Below are positions 1 through 64,000 of a stretch of 64,000 nt of DNA, piece after piece. The stretch covers positions 1,240,001 through 1,304,000 of the forward strand of contig OY253670.1 of NCBI GenBank assembly GCA_958009085.1, given 5' to 3'. Each line of letters begins with the position of its first letter. Position 1 is the first letter of the stretch. The stretch is from Protoeuglena noctilucae. Its lineage: Eukaryota; Chlorophyta; Pedinophyceae; Marsupiomonadales; Marsupiomonadaceae. The notes below the pieces were generated by a model, which worked only from the letters and a program-made list of their open reading frames with translations, searched no databases and had not been told where the DNA came from. Made by a program: the position numbers and the translations under genes.

Positions 1-434
1 CGGGTCTTGATGAGGCCACTGGAAACACTGGAAGCCATAAACGGTGCAACGAGAGGCGGCCGCGAGCCAACGAGAGCGTTCTGCGCTCAACAGCCAGCGG
101 ATGGCAGCCGCACCTGACGGCCTTCATTTCCTCTCTCAAGCTGTTCTCGGACAAAAGCGACGTTCTCCCAGGACGTCGTGCGTCGATGCCAATGTATGCT
201 GCTGCGCGATCCAGACCCCAGGCCCTTCTGCGGGCTGGTACACTCGCCAGTGCACGATGGTGCCAGTGTTTGGCGAGCGGGACCAAACCGGGCGCTGGAT
301 CCGCGGCGCAGCACAGAGACATCTGCCCGCGATCGTGCGGAGCAACAGCGTGGAAGGCGGGCCCAGGGGAGTTGAGACTCGACACACAGGGGCAGGCGGA
401 GCAGGTCGCCGCGGGCGAGGGTGCTGCCCCGACG

Positions 435-3400
435 ATGGCGCCCGAGGTTGACACGACCAGGCTCGCGCCGGAGCCCAGAGCCGGGTCCGCGCTCCCGGCC
501 GAGCCTCCCAAGGGAGCGGAGGAATGCAACGTGTGCGTGGCTGTCCACGTGCGGCCTCTCATCCACGAGGAGATTATTCAGGAATGCAAGGAGACGATAT
601 CGGTCACCCCGAACTCCCCTCAGGTGCGAATAATTGCGCCCGCTTTCGGACCCCTGGACCCCCACGCATTTTGAAAGCCACGGCTCGACACCCCGCCCAT
701 CGCTTTCCAAGCCCGATCCTGTCGCTCGAGTGTACGGTTTCCTGTTCATCGCCCCGCTTCGTCCCCTTGGCGCCCCACCCGGCGCTGAGGGGCGGCCCAG
801 GTCAGGACGTTGTCGTGGGCCGGACCCGCCGCGCCCATCCGCGCTTCTCGTCCCCCCGCAGGTCACGCTGTCGTCACTTCATCAGTTCACCTTTGACTAC
901 GTGTACGGCGGGGACCACGGCCGGCCACCTTCGGAGCTCTACGGGCAATGCGTGAAGCCGCTCGTCGAGGGACTCTTCCGCGGCTATAACGCCACTGTGC
1001 TGGCCTACGGGTACGGGGCGGTGCATAAAAAATGATGTGCTTGCATGTGCTGTACTGCAAAGGAAGCCGCGTTGTCCTCCACCCTGCCAAAGCAACCCTG
1101 GGATGCCACCCTGCCCGTCTTTCGCCCTGGGCGCAGCCAGACGGGATCCGGAAAGACTTACACGATGGGCAGCGCCTTCACTCCTGGCGGCCCCAGGTGC
1201 GGCGTCATCCCCGAGGCCATGACGACGCTCTTTGAGATTTGCCGGTACGTCCCTCCAGCAACAAGACGCAGCAACAGACACACCCCTTACCGACCCGCTC
1301 GCTCACGCTCACGTGCGTAAACCATGCGCCCTGGCCCCTGCACACCCGCATGCACCCATCGCCCCTGACCCTCGCCCTTAGCGCCGCACCTACCCCCGCC
1401 ACTCCTTACCCCCTCTGCCCCACCTTTGCAGCCGCGAGTCGGACATGTATGACTTTTCCATCAGCGCATCGTTCGTGGAGATCTATCGGGAGGACATCCG
1501 GGACCTGCTGGCCCCCGCGGCCCCCCCCGTGAGCGTGCGGGAGCTGCCCGGGGGTGGCGTGTGCCTGGCTGGGGCCACCGAGCAGCCCGTGGGCAGCATG
1601 GAGGACATGGCGCAGCTCATCGAACGGGGCACGCTGTGCCGCGCCACGTCGGCGACGGGCATGAACAAACGCTCCTCGCGGTCCCACGCCATCTTCACCA
1701 TCTCGCTGGAGAAGCGCCGCAGGGACACAAGCGGGCCGTCACCCTCGGGGCCCGCCGCGTCCGACGACAGCGGTGGCGCGGGCCTGGGCCACGCGGTCGA
1801 GTCCCCCCGGGATGCAACCGCGGCGGAGGACGAGGTGGGAGAGGCCGACTACGTGTGCGCCAAGGTGAGCTTGCGGGGGGCGAGGGAAGAGGGATGCGGG
1901 ACTTGGCTCACGGCTCCTGGGTCCTCGCTCTGTTGTTTCCCACTTCACCTTAGCACCGCTACCCGCCGCGTCACCCCATCGCCCACCCCGTCACCCCACC
2001 ACCCACCCCGCCACCCCACCACCCTCCCCTTCGCCCCACCACCCGCCCCTGCTCGTCTGCCCAGATGCACCTGGTGGACCTGGCGGGTTCCGAGCGCGCC
2101 AAGCGCACCAAGGCGGAGGGCGTGCGCCTGAAGGAGGGCATCAAGATCAACCAGGGCCTCTTCGCCCTGGGCAAGGTCATCAGCGCGCTGTGCGACGACA
2201 CCCGGCGGGGCGCGCACGTTCCCTACCGCGAGTCGCGGCTCACGCGGCTCCTCCAGGACAGCCTCGGGGGCAACTCCCGCACCGTCATGCTCGCATGCGT
2301 GTCCCCCGCTGACGTCAACTTCGAGGAGACCCTCAGCACCCTCAAGTACGCCGACCGGGCGCGCATGATCCGCAACAAGCCCACCGTCAACCGCGACCCC
2401 ATGGCAGCCGAGGTGTCCTCCCTCAGGCGAGACGGGGACGCAGGGCGCGGCGGGCCGGGCCGTGGCGTGGCTGGGGATGCTCCCACGGTGGGTGCGCTGC
2501 GGCTGGGCTGTTGTCGAAAAGGTGCTGTGACGCTTTGCCATCTCGCAGGCAGCAGCTGGCGCTGGCCAAGGCGGAGCTGGCGGCCGCGCGCGCCGCGCTG
2601 TGCGGGGCGGCCCCCGCCAGCGTGGCGTCCCTGCGGGCGGGCGGTGGCGACGCGGCGTGGGAGGCGGCCGTGACGGAACTCGAGGCCAGGGCCCAGCGGG
2701 CGGAGGCGGAGGTGAGGGGCGGCGGACATGGATATAGTCACAGAGACTGGCGGTGCGCATGCCTGTCAGGGGAGCGGCCACCTGCCTACCCCTACAGCCT
2801 TGCCACCCCCGCGACCCGACCCTTCCGTCGCGCCCCACCGCAGGTCTCTCGCCTGCAGGCGGAGCTGCGCACGGCCACGTCGCGGCTGGTGGAGGCGCAG
2901 GCGCAGCGGGACGCCTGGGAGGGTCGCTGCCGGGACTTGCTAGACAAGGCGCGGGAGCGCGGGTGGGACGCCAGGGCGGACCTGCAGCTCGCGGGGGAGG
3001 AGCCCAGCAAGCACGGGGCGGAGGTGTACCTCGGCCGCATCGCCGAGCTCGAGGGGGAGTGCGCCAGGCTCAAGGTGGGGCCAGGGCACGGGCATGGGGG
3101 AGCGCCGGTGCAGATGGGGGGGTGCCGGGACCGCGGGGGGGGTGCCGGGACCGCGTGGGGGGTACCTGTGGCTGACACTCGCTGCACAGGAGCCGTGCAA
3201 GCGCGGTGGTCCTGCCGAGCAATGTCACCGCCCGTCACGTGCGCCCCGCCCCGCCCCGCCACCTCCCATCTCTAACCGCAAGCTTCCTCCACCCCCGCCC
3301 CCCCAGAACGAGGCCGCCGTCACCGAGGCCTTCCTGTCGGCCCGCCGCATGTCCATCGACCTGGCCCGCGTGCCCGAGGAGCCTCTGCTCGAGGCGGCCC

Positions 3401-6400
3401 AGGCGGCGGAGGAGGACGGGGTGGGGGCCGCGATGGGCGACGAGGTGGAGAGCGCGGTCGAGGAGCAGGTCTTCCTGGCGGAGCAGTCCAGGTGGGCGTT
3501 CATGTGAATTGGCAGTTCTAGCAATACTGCGTTAGTAGTACTCAAGAAGTGGTAGTATCGGTCGCAGTGGTGGATGAACTGGGGCAGTGGGGTGGGTGGT
3601 GGTGTAGTGGTTGGTGGTCTACGGCCACCCGATGCATGCCGCCTGCAACTGAAAGGTCTTTTGTATCTCCTTCGTGTCTCGCAGGCTGGGGATGTGCATG
3701 GAGGACTTGAACCGGCAGCTGCGGGCCAAGGAGGAGCAGGTCCGCCAGATGAGTCAGGTGTCGGTGGTCAAGGCGGTGTACGAGAAGAAACTGGCCGAGG
3801 TGAGAGAGGAGTGGGGATGATGAGGGTGATGAGAGGAGAGGAGTGAAGGGATGAGAGGGGCTGGCAGAGGTGAGAGAGGGGTGGGGGTGATGAGAGGAGA
3901 GGAATGGGGTGATAGTGAGAAGCTGGCTGACACTGCGATTGGGGTTGCTGGCTCAGTGCGTGGGTGGTGACTGTAGCTGTGGCTGTGGCTGCGATGTCAG
4001 GAGAATGGAGTAAGTCATACCGTTCCACGCATCTCTCGCCCCCGCAGCTGGAGGACGAGCGTGGGCAGCTGGAGGACGAGCGGTCGCGGCTGAGCCAGGC
4101 GATGCGGGACCTGAAGAAGACGGGGGCGGTGAACGCGACAGAGAGAGAGGCCAAGCACAGGTGCGGGGGGGGGGGGGGAGGGGGGGGGGTTACTGCGGGG
4201 GGGAAAGGGCCTAATGCATTGCGGCTGTGGCTGTGTTGTATCTGAAACAAGCACAGAGGCGCACACCTTCCTGTGATGGGCGTCCGCACCCGCCCTATGC
4301 GAGCGTGGCGACCGTGACGCCGGCGCTCCTCGCCTCGCAGGCAGCGCTTGGCTGAACTGGAGGGGCGCCTGCGGGAGCTGGAGAGGGAGCGCGCGCGGCT
4401 CCGGGACCTGGAGCGGACCAAGGCACGCGCCGAGGAGGCGTGCAAGCGACTGGAGGAGGAGATCCGAGGGCTGAAGCAGCACAAGTGAGTGGGACAGTCC
4501 AGGGGTGAAGCGGCACTAGTGAGTGGGACAGTCGAGGGGGCGTTGGTGCAGCTGGTTTGAAACGTGGCATGTGGCACGTGGCACGCAGGGTGCAGCTGTC
4601 GCGTCAGATGGAGGCGGCTGCGAAGGAGTTCCAGGAGTTCAAGCGGACGAAGGAGAAGGAGATGATGCAGCTGAGGTGAGAGAGAGTGCAAACGGAACGA
4701 GATGAGGGGGGAGCGACGCGCCCCCTGGTTGTGTAGAGGGCCAGTTTGTTGGGCGCGGGCACGTGGCGACGGAGTGCGACCCCGCCTTGCGCCCTTCCTG
4801 GTTGTCGCAGGCGCGCGGGGCAGCGTGGCCAGCTGCAGGTGGAGCGCATGCGGGCGCTCCATGAGAAGCAACAGCAGGTTCTGCGGCGGAAGACGGAGGT
4901 GAGGGGCGCGCTTCTTACTCCCTATCGCACCGGGGGTGTTAAGCCACCACACATACAGCAGCACTGCAGTGCCACCACCTGTGGGTGCCATGGACCCCAC
5001 ATGACTTGCCAGGGATTCTATAAGACAATTTAAGGACCCCACATGACGTGAGCCACCCCGTGCCTGGTACCCAGGAGGCCGACGCGGCCCGGCGTCGCCT
5101 CAAGGAGCTCACGATGCGCCAGGCGGCGGTACAGGCCTCCCGGCCCCAGAGCGCCAGCAGCAAGGCGTCCGACGCGCCCGAGTGCCAACCCCACGGCATG
5201 GCCCCGCTGCTCAGGTGACGCTCGCAGTTAGATGCGGGTGCGGCAGGGCTGTTCGCAGGGCTGTTCACAGGACTGCTGGGTGATGAGGGTCCGTGCCATG
5301 AGATGACATGGCAACGGGGCTCTGTGGCGTGCAGGGACGAGCGCAGCCGGGAGGAGTGGGTGGAGGGCGAGATGGCGGTGGTGCTGCGGGGGCGGGAGAT
5401 CGAGAGGGTGCTGAGCGGGGAGACGGCGCAAAGGGCGGCCCTGGCCCAGGCCCTCCAGGCCAAGCGGCAGGCGAGACAGCAGCACAGCTGCACTAACACG
5501 AGGGTTCAGGCGGTCGTGAGACTGACCCCGTCCAGCTCAGCCACAGCGGTACCTGGGGCAGCTGTAAGTCTGATCTCAGCCGTTCCTGACTCTTTCACAG
5601 GAGCTGCGGCAGCTGGGGCAGTCCCCGGAGGCAGAGGCGGTGCGTGGCGCAGTGGCGTCGATGGAGGCCCGCATCGCCCAGCACACGGCCGACATCCGGG
5701 ACCTGCAGGAGCAGCTGGGACAGGCGAGATGGGGCGCAATGCCGCCCAGTGACTGGCATCACCACGCTCCTTACCCCACACCCCACGAATCGCGATGTGG
5801 CATGCCGTGTGCCCGCTACCCCACCCTCACCCCCTCCCTGCCCAACCTTGCTTGTGCCCGTCTGTTCCCAGGCCCGCGTGGAGCGTGGTGATGAGAAGAG
5901 CGTGGCCGCTTCGGACGTGCGCCGGTGGTCGGGCATCCGCAACACGATCGAGGGCCGCACGATGCTGCGGACGCTCTTCCGCGTGGCGGTGCGGGAGAGG
6001 GAGGCGAGGGCGGAGACGGAGGAGGCGTTAGTCGAGGTGAGGGAGCGAGGCGGGGGTGGGGAGACTGGTGGGGGCAGTCGTGGTGGTGAGGGATTGGTAA
6101 CGTGGTGCTTGGGTAACCAAGGTGGTGATGGTGCTAAGGACTCTCCTCTGGTGGGGTGGTGACATCTATCTTCGACCCTTGGCTGTTATACATTAATACG
6201 TGTCTGTGCCCACGCACGTGCAGGCTAAGGAGAGGGCCGAGCTGCTGACAATCGAGGTGGTGGCGCTGAAGAGGGAGCTGGCCGAGGCGCTGAGGCAGAA
6301 GGCGGCCGCGGAGGTGACGACCCGCGAAGCCGCATGGATTGCCCAGCTTTCCATCGGCACCTGCACCCACACGCTTCCGTGCCCACCTGTACCCGCACGC

Positions 6401-7829
6401 TCCCCGTCTGCTCGCCTGCCCACCCGCACCCACCCTTTCTCCGTCCCCAGGCGGCGTCCCACGCGGCCCTCGAGATGGCAAAGAAGGTCGCCACGCCGTC
6501 CAAGACCAGGCCCCTCCAGGACGCCACCAACGCCGAGGGTCCCGGTGCCGCGGCGCGTTCCGGGCCTGGGCCCATGCCCCCCCGGTCGCCGCTCTCCGAG
6601 GCCCTGGCGGGGGGACTGGCGCGGGCGACGGCCAACGGCGTCTGGCAGAGGTGCGGCGGGCAGCGTTGCCGTGGCAGGGCCCTGCACCTCTCGCTGTTGG
6701 GCCGTGCCGGATGCATGGGCGATGNNNNNNNNNNNNNNNNNNNNNNNNNNNNNNNNNNNNNNNNNNNNNNNNNNNNNNNNNNNNNNNNNNNNNNNNNNNN
6801 NNNNNNNNNNNNNNNNNNNNNNNNNNNNNNNNNNNNNNNNNNNNNNNNNNNNNNNNNNNNNNNNNNNNNNNNNNNNNNNNNNNNNNNNNNNNNNNNNNNN
6901 NNNNNNNNNNNNNNNNNNNNNNNNCTTCCTCGCCACCTGCAGTCCGGCGGCATCTCCGGCCAGCAGACGCCCCACCTGCGCCCTAACCACCCGCGGGCGG
7001 ACCCCGCGCGCTGGGCGGACGCCGTGGCGGACCTGCCGCCCGCGCCGGTCGCCGACGCCCAGCAAGACGTGGAGATGATGGACTGCGACGCGTCGCCCCT
7101 GCCCGCCCGGCCCCAGGGTCCGCCCCCCGGCGCCCGGCGCTACGCCAGCGGAGCGTCGGACCTGCCCAGCGCATCGGAGGGCGCCACGGGCGGGTCGGCG
7201 GGCGTCGCGTGCGCCTCCCCCGACTCCGAGGGTCCCTCCTCCGCGTCGACAGGCGCCTCGTCCCGAACCCAGGTGCAGCACTCGGCACCAGTGCTCCTCG
7301 CCCTCCCCACGCCGCCTGACTGGCCCGGCCCTGGCACCCCTTCGCCGCTGACATCTCTCGTCTTCACTGCCCGCAGCACCTGCTGCAGCGCGCCCAGGCG
7401 TCACGGGAGCGCGCGGAGGCGTTGCTGACACGCGCCCTGTCCGGGTCAACTTCCCAGGGATCCCGGGCCTCTGCCCCTGGCGCCACCCCCGACGCCGCTC
7501 AGGGATCGCCCTCGGGGGCCGAGAGCGGCCTGGCAGTCGCGGGCAGCTCCGCCGTCGCGCACCCGCGGGTGGTGAGTGCTTTATACTGCAACCCAGTCAC
7601 CGCATCCTGTGCATGGCAAGGCAGCAGGGGGCGACATGCAACGCGCGACCCCTTCCCTGCCCCGCAGTCTCCCCGCCGCAGCCCCCTCAGCCCCCTCTCC
7701 CCCAACTCGGTCCACAACTCCCCCAACGTCGGACCCCGCGCCAAGTCCGGCGCCGCCGACGCGACGGCCGAGCGAGTGGCGGAGCTCGCGGGCAAGCACC
7801 AGTTCACGTTCGCGCCCCCGCCGCAGTGA
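435..7829 (+). CDS. Kinesin-4 family motor protein (multi-exon, interrupted by an assembly gap)
   Basis: ATP-driven microtubule motor. The motor domain is split over the first exons (435-623, 862-1010, 1137-1244, 1432-1864, 2065-2426). The P-loop GQTGSGKT is rebuilt across the intron at 1011-1136. Switch I reads NKRSSRSH near 1660, switch II reads LVDLAGSER near 2070, and the motor ends in [15 protein letters not shown]. The opening VAVHVRPLI and the closing motif are typical of kinesin-4 (KIF4/FRA1), with roles in spindle, cell wall or flagellar microtubules. Downstream exons (2549 to about 6650) are long acidic and basic coiled coil, then a Pro/Ser/Ala-rich tail ends at 7829. The donor at 2427 is GC. 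The ATG at 435 is chosen because it is the nearest in frame; an upstream in-frame ATG at 186 is possible. A 200-N gap removes part of the tail. Confidence 0.9.
3791..3915 (+). repeat. Imperfect tandem duplication, 70-base period, copying an exon end and its donor
   Basis: The exon end CTGGCCGAG|GTGAGAGAGG at 3791 is repeated as CTGGCAGAG|GTGAGAGAGG at 3861, followed in both copies by a GA/GT-rich stretch. Both copies hold a usable 5' splice site. Confidence 0.85.
4048..4089 (+). repeat. 21-base coding duplication (one coiled-coil heptad)
   Basis: Two copies of a 21-base unit at 4048 and 4069 encode LEDERGQ and LEDERSR, one heptad each, at the start of a kinesin coiled-coil exon. Confidence 0.85.
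4472..4538 (+). repeat. Tandem duplication, 34-base period, copying an exon end and its donor
   Basis: TGAAGCAGCACAA|GTGAGTG at 4472 recurs as TGAAGCGGCACTA|GTGAGTG at 4506. About 31 of 34 bases match. Both copies carry the consensus donor GTGAGT. Confidence 0.9.
6725..6924. other. Assembly gap of 200 N
   Basis: Exactly 200 undetermined bases lie inside the kinesin tail region. The round length suggests a scaffold gap of nominal size, so the true length of this part of the gene is unknown. Confidence 0.99.
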
Positions 7830-7963
7830 GGGGCCAGAGAGGCCGACGCAGTTGAGCACACAGAGCGGCCGTGTGTCGTAACAGACGATGTGATCATCGC
7901 AGTTGATCCGTGATTTGGAACCAGGAGACGACAGCTGGCGGCAGCTGCTGCGCCATGACGCCG

Positions 7964-8788
7964 CTACCCAATCTCGAGAAGGGCGCTCTGAGCCCCGCTG
8001 CCGCCACACCCAGGACATGCCGCGATGCCCGTGCTCTGGCACCCCTTGCAGCCCTGTGTCGCTGCCACGCCCTGCTCCAGACCCTCCATCTCCGCTCGCG
8101 GCAGCCACCCGCTCGCCCACCGATCCCGATCCCGCAAAGTCTGCAAGAAACCGAAACGCATCCCTTACTGCTTTGCGTCAAAAGCTGCACCAACCCAAAC
8201 GTCCTGACCTCTGCGCGTCTCTCACCTTGACCGGAACCCACAGCTTGACGTCCTGGTCGCACGTGGCAACCAGCAGCGCGAGGCGTGTCTTCCCCAGCTG
8301 CCGAGATGCTGTCACGTGGAAGTGGCGCCAGCCAAAGGTCCTCTCCATCGCCGTCCACGTCGATCCCACCACGCGCCGCGAATCAAACGTGTTGCGCTTG
8401 TGGAAGCCTCCCCTGCACGAAGGCAACTCACTCGATGTGCGTGGGTGGAAGGAAAGCCACTGCAGCGCTCCCCGCCAATGGATGTCGAGCAGCGGCCGCC
8501 GAGCACTTGCCTTCCCAGCGTCCCTGAGCCTCCGCAGGCTGGACATACGACGATGCCTTCTCCGCTGCATCGGATGCACCGTGCCTCAGCCGTCTCCGCG
8601 TGCGCGGCTTGCGCAGGCCCTCGGGAGCGCGATGAGGCACGGGGGGACGCTGTCTGCGCCGTCCAGCTGGCAGTGGGTGGGCGCGCGTGGCCGACGTAGC
8701 AAAATCTAGGCTTAAACCGATGACCGTAAAAGGGCTGGATGGTGTGCGCGGTCAGGGTCAGGCTAGGAAGATGAGGGCGCCCGGCCAT
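7964..8788 (-). CDS. TIGR02450-type Trp-rich protein flanked by CxxCxGxG zinc motifs
   Basis: Three exons (8788-8511, 8412-8226, 8140-7964) join in frame to 213 residues if the ATG at 8788 is the start. The centre matches the small cyanobacterial and plastid Trp-rich family TIGR02450/DUF2389, with GSTWTAMERTFGWRHF, then CDQDVKLWVPVKTLRDRDRW and a GW. Before it lies RCIRCSGEG..CPACGGSG and after it GCKGCQSTG..CPGCGGSG, two half zinc fingers of the DnaJ/BSD2 type. The role of TIGR02450 is unknown. The zinc motifs suggest a chaperone-like or redox function, probably in the plastid. The first intron has a GC donor (AAG|GCAAGT, 8510-8509). The N-terminus is basic and Ser/Ala-rich, and an extra 5' exon cannot be excluded. 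Confidence 0.75.
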
Positions 8789-9063
8789 TCTTCGTGGGGG
8801 CCGTGCCGTGCGCTCGAAATGAATCTCAGCAGTGCATGACAGTCAGCGGCTAGATGTACAAACGATTGTCCCAAGCATTATTGCGCGAGGCCAATGACAT
8901 CGGCAATTCGTGAAACCAGGTCAAGCAAGGGTGCGCCAGACACACTTACTCGTGCCTAGCCTGTCCCCTGCGCCTTTCCTCCCACAAACACGAAAGTCTT
9001 AGAGACACCTGCAGCACTCATTTCCTGACCCGGCCTTCAGCTCGTTATACGCATTTGCTGCCA

Positions 9064-10415
9064 ATGGCAGCGCCCAGAGCGGCGGCCCCTCCCGTTGTTC
9101 CCAGCCCGCCGCGTCCGCTCGAGAAGCTCTGGCGCATTCGCGCCGAAGTGCAGTACGATGGCGCCACCTTCGCGGGCTTCCAGCGGCAGCCGGACAAGAA
9201 CACCGTGCAGGGCGTGGTGGAGAAGGCGCTGCGGCGCGTGGTTGGCGAACACCGTGCCGTCTCTGCGGCTTCGCGGACAGGTGAGCGTCGCAAGTCTACC
9301 CCGCTGCACGCGTGATGATATCGCACGACTGCCACTGCCACTACCGTCCTCGCAGACACGGGCGTGCACGCCCACGCACTCACGCTGCACTTCGACTTGT
9401 CAGCCCCGCACCTGAGCCGGATCAGCGCGCTGCGTGGTGACGAGCCCTCGACATCCTACGATGGAGAGGAGGACATACGCGCGATTCTAAGCTTCATGGA
9501 GGCGCGTGGGAGGGGGTCAGCGCATGCGAGGTGCTGGTGGCCAAGCCTGGTGGCAGACGGTGGCAAGCACCTCCTGCCACAATCCCTTCGCAGTTGCGCC
9601 TCAACATCTTTTTGTTCCAAGAAACCCACGGCGCCGTGTGCGTCCGCGGCGTCCGGTGGGCTCCTGGGTTCAACGCGGTGACCTCCCGAGGGAAGCGCTA
9701 CACGTACAGGGTCTGCTGGGTCCCACCAACCGTGGAGCAGGCGAGGCGCACGTGGTGGATGGTCCAGCGGTGGCAGCAGCACCACCACCGCATGCCCGCG
9801 CACGTGGACGAGTGCCAGCTCTGCGTCGAGGCCATGCAAGAGGTCGCGGCCGCCATTTCGGGAACGAGAGACTTCCGGGCTTTCAAGGGAAGGCAGCGGC
9901 CTCACGGGCCGGGCAACAAGCGCAAGCAGTGGCTCAGGAACCGATCTAGGCTTGCCCGGCGGGAGGGCCAGCGTGAGGAGGGGCCCCGGGAGGACGAGGG
10001 CCACGATCAAGGCGAGGGCGAGGGCGACAGCGGGGGCGAGGAGGATGGGGAGGAAGTGCAGACCCAAGGCACGGACGGCGCCCTGGAGCGAAAGCCCGGA
10101 GTGCGGACCGTCCACATCACAGGCAAGACTGGGGACCCAAAGGGGCATTTGCACTGCGTGAGGGTCCCGTCTCACTTCCCCTGCGTGCGGCCCCTGGACG
10201 CAGTGGAGGAGGAGTCTCCCGGGCACGTGTTGTTCGAGTTCGTGGGAAGCGGGTTCATGTTCCAGATGTGCCGAGTCCTGGCATCGGTTCTGGTGGAAGT
10301 CGGTGTGGGCCGGCTAATGAGGGAAGACGTTTTGGCCCAAATGGAGAGGGCGGAGCCTTTCCCGCTGTACCCGGCACCCGCGAACGCGCTCGTGCTGGAA
10401 GAGGTGCTGTATTGA
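9064..10415 (+). CDS. tRNA pseudouridine synthase, TruA family
   Basis: Converts uridine to pseudouridine in the tRNA anticodon arm (TruA/PUS1-3 family). Exon 1 is 9064-9280, exon 2 starts at 9356 and the last exon runs from about 9592 to 10415. The catalytic block SRTDTGVHA is rebuilt across the first intron and holds the conserved Asp. Other family signs are VQYDGATFAGFQRQP at the N-terminus, FRAFKG after GTRDFRAF, and FEFVGSGFMFQMCRVL near the C-terminus. A low-complexity Glu/Gly/Asp insert (about 9960-10080) separates the last two blocks. The second intron is best joined with a GC donor (GAG|GCGCGT near 9500), which is not certain. The 3' end converges with the cytochrome c gene, 134 bases away. 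Confidence 0.88.
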
Positions 10416-10549
10416 CCAATGGCACGCGACGACCGTGAGTTCAAGCGGATTTAGGGACTAGGTTGGGCGTGCGGCCGCGTGGCAGGGAATCACCCTGCTT
10501 TGCGCCTGTGCCTGCGGCGGTCACTCGGGTCCAACAGGCCGCGAGAGCC

Positions 10550-11677
10550 TCATGCGGTCGCCTGCTTGAGATAAGCGATGAGATCGGCCCGCTCCTGAGG
10601 CTTCTGCGAGGAAGGAGAGGGCCAGCGACACGGCTTTCCGCTCTCCCATCGAGCTGCGATGCGCACGAGCCGGCCCAGAGCTCTGACGACCGCTCGCGAC
10701 GCTGAGCGAGGGATGACGCGCTCACCTTGAGCCCCGCGAACACCATCTTGGTCCCCGGGATGTACTTCTTGGGGTTGAGGAGGTACTCGTACAGCGTGTT
10801 CTCGTTCCACGTCACGCCGCTGTTCTGCAGGCGCCGAAAGCGATGGAGCGGTCAGCAGTCTGTCACAGAAAGAGCGCGGCACCGGCGGCAGCGATGCAGC
10901 GGGCGGTACGAGGGCCCGCCCCCTTGCTGTCCACGCCCCTCCGCCACTGGCCCCGCGCAGGCTGCCGCGAGGGACTCCGCGAGATCCGACGTCACCAGCA
11001 GGCGACATCACTCGCCTTGTTGGCATCAGAGTAGCTGAAGCCCGCCGCCTGCCCCGACTGACGCCCGAAAAGGCCCCCAAGGTTCGGACCCTGCGCGACG
11101 AAATGGCGGGCACGGCGTGGGTCCGAGGCTGCAAGGCGGGTCGCAGAAGCACCACATTCGACGTGCCCATCGAATGAGAGCGCTTCTGCCCGGCCAAACG
11201 CGATGCGCTCTCCCGGCGCGGCGCAGGTGGCTGGGCCAGGCTGGCAGGAGGTGCGGCCCCAGAGACCCTGCCAGGGCTCGCGGGACCCAAAACCAGGCCT
11301 CGCGTCTCGAAACGAGTCATAACGGAGCCGACTCGAGCGTCCCGGACGCCATCGGCAAAATGCTTCGTTAAGAGCGCTCGGACGGCCTCGAAGCGCACGC
11401 GCGGCTGGCCCTCCCGACGCCCGGCGACCCAATTGCACCTCCTCGTCGCGCACGAGCGTCGGGAGGGCGCCCAGCTGAGCCCGCCGGCCCAGCCCGCCGT
11501 GGGGTAGTCAGCCTCGACAGGGCCCCGCGAGCGCTCGGGATTCTGCCCGCGATGGCGCTCGGTCACCTGCTTGTGCCCGCCCCCCTTCTCCGCGACGTGG
11601 CACTGGGCGCACTTCGTCTTGAAGATTTTGGCGCCGGCAGCGGCATCGCCGGCCGGCGCGTCCGCGAACGTCGCCAT
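10550..11677 (-). CDS. Cytochrome c (mitochondrial)
   Basis: Soluble electron carrier between complexes III and IV. Four exons (11677-11567, 11090-11016, 10824-10726, 10603-10550) join to a 112-residue protein, the usual length. The haem-binding motif is CAQCH, followed by [13 protein letters not shown]. The axial Met lies in [11 protein letters not shown], and the end is [14 protein letters not shown]. The second intron starts with GC (AACAAG|GCGAGT, 11015-11014), fixed by phase on both sides. The start is divergent from the GNAT gene, with about 310 bases between them. Confidence 0.95.
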
Positions 11678-11985
11678 CTTCCCTCCACACGCTGAGCAAC
11701 GGTAGCGTCTGCGGCGGGGTGGGTTCCCCTGAGCCTTCTTTTGGGCCACTGATGCCGCCAGACGGAGCTGCGCCGGTGCAACTGAGTTGGCCGCGCGCTG
11801 GCCTCCCCACAGGCCGCCCCATACCTTCCTCAGACGTGCGTTTGGAGCTCAACGATCTGCCCGCCCTGGAATTCTTCGCCTGGGCTTGGGCGGATCCCCT
11901 CCAGCCCGCTCACTCTCCAGCATCTGGCCTGCCGGCCCTGGGAGACCAGAGACGCTGTCCTCCCGCGAGTAGCACCTCATCGTGA
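11678..11985. promoter_or_regulatory. Shared divergent promoter region
   Basis: About 308 bases lie between the start codons of cytochrome c (-) and the GNAT gene (+). The stretch must hold both promoters and 5' leaders. I see no TATA box or clear motif in it. Confidence 0.5.
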
Positions 11986-13322
11986 ATGACGCTCGCGCGG
12001 GCAGGCCCCGCGCACTTCGGGGTCTGTCAGCGGCACGGCGCAGGCTCGCACGACCGACCGCAGCGTTGCACGCGCGCCTCCGCGGACGCGGGGGACGGCT
12101 TGACGCGCGGGCCTCCTCACGCCTTCCGCGTGCGCCGAGCACGACCCAGTGATGCCGATAACATTGCGCGGATCTGCGAGGAGTCGTTCGCCGAACAGTT
12201 CAACCACCCCGGACTTGTTCGGAGCCTCCTACTGCCGCATTCCGACCAGGGCGGCGTGGATCTGGCTCACCAGTTGCGCCTGGCGATGATGCGCAAGAGG
12301 GAGGCTGCCATGGAGCACCGCCTAAGCCGAGTGGAGAGGTGCGTTCCGTTGCCCAAGTGTGAGGGTACCATGGCCGGCAGCTGTCACGCGGGCGACGTGC
12401 TGTCCTCAGTCGTGCCCACAGGCAGCGGCGGGCACTGGCTGTGGCCCTGGCTGCGGCCCGTGGAGAGCCATCCATTGTGGGGCCATCGCCAAGGACGGTG
12501 AGACTCACACCTATGGACCCGATGCCGGCATAACTACCCTTCGGAGAGGCCCCATGCCGCTTGCCCAGGATGGCCATTCTGCCGACGCCGTGAACGCGCC
12601 TGGGGTCGCCACGAAGGGCTCCACGAGAGCAGCCATCCTGTGAATCCCCACGCAGGCACAGGAGCTGCGGCAGGAGGCGCGATGGGTCCACCGCCGCAAG
12701 TTTGCGTCTCTGGTGGCGGAGGACGTGGAATCCGGCGAGCTGGTCGCCTGCAGCACGGTGTGCATGATGGCGGCGGAGGCCCTGCTTCCGCCACCCTTCC
12801 CGACCAGCAAGCAGCCGCGCTTCTACGTGTCCAACATCGCGGTGCGCGCCGAGCACCGGCGGAGAGGGGTCGCCAGCACCGTGCTGCAGAGCATCGAGGC
12901 AAGCAACGCTGCAGCGTGTCGCGCACTCCTGGCCGGAAGCACGGCCTCCCCTGAGCTCTGGGAGCCCGGGCTGCAGACACCTCGGCCTCGCTTCCCTGCA
13001 GCTTCTGGCGGCGCGATGGTGCCAGTCTGGTGTGTGGATGCACGTCGACGACGACAACTTGGCGGCGCAGGCGCTGTACCGCAAGCACGGGTACCGGGTC
13101 CACTCCCTCGACCCGCTGTGGGCGTTCGGGCGGCGGCGCATGCTGCTGAGCAAACCTGTGCGGCCGTGGTCGCGCGTATTTGCCAGGACGGCCCTCCCAA
13201 CACCCCGCATGGTGGTCGCGACCCCTAGCGAGGGAGGCGCGAGGGCCCGGAGAGAGCCTGGGGTGTTCGTGTGGACGCGGCATGTAGGCGATGGTGCCGG
13301 GGAGGGGGCCGGCGATGCGTAG
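11986..13322 (+). CDS. GNAT-family N-acetyltransferase, plastid type
   Basis: Acetyl-CoA-dependent acetyltransferase resembling the plastid GNAT proteins that acetylate lysines and N-termini. Exon 1 (from 11986) has a basic Ala/Arg/Ser-rich leader and then FRVRRARPSDADNIA. The middle exon gives FYVSNIAVRAEHRRRGVAS, the acetyl-CoA-binding motif A with the R-x-x-G/A loop. The last exon (13002-13322) carries DDDNLAAQALYRKHGY. The intron at 12899-13001 has a GC donor (GAG|GCAAGC). Its phase is fixed at both ends (QSIE joined to LLAARW). The join between exon 1 (donor GTGCGT near 12339) and the middle exon (near 12656) does not keep phase as I read it, so a further small exon or another donor is likely. 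Confidence 0.85.
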
Positions 13323-13631
13323 ACCCGCTGCCATGTAATGCTCTGTGCAACCATGCGACTGACTGGCAGCCTCCTGCGACTGACTGGCAAGCCCGTGCAC
13401 TTTCACGTTTTGACATAGAGATCAAGCTCAGGCTATCCAATCTCAATGCGCTCCGAATCTCTGACGCTACGACGCTGTTCTCACCAAGCAGGCAAGCCTT
13501 TGCAAGCACTGGGTCACTCGTGTTCACCAGCCACGCCCCCGTCTCCTCTAGGCGCAAGGGGATAGAGATATAGGGGTGTCTCGGGAAACTCCAAGGGCCA
13601 TGCGCTGATTGCCAAGGCGTGTTGGCCTCGG

Positions 13632-14422
13632 ATGGCTGCGCTGGCTGGTCGGTGCGGGGTGCTGGGCAGGATTGTGGGGCGTGCTGGACGAGCCCAGTGC
13701 TGTGCGGGCTTCTCGAGCGACTCAAACATTCGCTGGTCAGCGGACGAAGAAACCCTGGCGGAAATCATCGATCGGCACATCGACAAGACGGCCTCTCGCC
13801 AAGACCAGGGTCCCGTGCGGCCAGGTGATGGGCAGTGCGCTCGCTTGGCCATCTCGTAAAGCTTTGACATGATTCGACCTGTCGCGACCCTCACATCCAA
13901 GTGAGCTCCGCTGCGGGGCTCGCAGGGGGCCCGCGAAGCGAGCCTCTCTTTGCCGCGATGAATGCTGGCTCTCACCGCTGCTTTCGTGCCGATGTTGATG
14001 CGCAGCGAGGTCAACAAGGCGCGAGGCCCTTCACTTGTACCACGACATCCTCCGCGCCGCGCAATTCTTCAACTATCCCAACGAGAGGGGCGAGGCCTGG
14101 CGCGACGTCATCGTCCGGAGCGCGCGGCAGGAATTTGAGGCCAACCGTCTCGTAACCGATCCAGCCACTATCGCCAGGCTTATCATCAGCGGCCGGGACG
14201 CGCTGGACCAGGCCATCGAGGCGAGCGTGGGCCGGCATGGGCACATCCGCAGCCTTGGGGAGACGGGACCCTGCTGGCAGAGTCGACGATGTGTTGTCCG
14301 CGTTATGACTGCGCTCAGGCTTGTCTTCTCTTTTCCCGCAGAGGGCCATTGAGAGGCAGAGAAAATTGGTGCTGGGGAACGCGGGCCATGCGGGAAGCGG
14401 CCCGAGCGGAGTGCCTCGATAA
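13632..14422 (+). CDS. LYR-motif (complex 1 LYR-like) protein
   Basis: Small helical protein of the LYRM family, which helps assemble respiratory complexes and Fe-S proteins. Three exons (13632-13824, 14006-14220, 14342-14422) give 162 residues with all phases consistent. The N-terminus (MAALAGRCGVLGRIVGRAGR) is Arg/Ala-rich and looks like a mitochondrial presequence. The motif reads LHLYHDILRAAQFF (LYH in place of LYR), followed by GEAWRDVIVRSARQEFE and a conserved IARLIISGRDAL. The second intron has a GC donor (GAG|GCGAGC at 14221). The exact LYRM subfamily is not assigned. Confidence 0.85.
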
Positions 14423-15070
14423 ATGTTTCCAGTAGCCACCGATGCAGAGTGGTCTGGTCGAGCGACGGCATACGACGGCGGGGCGCGTATCGAGCGTGCC
14501 AGCGACACACATGTGGCGGGGCACGGCAGCGCCTTGAGATTGAGTGGGTGCGTGCCGTGCGCTGGACAGAAGCCTCTTTAGCGTTTGCGTGCACACCAGA
14601 TTAGTGCCGCGCCTAGGCATCCCCTACGCACTTTCTTAGCTGAAGCGACGTGCAACTTCGCGCCCGTCTGTGCGCGTGAAAGGCGCGTCAGAAGGCGCTT
14701 TTCGCTTACGTGTCGCGACGCGCTTCTTAGCAGGGTTCACCGCAGCCCTCAAGCTCAATGGGCTACCGGCCCTAGGGAGGCAGGTGGGAATGCGGAGCCT
14801 GGGGCGCGCCACCCGCTACACGCAGTCGCAGTCAAGTGTCAAGAGAGCACGGAGTCATGGCAGCGGGTCCCCGAGCCCAACTGCGTTCGCTGCTTCGCAC
14901 CACATTTGTGTCGACGTCCACGTTCCACAACAACTGCTCGCCCCGTGTCTTGCGCTGCTTCTGGGCGCGGGAGCAAATGCGCCGCGAAGCATGCTGTTCG
15001 TCGCTGTCATTACGAGGGACAACCGCGGCACGCTCGCAGGCTCGGCGCGGCGGACACGTGTGGGAGCGCC
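14423..15070. other. Intergenic stretch, nothing recognised
   Basis: About 650 bases lie between the LYR gene and the EF-hand/WD40 gene. Open frames run through it by chance, but none shows a domain. It likely holds the 3' region of the former and the promoter of the latter. Confidence 0.5.
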
Positions 15071-18000
15071 ATGCAGGCGGCAGAGCGCACCGCCGGGACG
15101 GCGGAACCGTCCCATAATCCTCCGGAGACGACGGACCGCCGTCCTGTTGGCAGTCGTGGGCGCAGCGCCCCGCGGGAGCGGTACACGGGCCGCGACCGCA
15201 TGTCCGACTTGATTAGCGGATCGACACAGACCCAGTTGGACTTCCGGTGAGAATGCATGGACGCCGTACGAATGCGTGGAAGCCTCCTGAGCTGCTCAGT
15301 CCCACCAGCATCGCAAATGACGCCGCCTCGGGTCGTGGGACGCGTCCCTGGCCGCCTGTTGCCTGCAGCGGCGTCGATTTCGACAAGCTGGCCACGAAGG
15401 CCCTGCTGAAAGGGAAACGGCCCGAGTCGTCTTCCGGAGCTGGCGCCTTCTCCGCCTCCCATCTCCCCGCGTGGGACGGGTGCGTGGTTGCCCTCAGGGA
15501 CGGTGCGTAGCCGGGGTTGCTGCCCAGCGTTTGCTATCCTGTCCAAGCCGGACCTCCCCGCAGGGACGGCCATGCACTGGAGCAAGGGACCGGGGATGGC
15601 GCGGATGCTGAGGCGCGCACGGTGCCGCCGCCCAAGTCTCCCTCGCCACAGCAGGGCCTGAAGGGGGCGGTCAAGCAGGCTGGGAAGGTGGCCATGGATG
15701 CTGCCAACCGCATGCTCGGGTCTGCCGTGGAGCCCAAGAGGCGAGCGGTGCAGCCCTGGCGCAGAGCCTCGCCCCTGAGACCAACGCCATGGCCTGCCGC
15801 GTCCCTTGCGTTGCGTTTATGTGCCTTGCACTGGCCATGACGACCAGCATGACGCATGGGCATGTCTGCAGGATCGAGGAGGACCTCAACATGGAGATGA
15901 TGCTGCACCTGAAGCTGGCGTTTGACAAGGCGGACAGGGACAAGGGCGGGGGCTTGGATTTGGACGAGTTCCGAGATGCCTTTATCAACAGGCGAGTTGG
16001 CAGGCACCAGAGCGGCATCCGATGTGGCACTCGCTATGGCTTAAGTGTTGGCGGATCACGCACCGGGCTAACGGCCCTGAGGCGGCCGACCTCGTGACAT
16101 GTTGGGGGCCGCATGGCAGTGGCGGGCAGTGGCGTCGTGGGCCCATGGCATGCGGGGAGCGCTGGGGGAACACTCGCTGAGCCCTTCGCACCCGCAGCGT
16201 CCCCGGGAGCAACCGCGAGGAGAAGTGGGAGGCGGTGAGCAAGCTCTTCATGAAGGTGGACGCCGACAGCGATGGCATCATCACGTGGGACGAGTTCTCG
16301 ACGTTCATGATGCTGGAGAACCAGGGCACCGCGAAGCTGAGGGAGACGGAGGTGGGGGCCGCGCGGGGCAGGGGCAGCGGGCGGGTAGAGGCGTGCACGG
16401 CATGCCACCCGTGCATGCCGCATGCCGAGCGTCACCCATGTGCCCCTGCACGACCGCAGCTGTCCCTGGAGTTCGTGCGGTTGGAGGAGTTCCCCCAGGC
16501 CCCGGACAACGACGCCCACAAGGACAGCATCATGGCCATCGTCAAGATCCCGTCCCAGATCGGTCTCCACGACAAGTATGCCACGGTGTCCAAGGACGGG
16601 ACGATGAAGATATGGAGCGCCAAGGAGTTGACGCTGATCAAGACGATCGGTGAGGGGCAGTGGGGCGAGCGGGAGGTGGCGCGAGGGGCCCATGGCTTGT
16701 GCGCGTGTGCTGGGGCCATCACCGGTGCCAGCGCACCATGACCCTCTGCGTTCCGCTCGCAGTGGAGCCGAGTCACTGGGCGATCGAGGCCAAGGGCCCA
16801 CGCGCGCCCCACCAGAAGGGTGAGGTTGCTTTGGGGGTGGTGCGGGTGCACAGCACGGTGGCGTCATGCGCGACGACCACATGCTGCCGCCCCTGCGTGT
16901 GTTTGGAATGACGACCTTGTTGCGATCGTCGCCGCATCAGAGCCATCTGCCTACATACATATTTATCACTTTTAAGACCCACACGTGGCCCTGCTCGCAG
17001 CCGAGAGCGACGCGTGGATGACGGACGTCAAGCTCACGCCCCACAGCAACCGCCTTTTGACGGGGTCCTTCATGCGCATCCTGCGGCTCTACGATACGCA
17101 GAACTTCGACGTCGTGGGGTCACAGCACCTCGAGCACGCCCCCATGTCCCTGGACGTCTTTTACAGCGACCGGTGCGGCGCGCAACCTGTCAAATGCCGC
17201 TTGAGTGACTGGCTGAGCATGGCTGAGGCACCGTGGCATCCGTCGGGTGTCGCTTGATGGACTGCCTGCCTTATCTGTGCACCTCCGCCTGCGGGTGCGA
17301 CGTCAGCCGTGTCAGCATTAGATGACATCGAGACCCAATTGCGACCCCGCTCGCTCATGCCCCTCTCCACAGGCACCGTCGGGAGTTCGTGGTGGTGGGC
17401 GACGTGGGCGGCTTTGTCACGGTGTTCTGGCTGGAGGAGAACGGTTCCTTTGCCGACAAGGACCAGCAGAACGAGAGGGTCTTCTTCAGCAGGGTCACGC
17501 GTGGGAACCTGCACCTGATGCGCCGCATGACGAGGGTGAGGCGGCGTCGTGGGTGGGATGGGATGTGCGTAGAGTGGCACGCTGATGGACTCGCCATTGA
17601 CATGTACCCATGCCGTCACCGTGTAAGAGTGCGCTGGCCGTACCTGCACCACTCCACATACCCGCCCGTGCGTTCTCGCACCCAGGAGCAGTCCCGGCCG
17701 CAGACGAGCCTCACCGTGACGGAAGCGAGGGCCTCTGGCAGGAGTGGCAAGGTGACGGCGCAATTGAATACGCATGGCCATGCGTGGGTTCTAGCATCTG
17801 GTCCTGACAGATGGTACATAAGAGGCACTACTGGCCACTCGGGCCGCAGTCAGAGCCCTTGTGTCGCGATGCCTCGCCGCCTGTGTTCCGTCCGCAGCGC
17901 TCCCCCCCGCGCCCGGCGACGCGCGAGTCTGGCAAGTCGAACCGCCTGGACACCGTCAGCAGCGAGGGCAAGTGGGTGACGTCGGTGCTGTATTTGGACG

Positions 18001-21000
18001 GACTGGACGACCTGGTGGCCACCACCATGGACGGGGGGGTCTTCCTGCTCGACTTTAACCTCCAGGCAAGGCACACGGGGGGCGGGGCATGACGTGCGCA
18101 CATGAGAAGTTGTTGCCTCTGTGATGTGTGGGCCTGCGAGGCGCCCTGCGCGTGGTCTGTCGCATCTAACCACTCGCTCACCGGGCGGCGGCGATGGTGC
18201 CACTCCCTGTGGCCGCAGTGCACCCCTCCGATCGTTACTCACCCCGTCCCCGCATCGCAGGCGCCGCTGAGGCTCAAGCGCGAGTACAGCAGGCACAGCA
18301 AGGGCGTCTTCTGCTCCGCTTGGAGCAACCACTTCAACTTCCTCGCCACGGGCGGCATGGACCGGGTGGTGCTGCTCTGGACCCCTTACAACAAGGAGCC
18401 ACTGGCGGCGCTCACGGGCCACAACATGACCATCACCAACCTGCTGATCAACGACCGGGACGCCCAGATCCTGAGCCTCAGGCGAGCGACGAAGCGATGG
18501 GGAGACAGGGCGCGGGGTGCACCTCACGCGTGCAGTAGCCCAGTGGGCGTGTTGTTCGCCCGGTGTATGTTAAGGATATCTGGAACCCAAAGCGTTGACC
18601 CTTTCTCATCGTCCTCTTTCGCAGCACGGACAAGATGATCAAGGTCTGGGACATCCGGTCGCACCGTTGCCTCCAGACCATCCAAGGTGCGGGTGGCCAT
18701 TCTCAATTTGTGGCAGGGCACGCGGTTTGCACTGGCTATGTGTCTGCTATCATGCTGCTGCTTCTGTGCGGCTGCCCAATTCACCTGTCAATTGCTGTCA
18801 GCAACATGATGGCGACATACGTGTTTCGTCGCCCTGCTGTCCATGTGACTTGACAGCGATGGTTCCCACCACGCGCAGACACCATGCGGTACCGCCCCGA
18901 GGACGTCATCTCATCCATGTACTGGGACGTGAACCGCAGAGTCCTCTTGACGGGGACCACGCGACTCAGGTGACATCTGACGCGGGCCACGCTGCGTGGA
19001 CACACGTTCACATCGCACCTTCCGTTGACGCACGCCACGCTGCGCATACACACCCGTTGGCGTCGCACATTCGACACCCCCAACCTCAGAGCCGCCATCC
19101 AGCAGACTGTCCCCCGACACGCCACGCTCACGCTCCGCCCACACTCCGCCCCCAGGCCCTGGCCGCTGCGCTCGGTGATCAGCACGGGTGCCAGCGCCCA
19201 CGCCAAGCCCGTGTCGTGCGTGCTGTACAACCCTCAATTCCGGGAGGCGGTCACGGGCGACCACGAGGGCGTGGTGTGCGTGTGGGACGTGGCCACGGGG
19301 AACATGCGGTTCCGATTCCAGGACGCGCACGGGTGAGGGGGCAGGCAGCATAGCATAGCACTGACATGGGTGAGCGCATGCGATGAAAGCATGCCCATGG
19401 CCACCATGGAGCAGCAGCAGAGTCGCAGCTTCGCTCACAACCCATGATCACATATGTAGGACGCAATGCTGTTCCTCATTTCAGTCCCATTCCCAGTCAA
19501 TGCACTTCCCGCCTCCCTGCCGCACCCCACGCATGATTGGTCCCCTCCCTCTCCATGCAGTGGTGACCGCATCACGTCTATGGCCTTCGACACCAACTTC
19601 CGCCGATTGATTACGGGATCGGACTCCGGGGAGCTCCGCGTGTGGAACTACTCCTCCGGCAGCCTCCTGCGCGTGGTGTGCCCCAAGACGGGGCGCGAGA
19701 TCACCGGCCTGGTCGCTTCCTCGGGGTCCTACTCGGGGCGATTCATCGTGTCCGTCGGCTGGGACAAGCGAGTGACGTTTTACGAGGACGAGGCCAGCGC
19801 TGCCGTGCAGACCGTGGCGGCCACGAGGTTCCTCCAGGGACACCGCAGCGACATCCTGGCCCTCGCGCTCGGCCCGCACGGGATGCTGGCCACGGGCAGC
19901 GAGGACGGCGACGTGGTGCTGTGGAACCTGGAGAGCGCGGCGCTCAAACACCGACTGGTGCCGCCCGGGCACGGCGACAGGCGAGGGCAGCGGTCCCAGT
20001 TGTTTGACACGCAGCAGGGCTGCTGTGTGTGCCGGTCTGCGGCACATCGCACTGCTGCTTGCGTGCGGGCCCTGCAGCACAGCCCCTGTGGGCCATGGCG
20101 CGTCGACGCGAGCTTCGGTCATGCTGGTCGGCGCCCGCAGGAAGGCCGGGGAGCGTGCGTGCGAGGCGGTGGCTTTCTTCAAAACCAAGTCGATGTCCTT
20201 TGTGCTGGCTGCCGTCTACGCCGACCGGTTCCTGCGCCTGTGGAACGCCACGTCCGGGCACCTGTCTTTGGAGCACTACACCCACCACCGGGAGGGAGAG
20301 ACGGTGACGGCGCTGGCAGTGTCGGCAGACGACGAGCTGATCGCGACCGCGGACTCCAAGGGGTTCGTCAAGACGTGGCGCGTCGCAAACTACAACCCCA
20401 TGAAGATGTACAACCGGTGAGGTGGCGGCGGGGGTCACTTTTTATGCGGAAGTGCATGGCCTCTTGGCTTCGCCCTGTGGGTGTCACTGGTGTGTCACTG
20501 CTGTGCTGCCCTGTGGACATCAATCGCCCGTTGTCTGTCGTTTCTCTCTCACAGGATGCAGGGAGAGGGGTGCCTGGAGCGGCACGGCCACTGGCGGGCT
20601 CACTTGCAGGTGGTCACCGACATGGTGCTGGTGGAGCGGCAGGGGGCGCTGGTGCTGATGACGACCAGTCGGGACTGCATGGTGTCACTGTGGACGCCCG
20701 AGGGTGCCCACGTGGGGGACTTTGGGAAAGATCGGTGGTCGTTGATAGACCCGGGGACGTGGCGGCGCAGGGAACCTCAGCACGCGGCGGACGACGGCCC
20801 GGAGGCGGAGCCTACGCCGGAGATCTCTGCCTGGCTGATGCACGCCACGGCGCGGCAGCGGCAGGCGTACGTGGAGGCGGAGGCTCAGGGCGAGGCGAGG
20901 GCGGCGACGGCGGCGCTGGCGGTGGACGAGGAGCTGGTCAAGAAGAAGCGGCAGAAGGAGGTGAGGGGTGCAGTTGGTGTGAGGGTGGTGAAGAAGCGGC

Positions 21001-21895
21001 AGGAAGAGGTGAGGGGAGACGCGCGTGATGGGTGGCCTTCCCATGGGGGCGCCACAGCGCACGTGCAGCTACCATGCCCCTGGTACCATGCTACCGTGCC
21101 CCATCTCATGAGCACCCGCTTCCCTCGTGCTCCCGCAGCAAGCCGAGCTCCCTGCCCACCGCATCTTCATCGTGGACCCGTCGCGCTTCGACCGGGAAGT
21201 GAACTTCCCCTTCACCACTGGACGGCCCCAGTCCAGTTTCTTCCATCTCGTGCACATCACGCGGCCCGCGCCCATCCCCGACCGGCCCAAGGCGAGTTGG
21301 GAAGGAACGGAGCATCATGTTCACGCGACGAGCTGCTGACCTGCGCTGACCTTGCACCCCACGCCACGTCAGCGGTGGGATCAGTCGCCATGGGCCCTGA
21401 CACCGTCGCCTGGCCTCGACAGCGACAGCACTGGCGCCTCGCTGCCCGCAGACGTCGCAAGAGAAGATGGAGGAGGAGCGCCGCACGGCGCGGCGGATGC
21501 GGGGCCGGATCGGCACGGCGGCCACGCAGGCGGCGCGCAAGCGGGAGGCGGCGGCCGAGGCGCTCTTCGCCACGACCCAGGCGCTGGTGGAGTCCAAGAG
21601 CACGGCGGTCGCGGCCAAGTCGAGCATCGTGGCGCGGCTGCCGGAGATCCTGTCGGACCGGCGGGCGTCCACGCCGTCGTACATCAGCCCACTCATGCAC
21701 GCCCTGCGCATCTCCAACCCCTCCGGCATCCGGCAGACGGTGCAGGAGGCCGTGTCCACGCGGGAGCAGCCCCTCGGCAACGCCAAGCACAAGGGCGCGG
21801 CCGCCGCACGGGTCGTGTGGACGCACGACGCCACAGGCAGCAAGCCACCGGCCGCCGAGTGGCGAAGGGGGCCGGCCTCCGCGGCACCCGGGTGA
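15071..21895 (+). CDS. EF-hand and WD40 repeat protein, WDR49/WDR64/EFCAB8-like
   Basis: Long multi-exon gene. After a Ser/Pro-rich start come two EF-hand-like segments: DKADRDKGGGLDLDEF near 15930 and DADSDGIITWDEF near 16260, the second with a full Ca2+ loop. A long series of WD40 blades follows (16440-20770), such as KYATVSKDGTMKIWS, LSLSTDKMIKVWDIR, GVVCVWDVATG, SGELRVWNYSSG and GDVVLWNLESA. The C-terminal exon (about 21460-21895) is helical and basic. The layout matches the WDR49/WDR64/EFCAB8 group, linked to cilia. RSP3 in the same window fits that. Four donors are GC (15992, 18066, 18482, 19981), each fixed by phase. The start at 15071 is a choice; MSDLISG at 15200 is an alternative. 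Confidence 0.82.
18978..19065 (+). repeat. Imperfect 48-base tandem duplication within an intron
   Basis: GACGCGGGCCACGCTGCG.. at 18979 recurs as GACGCACGCCACGCTGCG.. at 19027. Both copies end in a GTCGCAC/ATCGCAC string. The unit lies inside an intron of the WD40 gene. Confidence 0.7.
20942..21024 (+). repeat. 48-base duplication copying an exon end and its donor
   Basis: GAAGAAGCGGCAGAAGGAG|GTGAGGGG at 20942 recurs as GAAGAAGCGGCAGGAAGAG|GTGAGGGG at 20990. The offset is 48, a multiple of three, and the frame between them is open. Confidence 0.88.
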
Positions 21896-22516
21896 CATGG
21901 GGACGAGTGCCCTTCCCAAGTCACTCCATATTCGGCGGCGGCCCTGGGGTTCGAACGCCCTAGCTTAGCTCGCAGCATAACTGCTGGCGTTGCTCGCGGT
22001 CTCTTGTGGCAGGGGCGCCGGGTCTCGCTTGCTGAGTCTTTCGCTCAGCGTTGCCGCTGATGAACGAGCGCCTCCACTTCAAAGGCGAATCCTGCAGTGT
22101 CCTTGGCAGCAGCCCCGCTACCCACGAGACGGCCGTGTGCTCATGGGTGCCTCGCCGGAGAGCTGCGTGACGAAAGGCGCGACTAGGGCATGCGGGAGGG
22201 TGGAGGAAAGGGTAGGTAGACAGGCTGAGAAGGTACAGGGCGGTTCCAGGCAGACGCTACTTGCACACGGAAGCGGCCACGCAGAGAGAAACCCAGAGAC
22301 AAGCGTGGGGAGCCTCCTGACCCCAGCGGGAGGGCGGCGCGGGCGCGGCCGGCCCGCGCCTGGCCCCACGGCGAGGGCCGCGAGCAGACCCAATCTGCCG
22401 CCCCTCCAGCGAACCGCCGCAGCGTCTCGGCTGCGCGCGTCCAGCGCCAATGGAGGAAAAACCGCCGCCCGCCGCCCGGCAAGGGCGTAGGCGGCCGACG
22501 CGCACAAGCTTGCGCT
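21896..22516. other. Convergent 3' region, nothing recognised
   Basis: About 620 bases lie between the 3' ends of the WD40 gene (+) and the AGPase gene (-). They probably hold both 3' UTRs. I see no coding block or RNA gene. Confidence 0.5.
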
Positions 22517-25500
22517 TCAGATGATAAAGCCGTCGGGGATGATCGAGTCCTTCGGAACGACGATGATGCCGTCCTTGATAATGATCCCCTGAGAGCGAAG
22601 GGCAGGGTGGGAAGTGGTCGCAACCCAGCGCGGCCACTGACGAGCAAGCGCGCATGGCCACGTACGCCCCGGCACTCGCCTCGCTCTCGCGGTTGGCCTC
22701 CGTGACGTTGCCCTTGTTGACGAGCTGCACGTCGCGGCCGATGCGCGCGTTCTTGTCGATGATGGCCTTGCGCACCACCGAACGGTTCCCGATGCCCAGC
22801 GGCACCCCCGCGCCGCGCTTGACCTCCTCGTTCGTCTCGTAGAAGTCAGCCCCCATCACCATCGCGTCCTGCACGAGCGCGCCCTCCCCCACGCACGACC
22901 GCAGCCCCACGAGCGAGTGCTGGATGCGCGCCCCCCGCCGAATGAGGCAACCGTCCCCGATGATCGAGTCCGAGACCTCCGCCTCGAGGATCTTGGACGG
23001 CGGGAGGAAGCGCGACTGCGTGTAGATGGGCGCGTCGCGGTCGTAGAAGGTGAACTGCGGCGTCGACCCGCACAGGCCCAGGTTGGCGTTGTAGAAAGAC
23101 TCGATCGTCCCGATGTCCTCCCAGTAGCCGTCGAAGAGGTACGCCTGCACGTGCATGCCCAGCTTCTCCGCCCCCGGGATGATCTCCCCGCCAAAATCGT
23201 TGGCCTCCGGGTAGTGCTTCAGCAGCAAGTCCCGCATGGCCGTGGCCTTAGCCACGTAGATGCCCATCGAAGCGATGTACGGCATCTCGGCGGCGCGGTC
23301 GGCCTCGAGGCCCAGGACCGTCGTGTCCACCTGCATGGCACGCAGGGCATCACCCTGCACAGACGGGGGCAAAGGGCGCACGACTCAGTCTTGCTTGTGA
23401 GAACGGACTCCTCCACAGCGCATGGGCACGCCTGTGCCAAGACATAAGCCTACAAGCGCCTTCGCATGCACAGGCACAAACACGCACAGGTGATGAGGGC
23501 GGCTGCCATGCAGGCTGGCATGCACCTTGGGCTTCTCCGCAAACTCGACGATCCGGCCGGAGTCGTTGATCTTCATAAGGCCGAAGGAGGAGGCGCGCTT
23601 CTCCCCGCACGGCAGCGCCGCCACCGTGATGTCCGCCCCAGCCGCGCGGTGACCCGCCACGAAGTTGGCGTAGTTCATGCGGTAGAGGTGGTCCCCTGCG
23701 ATGGCGGGAGCCGTCATTGACAACCAAACTATCAGCTGCGACCCAGGGCATCATCGTTGCCACCCTCGCTGACTGCACAGGCAGCCCACATGCGGACGCC
23801 ACGGCCACGCGCGCCCGCAGCCCCCCCAGCGACGACCGCGCGGGCACGGGCGCCGTGGTAGCAGGTTACGCCGCATTTAAGGCCATCAAATCGCTGTTCG
23901 CCTCTCGGCCTCACCAGACAGGATGAGGAAGTCCTCCACCCCGTTGGCCATGGCCTCCTCGAATATCCACAGGTACTGCCGAACCGCGTCCGCCGTGCCC
24001 TGCGTTGTACGAGTACGCGGCCGGCACCGTCACGAAGGTCATCGGACCACACCGGCATGGGAGGCCCAGGCGTGCGTGGTTCCACACACCGTCACCCTGA
24101 TTCGCCGCCCTGGCGACATTTTCCCCAAGCCCGAAGCCGCGCTCGCTCACCTGGAACCAGTTGGGGTTGACGGGCGTCTGGGCCGCTGCCAAAACCTCGA
24201 TGAAGCCCCGGTTCGTCACGGACGACACAGCGTTGTTGTAGGCAGTCGAGAGGTGGCGGTTCAGCGACGCGGAGTTGAACTGGGTGAGGCAGTAAACCTG
24301 CAGAGGGAAGGCGATGGCGGCGCGGCGGTCGGCGGGGCGGAGACGGAGCCATGGGGGGCACGGCCCCTTGCCACGTCATGCCCCCCGGAGGAGGCTCCCG
24401 ACAGCGCCCCGGAACAGCCGCGACGAGCGCGGCGCAGTCGCACATCAAAATATAAGGCCCGTCCGCGGCAAGGGCGGCGAGGGAGGGGGCCGCCGCCACG
24501 CGCGGGGCCCGCATATGCACGCGGATGGGGCATGGCGCGGCCGCGCCCGCCGCTGCCTGCGCCTCGCCTTAATGATGCCCGAGTTCAGGCAATTGGATAC
24601 GGGAATGTCGATCAGGCGGTAGTTGGCGCCGAGGGGCACGGCCGGCTTGGCGCGGGTCTTGGTCAGAGGGTAGAGGCGCGTCCCGGCCCCGCCCCCCAGG
24701 ATGATGCCGAGGACGCTCTGCGACACCTCCATCTCCCGCTCGTGAGCGAAAGTGGTCGCACGCGTAGTGTCCGCGACCGACGTCTCCTTGCCCTTGATGG
24801 AGGTCGAGATGGCGCGGGCCACGGCGCCCTGCGGATGCCGAGCACCAGGCCGGCGTGAGGGGCGCCCCTCGCGGCGCGAGGCGCAGTTGTGCGGAAAGAT
24901 GACGTCATCATCGCGCGATACGCGGGCCCTCGGGGGCGGGGGGACGCCCCGCGCGGCGCCCGCGCGCGCCCAGCCTGGCCAGCCTAGGGCGCCCGGAAAG
25001 CGGCGTCCCGGGGGCCTCCCCGCGGCGTCCGAGCGGCGCGACAACGAGAAATCGACGCCACGCAGCCCTCGCGAGCGGGGAGGCTGCGGATGCCCGCGCC
25101 CGCGCGGGCCCGAACGAGCGAACGATGTCGCTCGGTGCCGTGGCGGAGAGGGCGCGCGCGCAGGCCTCCCCGGGGACGGCGCCGGGCAATTGATCGCAAT
25201 CCCGCCGAATACTGCGGGGCCGGGTCGGGCCCGGGCCCACGCGATCCGTCGATGCTCCCCCCCGGACAGGTTGCGGCCCCCGTCAACCGCTCACCGCGCG
25301 AGCCGCCCGGGCGACCCCCGGGGTCCTCCAGCTTCCGAAGGAGCAGGCCGGGGAGGAGGACTCTGCGGGAAGGACGGGGCGGCCGTCTCGAGCCGGCGGG
25401 GTCCCCCAGGCGCAAGGCCGGGTTTGGGGCCCGAATGCGCGCCGGTCCGGGGCCCTCCCGCCCGAGATCCCTCGCAAACGCGTGGACGGGGAGGAGCGCG

Positions 25501-25724
25501 ACGCAACGCGACCGAACTACGAGCGAAGCGAGCCCCGGCGCGCGCGCCGCGACCCGAGACTGTTACGTCGACAGGCCCCGGCCGAATCGCGCTCGGGGGG
25601 GTCGATCGCGCCCACCCCTCCCGGCGCGTCCTGTCTCGAGGAACACAACGAACGCGGCGCGCGCCTCGCCTGCACGGGTGGGGGCCTGGGCGGCCACCGC
25701 GCACTTGGTCGCGGCCATCGCCAT
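22517..25724 (-). CDS. ADP-glucose pyrophosphorylase small (catalytic) subunit, plastid
   Basis: Makes ADP-glucose from glucose-1-phosphate and ATP, the committed step of starch synthesis in the plastid. Six conserved exons (24828-24568, 24297-24151, 23999-23915, 23695-23526, 23354-22680, 22588-22517) join in phase to 469 residues. Key motifs: [18 protein letters not shown] (nucleotide loop), [52 protein letters not shown], and [17 protein letters not shown]. The left-handed beta-helix domain follows, ending SIIPDGFII. Two introns have GC donors (24567 and 22679). The 5' exon is not settled. [19 protein letters not shown] from 25724 looks like a transit-peptide start, but its donor phase does not clearly match the phase-0 acceptor at 24829, so a start elsewhere between 24900 and 25980 is possible. 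Confidence 0.93.
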
Positions 25725-25989
25725 CGCCGCGGTGTGCCTGCAGACTCCCTGGGTCGGGAACGGAGTCGACACGACGGCTCTGACCGCGGAGGTTTGTGGC
25801 GGCCCCGCGCGGGGCCGGGCTAGACGAACCCCGCTTCTGACGCCTTGACCTGACGTCCGCCTGCCCGCACGCGGTTTCGCCGCGACGCGGGGTCGACGCG
25901 GGTCCCCGCGGCGCACGGCGCCGCTGAAATCGACCACGCCGCGGGAATTGGCGGGACTCGACTTCGGGACCGCGCTCGGAGGGTTCGAC
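25725..25989. promoter_or_regulatory. Divergent promoter region of AGPase and L21
   Basis: About 265 very GC-rich bases lie between the proposed AGPase start (-) and the L21 start (+). No distinct motif is seen. The left limit moves if the AGPase start is elsewhere. Confidence 0.4.
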
Positions 25990-27255
25990 ATGGCGAGCTG
26001 CGCCCGCCTCACGCTGGCCCCTCGGGCGCCGGCGCCACGTCGCTACGTGGCGGCAAAAGCTGCTCCTCCCGCGTCCGTGGGGGCCCCGGCGAGCAAGTAC
26101 GCCGTGGTGGAGATCGGGGGCGTCCAGCAGATCGTCGAGGAGGGGAGGTGAGAGTCCCCGCGGGTCGGTTTCAGTCTCCTTGATGTCATGGGGGCGCGGA
26201 GCCTGCCGCGGGGCCTGGGGCGGACCCCGGACTCCGCTGCCAGTCGAGCCGCAGCGCCGCGACGCCCGCGCGCCACCCGGCCCCGCCGCCGGGGGACTCC
26301 GGAGGGTCGTGCGAAATATCAGCGTTGCTCCCCCCCGCCTCCGCCCTCCCGCGCGGCGCGCGGGTTGCGTCGGCCTCATGCTCCCCATCCGTTCCTCCCC
26401 GGGGCGCTGGGGCCTCTTGACGCGCCTGTTGCCGGCAGCGACCTCGCGACACTGCCCCGGAACTCTGTGCCGGACTGGAGGGGGGAGGACGACCTCCGCA
26501 AGCGTTCTCTCTGGTGCCGCAGGTTCTACACGACGGACCGGATGAACGTGGAGGCGGGGACGTCCATTCAGCTGAACCGCGTGCTTGCGTTGAGGGTGAG
26601 AGAGCGCCTGGAGCACGCCGCTCGGCGCGGCACGCAGAGGAGCTGCCGGCAGCTGGTTCGCGTGCACGACGTCTCTGCGCCGTTGCCTCATGACGCCCTT
26701 CCTACGCCCGACCGCAGGACGGCTCGGACTTCAAGGTGGGGATGCCTTACGTCGACGGGGCGGTGGTGGAGGCGGAGGTGCTGGAGCACACGAAGGGGCC
26801 GAAGGTGACCGGCGGCGCTGCACACCTGTCGAGGGGTTTGCGATGTGCCGGGCGGGCACCCAGACCAGCCAGCCGTGAACGGCTGTGTTATGCTCTGTAT
26901 GAACAGCCGTTCGACACGCGCGCACCCTCGTCCCCGCAACCGCAGCTGACCATCTTCAAGTTCCGGCCCAAGAAGCACTACAAGCGCAAGACGGGCCACC
27001 GCCAGCCCGAGACGAAATTCCTTGTCAAGAAGGCGAGTCTGCCGTGTATGGGGGGTTCACGGCGTCATGCATCCCTGCGATGCGCTGAGGCCGAGGGCGG
27101 GGGCGGGCGCCCTGCTGGCCCTAGCTGGGCCCATTCCCGCGTGGCATGGCGCTGCACGTCGCGCGATTGGACGACCGTGTGGCGTGAGCATCACCGATTG
27201 TTGCGTTCAAACGAGAGCCAGCCCCTGGTCCCCTCGCGCGCAGATTTTGGCTTGA
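25990..27255 (+). CDS. Plastid 50S ribosomal protein L21
   Basis: Structural protein of the large plastid ribosomal subunit. Five exons (25990-26147, 26523-26595, 26718-26804, 26946-27032, 27244-27255) give 138 residues, all in phase. The N-terminus (MASCARLTLAPRAPAPRR) is a Ser/Ala/Arg-rich transit peptide. The body shows YAVVEIGGVQQIVEEGRFY, the block VGMPYVDGAVVEAEVLEH, and FRPKKHYKRKTGHRQPETKF. The last intron has a GC donor (AAG|GCGAGT at 27033), and the last exon is only four codons (Ile-Leu-Ala-stop), giving an end like that of bacterial L21 (..KINA). Confidence 0.93.
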
Positions 27256-27871
27256 CAGACGCATGCCTGGGAGAGAGGCCGATGGGGGGCCACCGAGGAC
27301 CGCCACGAAGCATGCACGTGTGCTGGGCATAGAATCGCTCCCCGCACCCGCCTGCCCCTGCGATTAAAGTGTGGACAGTCAGTCAGACAGCGGGCGGTGC
27401 CACAAATCTGGCCACCCGCGGTGCGGGGAGACGTTTTTCACTCTCCAGCGGCTAGACGGGCCTTGAAAGCGCGACAGCGGCAGCGTGCAGGCGATAGTGG
27501 GCCCGAAAGCGTCTGTGGACGTTGACCGCGACGATTGTCTGAGCGTTGGCACCTTACTCCACTGAATAATGCGCTGAGAAGCCGAGCCCGCTGCTTGAGC
27601 TGCTCAGCGGCGAGCTGGGATGTCTGCCGTTGCGCAAGGTGCGCAAGCTGACCTTGCGGGCGACGAGTTCGGCAAACGGAATCGTAACGATCGCTATGTT
27701 GCTGTCGCGGTCGACGAAGGCGGGGAAGCGGGGTCCACCTCGGCACACTGCCCCTGCGACGCGGCCTCCTGGGCGCACTGCAATCGCGGGAGCTTGGCAG
27801 TCCGCCTCATGCTTGCTTGACTGGCCCCTCCGACCACAGGTCAACGCTTCCAGCAGCCGGGGGCGGGCAGT
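27256..27871. other. Intergenic stretch, nothing recognised
   Basis: About 600 bases lie between L21 and the PP2C gene on the same strand. A minus-strand frame at 27554-27800 is open but has no recognisable domain. A possible acceptor near 27840 could mean that a 5' UTR exon of the PP2C gene lies here. Confidence 0.45.
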
Positions 27872-30362
27872 ATGCAGCCCGGGGTGGGGGTTCAGGACGG
27901 CAAGCCCTTGCCGCGCAAGACCAAGTCGAAGAGGAAGAGTCTCGATGCCGTTCAGGCCTACGCAGCCGCGGAGGTGGCCCAGCAAATTCGGAACGCCATC
28001 GCGACCCACCAGGCAGGAGGGCCCCGCGCTGGCCTGGCCATGCCACGCCCCGCAGCCGCCCGCGCCGCCCCTCCCGCCGCCCCAACGCCCCGGAACCTCA
28101 CGACTTTCGTCTCCTGCGTCTCCCCCAGGGCGATGCGTCCCCAGCGTCTTCGCAAGGGCACGGGGAGGAGCCCGCGCCCCTGAAACCCTTGATCCAGGGG
28201 CCCGAGGACATGACCGAGGTGCCGGGCGCAGGCGACGCGCGACGCCTTTGGAAGGGTGCCGATCGGGGTCGTGAGCCCGCGCGCTCCTCCCCCGCAGGGG
28301 ATGACCCATCCGAGGACCATCCAGTGTGGCAACATGGTCATGACGTACGGCGCGGCGAGCTTCGTCGGGATGCACCCGACGCAGGCGGCCAAGGTCAACC
28401 AGGACGCGTGGGTCGCGGTGGAGAGTTTCCTCTCCAACTCCCGCAAGTGCCTCCTGGGCGTCTTCGGTCAGTGTGCCCTCGCTGGCCCACGAGCAGTGCG
28501 GCGCGCCTGGTGCCGGCGCCCACCGTCCCCGTGTGCCCTTTCGACGCAGACGGTCACGGCGCCAACGGGCACCTCGTCTCCAACTACCTGGTCGCTGCCG
28601 TGCCCATGGCGTTGGCGGCCGCGCTCGAGTCGGCCCCGTCCGTCAGTCAAGCGTGGGCCCAGGCCTTCTCGTCCTGCCACTCGGAGGTGAGCCAAGCCCG
28701 CTGCTCTGTGCAGCCGTGGCGCCGCGTGCGCACCCGGTGGCGGCGCCAGTTCCGACGGAACCTAACCACTCCGGGCTGACCGCAGCTCAAGCGCCACCCG
28801 ACCATCAACGCCAACATGTCGGGTTCCACAGCCGTCGTCTGCCTCCTGGACGGCAACGAACTCGTCGTGGGCAACCTGGGAGACTCCCGATGCGTCGTGG
28901 GGGGCATCCAGGACAACGAGACCACGGCACAGGTGCGGATGCATCTCAGTCGTTCCACGCATCGAGGGAGAGGACATGGCTGCCACTGATGCCACTGGTC
29001 GATCGATCCCGCTTGCGCAGGCCATGTCCAGGGACCACACGCCGGAGCTGGAGGAGGAGAAGCAGCGGGTGATTCAGATGGGCGGGGAGGTCCGGCCTCT
29101 GCTGTTCCGGGGGCAGGGGTTTGGGCCACCGCGCGTGTGGGTGCGGGGGAGCAACCGGCCCGGCCTGTGCATGACGAGGTCCTTTGGCGACATTGGTGCG
29201 TGCGGGAGACGCTGGGAGTGCTGGAGCGGGACGCGGTTGTAATTTTGGCCTTGCGACATCCACCGAACATCTCCCTTGCACCCGCAGTGGCCCACATGGT
29301 GGGCGTCTCGCACCTCCCCGAGCTGCAGTTCCTCACCCTCCGATCGACGGATAAGTACATCGTCGTGTGCTCTGACGGCATCTCCCAGGTGCCGAACCGC
29401 ACAAGCGCGTTGCATGGCACGGCAGGTGGCAAGATGCGCTGACCGTCGACGCCCTGATCTCCGGGCTCGCCCACAGTTCCTCGATGACCTCGCCATCATT
29501 GACATTGTCCACTCGCGCGCCGAGCTCGGCCACGAGCCCCACGAGGTGGCGCGCTACCTATGCCGCCGGGCGGCCGAGGAGGTGCGTGGCGCGGCGCGCA
29601 CTGCACTCTCCAAGCGCCGACGGCAGCCGCGCATTTTTTGTTCGACTTGGAGGAGAGCGATAGAGGTGGCTCTCATGTGACGTGTGCCCCCCTGTTGTAG
29701 TGGCGCAAGTACGACACGTCGATCGACGACTGCACTGCCATCGTGGCGTTCCTGGACGTGGAGGACGACGAGGGGGAGTGCAGCCGGTTCTCGGACGAGC
29801 ACAGCAACCACGTGGAGGACGAGCAGGGGGCACACACGTCAGCGGCGGCCAGGGCCGTCGCAAGGAGCGCGTCGATGCAGATCCAAGCCAACATGCCGCT
29901 GGCCACAGTCCCCAGCGCCACTGGCTCCGGCCACCGCATCCATCAGCGCCGCACGAGCATGCCGGGCCTCAGGTGAGCTCAGGCATGGGAGTCCGCGTCG
30001 TCTTTTGCGGGGAGGCGAGCAAGGTGTCGCAAGACTGGCCCGTGCCTTGAGTATCTCGCAGGCCACAGAACCCGGTGCTGCCGACTGAGTCCGGGGATAT
30101 GGCTGGGCAGCTGCCACCGGACATGCAGGGCTTCTCCATGCGCCGGCTGAAGGATGCTTTATCCCTCAAGTCCGGTGCGCTCGGGCGCATGTTCCGACGG
30201 AGAGTCAGCCTGCCCGGTGAGTGGCCGCACGAGGAGCAGTCGCGGCAATGAGGCAGAGCTTTCCGTCTCACGTGTCGGCCACCCCTGCGTGCCGCAGGTG
30301 GGCCACAGGCCGTGCGGAACATGCCGGGCCAGCCCTCGCTGCCCGAGCTCCCGAACGAGTGA
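27872..30362 (+). CDS. PPM-type protein phosphatase (PP2C)
   Basis: Metal-dependent Ser/Thr phosphatase. The first exon, from 27872, is basic (KTKSKRKS). The catalytic motifs follow over many short exons: NQDAWVAV, DGHGANGH, GNLGDSRCVVGG, MTRSFGDI, YIVVCSDGISQ and IDDCTAIVAFLD. The usual final DN is DD here, keeping the metal-binding Asp. The layout matches plant-type PP2C, which dephosphorylates kinases in stress and signalling. The C-terminal tail is Ser/Arg-rich. The last exon is taken as spliced at GGTGAGTGG (near 30215) to an acceptor near 30298, ending at 30362; without that splice the stop is at 30251. The join between the first two exons is uncertain. Confidence 0.87.
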
Positions 30363-30562
30363 CGGCCGCGATTCGTGATAGACGTGACGACGTTTTCGAC
30401 CCATCCTGAAGCGCAGCGCCAAGCTTTTCTCTCGAGGTTGCGCGCGCTGACACATGCTTGCAATAGAAATCTGCTCTGTTGAAGACAGGACATCATTGGC
30501 ACCGGCCTTGCAATCTGCGGCTGGTTCAGCGACGCAATGGGGACCCTCGGTGAGGCACCAAG

Positions 30563-31948
30563 TTGTGCAAAAGGGTGCTGCTGCGCCCGCTGGGGCCACC
30601 AAAGGCCAATACTTCGTGCCATCATCGCGCAGATCTCGACACGTACATGGATGTGTGGTTCGCGGCCTGTGCGGGCCCGGACGCGAGGGCCCAGCTCCTC
30701 TCGAGGTTCTCTCGCGGGCAACTCGAGTCCTCGTGCCTCGCGAGCGGGCTCCGCGTCGCATCCAAGCTCACGAAGGCGGAGGTCGTAGATAAGGTCTGGG
30801 CGCGGACGAGCTTCCGCGACCCATCGATCCGCAGAGCGTGCGCAATTTGCAATGCCAAACTAACACGCTTCTGCCCTTCCCACAGCTCCTCTCGGAGGGA
30901 ATGGCGGCGCCCATTTGCGCCAACGGAGGCGTATCCATCGCGCAGGCGCAGCTGGCGCCTTCGGGGACCTACACCGGGGCTGTGAGCTTGCGCCGAACCC
31001 TGGGGCCTGGCTTCGCGCTGACCTTGCTGGGCGAGAGCGACGAGTTTTTGGTCGAGCAGGACGCCCACGCAAGGAGTCCCGCGCCGTCCCCTTCGCCGAG
31101 CGCACCGAATGTCGCTGGCCCCGGTGGCGAACCAGGTGGCACAGCCCAGGCCACGCCAGGCCAGGCCGAGGCCGCTTTGCCTGGGCCCCCCGTGGATGCC
31201 CCTGCGATGCCCACGTTACCGACGTGAGAGTCCATACCGCTGGTTTCCTGTGTCGCTTGCGGAAAGCACGATCGTCAGCACAGCACGTTTCGTTCTTGCA
31301 GGGAGGCGTTCCTGGCTGTCAAGGAGGACCTCGAAGCCCTCGAAGCACGGAACATTCTGCTGTTCTCCAGGCCCGATCTCAGTGAGGCGGCGGGGTCTTT
31401 GGAAGGATACAGGCGCGTCCGGGGCTGCCTGAACCAACAGCATGCGTGCTCCATGCGAGAGGGGTCATGGTGGTTTCCACTGGGCACCCGGATGCAGGGT
31501 TGTGGTGGCCATTCCGGAAGAGCTGGAGGCGGACGGCGAGGACGGAGTGACGGACTGCCTCGTCCAAGGCTTGCACGTGGGCCTGGTGGGGCCGCGTATG
31601 GGCTCCGACCACGACGCAGACGCGTGCGCCCCCGGTTGCTGCCAGTCCCACGAGTGGCACACGGTGTATTTCCCGTCGGCCCCGCGGGGACGCGTTCCCC
31701 CGAGCAGCAAGCGCAGGATGCTGGAGCTCCAGGCAAGCGATGGGTGCTGCACCCAGGCGTTCGACAGCCCCGGCGTGGTGGCTAAGAGCGAGCGTCAACA
31801 GCTCACGCCGACGGCTCACGTCGCGCAGGTCGACCTGGCCACCCATCTTCAAGTGACGGACCTGTCGCGGCTGCCGGCCATGGGGGTCGCCGAGCTCAGC
31901 GACATGTGGATCCTGGCCAAGCCGCCCCGGCACGGGCACCATGCCTGA
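30563..31948 (+). CDS. Unrecognised protein, SAP-like helix at the N-terminus
   Basis: I do not recognise this gene. Coding character is clear in three to four exons. The first gives FSRGQLESSCLASGLRVAS followed by KLTKAEVVDKVW, a spacing like the SAP helix-turn-helix (DNA or RNA binding). The second gives LAPSGTYTGAVSLRRTLGPG and then a Pro/Ser/Gly-rich linker. Later exons give REAFLAVKEDLEALEARN and a Cys/His-rich stretch (CAPGCCQSHEW). The end is DMWILAKPPRHGHHA. A possible GC-AG intron (CTCCAG|GCAAGC near 31736) is optional because the frame stays open. The 5' end is uncertain: an acceptor-like GCGCAG at about 30636 suggests an upstream exon. It lies convergent to the cyclophilin gene. 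Confidence 0.5.
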
Positions 31949-32027
31949 GGGGCCATGACATGCGTTCTGCATGTGCGCCGTCGTTGGCCGATTCAAGTGT
32001 GCTCTGTGTGCTCTACTGCAGCGCCCT

Positions 32028-33376
<1,349 letters not shown>

Positions 33377-33497
33377 CGTGCGGAAGCTGGAGAGCGGCGG
33401 GAGGACGAGGCGGGGCACAAAACGCATATATTCAAGATCCACGGCGTCGGGAGCGCCGATACAGGGTGCACCACGAGCTCGCTAGTTTTCTGACATG

Positions 33498-35465
33498 TCA
33501 CTCGGCCGGCTCGGCCGGCTCGGCTGCCGGGGGCCCCTCGTCAGCATCCGGATCCCAGTCTTCGGATAGCCAGCGCGCCGCCTCCTCAGGGAACTCGGCC
33601 TGCATCGCCTCCACGAGGGTCTGTCGGATGTTGGGCACCGCATCGCTGGCCACCACCGCAGCCACCACAGCCGCGTCCGACACGTCCTCCGCTGCCACCT
33701 CCTCCACGCTCTCGGCGGCGGCGTCGAAGGCCCCTTGGACCTTCTCCTGCGTGCGAGCCAGGTTCCCCACAATCAGCCACCTGACATGCACATGCCACGG
33801 CTGCCAAGCGGCCTGGCCATCCCACGTTGCCCCACCTCGTACTCGTCGGAGCCCTCCTCGAGGCCCTCGGTTCGCGCCTCCTCGGCCGCGGCAGCCCGCG
33901 CCCGCGACCCCGCCTCCTGCCGCTGCGCCTCGGTCGCCGCCTGCGCCCCCTCTGCCGCACGCGCCTCCAAGTCCGCCCGCGTCTGCGCCGCGATCTCCTC
34001 CGGGATCGCGCGCGGTTCCATCTCGCCCAGGGCCCAGGAGGCGTGCACAGCGAAGAGACGGTCCTCCCGGAGCGCCTTCTTGCGACGCAGCTGCACGGAG
34101 GGACGCAACGTTGCACGTTTTCATCCGCCGTCTCAGCCGAGGCCCGACGCCCAGGAGCACGCCGGCAACCACCCGTTTGCTCACCTCGGCCTGCCTCCGC
34201 GCCTCCTCCTCGCGGCGGCGCTCCTCGTCCAGCCGCGCCTGCTCGGCACGCTGCTTCTCGTCCCGCAGCATGCGGACGGCCTGGAGGACGATGGCGTGCA
34301 CCGCGTGCCGGGCGGTCGCCTCCCGGCTGAGGTGCGCCGTCGCCTGGTCGAACAGCGCGGGCAGGAATGAGCCCTGCACCTCGCGCTCCACGGGGTCGAA
34401 GAACACGCCCTGGTCGCGCAGGTGCTGGAAGACGGTGCCCACGAGGCCGTTGAGGTAGCCGCGCGCGAACGCGCACGCCGCCACCTTCTCCCTGCGGGCG
34501 CGGTCGGCGCAGAGGAGTGAGGCTGCCGCCGCCCTGGCCGGGGGAACTCCACCTGTGCCACATGGCACGCGAGCTCGCACCGGACGGTCCTCTCGCGCTC
34601 GACCCGCTGGCGCTCCTGCGCGAGACGCCTCTCCTTCTCCTGCATCTTGCGCTTCTCGGCCTCCTCCATGCGCTGGGTGGCGATGAGCTCGGCGTTGCGG
34701 ATCTGCTCGAAGTGCTCCTGGTGCGCCCGCATGGCCGCCAGCTCCTCCTCCTCCTGCACCTCCATGAGACCCTGCTCCAGGACCTTGCCCACGAGCACCT
34801 CCAGGATGGGCTCCACCTCGAAGTCGAAGTCGAACAGGTCGCCCGGCTCGATCTGCGTCTCGGCGTCCATGCCCGTCTTCTGGGGCATGAAGAGCGGCGT
34901 CGGCGGGCGGTCGATGAAGGCCTCCGTCTGCGTCGTCGCGTCCTCCTCGGGCACGATGTCCGTCAGCTCCTCCAGGTACGCGTCGGTCTGGATGTCGATG
35001 TGACGCCGGCCCTCCACGGGCTCCGGGGCGCCCAGCGGCTGGGGCTTCACGCCCGTCGAGCCCCTCGTGCTCCGCTTGAGCGTCGACATCGTCGTCGTGG
35101 GCTCGACGGGAAGGATCTGCGGGTGGTACGAGGGCAGCGTGACGCACAGGCCCAGGGACAGGTCGCTCGCCCCTGGCAACCCGCCGTCGCTCACCCGTGC
35201 CGCGTAGGTATTCCCGCGAACGACGCGCCGATCAAACATGATGTTCGACGCCATCATGGCGGGGTTCTCCTCCGGGTCTCTGCACATGGACCAAGATGCG
35301 CTTGTCGCATTGCAGTCGAGCTCGCACGCATGCTTGCCGCCACGGCTCGCAAGCTGAGTGGAGTTCTAAACATAACAGAGACGGGGCTCACCGGTACTTC
35401 GCACGCCGCTGCGTCACGGCCTGAGGCTCGGACGCGTGCGTGTAGACCTGCTCCGTGTACGCCAT
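33498..35465 (-). CDS. Radial spoke protein 3 (RSP3)
   Basis: Spoke-stalk protein that anchors the radial spoke to axonemal doublets and binds PKA-type RII domains (an AKAP) in motile flagella. Exon 1 (35465-35392, MAYTEQVYTHASEPQ) joins in phase to DPEENPAMM..NIMFDRRVVRGNTYA, the family signature. Then come RRHIDIQTDAYLEELTD, TTQTEAFIDRPPTPLF, and GDLFDFDFEVEPILEVLVG, followed by a long Glu/Arg helix. Next is a second block (FARGYLNGLVGTVFQHLRDQ), and then an acidic Ala/Glu/Pro tail ends at 33498. Presence of this protein implies a motile 9+2 flagellum at some life stage. Confidence 0.95.
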
Positions 35466-36624
35466 TGACCACCCCGCTCCGACCCTGGGCCCCGCGTAGG
35501 AGCTCTAGCGCCGGGGACTCCGGAGCTGACCAGTCGAGACCCGCCGCCTCGCCGGGGCGCCTGCGCGGGGAGGGCCACCCTCGCATGTTCAGAGCAGAAC
35601 GCCGCGCCGCGCGCGCGCTCGGGCCTGAGCTGGCACCGACTCAGAGCGATAGAACGCATAATTCCGTGCTTGACACACCTGAAGCGCTTGGAGCTGCTGC
35701 CGGGTCCCCGCCGGCGAGAGTGCCCTTGCCTGTGCGCCCTGCAGCTGTGCGGGAAAGCTACTCCAGCGGTGAGTGCGCGCGACTGGACGCGACGCCCAGC
35801 ACGTCCTCTACATGTACAGGAGCGACTGCATGTCAAGGGAGTCGGGCGGACGCGCTGGCGGGGACTGGGCGCGGTGCATGCACGGCTGACATGTTACTGC
35901 CCCCGCCCGCCGCCACGAGGTCTCGCTGGCGCCCCGCAAATGGCCTTCGAGGAAACACACATGGATAAGATATTCCTGGAGCCCGGCACTTCCCACAGGC
36001 CCCAACTGAGGTCGCAGGGGGCGAGGAAGGTCCCGCGCGCACCTGGTGCCGAGAAAGGCCCTGGCTCGACGGGCAATCAATCGCACAAATGCAAAAGCGA
36101 GTAACAGCGAAGGCCCGCCACGCCGGAGAAGGCGGGCGAAGGCGGGAGATGCTCGGACCTCTCCTGGCTGCCGACAGGGGCCCGCACCGACACCGCAAGC
36201 CTCCAGCTGCTCTCTACATATCCGGTTATGGGAACGCAGGAGGGAAGGCGGAATGTGGGGCCCAGGCCTCACCTGCTGTCCGCCTGCTCGAGGATCCGCT
36301 GGGAAATGCACTGCAACGACTGCTATGACTCACACAAATGGTGATGTACAGGGGCGTGGCATCGCACGCCGCCTTGGCCGCATGCAGAAGGGCGCCCCGG
36401 CAGCGTCACTGACACGCAAGCTCAGGTGCATGCGGGTCGTCCTCCGGTGCCATCTGCCTCGCGTGGATGACGACATTTCTTAATTACGCTGCTTCGGCTG
36501 TTCACATTCCCTCCTCGCTTCGGCAACCGGCCCCAAAGGTGTTCGCACACATGGCTGAAGCACTGATGGGTCGCTTGCCGCCTCCCACGCGACCTCCTGC
36601 CACCGCATAGAGTCATGGGGTCCT
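35466..36624. promoter_or_regulatory. Divergent intergenic region between RSP3 and the Sec16-like gene
   Basis: About 1.16 kb. Open frames occur on both strands but show no domain. Both 5' regions must lie here. I see no RNA gene or strong motif. Confidence 0.4.
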
Positions 36625-39600
36625 ATGTCATCAGCGCGCGACTACCCCCGGTCTGAGGCCGCCTCGCTCGCCTCAGCGGAGACCGAGTCCGACCCGCTGC
36701 AGGTCTGGTGCTGCGCTGAGCGTTGTTTACGTGTGCGCGTTCGAGGCGTCGCAATGTACCTAATTGCCTGGCGTTGGAAGAGGGGCACGCAGCGCTTGGA
36801 TCCGCATGGGACCTGTATCCCACTCCCGCGCAGGTGGGCCTGCCGGACGGATGGTTTGTGGCCTACGACGACCAGGGCGATCCGTACTACTTCCACGAGG
36901 AGACGCGCGAAACGTCATGGGACCGACCGCCGGGTGAGGCTGGCGCTGCTTCCCTGGGGACAATGCTTGGGCTGGGGCATCGCAAAGGTTGCTCCCAAAG
37001 GGTTTCTCACCCAATGCCGCGGGCTCTCGATGCGTCTCATGCCTGCTCCTCTTGCAGGCTCATCTGCGCCCCTCTCCGCGGATGGTGCCAGGCCCACGCG
37101 CAGTGCGGCACAGCCGGGACCCGACGCGCCCCGGAGCCCTCCCCCAGCCTCCTCGTCCAGCCCAGCGCTGTCGCCGAAGCCGCCCGGCGATGAGGCCAGC
37201 CCCGCTGCGACGTCTGCCCCAGGGCAGGCGGGGCAGGGACCGCAGGACCCATTGACATCGCAAGGGGACGCCAGTGCCAACGCTGGGCCGCCCGCCCCAT
37301 CCAAAGGAGACTCTCCGAACTTCCGCGTCATGGACCACAACCCCTTCGCCATGCCCGCATCGCCGAGGCCGTCCGTGTCCGGCCCGGGCCCACCGTCACC
37401 AGGCCTCGCCCCGACCGCCGCGTCTCGGTGGCTGGAGCCGCTTGCCCGCACGATGCCCGTTTCGGCCGGGACGCCCGCTGGCGATGACGTCGACTTCTTT
37501 GAGGGTCTGCAGGACGCTTTCGGGACCGTAGCCGGCGACCAGGCGCCCGGCCACCCTCACGCCGCCCCGACCCACGCTTCGGGTGGGGCTGCCCCTTTGG
37601 CGCCCACGGCATCCGGCGGGTGGCCTGCGGGCGGGGGAGACTTCAGCAGACAGGCTGCGGCGTGGGCGGGCGGTGTGGGCGCGTCCGGGGGTCAGGTTGC
37701 TCAGAGCCAGCCGGCATACGGGGGAGCCCTGCCCTACACGCACACCCCAGGCTACGGGCTGGGGTATGCGGCTCACTCGCACGGTCCGCGGGTCGTCGCC
37801 GCGTCGCGTGTGTCAGCGGAGGGGCCCGCTTCGACGTCTGTCTACGGGGCGCATGGGGCATACGGTGCATACGGCCAGCAGGCGTGGGGCACGGGTCATG
37901 AGAGCACAGCCGTGGGGGCAGGGTCCTGGCAGTCTTCTGCGGCGACTGTGGGAACCAGCGGGGGCATGCCTGTGCAGGGCACGACGGGAGCGGGGTCCAC
38001 AGGTGCTGGGGCGTGGGATCAGGGAGGATCGGGCGGGGCGAATGGGGCGGGAGGGTGGGGCGGGAGCTGGGCTACAGGCGAAGCGAGCAGCGCAGCGGCC
38101 TCCAGCGCGTCGATGGCAGCGCAGCAGACCTCGCAGGGTTGGGGCGCAAGCACATATGCAGGCACAGCGACGGTGTGGGCCACTCCAGTGCCGTCGCGCG
38201 CCGCGGCCGGTGTCCCCTGGGTGCCTGGGACGGCGGCTATCGCGGGAGCAGCGCCGGTGACGTCGGCAGCGCCCTCTGCGGCCGCGTCGGGGGGTGAAGG
38301 CGGCTGGGGTGGCACTGGGCAGGGGAACACTTGGGCCCCTGCAGCGGCAGGGCAGAGCGGTGAGGTCGCGTGGGGGTGGGGATCGCAAGCATCGACAGGT
38401 GGCGGCCAGGAGCAGGCAAGCCAGGTCGGGGCGGGGTGGACCCAAAGCACGGACAGCGGGGGCGGGCAGCCGAGCGTCACAGCGTCACAAGGGTGGGGGG
38501 CCGGGCATGCGTCAGGCGGGCAGTCGTGGGGCGGGTGGAACTCTGAGACGTCCACGCACCCTGTGGCGGCTGCTGGGCAGGGCATGGCATCAGGGGCCGC
38601 ACATGGCAGCCACCCCGACCCCACGCAGCCCTGGTCGCCCCTCGGCGCGACGGGGACAGGGAACGCGGCCGCCTCCACCGCCCAGCTCTTAGCGGTTCCG
38701 AGTAACCATGCCGCGCCCGGTCCAGCGGGGCACCCTACGTTCATGCCGTCCCGGTCCGCCCGTACCCCAGAGATTGTCGACCGGCCGCCGGGGAGCTCCG
38801 CGGAGGCGCGCGTCTGCAACGTGGGGCGCGCGCCGGGCCTCGCCGCGTGCCTGGGCTTCGGCGGGCGGGTCGCCGTCGCAGGGGCCACCCCCGGTGCCGT
38901 GGGGGAGGTCATGGTGGCCCCTTGGCGGGCGTGGTGTTCGGGGGAGGCCCTGGGCCGAGCCTCCGCCGGAGCAGGACCGGAGAAGGAGGTGCCGGCGCCG
39001 GACGTGCCCCAGTGGGGCGGCGGCGCGGGTCCAGGGCTGCTGGCGGCGGGGGCGGGGACCTGGTCACGTGTGCTGGAGGAGCTAGAGGGGTTCCCAGCGC
39101 CCGTCTCGGCGTCGACCCGCGCCGCGCTGAGCGAGTACGTGGCCAAGAAGGCCGCGAGCGCAGACAGCGAGGACGCGGCGACGCTGTGGGGTCTGGTGCG
39201 GGCACGGCTTCTTGGGGAGTCGGGGCCGTCCTTAGCAGCGGTGCTGTTCCCACCGGCATCTGGGGGCCAGGCAGCCGAGGCGGCGATTGCGCAGTCGCTG
39301 CCGACGGCCTGGCTGGGCGGGCGGGGGCTGGCGGGGGCGGGGGAGGGGCCCTCGGAGGGTGCGACGCCGGGTGGGGCGACCTTTGAGGCGACCCCGGCAG
39401 AGATGGCGGCGGCGCAGTGCCAAGCTTGCCTGGTCCGGGGCGACATGTGGGGCGCGCTGCAGGCGGCGGCGCGGGGTCGTCTTTGGGGGGTGGCGGTGCT
39501 GGTGGCCTCGCGTCTGGGTGGCGAGGCACTGGCGCTCACGGCGGCAGCGATGGCGGCAGCTGACACCTCCCCGGGGTCACCGTTGCGGTGCGTGGGACAG

Positions 39601-42600
39601 GCGCCGAGCGGCGGGATGGTGATTGTGCTCTGCCACAGCATGGCGGGGCGAGCCAGCACACGCAACGCTCGCTTTGCCCACAGGTCTGCCCTGCTGACGC
39701 TGGGCGGCGCCCCGCAAGCAGCCTTCACGCCGCAGTCGGAGCTCATTGCGTCGATGGGGAAGCTCCTGGCCCCTCGAAAGGGCGACGATGCCGGGGAACT
39801 CAGCAAGGCGAGTCGGCACATGCAGCCACGCCCTCAGTCAACGCATGCGAGTGGTGGAGTCACACATGTGATGAGGCGTGGCATGGTCTCGTCACCCTGC
39901 ACTTGTCTGCCCCTGCCACGCAGACGGCGTCGTCCCTTGCCAGCATGGCCTTCTCTGCGCTGGGCCTGGCGCCCCGCGGGCAGAGGGCCCTGCAGCGGCA
40001 TCTGAGCTCCTCGTCTCTCAAGAGCACGAACGAGCATGGGGTGGCGAGCGGTGACACGCTCGATCTGGCGCCGTCACTGGCGCCAGCAATGGCCGCACCC
40101 CGCGCCGACCCCGCGCTCCTGGCACACTGGCGCCAGAACGCAGCGGCCCTTGTGTCGCTGCCTGGACCGAGCTCCGCAGAGGCTCTGGTGGCGCTGGGTC
40201 GGGCACTGCTCAGCGGGGCCGGCCAAGGCAGCGTGGCGCGGGGGCATGCGTGTTTGGTGGCGGCTGGGGCGGCGCCTGAGCCTCACGGCCCGAACGCGGG
40301 CGTCGTGCTGCTGGGCGGCGACCACCTGTTGGGCCGCGGGTACTGGACCCTGGAGGCGCTGCACCTGACTCAGCTGCACGAGGCCACGCTGGGACCCAGC
40401 ACGGCGCCGCTGGTGGGGCCGCGCGCCGCACGGGGCAGGGTCATGTGCTGCTGAACCGCTCATTCGGATGACAGTGCATGAAATGTGAACCCTCCATGCT
40501 TAGAGCTTGACTGGACTCCCCTGGATGACAGCTCCCTTGTCCCGACTGTCCTGCAGGGCTTGCATGTGCAGGCCTCCGTGCTTCCCTGGAGGCTCTTGCA
40601 CGCGCACTTGCTCGCGGAGATGGGCGTCTTGCCCAAGGCCCTGCAGTGCTGCTCTGCAATGGAGGCGTCGCTCAAGGCAAGTCCCCGATCCGGCGACCTG
40701 GGATGGGACGTCACAGGGTTATGCTGTGTTGCTTTGTTGACAAACGCGACTCGGCGTGAGATGCTGAGCTGCTTCGCGATGTGGAAGCTTCTCTGCCGTG
40801 GCCTCTCTCTTGCTGACTGCCATGGCACAGTGCGGTGTCACGCTTGCCCCCATCGCTCGTCTGGCGCCCGCAGGCGGTCGTGTCCGGTGGCGGTGGCATG
40901 CCGCCTTCTCTGGCGGTGTTCCACGACTACCTGACTCAGCTCAAGGACCGCCTCACCCACCACATGGGCGCCCTGGGATACGATGTCCAGCCGCAGGCGT
41001 CTGGGATCCTCGGCACCTTCACGCGGTGGATCGACATGGGGATCAACAAATTCGTCACCGGTGACCGCCTGGCTACTCTGCCTTCCCAAGTAGAGCTAGC
41101 GACACACGATGGTCGCCACCATGGCAGTCCCGGTGCATGCAAAACCCAGCTCACCTTCTGCCCTTTCTCACCCGCACGCAGGGTCCAGCCGGGCGCCCAG
41201 CCGCCCGCACTCCCGCAAGCCCTCCGACCTGCCCAACTCCTTCAGCGGCGGCCCTCCCGTGCCTCGCCACACCGCGTCGCAAATGGAGGCGTCTGCCCCG
41301 GCATCCTCACCCTCCGTCATCGCGGCGCCGTCGCCCGACAGCAGCGGCGCGGGCCACGCGGCCCCTGCGCCCCGCAGCTCAGGGCCCCGCTCTGCGATGT
41401 CTCTTTTAGGCCTCGGCAGGGACGGGGCACAAGACACCAGCGCCGTGGCTGCCAGCCCCAAGGATGCCACGCAAACGGAGGCGCTGGGCAAGCCCTCTGC
41501 GTCCTCGCCGCAGCTGGGGGACGTCAAGGGCGATGGACAGGACGGGGCCGGGAGCGGGGGCGGGTGGAGCATCCTGCGCGGGATCGTGAAGACGTTTAGC
41601 AAAAAGAAGGCGAGCGTTGGTGCTTTTGTGCCGTGTGTCGTGTCTATGGAGTCCATGTTAGTGGCCGGGGAACGTTGCGCGGCGCACAATCACACCGCCT
41701 CAGCTCGACTGGGCTGGGATTGGCTTGGCTGGGCTTGGCTGGGCTGGGTGAGGTGTGGGGCCTCTGATGTCGCATGTCGTCCCGTCGCAGGGCGGGAAGG
41801 AGATCAAGCTCGGGGATGAAAGCAAGTTCTTTTTCGACGAGAAGCTCGGATGCTGGAGGCAGGAGGGCGACGAGTCTGTCCCAGACGCAGGGCCCCCGCC
41901 GCCACCGCCCACCTCCGCCCCCGCCACGCCGACCCCCAGAGCCGACATCGCGGGCAGCGGGGGCGAGGCCAGCGCGCGGTCGTCCGCGACGGGCGCCTCT
42001 GCGTCCACGGCCGCTGCGGGGAGGCGGCCACGGTCCCGGTTCGTGGATGTTTTGGGAGAGGGGCCGCGTGACGCAGCCGCCCCCTCCGCCACTGCAAGCG
42101 TCAAGGGCCCGTCGCCGCTGGTCCCGGGCGCTGCAGCCGGCGCATCGGGTGCCGCGCCGGTCCCGTTCCGGCCGTTCATGCCCGTCGCATCCGACAGCGG
42201 CGGGGGTGGCGGCGCGTCAACTGGGGCGCCGCCCAAGCCCGCCGTCTTTGTGCCGGAGAAATCGTCGAGCACGCAAGGCGTGGGGGCAGGAGAGAAGAGC
42301 AACGAGCCGTCCACCGTAGCTGCGAATGGGTTTGGCTCTGGGGGCAATGGGGGCGCCGTCACGGGCAGCGAGGTCGGTCGAAGCAACGCACAAGATGGGA
42401 GCTCTGAGGTGGGACCTGGCGGTGAGGCGGAGTCCGCACCAGTGACGCGGCAGAGGTCTGCGGAGCCGTCTCTCGGGGGCAACGAGGGCGTCGGGATGTG
42501 GGGGGGACTTGGGTGGGGTGGCGATGGGGCGGGGGACGGTGGCGGTGCAGGCGTGGGTGGGAGTGGCTGGGGCGCCACGGGTGGGACGCCGAAAGTCGAT

Positions 42601-42786
42601 GGGGCGAGCGCAGAGGCTTGGGGGTCGTATGGGTACGCGCAAGGGGCCGGCGACGGGGGCGACAGTCTAGGGGCTGCGTACGGTGGGGTGGGTGGCGATG
42701 GGGTGGAGGGTGGGGTGGAGGGAGCGGCGAATGGCTCCGCTGGCTGGGGTGCGGTGGCAGCCGGCGACGACGGTGGCTTAGCATGA
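36625..42786 (+). CDS. Sec16-like COPII scaffold with an N-terminal WW domain
   Basis: Organises COPII coat assembly at ER exit sites. Exon 1 (from 36625, MSSARDYPRSEAASLASAE) joins in phase to GLPDGWFVAYDDQGDPYYFH then EETRETSWDRPP, a complete WW domain. A very long Gly/Ser/Ala/Trp-rich low-complexity stretch follows (about 37080-38720). The central conserved region starts at RVAVAGATPGAVGEV and includes DAATLWGLVRARLL, then MWGALQAAARGRLWGVAVL. Further helical exons reach WRLLHAHLLAEMG. Near the C-terminus is GGKEIKLGDESKFFFDEKLG, the usual Sec16 C-terminal motif. Two introns have GC donors (39808 and 40677). The join near 40430-40560 is not resolved. Confidence 0.85.
41700..41750 (+). repeat. 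GGCTT/GGGCT simple repeat in an intron
   Basis: A run of about ten GGCTGGG/GGCTTGG units sits in the last intron of the Sec16-like gene. Confidence 0.7.
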
Positions 42787-42948
42787 CGAGCGACACGTGG
42801 TTGCAAGGCCACTCGTCCTTTCGCGGTGTTCGTTTCCTGACCAGCAGTTTCTTTCATGAGCAGGATTTCAGTTCACTTGGCCAGCATTCGCTTTCAACAG
42901 CCGAACTCTCGACAGCGGTCGCTATGCGAATGACTGAACCTCAGATGA

Positions 42949-44995
42949 CTAAGCCTTGCCGGTGGCTGCTTCCAGCATCGCCGCTGCCTTGTCTATGCTA
43001 AGGCGGTCCTCGGGCCGGCGACAGAGGAGGCCGCACAGCACCTGGATCAAATCTCTAGGCCAACTGAGGGTTCCAACCTCATCATCCGCCGCGCACCCGT
43101 CACTGCGCCGCGGCGACTGCCCCTCGTTTTCCGACACACCGGGCCCCGGGGCATCGCCCCCGTCAGAAACCAGGCGGGGAGACGAGCTGAGATGGCCCGC
43201 AGCTGCGATGCCCTCCTCCGCCGCTCCGCTCTCGTCGCCACAGCCTTGCCTTGAATGCCAAGCGTGCCTCTCGTCCTCACGACCCTGCTGTGGGTCCTGA
43301 AGAGAGATGGGCACACACGCGAGAGTGCCGTCCCAGCCCTCCAGAGCACGAAAGAGGGCGTCGGCGCTGGGGGACCAGACCGGCATGCAACCGAACAGGA
43401 GGAGGTGGAGAGTCACGCCCACGCACCTGCAATCACGCGACATCAGGGAGCACGTGACTTGGAAGATGCCTTGGAACAGAGCAAGCGCATTGCAAGGGGC
43501 GTTGCGGGGTTGCTTGATCTCTAGCGTCATCCTGCGTGCTGACCGCCCCTACTCTTCCCTGTGCCAGGTTGCAGTTCAGCACGTGGTGACCCCAGAAGGC
43601 ACACAGACTCACCATGCGTCGTATTTGAAGCCGTCAAAGGTCCCCCCGCGACAGCACTCGGGCGCAGTGAAGGCCGGGGTGCCAATGGACCTGTCGATCC
43701 GAGGGTCCGCTGGGTCCACCACCTGTACAGCGCCCTGCAAGCGTGCGGGCACTCAGCAAGTGCAATGGCTCTTGGACAACGATACACGGCTGCAGTTCGG
43801 CCATCGAGGCGGTCCGCAAAGCTCTGTGCGGGGCTAGTCGCCATGCATGGGGTTGAGGATGTCGGCGCCAGTGCATGCTGTTGGTCAAACACTGTGTGTT
43901 CCAGAAGCCCTCACCAGGTCCGAAACCTGGACCAATCCATCGGGCGCCAGGAGCAGATTGCTAGGCTTCACGTCCCCGTGCACGATGCCGGCGCGGTGCA
44001 GGTGCTGGATGCCCCGAAGCACGTCACGAATGCGGGTGCGCACCACCGGTGCAGGAAGGGCGGCGACGGCACGAAAGGACTCTGTGTCCACCGCCGGCGC
44101 ATCCGAGAGGACGAGCCGTCCCGTGGCCGCGTCCAGCGTGGGCGGCGGGTCGTAGGGCCCAGGCGACAGCACGTTCCCGCCGGGCAGAAGGTCCATGAGG
44201 AGGTACACTTTGGGACTCTCGGGGTCGCACACGGCCTGGTGGACGCGGACGACATTTGGGTGCCAGTCGATGCGTCCCCAGGCCAGGCACTCGCGCTGGA
44301 TGTCCGACAGGCCGGTGGCCAGGGCCCCCGTCCGCATCCGGCGCATGCGACGCTTGTGGTAGACCTTCACACAGCGGTAGGCGCCCGTGGCGAGGCACCG
44401 GTAGACGAGGAGCTTGCCGTGTGCGCCCTCGGCGAGGGGCCGCACGCGCTCGTGGCCGTTCAGGCGCTTGGCCGCGGATCCGTGCCCTGTCACGTCCGCG
44501 TCCATCGTGAAGCGCGCCCGGCATCCCGCGGGGCCCGCTCCGTCCCGTTCGAGGTCCCAATCCGTCGGACGGAAGTCGAACTGGAGCTCGGAGGCTGCGG
44601 AATGGGCGCAGACACTACGCCGGTCACGCGAGGGGGCGCAGCGCGCAGTGGGCACGCGGAGTGCATGCCGTTCTCACCTGTGGCGAATTTCTTGTGCTCG
44701 TGGGACTCCAACGACAAGTATTCATGGCTTTGTTGAGGCTCATCAGCTTGGGTCGTGCGCGTGCCCGCGGCGGAGCGGCAAATCGGGGGAGTCTGCGGGG
44801 TATCGTGAACCGCAGTGCCCGTCGCGAAGAGCTTCTATCGCAGTGAAATAATAGGCGCGATGTCATTTCGTAACATCAAGGAAACCGTTCAGTTGCACGT
44901 CTTGCCTCGACGAGCCCATCCGCGTCCACGGCAGGCACCCCAAGCACGTAGCCCTCGCCGTCGCTGCTGTCCTCGTCCGCGTCCGCCAGGGCCAT
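42949..44995 (-). CDS. CaMKK/GRIK-like Ser/Thr protein kinase
   Basis: Kinase of the group that phosphorylates SnRK1/AMPK activation loops. Five exons (44995-44906, 44792-44678, 44594-43915, 43734-43613, 43426-42949) give 494 residues with consistent phases. The N-terminus is acidic (DADEDSSDGEG). The glycine loop is LAEGAHGKLLVY, the ATP-binding Lys lies in RCVKVYHKRRM, the catalytic loop is HGDVKPSNLLL (HGD, not HRD), and the DFG site reads DLG. The activation segment SIGTPAFTAPECC is typical of CaMKK/GRIK, followed by YDAWCVGVTLHLLLFG. The end is RPEDRLSIDKAAAMLE. The first intron has a GC donor (GAG|GCAAGA at 44905). The start is the ATG at 44995, giving a complete phase-matched model. 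Confidence 0.9.
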
Positions 44996-45279
44996 TGCAC
45001 AAGGGTTCCTTGCCCTGCGACTTTGCTGGAACAGGCTACTTTCTCCAAATGCCCCCCGCTCGCGTCGCTGCGGCCACGAAGAGGACTGGCACGCCGGACT
45101 GTTGCAAGAGAATTCGCTCGCTTCAGCTGATTGGAGCCCCTGCACCACCGACACTTCCAGAGGGATGCCATGAAATCATGGGACACTCTGTCTAGGATCC
45201 AGATGGAGCATTTTGGGCTGTTGTAGGCACCAAAGCAGCAACTCGTCGTGTTCGCGGCTGTATTCTTGCTGGAATCGCC
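44996..45279. promoter_or_regulatory. Divergent promoter region of the kinase and IF-3 genes
   Basis: About 284 bases lie between the two start codons, with lower GC than the flanking genes. No clear motif is seen. Confidence 0.4.
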
Positions 45280-46810
45280 ATGCCCGCCGCGTTCCTGACG
45301 CGACTTGCTCGGGCCCGGCAATTCACGCACGGCGCATGCGCTCTGGTGGACCCCGCGCTCCTGGGCCCGTTCAGCTCGGCAGGTCGTGCGTCTGGGTCGC
45401 TGGCGCCATCAGTGGGATGCGGTGCTCGTGCAAGAGAGCAGACCCACTCGTCTCCTTTCGTCGGCGGTGCCCGATGGCTCTCTTTCGGCGCGAAGCTGCC
45501 CGAGAAGGGGCGCCACAAGGAGCACTCGCATCCAGGTGCGCTGCGGGGCCGCGTCGTCGTAGGAGCTGTTGCAAAATGGCATCGTCACCGCGTGATTGCG
45601 TCATCGTGCCCGGCATCGTGCACGCAGCGCGACCGGTCGTGAAGGACGTGCATGGCGGTTCCGCCAAGGTGTGTGCGGGCATCGCATGGCCCACGCTTGG
45701 CCCCGTTCGGTTCAGCGGCTCTGCTCAATGATTGGGAGGATCCAACGGCCCGGCGGTGGCAGCGCGGGGAGCCCAGTCTGCGCCTTGATGTCCCTCGCAG
45801 GGTTTGGCGAAAGAGCGACCCAGCAAGGAGGGCCCGGTCCGGAGAACAGGAGGGCCAGCCGGGGCACCGGGGCCGCGACGGACTGCGTCGGGGAAGTATG
45901 CGGTGAACGGGGCCATCCGCGCCAACCACGTGCGGGTCGTCCGACCGGACGGGACGCACTCGGTCATGGCTTTGGCAGACGCCGTCCGCCAGGCGCGGGC
46001 GGCCGGGTCGGACCTCATGCAGGCGAGCGATGGGTGGAGGAGTCGCGGCTTGGATGGATGGATGGGTTGACAGAGATGGCAGCTGGGCCGGGCTGGGGCG
46101 TCGCGGCGAGCCTGGCCCTCCGGGCTCTGCGCTCGCAGCTCACAAGCGGCGAGCCGTACGAGGGTGGGGTGCTGGTGGTGTGCAAGCTGCTCAAGTGGGG
46201 TGAGAGGGCGGCGGTGGAGTCCCGGCCCCAGCGTCCCAGCGCCAAGCAAATGGTGGAGGTGGCGGAGGACTCCGGGGCCAAGGAGATGCGATTCACGGCC
46301 TCGATCGCGGAGCACGATCTGCAGACGAAGCTGCGGAGGGTGGTGTCGTTCCTGGAGGGCCATAAGGCGGTGAAGCTGGTCGTCAAGATGGGGAGCCGGC
46401 AGCAGGCTCAGGCGGCGGGGGGCGCAGACGACCAGGGCAAGGCGAGGCGCGGCGGGGCCGCGTGGGACGCTCGCGTGCGCGAATCCGGGCCGGGGCTGTG
46501 CGCCGACGGAGCTGCCCGAGGTGTGTGTGCGACATGGGCAGTAGCTCCACGTCATAAAGCAGTGATCGGTTTCGTCCGTGCCTCGCAGAGTCCGGCGAAG
46601 GAGGCGGAGGACACGCTGCGGGCCATCTTGGAGCGACCCGCAATTTCGGAACGGAGCCGGGTGGTGGTGCCCCCGCAGCGAGCCCGTGGGGAGTTCTTCT
46701 GCCTGATCGCGCCCAGCAGCGCGGACGACGCGGGAGCCCCCGAAAGTCCATTGGACGATGCGGGCCGCGCTGGATCTCCGCGCGAGTCTGAGCACCGTAC
46801 CACGGCCTAG
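45280..46810 (+). CDS. Organellar translation initiation factor IF-3
   Basis: Binds the small ribosomal subunit and checks start-codon pairing in an organelle. The N-terminus MPAAFLTRLARARQF is amphipathic and basic, which favours mitochondria. Next comes NGAIRANHVRVVRPDGTHSV then MALADAVRQARAAGSDLMQ, matching the IF-3 N-domain. The C-domain has VLVVCKLLKWGE, VVEVAEDSGAKEMRF.., and EHDLQTKLRRVVSFL. The end is Ser/Asp/Glu-rich. Two introns have GC donors: CAG|GCGAGC at 46023 (to an acceptor at 46138) and AAG|GCGAGG at 46442 (to 46588). Both are phase 0 and restore the family sequence. The donor of the first exon is not resolved. The usual Lys/Arg-rich linker is weak. Confidence 0.83.
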
Positions 46811-46893
46811 GATGGGACAGTGGGCGAGGCAGCGTGGTGCTGATGATGCACAGGTACACAGGTGCAGGTACACAGTTGAAACGCTCGACTACC

Positions 46894-47555
46894 TCAGTCC
46901 TGGATGTAATCGTAGGAACCGTCCAACAACGAGATCTCTGCCCTGCAATGAGGTCACGACGGGTCAGCCGTGAGATGCAAGGAGATGCAAGCGGCACCGA
47001 TGACCGTCGTGACGGGAGAGGCCGAGCCCACCTGGCAAACTCCCTCCCCAAATACATGGCGTGGTCGAGCTTGCTCACGCGCTTCGCCATGTCGGCCTCC
47101 AGCAGCACCTGCATCTCCTTCGCCGTGCGGGCGCGGTAGGTCGCCGTGGGCTCGCGCCGCACGCCGCCCGAGCATGGAATGGGTTTGCCGGTCTCGGGGT
47201 CGCAAGCGACGCCGTTCTTGTTGATGACGTTCGTGAAGAAGTCAGCGACGATGAGACGGTCGGATTTCTCGACGCGGATGACGAAATAGCCGGCCGGATC
47301 CAGGCTGATGTCCCGGCGACTAAACTCATCGTCCAGAGCCTTGTCCTGAGGGGCGTGGAAGCGGGCAGGAATGACAAACGAACTGTGCGACATACTGTGC
47401 GTCTCCGCTGATGAGTAAATGCCCCTCCACGCACCGCCCACGCCTCTTTTTTCCCCACGACGGCGCGGCAAGGCCGGCACGGCCGGGGCAGGCACCGTGG
47501 GCCCGGCCCAGCCAGCGCATGGCCCCGAGCTAGCGATGCAGCGTAGACGGAACAC
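46894..47555 (-). CDS. DUF4346 family protein
   Basis: Two exons (47555-47032 and 46942-46894) give 190 residues. The leader (MFRLRCIASSGPCAGWAG) is an organelle-type presequence. The domain reads DISLDPAGYFVIRVEKSDR, then LIVADFFTNVINKNGVACDP and, later, YRARTAKEMQVLLEAD with KLDHAMYLGREFARAE. This matches DUF4346, known from cyanobacteria and algae and similar to part of tetrahydromethanopterin methyltransferase subunit A. Its function is not known. The second exon (16 codons plus stop, ending DGSYDYIQD) is placed by phase. It lies convergent with IF-3, 83 bases apart. Confidence 0.8.
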
Positions 47556-48145
47556 GACATGACCGAAACGGTCGCGAATCGCGACTATAAACTGACAAGC
47601 AGGGATGGCAGCGTGTCGCTTTTAGGGAGCTCTGTAACTGGCCAAGGCTTTGCTACGGAATCACAGCCACTCATGAGAGGGAGACTTGCCAGGGTTCCCT
47701 CTCGATCCCAGACGTCGTCCCAAGCTGCAACAGCTGGACCAGCAAGACCTCTGGCGCTGTGAACTTCTCTCATCGTTGCTTGAGAGCAAGACTCCTGGCA
47801 CTGTCCCCAAGACAGGATGCGGGCCCCGATGCAGGGGATAGGGGCGAGCGCCAAAGCGGCGCGAGTTCGGGCGGGGTCGGGTCCCCAGCCCCGCGCCCCG
47901 GCCATCCGCCGTGCATCGTCCACCTCAGACACACATGGGAAGGAGGGAAGGGTCGAGGTGACAGGGGGGGATGCAGATGCTGCCGCGCTTGCGCGTGGCT
48001 GCCCAAACAGCCTGGATTCTCTGCCACCAGCAGGTCGCGCCGTGGCGCTTGATGAACCTGTTGGAGAGGTCGAAGGAGGACAAGAGCGTGGCCAAGTGAG
48101 ACATTCTTCCTCACCTGAGAACGTATTTGTCAAAATCAGGATGCT
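47556..48145. other. Divergent intergenic region
   Basis: About 590 bases lie between the DUF4346 gene (-) and the membrane protein gene (+). Apart from a possible 59-codon minus-strand frame at 47925-48104 I see nothing coding. Confidence 0.4.
47925..48104 (-). CDS. Possible small protein of 59 residues
   Basis: An ATG at 48104 opens a frame starting MSHLATLLSSFDLSNRFIK, with RHGATCWWQRIQAVWAATRK next, rich in Trp, Arg and Gln. It ends at 47925. The amphipathic start looks more protein-like than neighbouring frames. I do not recognise it, and it may be chance or the first exon of a longer gene. Confidence 0.2.
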   Translation of the reverse strand: MSHLATLLSSFDLSNRFIKRHGATCWWQRIQAVWAATRKRGSICIPPCHLDPSLLPMCV

Positions 48146-50127
48146 ATGCGCGCTGCACGTGTCCCTCTCACCCCCTCTCACAGAAATCCCGATTTCGTGG
48201 GTTTGGCGGCAGCCGCGGCCCTCGCCGACCTCGCGAGCGTCGTGTCTCTTCTCGTCCCGAGCAAGAATGCGATTGTCGTGCGGCGGCGTCCTCCCCCGCC
48301 GCCGGCGCAGCCCCTGAAGGCGACGGAGGTCGTGGAGTTGGCGGTTTCGTCCGAAGCCAGCGCCGAACCGGAGCCGTCGACCTCCGGATCGGAGACCTCA
48401 GATGCTGCGGAGGCCATCGCCGCGCCAGCACCGTCGCAGGGCGCGCCGGAGGGGTCGCAGGCTGGTTATGTGCTGCGAGCAGACACACGTGTGGAGGTGG
48501 GCGTCGTGGAGCCGATCGGGACGCGCGACATAGAGCTGACCAGTCGGAAAGCGCGGCCCGTGGTCGAGCCCGCGGAAGCTAAGCCTGCGGGAGCCGAGCC
48601 CACGGGAGCCGAGCCCACGAGAGCCGAGCCTGCGGAAGCCCAGCCTGCGGGCCGCAAGGAGGAGGACGGTGGGCGTCGTGCGGGGGTTATCGCCACCGGC
48701 TCGGGTGGTGCGCTGGCACTGACCACCGACGCGGCGGACCTCACCGCCGACGACATGCGCGTGGGGCCCATGGTGAGTCGCTTGCGCTGGGAGACCGACT
48801 GAACTCGACGTGAGCCCAGCCGCTCATCTCGTGCCTCACGCCATGTCGCCTGCAGACGACGGTTGGGGCCTGCGTCATTGTGACAGCACTGGCGGGCATG
48901 ATTGATGCGGGGGTCATCGCCACGGTGGACCCTTACATGGGCATCTCCCTCCGCCTGCTCCTCCTCTCCGCGTCCGTCTGCGCCCTCCTCACGGCCATCG
49001 CCGGGCGCCTGCGCATGGAGCGCGCGGCCGGCGCCATCGCCGGTGAGCATGCAGGGGCCGCGAGCATGGTGGGCCCCGCACAGCGTGCGACTGCCGCAGA
49101 GCGTGTCGACTGCGACGGTGCTCGCAGTGGTGTGCGGCGCCACGCCCGGCCTCCTCTGGTCGTCCCTGCACCCGGTCGCGATCCTCGTGGCCCTCCCCAC
49201 GGTCCTCGCCTCTTGCCTTGGCTTTTTGGAAGACACCGTGGCAGAGACTAGGCGGGAGCGGTTCACGTGGGGCGCGCACGCCGCAGCAGCGCTGGCAGTC
49301 GCGGCGTCCGTCACCGCCGCGGCCGTGTCGCTGTCTGGGAGCCGCGCTGTCCCCGTGCAGCTGTGGGGGCCCCAGGGCAAGGTGCTGTCCCTCGGACTTG
49401 TGCCGTTCACGGCTATCTGCGGGGCCCTCTTGGCGGCGTTCACGGGGACGCTCAGGTGCGCCCGGTGCCATTACTGCTGAGTGAATGTCGCATTCTCTTG
49501 AGGGAAGCGCACCCGCACTGCTCGTGACTCGCTCGCGCACGCAGGGCGGCCGGGGGTCTCGTGGGCGTCCGACCAGGGGTGCTGTCTATGACGCTCATGG
49601 GCGCGGAGTGCGTGGTGGCCAGCGCCAACCCCTTCCTGCTGCCCCTGCTCGTTTGCCTCGCTGGCGCAGACCTGGGTGAGACACGGGGCGCGTGAAGGCG
49701 GCGGAACAGTGGGCCAGCCCCAGCATGTGCTCAGCTGAAGCGCCTGCCCTCCCTCACCGCCCCGCAGGTGTCGCTGTGGTGGGCAGCACGACCGGTGCCG
49801 TGGTGGGTCCGTCGGGGTCGCTGGCCGCTGGCGCCGCACTCGCAGCCGCCGCGATCTTCTCTGGGCTCCTGCCCTCGATGGCGGTGCTGGCGCTGGGGGT
49901 CGCGGCGCAGGCTGCCGTTGCCAGGTGCGTGATCATGTCTAGGCACGTGCATGCTCCATGCGCTCGGCGCCCAGAGATCTAAGCTTTGAGTTCTACCTCC
50001 CCTCGTGCCCTGCAGCAAATTCCGGGCGCGGGCTCCGCGCGCAGTCGCGAGACACGCCGTCTCGCTGGCGGCCGTCTACGCTGCGCTGTGCCTGGCCCGC
50101 GGCATGTGGACGCCAGTCGTGGCGTAG
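48146..50127 (+). CDS. Multi-pass membrane protein, possibly a degenerate MraY/WecA-like transferase
   Basis: The first exon (from 48146) is mostly a disordered Pro/Ala/Glu-rich region with five 15-base repeats. Later exons hold about nine or ten hydrophobic segments. The spacing of some motifs recalls UDP-HexNAc-1-phosphate transferases (MraY, WecA, ALG7): CLGFLEDTVAETRRERF where the family has GFLDD, and VVGPSGSLAAGAALA where it has GDxGS. The NxxDG motif is not seen. If related, the catalytic Asp residues are lost. The start is uncertain because the first 15 residues could be UTR. The last exon ends LARGMWTPVVA. No firm family assignment. Confidence 0.6.
48569..48643 (+). repeat. Five tandem 15-base units in coding sequence
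   Basis: Units at 48569, 48584, 48599, 48614 and 48629 encode PAEAK, PAGAE, PTGAE, PTRAE and PAEAQ, a Pro-(Ala/Thr)-x-Ala-x repeat in the disordered region before the membrane segments. Confidence 0.9.
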
Positions 50128-50629
50128 GAAAGCAGGTTTAGACCGTGACCGACTTGACTTAGTCACCACTAAAAGTATTCGGAGTATTCTGTTTCGCGCT
50201 CGCTGTCCCATCGGGGACGCGGACAGGCCTGGCCTGCTGCTTGAGGCATCGACCGCGCCCTCATCCTCGCCCTGGCCCGCCTGCTCCTGATTCTTGTCCT
50301 CAATTAGCCTGTGGTGGTTTTCAACGTGACGGTGGAGCACAATAGGTCCACGCGCACGGACAGTTGTCCGATTGGGAATTGGCTGGGAAGGGAGAGCACA
50401 ATAGGTGACGGTCTTTAGAGGCATCGTGCAGCGTGAGCAGCTGACAATCCCACATCCATGCAGCGGTTCCAAGACCATTTGAGCAGACTCTAGTTTCCGG
50501 TCAAAAAAGTTCTCGACCATCCCTGCTCGCAGTTCACATGTCCGCACGAACATTGCCGGTGGAAAATTGGTGGCTGTGCGTGGGCGGATTCGCCCGCCCC
50601 TGCTGAGCGTCTGATTGACTGATTGAGAA
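50128..50629. other. AT-richer intergenic stretch
   Basis: About 500 bases with visibly lower GC than the genes on either side, probably the 3' UTR of the membrane protein and the promoter of the kinase gene. A 295-codon minus-strand frame crosses it but overlaps both real genes. Confidence 0.5.
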
Positions 50630-53600
50630 ATGGAGGGACCTTTGCGCGTCATTGGTCCAGAAGACCTCGAGATAGGCGAGCTCCTGGGCTCAGGGTCACA
50701 AGGGAGTGTGTTCCGGGCAACCTGGCTGTCGTGCAAGCTCGCGGTCGCCGTGAAGCGTTTCGACGATGACTCTGGTCTCGATGGGCTGCTGGGGACCGGG
50801 AGGGAGGAAGTGGACAAGATGCGGAGGGTGGCGCAAGACAGCGCCCTCGTCGTACGGTGAGCAGGGAGCACGTCCGGCATTGCTAAGCTAGGCTTGCGGT
50901 GCCTTCGTAACCCTTCTCGTCACCGCGTTGCGCATGCAGCGTGTACGGCGTCGCCAGAGTCGACGGCCGCCTGCACATCGTGATGCAGCTGTGCGAGGGG
51001 TCCATGGCCCAGCGCCTGGCGGACTTGGGGCAGGGCCTGCCGAAGGAGGAGTTCGTGGACGTGGCCATGCGCGTGGTGGAGGGCCTGCGGGACCTGCACC
51101 GATGCGACATCCTCCACTGCGACCTGAAGCCGGAGAACATTTTGCTCGACCGAGATGGCCAGGCATTGCTGGCGGACTTCGGCCTGGCCAAGATCATGGG
51201 CCAGCGGGGGGCCGAGGCGAGTGCGCTGTTCTGACAGGGCGGATGCGCTGTCCCTGCCGACCCGTGCCGCGACTGTCGGGCCCCGCTTGTCGTGCACGCA
51301 GGGAGGTGCGGTGCGTCGGTACTTCCAGGCGCACCCCAACTACGCTGCTCCGGAGATGTGGGACGGTCTCGGGCGCATCTCTCGCGCCACGGATGTTTAC
51401 TGCGCCGCCGCCACGCTGTGCCACATTGCGTCCGGCAGGATGCCCTACGAGGGCCTCAACGTCCAGCAGATACAGCAGCACCAGCGCCTGGGCAGGTCAC
51501 CCCCGGTCCCCAACTGCGTGCCGGAGCCCCTGCGCGGCAAGCTGGCGCAGGCGCTGCGGTGCAGCCAGGAGGACCGAGTGTCGCTGGACGACCTGGTCGG
51601 GGCCGCCAAGGAGGCCAAGTGAGTAACGGTCGTGCCTGCGTGTCTGTCTGGCCAGTGTCAGTGACATCAGCTGTGGCATGTCTGACCCCCGCAGGGACAT
51701 CGTGCGGGGCCTGAAGCTGGTGGACTGCTTGGTCTGCCAGAGCAGCGTCCAGGAGGCGACCACGGCCATCTGCAGCGCGGGCAGGCACCGCCTCTGCGGG
51801 GCGTGCCTGGGGCGCGCCATCGAGCAAGCCGACGCGAAGCTGGACGAGAGCGGCCGCGTCGTCTGCGCCATGGGGTGCGCGCCGGACGAGAGCGTGTTCC
51901 GACGGGAGGACGTCATGACGAAGGCCCCCGTGGAGGCGCGCGTCACGTACCTGGACAAGGCCGGCCGGGAGCACGGCCGCCGGGCCATGGCGCAGCAGGA
52001 GGCAGAGCTGCGGCGTTTACAGGATGACCTCGACAGGCTTGTGATGGACGGGCAGGGCGGGGGCGCCCAGGCGGTGGCCACGCACACCCGGCTCATCGAG
52101 GATTTGCTTTGCGCATTCCGCTGCCCCGGGTGCCGGATCGTCTCTCAGGTCGAGGACTTTACCGAGTGCCTGGCCGTGTCGTGCGGGAGCTGCCGCGCGC
52201 ACTACTGCGCGTGGTGCCTGGAGGACTGCCAGTCCTGGGAAGGGGCGCATATGCACGTGCCAAGTGAGCATCCGAGCCTGGACTCCTACCCTTACCACCG
52301 ATCGCACGCGTCCCTGACACAGTAACCCATGCCCGCGACCACCTAACGCACACATCCCCGACACAGTAACCCCCGCCTCTTCCTTTGCGCAGGATGCCCA
52401 AAGAACCCCCGACCTGGGAGGGTGTTTGGCGAGAAGGAGGAGTTCGATGGGTACTGGCGCGCGATCAAGCGCGAGAGGGTGGTCCAGCACCTGATGGAGA
52501 TACGGCCCGACCTGCGGGAGCGCGTCTGGCGAGGCGTGTTGCCCACCATCGCCGACCTGGGCATCCAGTGGCAAGACGTGGCGCCACCCGCGAGGGATCC
52601 TGAGCCCCCGGCCGCGCCCATCGCTGACGACGACGGCCCTCCGGACGCCGTGCCGCCCGCAGCGCCCGCAGCGCCTGCAGCGCCCCCGGCTGTGCCCGGC
52701 TGGGAGGCTGTCGTTGCCAGGGCGGCTGCCAGAGGTGGCGAGGTGGACCTGCAGGGGGCCACGGTGACACTGCGGGCGGCCCTTTCGGTGAAGGGAGTGC
52801 GCCTGGTGGTCCGCAACGGGCAGATCAAGGCGGAGGGTGCCGCGGTGGGTGGGGTGTACGTGGTGCAGGCGCTGGCCGGAGGGGTGGTGGAGCTACGGGA
52901 TCTTCGGCTGAGGGGCGGGGTGCTGTGCGCCGAGGGTGGGAGGGTGGCAATAGCGGCGTGCATGGTAGAGGACTCGCCGAGGTGTGGCGTGCGTGTCACG
53001 GGTCGGGGCAGCGAGGCGACGGTGGACGCGGGTGTCGTCACCGGTGCCGCTGCGGACGGCGTCGAGGTTTCCCACGGGGCCCACGTGCAGCTCAATGGGA
53101 CACAGGTGGTGGAGGCCCGGCGATGCGGGGTCCTTTGCGTCGGGGAGGGCAGCAAGGCGGTGCTTGAGAACTGCCGCGTGGAGTTGGCCATGAAGGGCGA
53201 CGGCGTGGCGTGCTCCCTCGGCGGGTGCGCGGAGCTGCGGGACACGCACGTGGACAAGTGCATGGGATGCGGGGTGCACGTGGCCGGGCCCGGGAGCAGG
53301 GTGACGATGGAGCGGGGGAGCGTCGCGGGGTCCAAGGACTGGCACGGCGTGTGCTGCGAGCTCGCTGGCAGCGCCCAGCTCACCGACGTCGCCGTTACCG
53401 GGTGCCGCGGGGCCGGTGTCGCTATTGTGGGTCCCTCCGGGGCCCTACCCCAGGGCCGCGCCGTGGCTCCCACTCTGAGCGGCCCCCGTCGCTTTCTGAC
53501 CGAGGACAGCGCTGCGGAGCCCACGGCGCAGGCCTACCAGCAGCTGCGCGACCAGCTGAGGGCCAGCGAAGTGCCTCTCGTGACGGTCCAGGGCGGGGCG

Positions 53601-55757
53601 ATTGAGGGCCACGCGGGGAGCGGGGTGCGGGTGGAGATGAGCGGCCGGGCCAAAGTCGAGGCCCTGGAGATCAGGGGGTGTGCGGAGGCGGGGGCGACGT
53701 GCACGTCGGGGGGCGTCCTGGAGATGACTGGGGTGCAAGTCCATGGGGTGCTGCCACCCGAGGGAGGAGAGGGGCAGGGAGACGGGCTGGTGTGCGACGG
53801 GGGCGTCGTGAGGTTCCGTGGGGTCCCCGAGCAGAGGAGTTTGGTGGCTGGGGTGCAGAGGGGCGTGCTGTGTCAGCGGGGCGGGCGGGTGAAGTTGGCT
53901 CACTTTCGCATCGACCAGTGCGCTTCGCATGGGGTGCAGTGCCAGGGCTCCCAGAGCGCCGTGAAGGCGGAAGACGGGGCTGTACAGCACATCGGGGGTC
54001 ACGAGGGCACTGGCATCTCCGCAGAGGGCGGGGGGCAGGTGCACGCCGTTCGGGTCGAGATCTCCAGCATCGCGGCGCATGGCGCGAGGTGCTCCGCTAA
54101 GGGTGTTCTGACACTCGAGGACGTGATGGTGCAAGACGTCCTGGGTGGCACTGGCGTTCAGTGTGACCGCCAGGGCAAGGCGACCTTGCGACGGTGCACT
54201 GTGCGAGGGTGCGATCAGTTTGGGGTGCTGTGCGTGGGCAAGTCGAGCAAGGCGGTCGTCCACAGCGGGTCCATTGGCGACGTCCAGACGGGCGTTGGCT
54301 GCCAGGAGGGTGGCTGTGCGGAGATGCACGTCCCGGCCATTGAGGGGTGCAGGGAGCAAGGACTGCGCTGCCACGGCCCAGGCAGCGCCGTCGCTGTCAA
54401 AGGGGGCTCCGTCAGAGATACCGGGGGCGGTGTCATGGCTGGCGCAGGGGTTGATGGGGGGTGTGGCGTGCGCTGCGAGGCTGGTGGGGAGGCTAAGCTG
54501 GAGCGCATGACTGTGGAGCGGTCGCGGGGACCAGGCGTGGCGTCGACGGGCAGGGGCAGCCGAGTGACGCTGTCGGGAGCGCAGGTGCAGGGGTCGGGCC
54601 AGTGCGGCCTGCTCTGCGCCGACGGTGCGGTGATAGCCGCAGCTGGCACGGCCATCTCGCAAAGCGCCCGGTGCGGCGTCAGCTGCGGTGGGGAGGGCAG
54701 TGCGGTGGAGTTGCAGTCGGGGTGCCTTGTCAAGGCGTCGGGGTGGCACGGTGTGGAGTGCGTGGGCGGGGCCCGACTGGAGGTGGCGGCCACGCAGATT
54801 GAGGGTGCGCAGCAGTGCGGGGTGTTCTGCCAGGGCGCGGGCAGTCGCTTTAAGATGGAAGGCGGGGCCATCACGGGCGTGGCGGAGCTGCACGCGGTGT
54901 GGGTGCAGGGCGGCGGCATGGTGAGAATAAAGGAGGTGACCGTCAGTCGCTTTGCCCACCAAGGGGTGGCATGCTCTGGCGCAAAAAGTGAGGCGTACGT
55001 CGTGGGCGGCAGCATCGACGGCTCGGAGAGGGGTCAGTATGGGGTCGTTGGCACCGGTGGTGGCCTTGTGGTGGTGAAAAGGACACGGGTAGTGGGGTGT
55101 GCGGAGGGCGGGATCCTCTGCGAGCGTGCTGGGACCCGGGGGAGGGTGCGGGAGGTGGTGGTGTCAGGTACCCAGAAGCTCTACGGGGTGTGTTGCCAGG
55201 AAGTGGCAGAGATGGAGGTTGATAAAACGGAGGTCAGGGGGTGTGTGGAAGGCAGCGGGCTCGCGTGTTTCACGGGCGCCACGCTGGTCGTTCATCGCAG
55301 CAACGTCGCCGACTGCCGAGCCGGGAACGGCTTGTGCTGCACGACCGGCGCCAGCGCGACCCTCACCGAGTGTCGCATCTGGCGATGTGGCCAGTCGGGG
55401 GTCGTGTGCTGCGGGGAGGGGAGCCGCGTGGCTGTTTGCAGTGGCGTGGTGGAGGAATGCGGCCAGCACGGCTTGGCGTGCTCGGAGGCGGGTGCGATTG
55501 AGGCGCTGGGCACGCAGGTGAAGGGGTGCGGCGGCCGGGGCCTGTCCACCGACACTCCCAAATCTCTGCGGCACAAGGGCGTGTGTGTTACGAGTTGCAG
55601 TGGTCAGGAGGACATGGGGCAGCCGCTGAGCCCCGCTGCTGCGCTGCTCGTCGCTCTCGTTGCTCTGGCGGTCAGGCTGGCATGCGGGGCGGCCCGCGTT
55701 ACGGCTGTGGCCGATGCCGAGGGCAGCGGATGGACGTGGCTGCCGCCGAATGCCTAG
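50630..55757 (+). CDS. Protein kinase - RING/IBR-like zinc module - parallel beta-helix - TM fusion
   Basis: Five exons (50630-50856, 50940-51216, 51302-51618, 51695-52263, 52393-55757) sum to 4755 bases, 1584 residues, every phase matching. Residues 1-270: Ser/Thr kinase with GSGSQGSVF (loop), VAVKRF (Lys), [11 protein letters not shown] (catalytic Asp), DFGLA and YAAPE, so all active residues are present. Residues 280-480: cysteine-rich module with [21 protein letters not shown], then [16 protein letters not shown] and HMHVPRCPKN, like RING/IBR ubiquitin ligases. Residues 590-1550: many coils of about 22-25 residues ([19 protein letters not shown] type), as in right-handed parallel beta-helices. 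One hydrophobic segment near the end ([18 protein letters not shown]) could anchor it. The second intron has a GC donor (GAG|GCGAGT at 51217). Substrate and location are unknown. Confidence 0.9.
52294..52372 (+). repeat. 44-base tandem duplication in an intron
   Basis: ACCACCGATCGCACGCG.. at 52294 recurs as ACCACCTAACGCACACA.. at 52338. Both copies end in GACACAGTAACCC. It lies just upstream of the acceptor at 52392. Confidence 0.8.
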
Positions 55758-55818
55758 ATAGCGCAGACGGGATCGCGTGACGTTGAATGCACAAAACAAC
55801 GCTCCAGTTTGCAGCCGC

Positions 55819-58272
55819 TCAGATCGCCATGGTCAGCGCCGCCCGCCCCACTGCCTCCCTGAGCTGCGCCAGCCCCGAGGGCGAGTGGACGTCCACAGCC
55901 TCTCCATCTGCCGCGCAAATGATAACCACCCCACGAGATCCCTCAGCCCCTCGCCAGCTCTCCGCCGCTCCGCCGTCGCCTTCCTGACCACCGCGCATCT
56001 CCCACACATCCAGGTCCCGCTCCCATGCCCCCACACCCTCCTCAATTCCACTAACCGGCCCTCTTATCTCTCCCTCTCCTCCTTGCAGAGTCCCCCTGTC
56101 CCTCTCCTCGTCACCCACCGCAGCCCTGCCAGCGACACCCAACTTCGCATGTCCTCCTAACGCCTCCCCTTCCCTGTCACCCGCGACTTGCGCACCCACC
56201 CCGGCCGCCATCCCAGTCAGGTCGGGCACGCGACCTGACAGAGAGAAGGGGTCCGGGAGACATCCCACGCTGCACGGCAGCCACGACTCGGCACGCCGGA
56301 ACTTGCGCCGCGACCCGCCAGGCCCCTCTGCCTCCCCGACAGCCCCGCGCTTCCCAGCCGCGGCCCTCAGCTGCTCCACGGCGGCTCTGGCCCCGCCCAG
56401 CGCTCCCTCCAGCGCCGCAAGACGCTCGGCCTCCGCGCTGGCCCGGGGCCTCGGCTGGGATGCGGCACGAGCCGCCTGTCCCGCCATGGCCAGCAGCCGC
56501 GCTAGGGTCGGACCGGTCCCCCTGGCCCCGCTCCCTCGCCCGGTCAGGTGCCCCGCGATCGCCTGCACCAGCTGCGCCAGGGCCTCCTCCGCCTCCTCGC
56601 GACTGGCGCCGTCCATGGCCGCCTCGCCGGCACGGGAAGCGTGTGACGAAGGCTCACGCGCCGTCGCCATGCACTCCACCAGGACGGCCTCCAGTCGAGA
56701 CTCCACCTCCTGCGTTTGAAGGAAGAGGTGTGAAGATAGTACTGTGAAAGCACCCTCGTCTACTTCACCAGTTGTCCCACAGGGTTGCGCAGGATCCCAG
56801 CTGGCCATCTCGCGCCTCACCGCGGCAGACACGCCTCCCGCACCGTCGCTCCCCGCCGCGAGCATCTCCAGCCCCACTTGCCCCCACTCCACCAGCTCCC
56901 AACACGCGCCGCCGCCCTCCTGCCCGTCCGCCTCGCCATCGGCCCCGCACGTCGCACCCCGGACCCCCGCGCACGCCAGCCGGGAGGCGCGGCACACGAG
57001 GAGGAGCGGGAGGTGAGGGAACACCCTGGCAAGCGCGGTGACCGTCGCCCGCCACGCCTCCCTCTCGACCCCGCCCCCCCGGGGCGGCCGCAACGCGCCC
57101 CCGCCCACCAGCGCCGGGGCCAGCTCCGCCTCCGCCGCGTGCGCGGCCACGAGGGACCGCAGCGTCCCCATCGCCGCCTCCCGCCGCCGCGCCCGCTCCT
57201 TTTTGGACGACCCGGGCGTCGCTGCCGAGGGCCCCGCGTGGGGCGTGGCGTCCGGGTCGCCCTCCTCCTCCGTCTCAGAGCCTGCAGGTGGCGGTGTAGG
57301 AATATGAGCTTTACCAAAGTCAGCCGTGGGGTCTGCGGAGCGTGTCAGCTGTTCGCCCGGCTGCAGAGCGCACCGAGGGTCTCCAGAACAGGCGTGGTCG
57401 GGGCCTGCCGGGCGCGTGCGAGTCCCTCCACGCGCTCCGCGTGGTACGCCGCGATGGCCGCTCGCACGCGCTCCCGGCTCTTGCGGAGGTACGACTCCTG
57501 CAGCTCCCAGTAACTCTCCCGCAGCCACGCCAGCGCCTGGCGGGACGCCAGCCTGCGTGCGCCGGAAAAGGCGCAGGGTGAGTGCCCTCCATCGATGCCA
57601 TGCATAAGCAAAAGCTGGGGACTGCCAGGAGCGCTCGCCTGAGGACGGGCAGGGCCGGCAGCTGCTGGTGCGTGGCCGCATGGCGAATCTCCACGAGAAG
57701 CCTCGGCAGCCCCGCCTTCTGCGCGAGCGAGTCGACGGCTGCAGCGACCTTGCCCGACTGCTGCGAGTCCGAGATGCCGTTGACGAGCCTGCGCAGTGGA
57801 ACGGACGACAGGGCTGCGGCATCAACACTCGGCACGCAGCGTCGCAGCCCGGGCCCCGAGCGCAGCGCCCCAGCCGGTACCTGATGAGCGCCATGGAGTA
57901 CTGCATGCGCAGGAGCGTGTCTGAGACCCCAGCGTCGGCGGGGGCCCTCCCCGCGTCCAGCAAATGAGCCTCCGTGAGGGCCGCCGTGGCGTCCGCCGCT
58001 AGCGGCACGCGGCCGCGGACGCGCCAGCATTCGACGAGCCCCACGCCTGCACGATTATCGTCCGCGTCGTCTGAGAAGAGCAGCCGCCGGCATCGCCGCC
58101 ACTGCGCGCGGGGCGGGAGTCCGACGTGGAGGGCGCGGGCAGCGAGGCCCGCCGCCGCGCATGGCGTTAAGAAAGCGCAGTGCATCACAACATCGGCGTT
58201 GATTTGGTTCTAGCGAGGCTATCCTCCACGCACCTCCTCCCAGGAGAGCCACGGGACAACGCGGCCCACCAT
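55819..58272 (-). CDS. LAS1-like pre-rRNA processing nuclease
   Basis: HEPN-domain endonuclease that cuts ITS2 in 27S pre-rRNA with Grc3. Exon 1 (58272-58234) encodes MVGRVVPWLSWEE and joins in phase to WRRCRRLLFSDDADD. MQYSMALIRLVNGISDSQQS follows. The catalytic HEPN motif is LLVEIRHAATHQQLPAL (R-x4-H). Next comes LASRQALAWLRESYWELQES. The C-terminal half is Ala/Glu/Gly-rich and includes RRAESWLPCSVGCLPD, similar to the LAS1 C-terminal WxxCxxG motif. The intron after LPVLR has a GC donor (AG|GCGAGC at 57638). The gene converges with the kinase-beta-helix gene, only 61 bases away. Confidence 0.9.
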
Positions 58273-58536
58273 CGCCTTGCTCTCCTGCTCCCCTACCCTG
58301 ATGCGGCAGCGCAGGAAGGTGAGCTGCTCGTGCTCGATCTAAGGATGAACGCTGGCATCGGTAAGGATGTAAATATTGGATTTGTTCGTCGATGCCAGCT
58401 TTCTGGCGACGGCACGACAGGGCAAAGCAGGAATTCCAAGCCTTTTAATCGCTGTCGATGTCCTGCGTTATCAGGAAGTCGTCGCCCGTTCTTCTAGCCA
58501 CCGAATGAAAGGATCGCCCATCGGTCTAGTCACTCT
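58273..58536. promoter_or_regulatory. Divergent promoter region of LAS1 and the zinc-finger gene
   Basis: About 264 bases, somewhat AT-richer than the flanking genes. No motif is recognised. Confidence 0.4.
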
Positions 58537-59171
58537 ATGAATCGCCCGCTGGCCGCCTTTGCGGGTCGCACCACTCCGGTCCTTTCCCCCCGCGGCTGCC
58601 ATCTTTGCCGCGTGCGCCTGACGCCATGGGACGATGAACCCAGTGGGTTCCAACGCGAGGAGCAAAGGGTCCGTCACACGCTGCGCTTCTGGAACTGCAA
58701 CCTCCGAAGGCAGGGGCCAGCAATCGACCGTCTCCCTCTCTTCGCTCCGCGTCTGCAGGAGCCGGTGCTTGTCGCCACGCAGAAGGGTGTGCCGGACGTT
58801 CGTCGGAGGGAGCAGTCGCAGCAGCGTCAGCGGCCCCCTTGCCAGCAGTGCGCCGGGACGGGCCGGGTCGTGTGCTCGCGATGCGATGGATACCAGCGCG
58901 TCAACTACATCGGGGTGGCGATGCTGCCGGAGGGCGTGTGGCCGCAGTGGTGCCCGCGATGCTTTGCCAGGTACCCTGCTGCTGCGTGTCCTGCCCCTGA
59001 GACTGCTTTCTCCCGCACTGGGTGCCAGTCATCAGAGAACGCGCTGGCCATCGCAGGGGGACGGAATGGTGCGCGGCGTGTCAAGGGACGGGGGAGCACA
59101 GGGACCCTATAGGGTTCTTGACGGCGGAGGAGCCCCCGCCCCGAGAGAAGCCCGCCAACCGGCCCTGGTGA
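58537..59171 (+). CDS. BSD2-like DnaJ-type zinc-finger protein, plastid
   Basis: Two exons: 58537 to about 58970 (donor GTACCC after TTTGCCAG), then an acceptor near 59057 to the stop at 59171. The zinc core reads PCQQCAGTGRVVCSRCDGYQ, followed by AMLPEGVWPQWCPRC and, in exon 2, TEWCAACQGTGEHRDPIGF. This is the four-CxxC arrangement of BSD2 and related plastid proteins that assist Rubisco or photosystem assembly. The long leader (about 95 residues, Arg/Pro-rich) fits a transit peptide. The start at 58537 is the first in-frame ATG; part of the leader could be 5' UTR. Confidence 0.82.
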
Positions 59172-60159
59172 CGGGACGGCGCTGGCTCTGGGTCCGGCAC
59201 CCAGGGCCCGCCCAGACCCCCAGAACGGCTCTAGCGCCAGGCTGAATGGCACTGGACATCGTTTGACAAAGGGTGTTGCTGGCGAGGGCAACCCCAGTTT
59301 GCTGTTTCTTCGGCGTCGACGCCCCTTCCCTTGCGCCACTCACGTCTTCAAGTTCTCCTGACTATCAAGTGCTCTGCGCCGACCGCCGGTGCCGCGAATC
59401 GCTCGCGGCTGAGAATATACGGCCTGAACCTGACCGGTGCGTCCCCCGAGAGACTGCGCCGGCGCGTGTTTGACAGTCGACCGCGGCGCCGACTCCCATC
59501 GGGCGCCGCAGGCCCGGCGCGGGGAGCCGTCACCCGGCCACACTCAACCGACTTTTTGCGCGCTCGTCGGCACTCTTTAGGCTTGCGAGTCCCATCTGCG
59601 CGTTCTTGATTGCGCGATTCGAGCCCTACTTCGCCCGTGGGCCCGCATTACGGTCCGTCGAGTTGGTTGGGCGCAGCCGTCACCCTTCGAACGGCCTCGC
59701 CCCGCCTCGCCCCGCCGCCCCTGCGGCACAGCCAGCTCTCTGTGTGCTTTTGGTGATCCCAAGAATGTGTATTTGGCCGCGTGGGCCCCTTCCGGCGAAC
59801 CTGGGGCCATGAGTCGGTTGTGTGTTAGCCTGCGGTCGCCGGGACCCCGCGACGGGCAAGTCGCGTTCCCGTCACTTTCGAGGCGTGCACTGCGGGGGGT
59901 GTGACGCCCGGCTCCCCTCGGATGGCTCGCAGCGTTAATACGCGCGTAGGGAGGTCGGTGCAAGGGCTCCAGGCGTCCCAGACACCCAACAGGAACCGCC
60001 GTCTCGAGCGTGATACGTCACAAAGTGAGGCTATCTCCGGGGACCGGAATGCGGCTTCAGGACGCCCGCACCGCCGTGCTGGTGGACGACGCTGCGGGGA
60101 TGCTCTCATGGCGTTGAGCGCGGATCTGGAGCCCCCTCCGCCCACCGCGTGGCTGCAGG
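59172..60159. other. Gene-poor kilobase, nothing recognised
   Basis: Nearly 1 kb lies between the zinc-finger gene and the symporter, both on the plus strand. Several short frames exist on both strands without domains. Checking by eye for tRNA arms and rRNA motifs gave nothing. An acceptor-like CTGCAG just before 60160 suggests that an upstream exon of the symporter may lie here. Confidence 0.4.
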
Positions 60160-62672
60160 ATGGCGTACCTTACTCCCAACGAAGGCATGGCCGCGGCCTA
60201 CGCGACCCTGGCCTTCTTCTTCGTCGTGGCCACGGGGGTCGTGTCCCTGCCCCAGTTCCGCCACTTTTTGAGCTCCTTCGACCTCCTCCTGGTGACCGTC
60301 GCAGCGGCTCTGCGTGAAAACACATCCTCGCGCGCATCCGTCGCGGCGTCATCCCTCCCGCCCGTCGCGCCGCGCGCAGACGGCCCGCAAGTCGATGGGT
60401 TGGATCCGGCTGGGCTTCTCCTTCTTCGCCGGCGCCCTGGGGGCGTGGACGGTGTACAGCGTGCCTCAGGTCGGCGCCGACGTGGGCCCCTGGGGCATCA
60501 TTATGTACGCCGTCGCCCTCTTCCTCCCCTACGTGATCCGTGAGTGCTGTGCAGGGTTGCAAAGCAACAAGCCAGCACGCGGCCACAAGACGAGCATCCG
60601 GCCTACTGCGTCCCGCCTCCGCAGTGCCGTGGCTGGCCCCCCGCGTGCTCAAGCAGGCGCCGGAGGGCTTCACGGCTCTCGACTACGCCAAGAAGCGTTA
60701 CGGCACCGTCATGTACTACTTCGGTCTCCTCGTGTCCCTTTTTTACCTGTTCATCTACATGGTGGCAGAGGTGAGCGACCGTGAGGGTGCCGCGGGCTGC
60801 TGCGCGGCGTGGTGTGGTGGCCACGGCTGACATCGATGGACCCCTTGGCTTGGCCCTGCAGTACACGTCCGCAGGTGGGGCCATCTCCGCGCTCACTAAC
60901 TACACGCTGACGGACTGGCACGTGACCATCGGCGTGGCGCTCGTGTCGGCCACCTACACCGCCTACGGTGGCATGGCCACCTCCATCCTCACTGACATGG
61001 TGCAGGGCTGCGTCATGTTCAGCCTCGGTGAGTCGGCGGCGCTGGCTTGCTCGTCATGTTCAGCCTCGGTGAGTCGGCGGCGCTGGCTTGCTCGCACACC
61101 GCAGCGGCGACATGGGCGACTGCGGCGCGTGGCTGTCCACTCCTCTCCGCCCGACACCGCCCCGCCTCTCTGTCGCGCAGTGGTCATCGGCTGCGCGGCC
61201 GGCTTCCACTTCTCCAAGACGTCCGCGTCGGCCATCCACCACGCGGCGCGGTGGTCGAGCGTGGGCTTCAGCCAGTGCAGCCCCCTCATCATCGGCGTCG
61301 TGGCCTCTGGCCTATTCGACATGACCATGTGGCAGCGCGCCTACGCCGCCAAGAGCTCCCGCGAGCTGTGGCAGGCCAGCCTCCTCGGCGCCCTCCTCAT
61401 CATGCCCGTCATGATCCTCTTCGGCATCTCGGGCATCATCGGCGCCGTCATGAACCCCGCCGACGCCGCCACGGTGAGCGCCGCCGAGGAGCGGCGTGTG
61501 GTGGCGGCTGTGTACCCCGAGCGGCCCGTGAAGATCTCGTCAAGGATAAAATGGAACACCCACCGACCATTCGGATGACGATGGACCTTGATAGGGCAGA
61601 ACCTGAGGCCAGGGGCACGCCACCATCCCAGGGCCTGACGTCATCCGGTGCGAGCTGTCAAACGTGGCGCGCCTTTGTCCCTACCCCCCGCAGGCCTCGT
61701 ACCTGACCTTCTTCGACCTGGTGGCCCCGCTGGGCAAGGGCTGGCAGGGCATCCTGATCGTCATGGTGGTGTCGCTGGTGTGCTCGACCGCCGACTCGAT
61801 CCAGAACGCCATGACGACCATGATCTCGCTCGAGCTGGAGAAGATCCCGTGGGAGCCCCTCCGCAAGCATCCCCTCTACGTCGCCCGCTTCACCGCGCTC
61901 CTCATCCAGGGCCCCGCCCTGGCTCTTGCCCTCAAGGACATGAACGTCCTCACCCTCTTCCTCATCGCCGACCTCGTCGCCGCCTGCATCGCCATCCCCG
62001 TCTTCGCCGGGCTCTGGGGTTTCATGACGCCGGTGAGCGCCCCGCAGGCCGTCTCCAGCAAGCAGTGTGCTTTTCATGGGGTAACGAAGTGCGAACGCTG
62101 TCCAAGGCTTTTGCCTGGTATTCACAACACTCACCCGCCACCCTCGTCGTGTCTTGCCCCCAGACGGGCGCCATGTGGGGCTGCATCGCCGGCTTTGCGT
62201 CGGTCGTGGTCGAGGGCTGGGCCATCCGCGGCAACTTCGCCCAGGGCTGGAGCCAGTTCATCCTCCCCGCGGGCTCGTACGCCAACGAGACGGTCGTGGC
62301 CTTCGTCATCGCCGTGGTCTTCTCGGGCTTCGTCGGGTTCGCCGTCTCGGCCGCCGAGCGCGTCTACACCCACGTCGTGCGCACGCGCCGCTACGTCGAG
62401 ATGGTCGCGCGCCACCACAAGGTGCGCCGCGGATGCGGCCCCGCGTGCCGGCGGACACTGCGCACTGCGCGCCGTCTGCGCCCTCGCCATGGCCGGGCAA
62501 TGGTGCATGCGCGTGTCACACATCCAATGCCGCGGGTCATGGTTTTTCTCTGCAGGTGGACCTGGATGCGATCGAGGAGGAGTTCGCGGGCCTCGTGGAC
62601 TACCGTAACAAGAGCATCTTCGACAACAACAAGGACGGCACGAGCGCCACCGACGACGGGGACCAGGTCTGA
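60160..62672 (+). CDS. Sodium/solute symporter family transporter, DUR3 (urea)-like
   Basis: Multi-pass plasma-membrane transporter of the SSS family. Exons carry membrane segments in order: AYATLAFFFVVATGVVSLP, a segment with GFSFFAGALGAWTVYSVP, then VMYYFGLLVSLFYLFIYM, TIGVALVSATYTAYGG, and SQCSPLIIGVVASGLFDMTM with WQRAYAAKSSRELW. Next comes the family signature CSTADSIQNAMTTMISLE, and the final segments include FVIAVVFSGFVGFAVSAAE. The C-terminus is acidic and cytoplasmic-like (DDGDQV). DUR3 imports urea with H+ or Na+. The closest assignment is DUR3-like, but the substrate is not certain. The donor used after VMFSL is the first of two copies (see repeat 61011-61092). Confidence 0.87.
61011..61092 (+). 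repeat. Perfect 41-base tandem duplication copying an exon end and its donor
   Basis: Two identical 41-base copies (61011-61051 and 61052-61092) each contain TTCAGCCTCG|GTGAGTCGG. The first donor keeps frame with the next exon (FSL to VVIGCAAG). The second would shift it, because 41 is not a multiple of three. Confidence 0.97.
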
Positions 62673-62924
62673 CCCGAACCCGCATCGTCGGCCGGCAGCC
62701 GGCCGCCCACGTCGAGCGCCACGCAGGCGGCGCGGATGCTTCTCTTCAGCTTTCGTGCCTCTTGCTGGATGACATGCGTGCTGCGTGCTCGCGTGGGCCT
62801 CGCGCGCGGGCCACTCGCTCTTGAAGACGGGTGGCTGAGAAAGAGCAGCACGCATGCTTTCAAACCACGAGCGGGGCCCAGCACCTCTCCCAAAAATGCT
62901 CTGGCGCCCCTTGCTGTCGTTCCA

Positions 62925-64000
62925 TCACGCTGCCTTGGCGACCCTCACCACCTCGTCGACGTCTGCGTACCCAAGGATGCCCTTGTCCGTGTGGAGCCAA
63001 ACGCGTTCCGGTCCCCTCATCACCAGCGTGCCACCCCGCTGCAGCAGCAGCTCGTCGTCCCGCGGCCGCAGGACCTCCCAGTCACGCAGAATGTCCGTCA
63101 TGTTCAGCAGCCTGCGTGTCACAGGAAGGACTTGGCAAGCCTTCCAGACGCGACACGCCTCGACGGTTGAGTTACGACAAACCACATGCTGAGACCAGCC
63201 CTCGCTCGCTGTCCCCTGCGTCTCACCGGAGCGTGGCGAGCTCGAAGGGCCGCTGGTACCCCTTGCCGACAACGTCAAAGAACGGGGCCCAGGCGATCTG
63301 CCGCGGATCCTGGGGGCTGTAGTTGAACACCTGGCCCGCTTGCCGGTCACCCACGTATCCTCGCAGCACCTCGGGGAGCGTGCCGGGGGACCCGATGCCC
63401 GCACACATTGCCAGCAGGCGCATGTAGGCGTTGACGCCCCCCGCCTGCAGCCCCGGTGACAGGCCGAGTGCCCGGTGTGCGGCCCCCGAGGGGTCTGCCC
63501 AAAGGAACTCCTTGGGGAAGGACGTGAGGTCGCAGAAGCGACGCGCAGCTTCCAGGGACCCGATGCCGACGCAAACGACGCGCACCTGCGGCGGACGGGT
63601 CGGCGAGGCTCGCACGCATCCCACGCATGCCTGGGTGCCGTGCGTGGTGCGTGCTCAGCGACCAAGCCACGGCTGGGTCACCTTGGCGTCCGCGAGCTCG
63701 GTGATCTTGGACCGCAGACGCTGCGCGTACTCCCACGAGTCGAAGTCGGCGAAATGAGTGAGGAGGGCGAGTGTCACGACTTGGTTCGCGCCCCACAGCT
63801 CCGTGAGGTTCTCCTCCACGCCAGACGAGCAGTGGAAGACCCTGATGCCCTGAAGCTTCGAAAACTCGGTCGATACGGGAGCCGGCGGTGGAACCGGGGC
63901 GGAGATGGGCGCAGAGGCCGAGGACGAAGAGCTGAAGTCCTCGCCCCTTGGCGTCGCACGCGCGAGCCCGCAGCCGCGCGCAGGGCGATCTGCAGGGACG
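62925..64000 (-). CDS. Peroxiredoxin-like 2 / AAED1-type protein (5' end outside the window)
   Basis: Thioredoxin-fold protein of the PRXL2/AhpC-TSA-like group, probably plastidic. Partial: the frame is open to the window edge (64000) with no start codon. Exon 1 (to 63682) has a Ser/Ala/Pro-rich leader and then VTLALLTHFADFDSWEYAQ. Exon 2 (from 63585) gives VRVVCVGIGSLEAARRFCDL then FLWADPSGAAHRALG, and later GSPGTLPEVLRGYVGD. The last exon has LNMTDILRDWEVLRPRDDEL and ends VVRVAKAA. The usual CxxC or peroxidatic Cys in the first strand-helix turn is replaced by DFDS, so ordinary peroxidase chemistry is doubtful. Confidence 0.85.

Follow-up and report, generated by a model that had tools for sequence, protein, structure and literature searches.

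In the green alga Protoeuglena noctilucae, proteins combining a kinase, a ligase-like zinc module and a beta-helix are an uncharacterised family with more than one gene. One member is encoded on the forward strand at positions 50630..55757 of the stretch of DNA analysed here (64,000 nucleotides of contig OY253670.1; henceforth the window), and all parts of this gene described below lie on that strand. The light-harvesting genes of the genome, together with their best PDB matches, belong to a plant-type family, which fits a green alga. We consider this a real protein family because the same domain order recurs in other genes of the same genome. Specifically, a kinase was found within 1.5 kb upstream of all 12 zinc-module loci and a beta-helix within 1.8 kb downstream of 8 of these 12 (the window being included in both counts), while in six paralogs the zinc module and the helix share one uninterrupted frame. 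The recurrence bears out the proposal, made in an earlier note on this DNA, that a kinase, an E3-like zinc module and a beta-helix are joined in one protein. When 60 helix clusters were considered, a kinase was present at most 3 kb upstream in 19, downstream in 2 and on the opposite strand in 2; the random control for kinases near helices gave a mean of 0.41 and a maximum of 2 (200 trials).

The gene model in the window consists of five exons and translates into 1584 residues followed by a single stop, as expected from the in-phase structure proposed earlier (GC content by codon position 0.72/0.53/0.83). Its first three introns are 83, 85 and 76 bases long. Intron 1 (50857..50939; GT-AG, phase 2 at residue 75) occupies a site common to 17 of 24 modelled paralogs. 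Intron 2 can be placed in two ways that both keep the frame, namely as a GC-AG intron at 51217..51301 (phase 0, residue 168) or as a GT-AG intron at 51221-51305 (phase 1). We preferred the former because of the paralog introns: in 10 out of 24 paralogs a phase-0 intron falls at residues 165-169 (in 7 of these at 168-169), and the other 14 differ. Intron 3 (51619..51694; phase 2) falls at the kinase/zinc boundary at residue 273, and half of the modelled paralogs (12/24) carry a phase-2 intron at residues 272-274. Intron 4 (52264..52392; GT-AG, phase 1, 129 bases) interrupts the second zinc unit, and when it is left unspliced the frame meets a stop at 52323-52325. Such a stop would be expected if two adjacent genes, one for the kinase and zinc parts and one for the beta-helix, had been wrongly joined, and a split near 52263-52393 had been named beforehand as the finding that would speak against a single protein. 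However, splicing of intron 4 brings back the last conserved Cys and an NP motif, and the six paralogs with both parts in a single frame contradict the split. Given these paralogs and the recurring kinase intron positions, we regard two separate genes as very unlikely.

The kinase domain (aa 1-273) is spread over exons 50630-50856, 50940-51216 and 51302-51618 (span 50630..51618), and residues 14-266 match Pfam Pkinase with E=5.9e-36. The identity of this domain is certain: the protein has a kinase fold with the Lys (K42), the HxD Asp (D137) and DFG (D155) in place, as well as the G-loop and APE, in agreement with the earlier statement that all catalytic residues are kept. Across the family, the catalytic Asp is missing in 10 of 24 modelled kinases, a supported clade of 7 members (98/95) has no zinc-module match, helix-bearing frames vary from 343 to 1034 residues and no kinase match lies upstream of 41 of the 60 helix clusters. 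These observations would be consistent with a recognition repertoire, in which the helices vary while the kinase and ligase parts have often lost their activity and act as scaffolds or decoys, much like integrated-decoy immune receptors. The window kinase, which retains K42, D137 and DFG, argues against this explanation, and we consider it improbable.

For the zinc part that follows the kinase, a description as RBR-type RING1, helical linker and Rcat-like finger fits better than the RING plus IBR of the earlier note. The RING-like first unit of that label stands; the second unit leans towards Rcat (RING2) rather than IBR by its matches to PF22191 and its Cys/His order. The label was nevertheless near the mark, since IBR and Rcat have one common fold. 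The RING1-like unit (51726..51878) runs from Cys285 to Cys335 and is followed by the linker (51903..52121; aa 344-416; helices at 79-134 in the model of paralog L027), the Rcat-like unit (52122..52397; Cys417 to Cys465, with intron 4 inside) and, C-terminal to the zinc module, a conserved helical adaptor (52437..52580; aa 479-526) that ends in WQDV. Paralogs keep the Cys/His pattern of the zinc part, and 10 columns of the Rcat-like unit are invariant among 11 members, including a Cys at the catalytic position (candidate Cys432, encoded at 52167-52169).

No Pfam family matched the window's 227-residue zinc piece at E<=1. For the second unit considered separately, the most frequently matched Pfam family was PF22191, found at E<=1 in 4 of 11 members (0.0036, 0.01 for the window, 0.023 and 0.14; all below the curated cut-off) and without a match in the other 7, while PF01485 matched a single member (1/11; 0.46). 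In calibration, PF22191 recovered the Rcat of ARIH1 and ARIH2 at about 1e-15 and the ARIH1 IBR at only 0.065, compared with 1.3e-12 for PF01485 on the same IBR, meaning that PF22191 prefers Rcat; it matched none of 20 shuffled second units in which C and H were fixed in place. An hhalign comparison with the ARIH1/ARIH2 Rcat gave a weak score of 15.7, which was equalled by 2/60 full and 6/60 Cys-fixed column shuffles. We also used Foldseek to search with the AlphaFold model of the L027 zinc module (mean pLDDT 86.1, pTM 0.69; the model holds no metal). The six best matches were all RBR ligases, namely RNF216 (E=0.0092), HOIL-1 (three chains), 1wim (TMt 0.60), which we take to be RNF144A RING1, and parkin; RBRs made up 15 of the 49 matches, none of which reached E<=0.001. 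TM-scores by query length did not exceed 0.26, superposition on RNF216 was poor (12.7 A over 273 columns), and a fit at 3.5-4.7 A was seen only in matches of about 90 columns, which, in a match table without ranges, we infer to be the RING1 region.

The family appears to resemble RBR ligases (RNF216, HOIL-1, parkin, ARIH1/2) in its RING1-like fold, in the Rcat-like Cys/His order and in the Cys at the presumed catalytic place. Unlike them, it has a long helical linker in place of the IBR, lacks a His after the candidate Cys and scores under curated cut-offs. In our search for an IBR/BRcat between the two zinc units, an IBR matched in just 1 of 12 members (E=0.2), and an IBR search of the genome (6 candidates scored) gave 4 matches at 2 loci, both outside the family. 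The His that follows the catalytic Cys in RBR ligases (CNHM) has a functional role there; at this position the family reads CLAV or CMAL. Ligase activity and RBR-like chemistry are predicted from sequence and the structural model.

Other comparisons point to a different kind of zinc module. A PDB profile search returned no RBR among 7 matches at E<=10; CEP104 zinc fingers headed the list (E=0.00098), which also had TRAF3 at 0.18, and the window's zinc part matched TRAF6 at 0.034. When members were scanned singly against Pfam, RING_XB3-XBAT31 (0.018) and TRAF3_RING (0.034) were each found in 1 of 12 members, and TRAF3_RING in 2 of 11 second units. Furthermore, the L027 model places H184 and H186 in a helix ahead of the last Cys, C190, as in a C2HC finger. 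The same family may therefore carry an ordinary RING and a TRAF/CEP104-like C2HC finger, making it a RING-only E3 or a zinc scaffold in which Cys432 is a zinc ligand. Set against this are the RBR ligases at the top of the Foldseek list, the predominance of PF22191 among Pfam matches to second units, and the invariance of Cys432, in contrast to the nearby Cys437, a presumed ligand that paralog L024 replaces by Trp. We see this alternative as possible, if on the doubtful side.

The presence of a right-handed beta-helix (52695..55598; aa 565-1532) is certain, with Pfam Beta_helix (PF13229) matching six stretches at E=8.3e-41 (139.7 bits vs a curated cut-off of 25.9). It is rich in Cys, built of coils of about 23-25 residues and contains, at aa 810-857, a loop some 48 residues long. 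At a permissive threshold a coil HMM gave 32 matches, many of them weak or negative, spaced by 23-25 residues in 17 of 31 cases and by 46-47 in 4, and the autocorrelation of Cys along the helix peaks at lags 48 and 23. As the earlier note had described, this long Cys-rich helix is followed by a single hydrophobic segment (55626..55694; aa 1542-1564; best 19-residue mean 2.29), which is perhaps a tail anchor; a hydrophobic tail closes only 3 of 22 helix frames. Although this segment could suggest a membrane receptor that exposes its helix to bind a ligand, as initially proposed, no hydrophobic segment or signal peptide was found at the N-terminus (best value 0.77 in residues 1-60). Since the sole hydrophobic segment lies C-terminal to the helix, kinase and helix share one side, and a beta-helix outside the cell is highly unlikely. 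Disulfides, suggested as one means of stabilising the helix, would be unlikely in a cytosolic protein.

Beyond this genome, scans with one peptide pattern each gave 29 zinc-module matches in a viral contig collection and 31 in prokaryotic genome contigs, none of them confirmed; with a single pattern per scan, distant kin could be missed. The helix of paralog L032 was sought in viral and prokaryotic collections by two narrow pattern scans, of which one gave no match and the other 29, none confirmed. With no confirmed relative of either part in these scans, we rejected a viral or prokaryotic origin. Among the literature matches listed, in a search with subscription papers and preprints mostly outside its scope, nothing had such an architecture or was close kin to it.

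We give about an even chance to the reading that this single chain is both a kinase and an E3 ubiquitin ligase of the cytosol, perhaps tail-anchored and then facing the cytosol, with the helix selecting substrates. The beta-helix would bind a substrate or partner, RING1 would hold E2~ubiquitin, and Cys432 in the Rcat-like unit would take over the ubiquitin by RBR-like chemistry before handing it on to the substrate; the kinase would phosphorylate the ligase itself or the substrate, licensing the ubiquitin step. Family members may thus tag other proteins inside the cell.

By analogy, the window protein most likely works like plant KEG and animal FBXO11. Arabidopsis KEG (KEEP ON GOING) is described in PMC5385374 as a single chain with RING, kinase and long protein-protein interaction repeats. 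The window protein likewise joins a RING-like unit, a kinase and long repeats. It differs from KEG, with its ankyrin and HERC2-like repeats, in being kinase-first and in having a RING1 plus Rcat-like zinc part and beta-helix repeats; a Pfam scan found no ankyrin match at E<=1, which places it outside the KEG family. In human FBXO11, a substrate receptor of SCF and hence an intracellular E3 component, CASH (beta-helix) domains are, according to PMC8825234, important in recognising substrate. FBXO11, unlike the window protein, combines an F-box with a UBR finger and lacks a kinase and a RING of its own; the same scan found no F-box match at E<=1, separating the protein from FBXO11/FBXO10. A further parallel is the activation of the RBR ligase parkin by the kinase PINK1, as given in PMC6276879: these are two proteins, whereas here kinase and ligase-like part form one chain. 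A bolder and rather unlikely version would make the family an IBR-less, single-chain kinase and transthiolating ligase (a PINK1-parkin-like fusion), whose helix is a diversified substrate reader within a recognition repertoire, expanded in this alga, of active and pseudokinase members.

If the cytosolic kinase-ligase reading is true, one polypeptide would combine phosphorylation and ubiquitin transfer with a long solenoid that reads substrates, the licensing of an RBR-like ligase by a kinase in cis could be tested directly, and Rcat chemistry without an IBR domain would become testable. The family series itself, with its repeated loss of kinase residues and one clade without the zinc module, offers a natural means to separate the roles of the parts.

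Spliced translation of the five-exon gene at 50630–55757 (+) reproduced, in exact phase, the 1584 residues that the earlier note had described. The protein contains a kinase domain (Pfam Pkinase, E = 5.9e-36), in which a residue check bore out that all catalytic residues are kept, and a region that we assign as a beta-helix from its Pfam match (Beta_helix, E = 8.3e-41) and its periodicity. Specifically, 17 of 31 coil spacings are 23–25 and 4 are 46–47, and a coil HMM made from 164 paralog units gave 32 matches, at a permissive threshold, with several negative scores and no decoy control. Only two PDB sequences matched the kinase at E<=1e-18; these are labelled EGFR and B-raf, which fits a TK/TKL-like kinase.

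The same order of parts recurs among paralogous loci of this genome (26.3 Mb, 26 contigs; plant-type light-harvesting genes are present), consistent with kinase, zinc module and helix being parts of one protein, as the earlier note had proposed. Genome-wide searches returned, as lower bounds, 146 kinase matches (112 clusters), 112 beta-helix matches (60 clusters) and 15 zinc-module matches (12 loci, once three matches that were second pieces of loci already counted had been dropped). With the window's gene counted, a kinase lay within 1.5 kb upstream at all 12 zinc clusters and a helix within 1.8 kb downstream at 8. Among the 60 helix clusters, 19 had a same-strand kinase within 3 kb upstream (for one of them, on C14, the kinase match is weak, E = 5.5e-4). 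As controls, 2 clusters had a kinase downstream and 2 had one on the opposite strand, and 200 trials of random placement gave a mean of 0.41 (maximum 2). The other 41 had no same-strand kinase match in the 3 kb upstream, and this alga carries many helix proteins that are built differently.

The alternative that the locus comprises two genes split near 52263–52393 is answered, as far as sequence can do so, by the paralogs: six of the 8 full loci (L024, L025, L026, L028, L031, L032) carry zinc module and helix in a single unbroken frame, and L029 has kinase C-lobe and zinc module within one open frame, in which the spliced aligner nonetheless sets an intron. The other two full loci have an intron between zinc module and helix (the window's gene) or a frame change (L029). 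In L026 the helix frame breaks at about 3400–4343 and the repeats go on in a different frame (a frameshift, an intron or an assembly error), and at L024 the neighbouring downstream frame (5129–6865) is ankyrin-like by eye. Across 24 modelled paralogs, intron 1 (residue 75, phase 2) was common to 17, the kinase/zinc intron (residues 272–274, phase 2) to 12 and a phase-0 intron at residues 165–169 to 10, 7 of these at 168–169; as positions come from a purpose-written spliced aligner, individual introns may be wrong and recurrence carries the weight. Either form of intron 2 preserves reading frame and length, and we favour GC-AG because its phase 0 matches the paralog introns. Several kinase paralogs apparently also use GC-AG introns (GC donors placed in L028, L031 and L035 by the aligner).

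The window's zinc piece had no Pfam match at E<=1. An alignment of its second unit covers 11 of 13 members (the aligner returned no intact unit for L034 and L053, which were left out) and has 10 invariant columns in the typical order C-x2-C ... C-(M/L)-(A/V)-(L/V)-x-C ... C ... C-x-W-C ... H-x-H-V-x2-C. Departures from this order are a Trp in place of a presumed ligand in L024 and the lack of one His in one member. RING2 of RBR ligases has been renamed Rcat and bears the catalytic Cys, while the IBR is described as the same fold without it (PMC3940038). We found that the second unit leans to Rcat rather than IBR: PF22191 matched 4 of 11 units (0.0036, 0.01, 0.023 and 0.14; 0 of 20 shuffles with C and H fixed in place) and PF01485 only 1, and in controls PF22191 was preferred by the ARIH1 and ARIH2 Rcat (about 1e-15 vs. 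3.4e-6 and 1.1e-7) and PF01485 by the ARIH1 IBR (1.3e-12 vs. 0.065). Genome-wide, IBR matches fell at two loci, both outside the family. The predicted structure of the L027 zinc module (pLDDT 86.1, pTM 0.69) had RBR ligases as its six top Foldseek matches (15 of 49 overall, none at E<=0.001); that to RNF216 is long and superposes poorly (12.7 Å), while the short ones, about 90 columns at 3.5–4.7 Å in a table that gives no ranges, probably correspond to RING1. We nevertheless call the module RBR-like and not an RBR, since the hhalign score of the second unit was equalled by 6 of 60 Cys-fixed shuffles, a PDB profile search listed CEP104, a viral C2HC finger, TRAF3 and others with no RBR, a helix in the L027 model carries both His ahead of the last Cys, and the family lacks the His that follows the catalytic Cys in RBR Rcat domains (human ARIH1 and ARIH2: C-P-K-C ... 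C-N-H-M-x-C ... C ... F-C-W-x-C-L).

The catalytic Asp is lost in 10 of 24 kinases (L025, L026, L029, L030, L035, L041, L042, L043, L053, L054). In a tree of 26 kinase domains (7 of 23 inner branches well supported), proteins that have both zinc module and helix are scattered across its parts, and a clade of 7, with support of 98/95, is free of zinc-module matches. This points, tentatively in view of the unsupported deep forks, to an old three-part form followed by losses. Some members without the zinc module still show, by eye, a helical adaptor-like piece ahead of the helix.

As the earlier note had stated, the helix ends in a single hydrophobic segment (1542–1564). Its membrane receptor with a ligand-binding helix does not fit this topology: with no hydrophobic N-terminus (best 0.77 in the first 60 residues) and the one segment after the helix, kinase and helix lie on the same side, most likely facing the cytosol. 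Hydrophobic tails were found in 3 of 22 helix frames (window 2.29, L038 1.89, L025 1.65; next 1.26), counted from 23 survey rows less L032 (400 aa, no helix frame); L034, L037 and L043 were omitted, and L024 and others are absent as frames with too few motif matches. The L025 tail is not distinctive, since inner stretches of helix frames reach 1.6–1.9 in places. A shared motif like HSGCTVSGCGxG....C stands right at the stop in 10 of 22 helix frames (L040, L042, L044, L048 and others).

KEG is described as combining RING, kinase and interaction repeats (PMC5385374), and the CASH domains of FBXO11 as serving in substrate recognition (PMC8825234), a role that the helix may share. By analogy with these two proteins, the helix would most likely select a partner, RING1 would bind E2~ubiquitin, Cys432 would accept ubiquitin if the Rcat reading holds, and the kinase would regulate the ubiquitin step. 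Of this scheme the data establish the anatomy, and every mechanistic step in it is inferred. The individual parts are already known; searches of open-licence papers listed nothing on their combination, on the family or on its expansion.

The downstream neighbour on the other strand (55822–58209, −) is an ordinary gene with a match to Las1-like (PF04031, E = 2.3e-10), a ribosome-biogenesis family.
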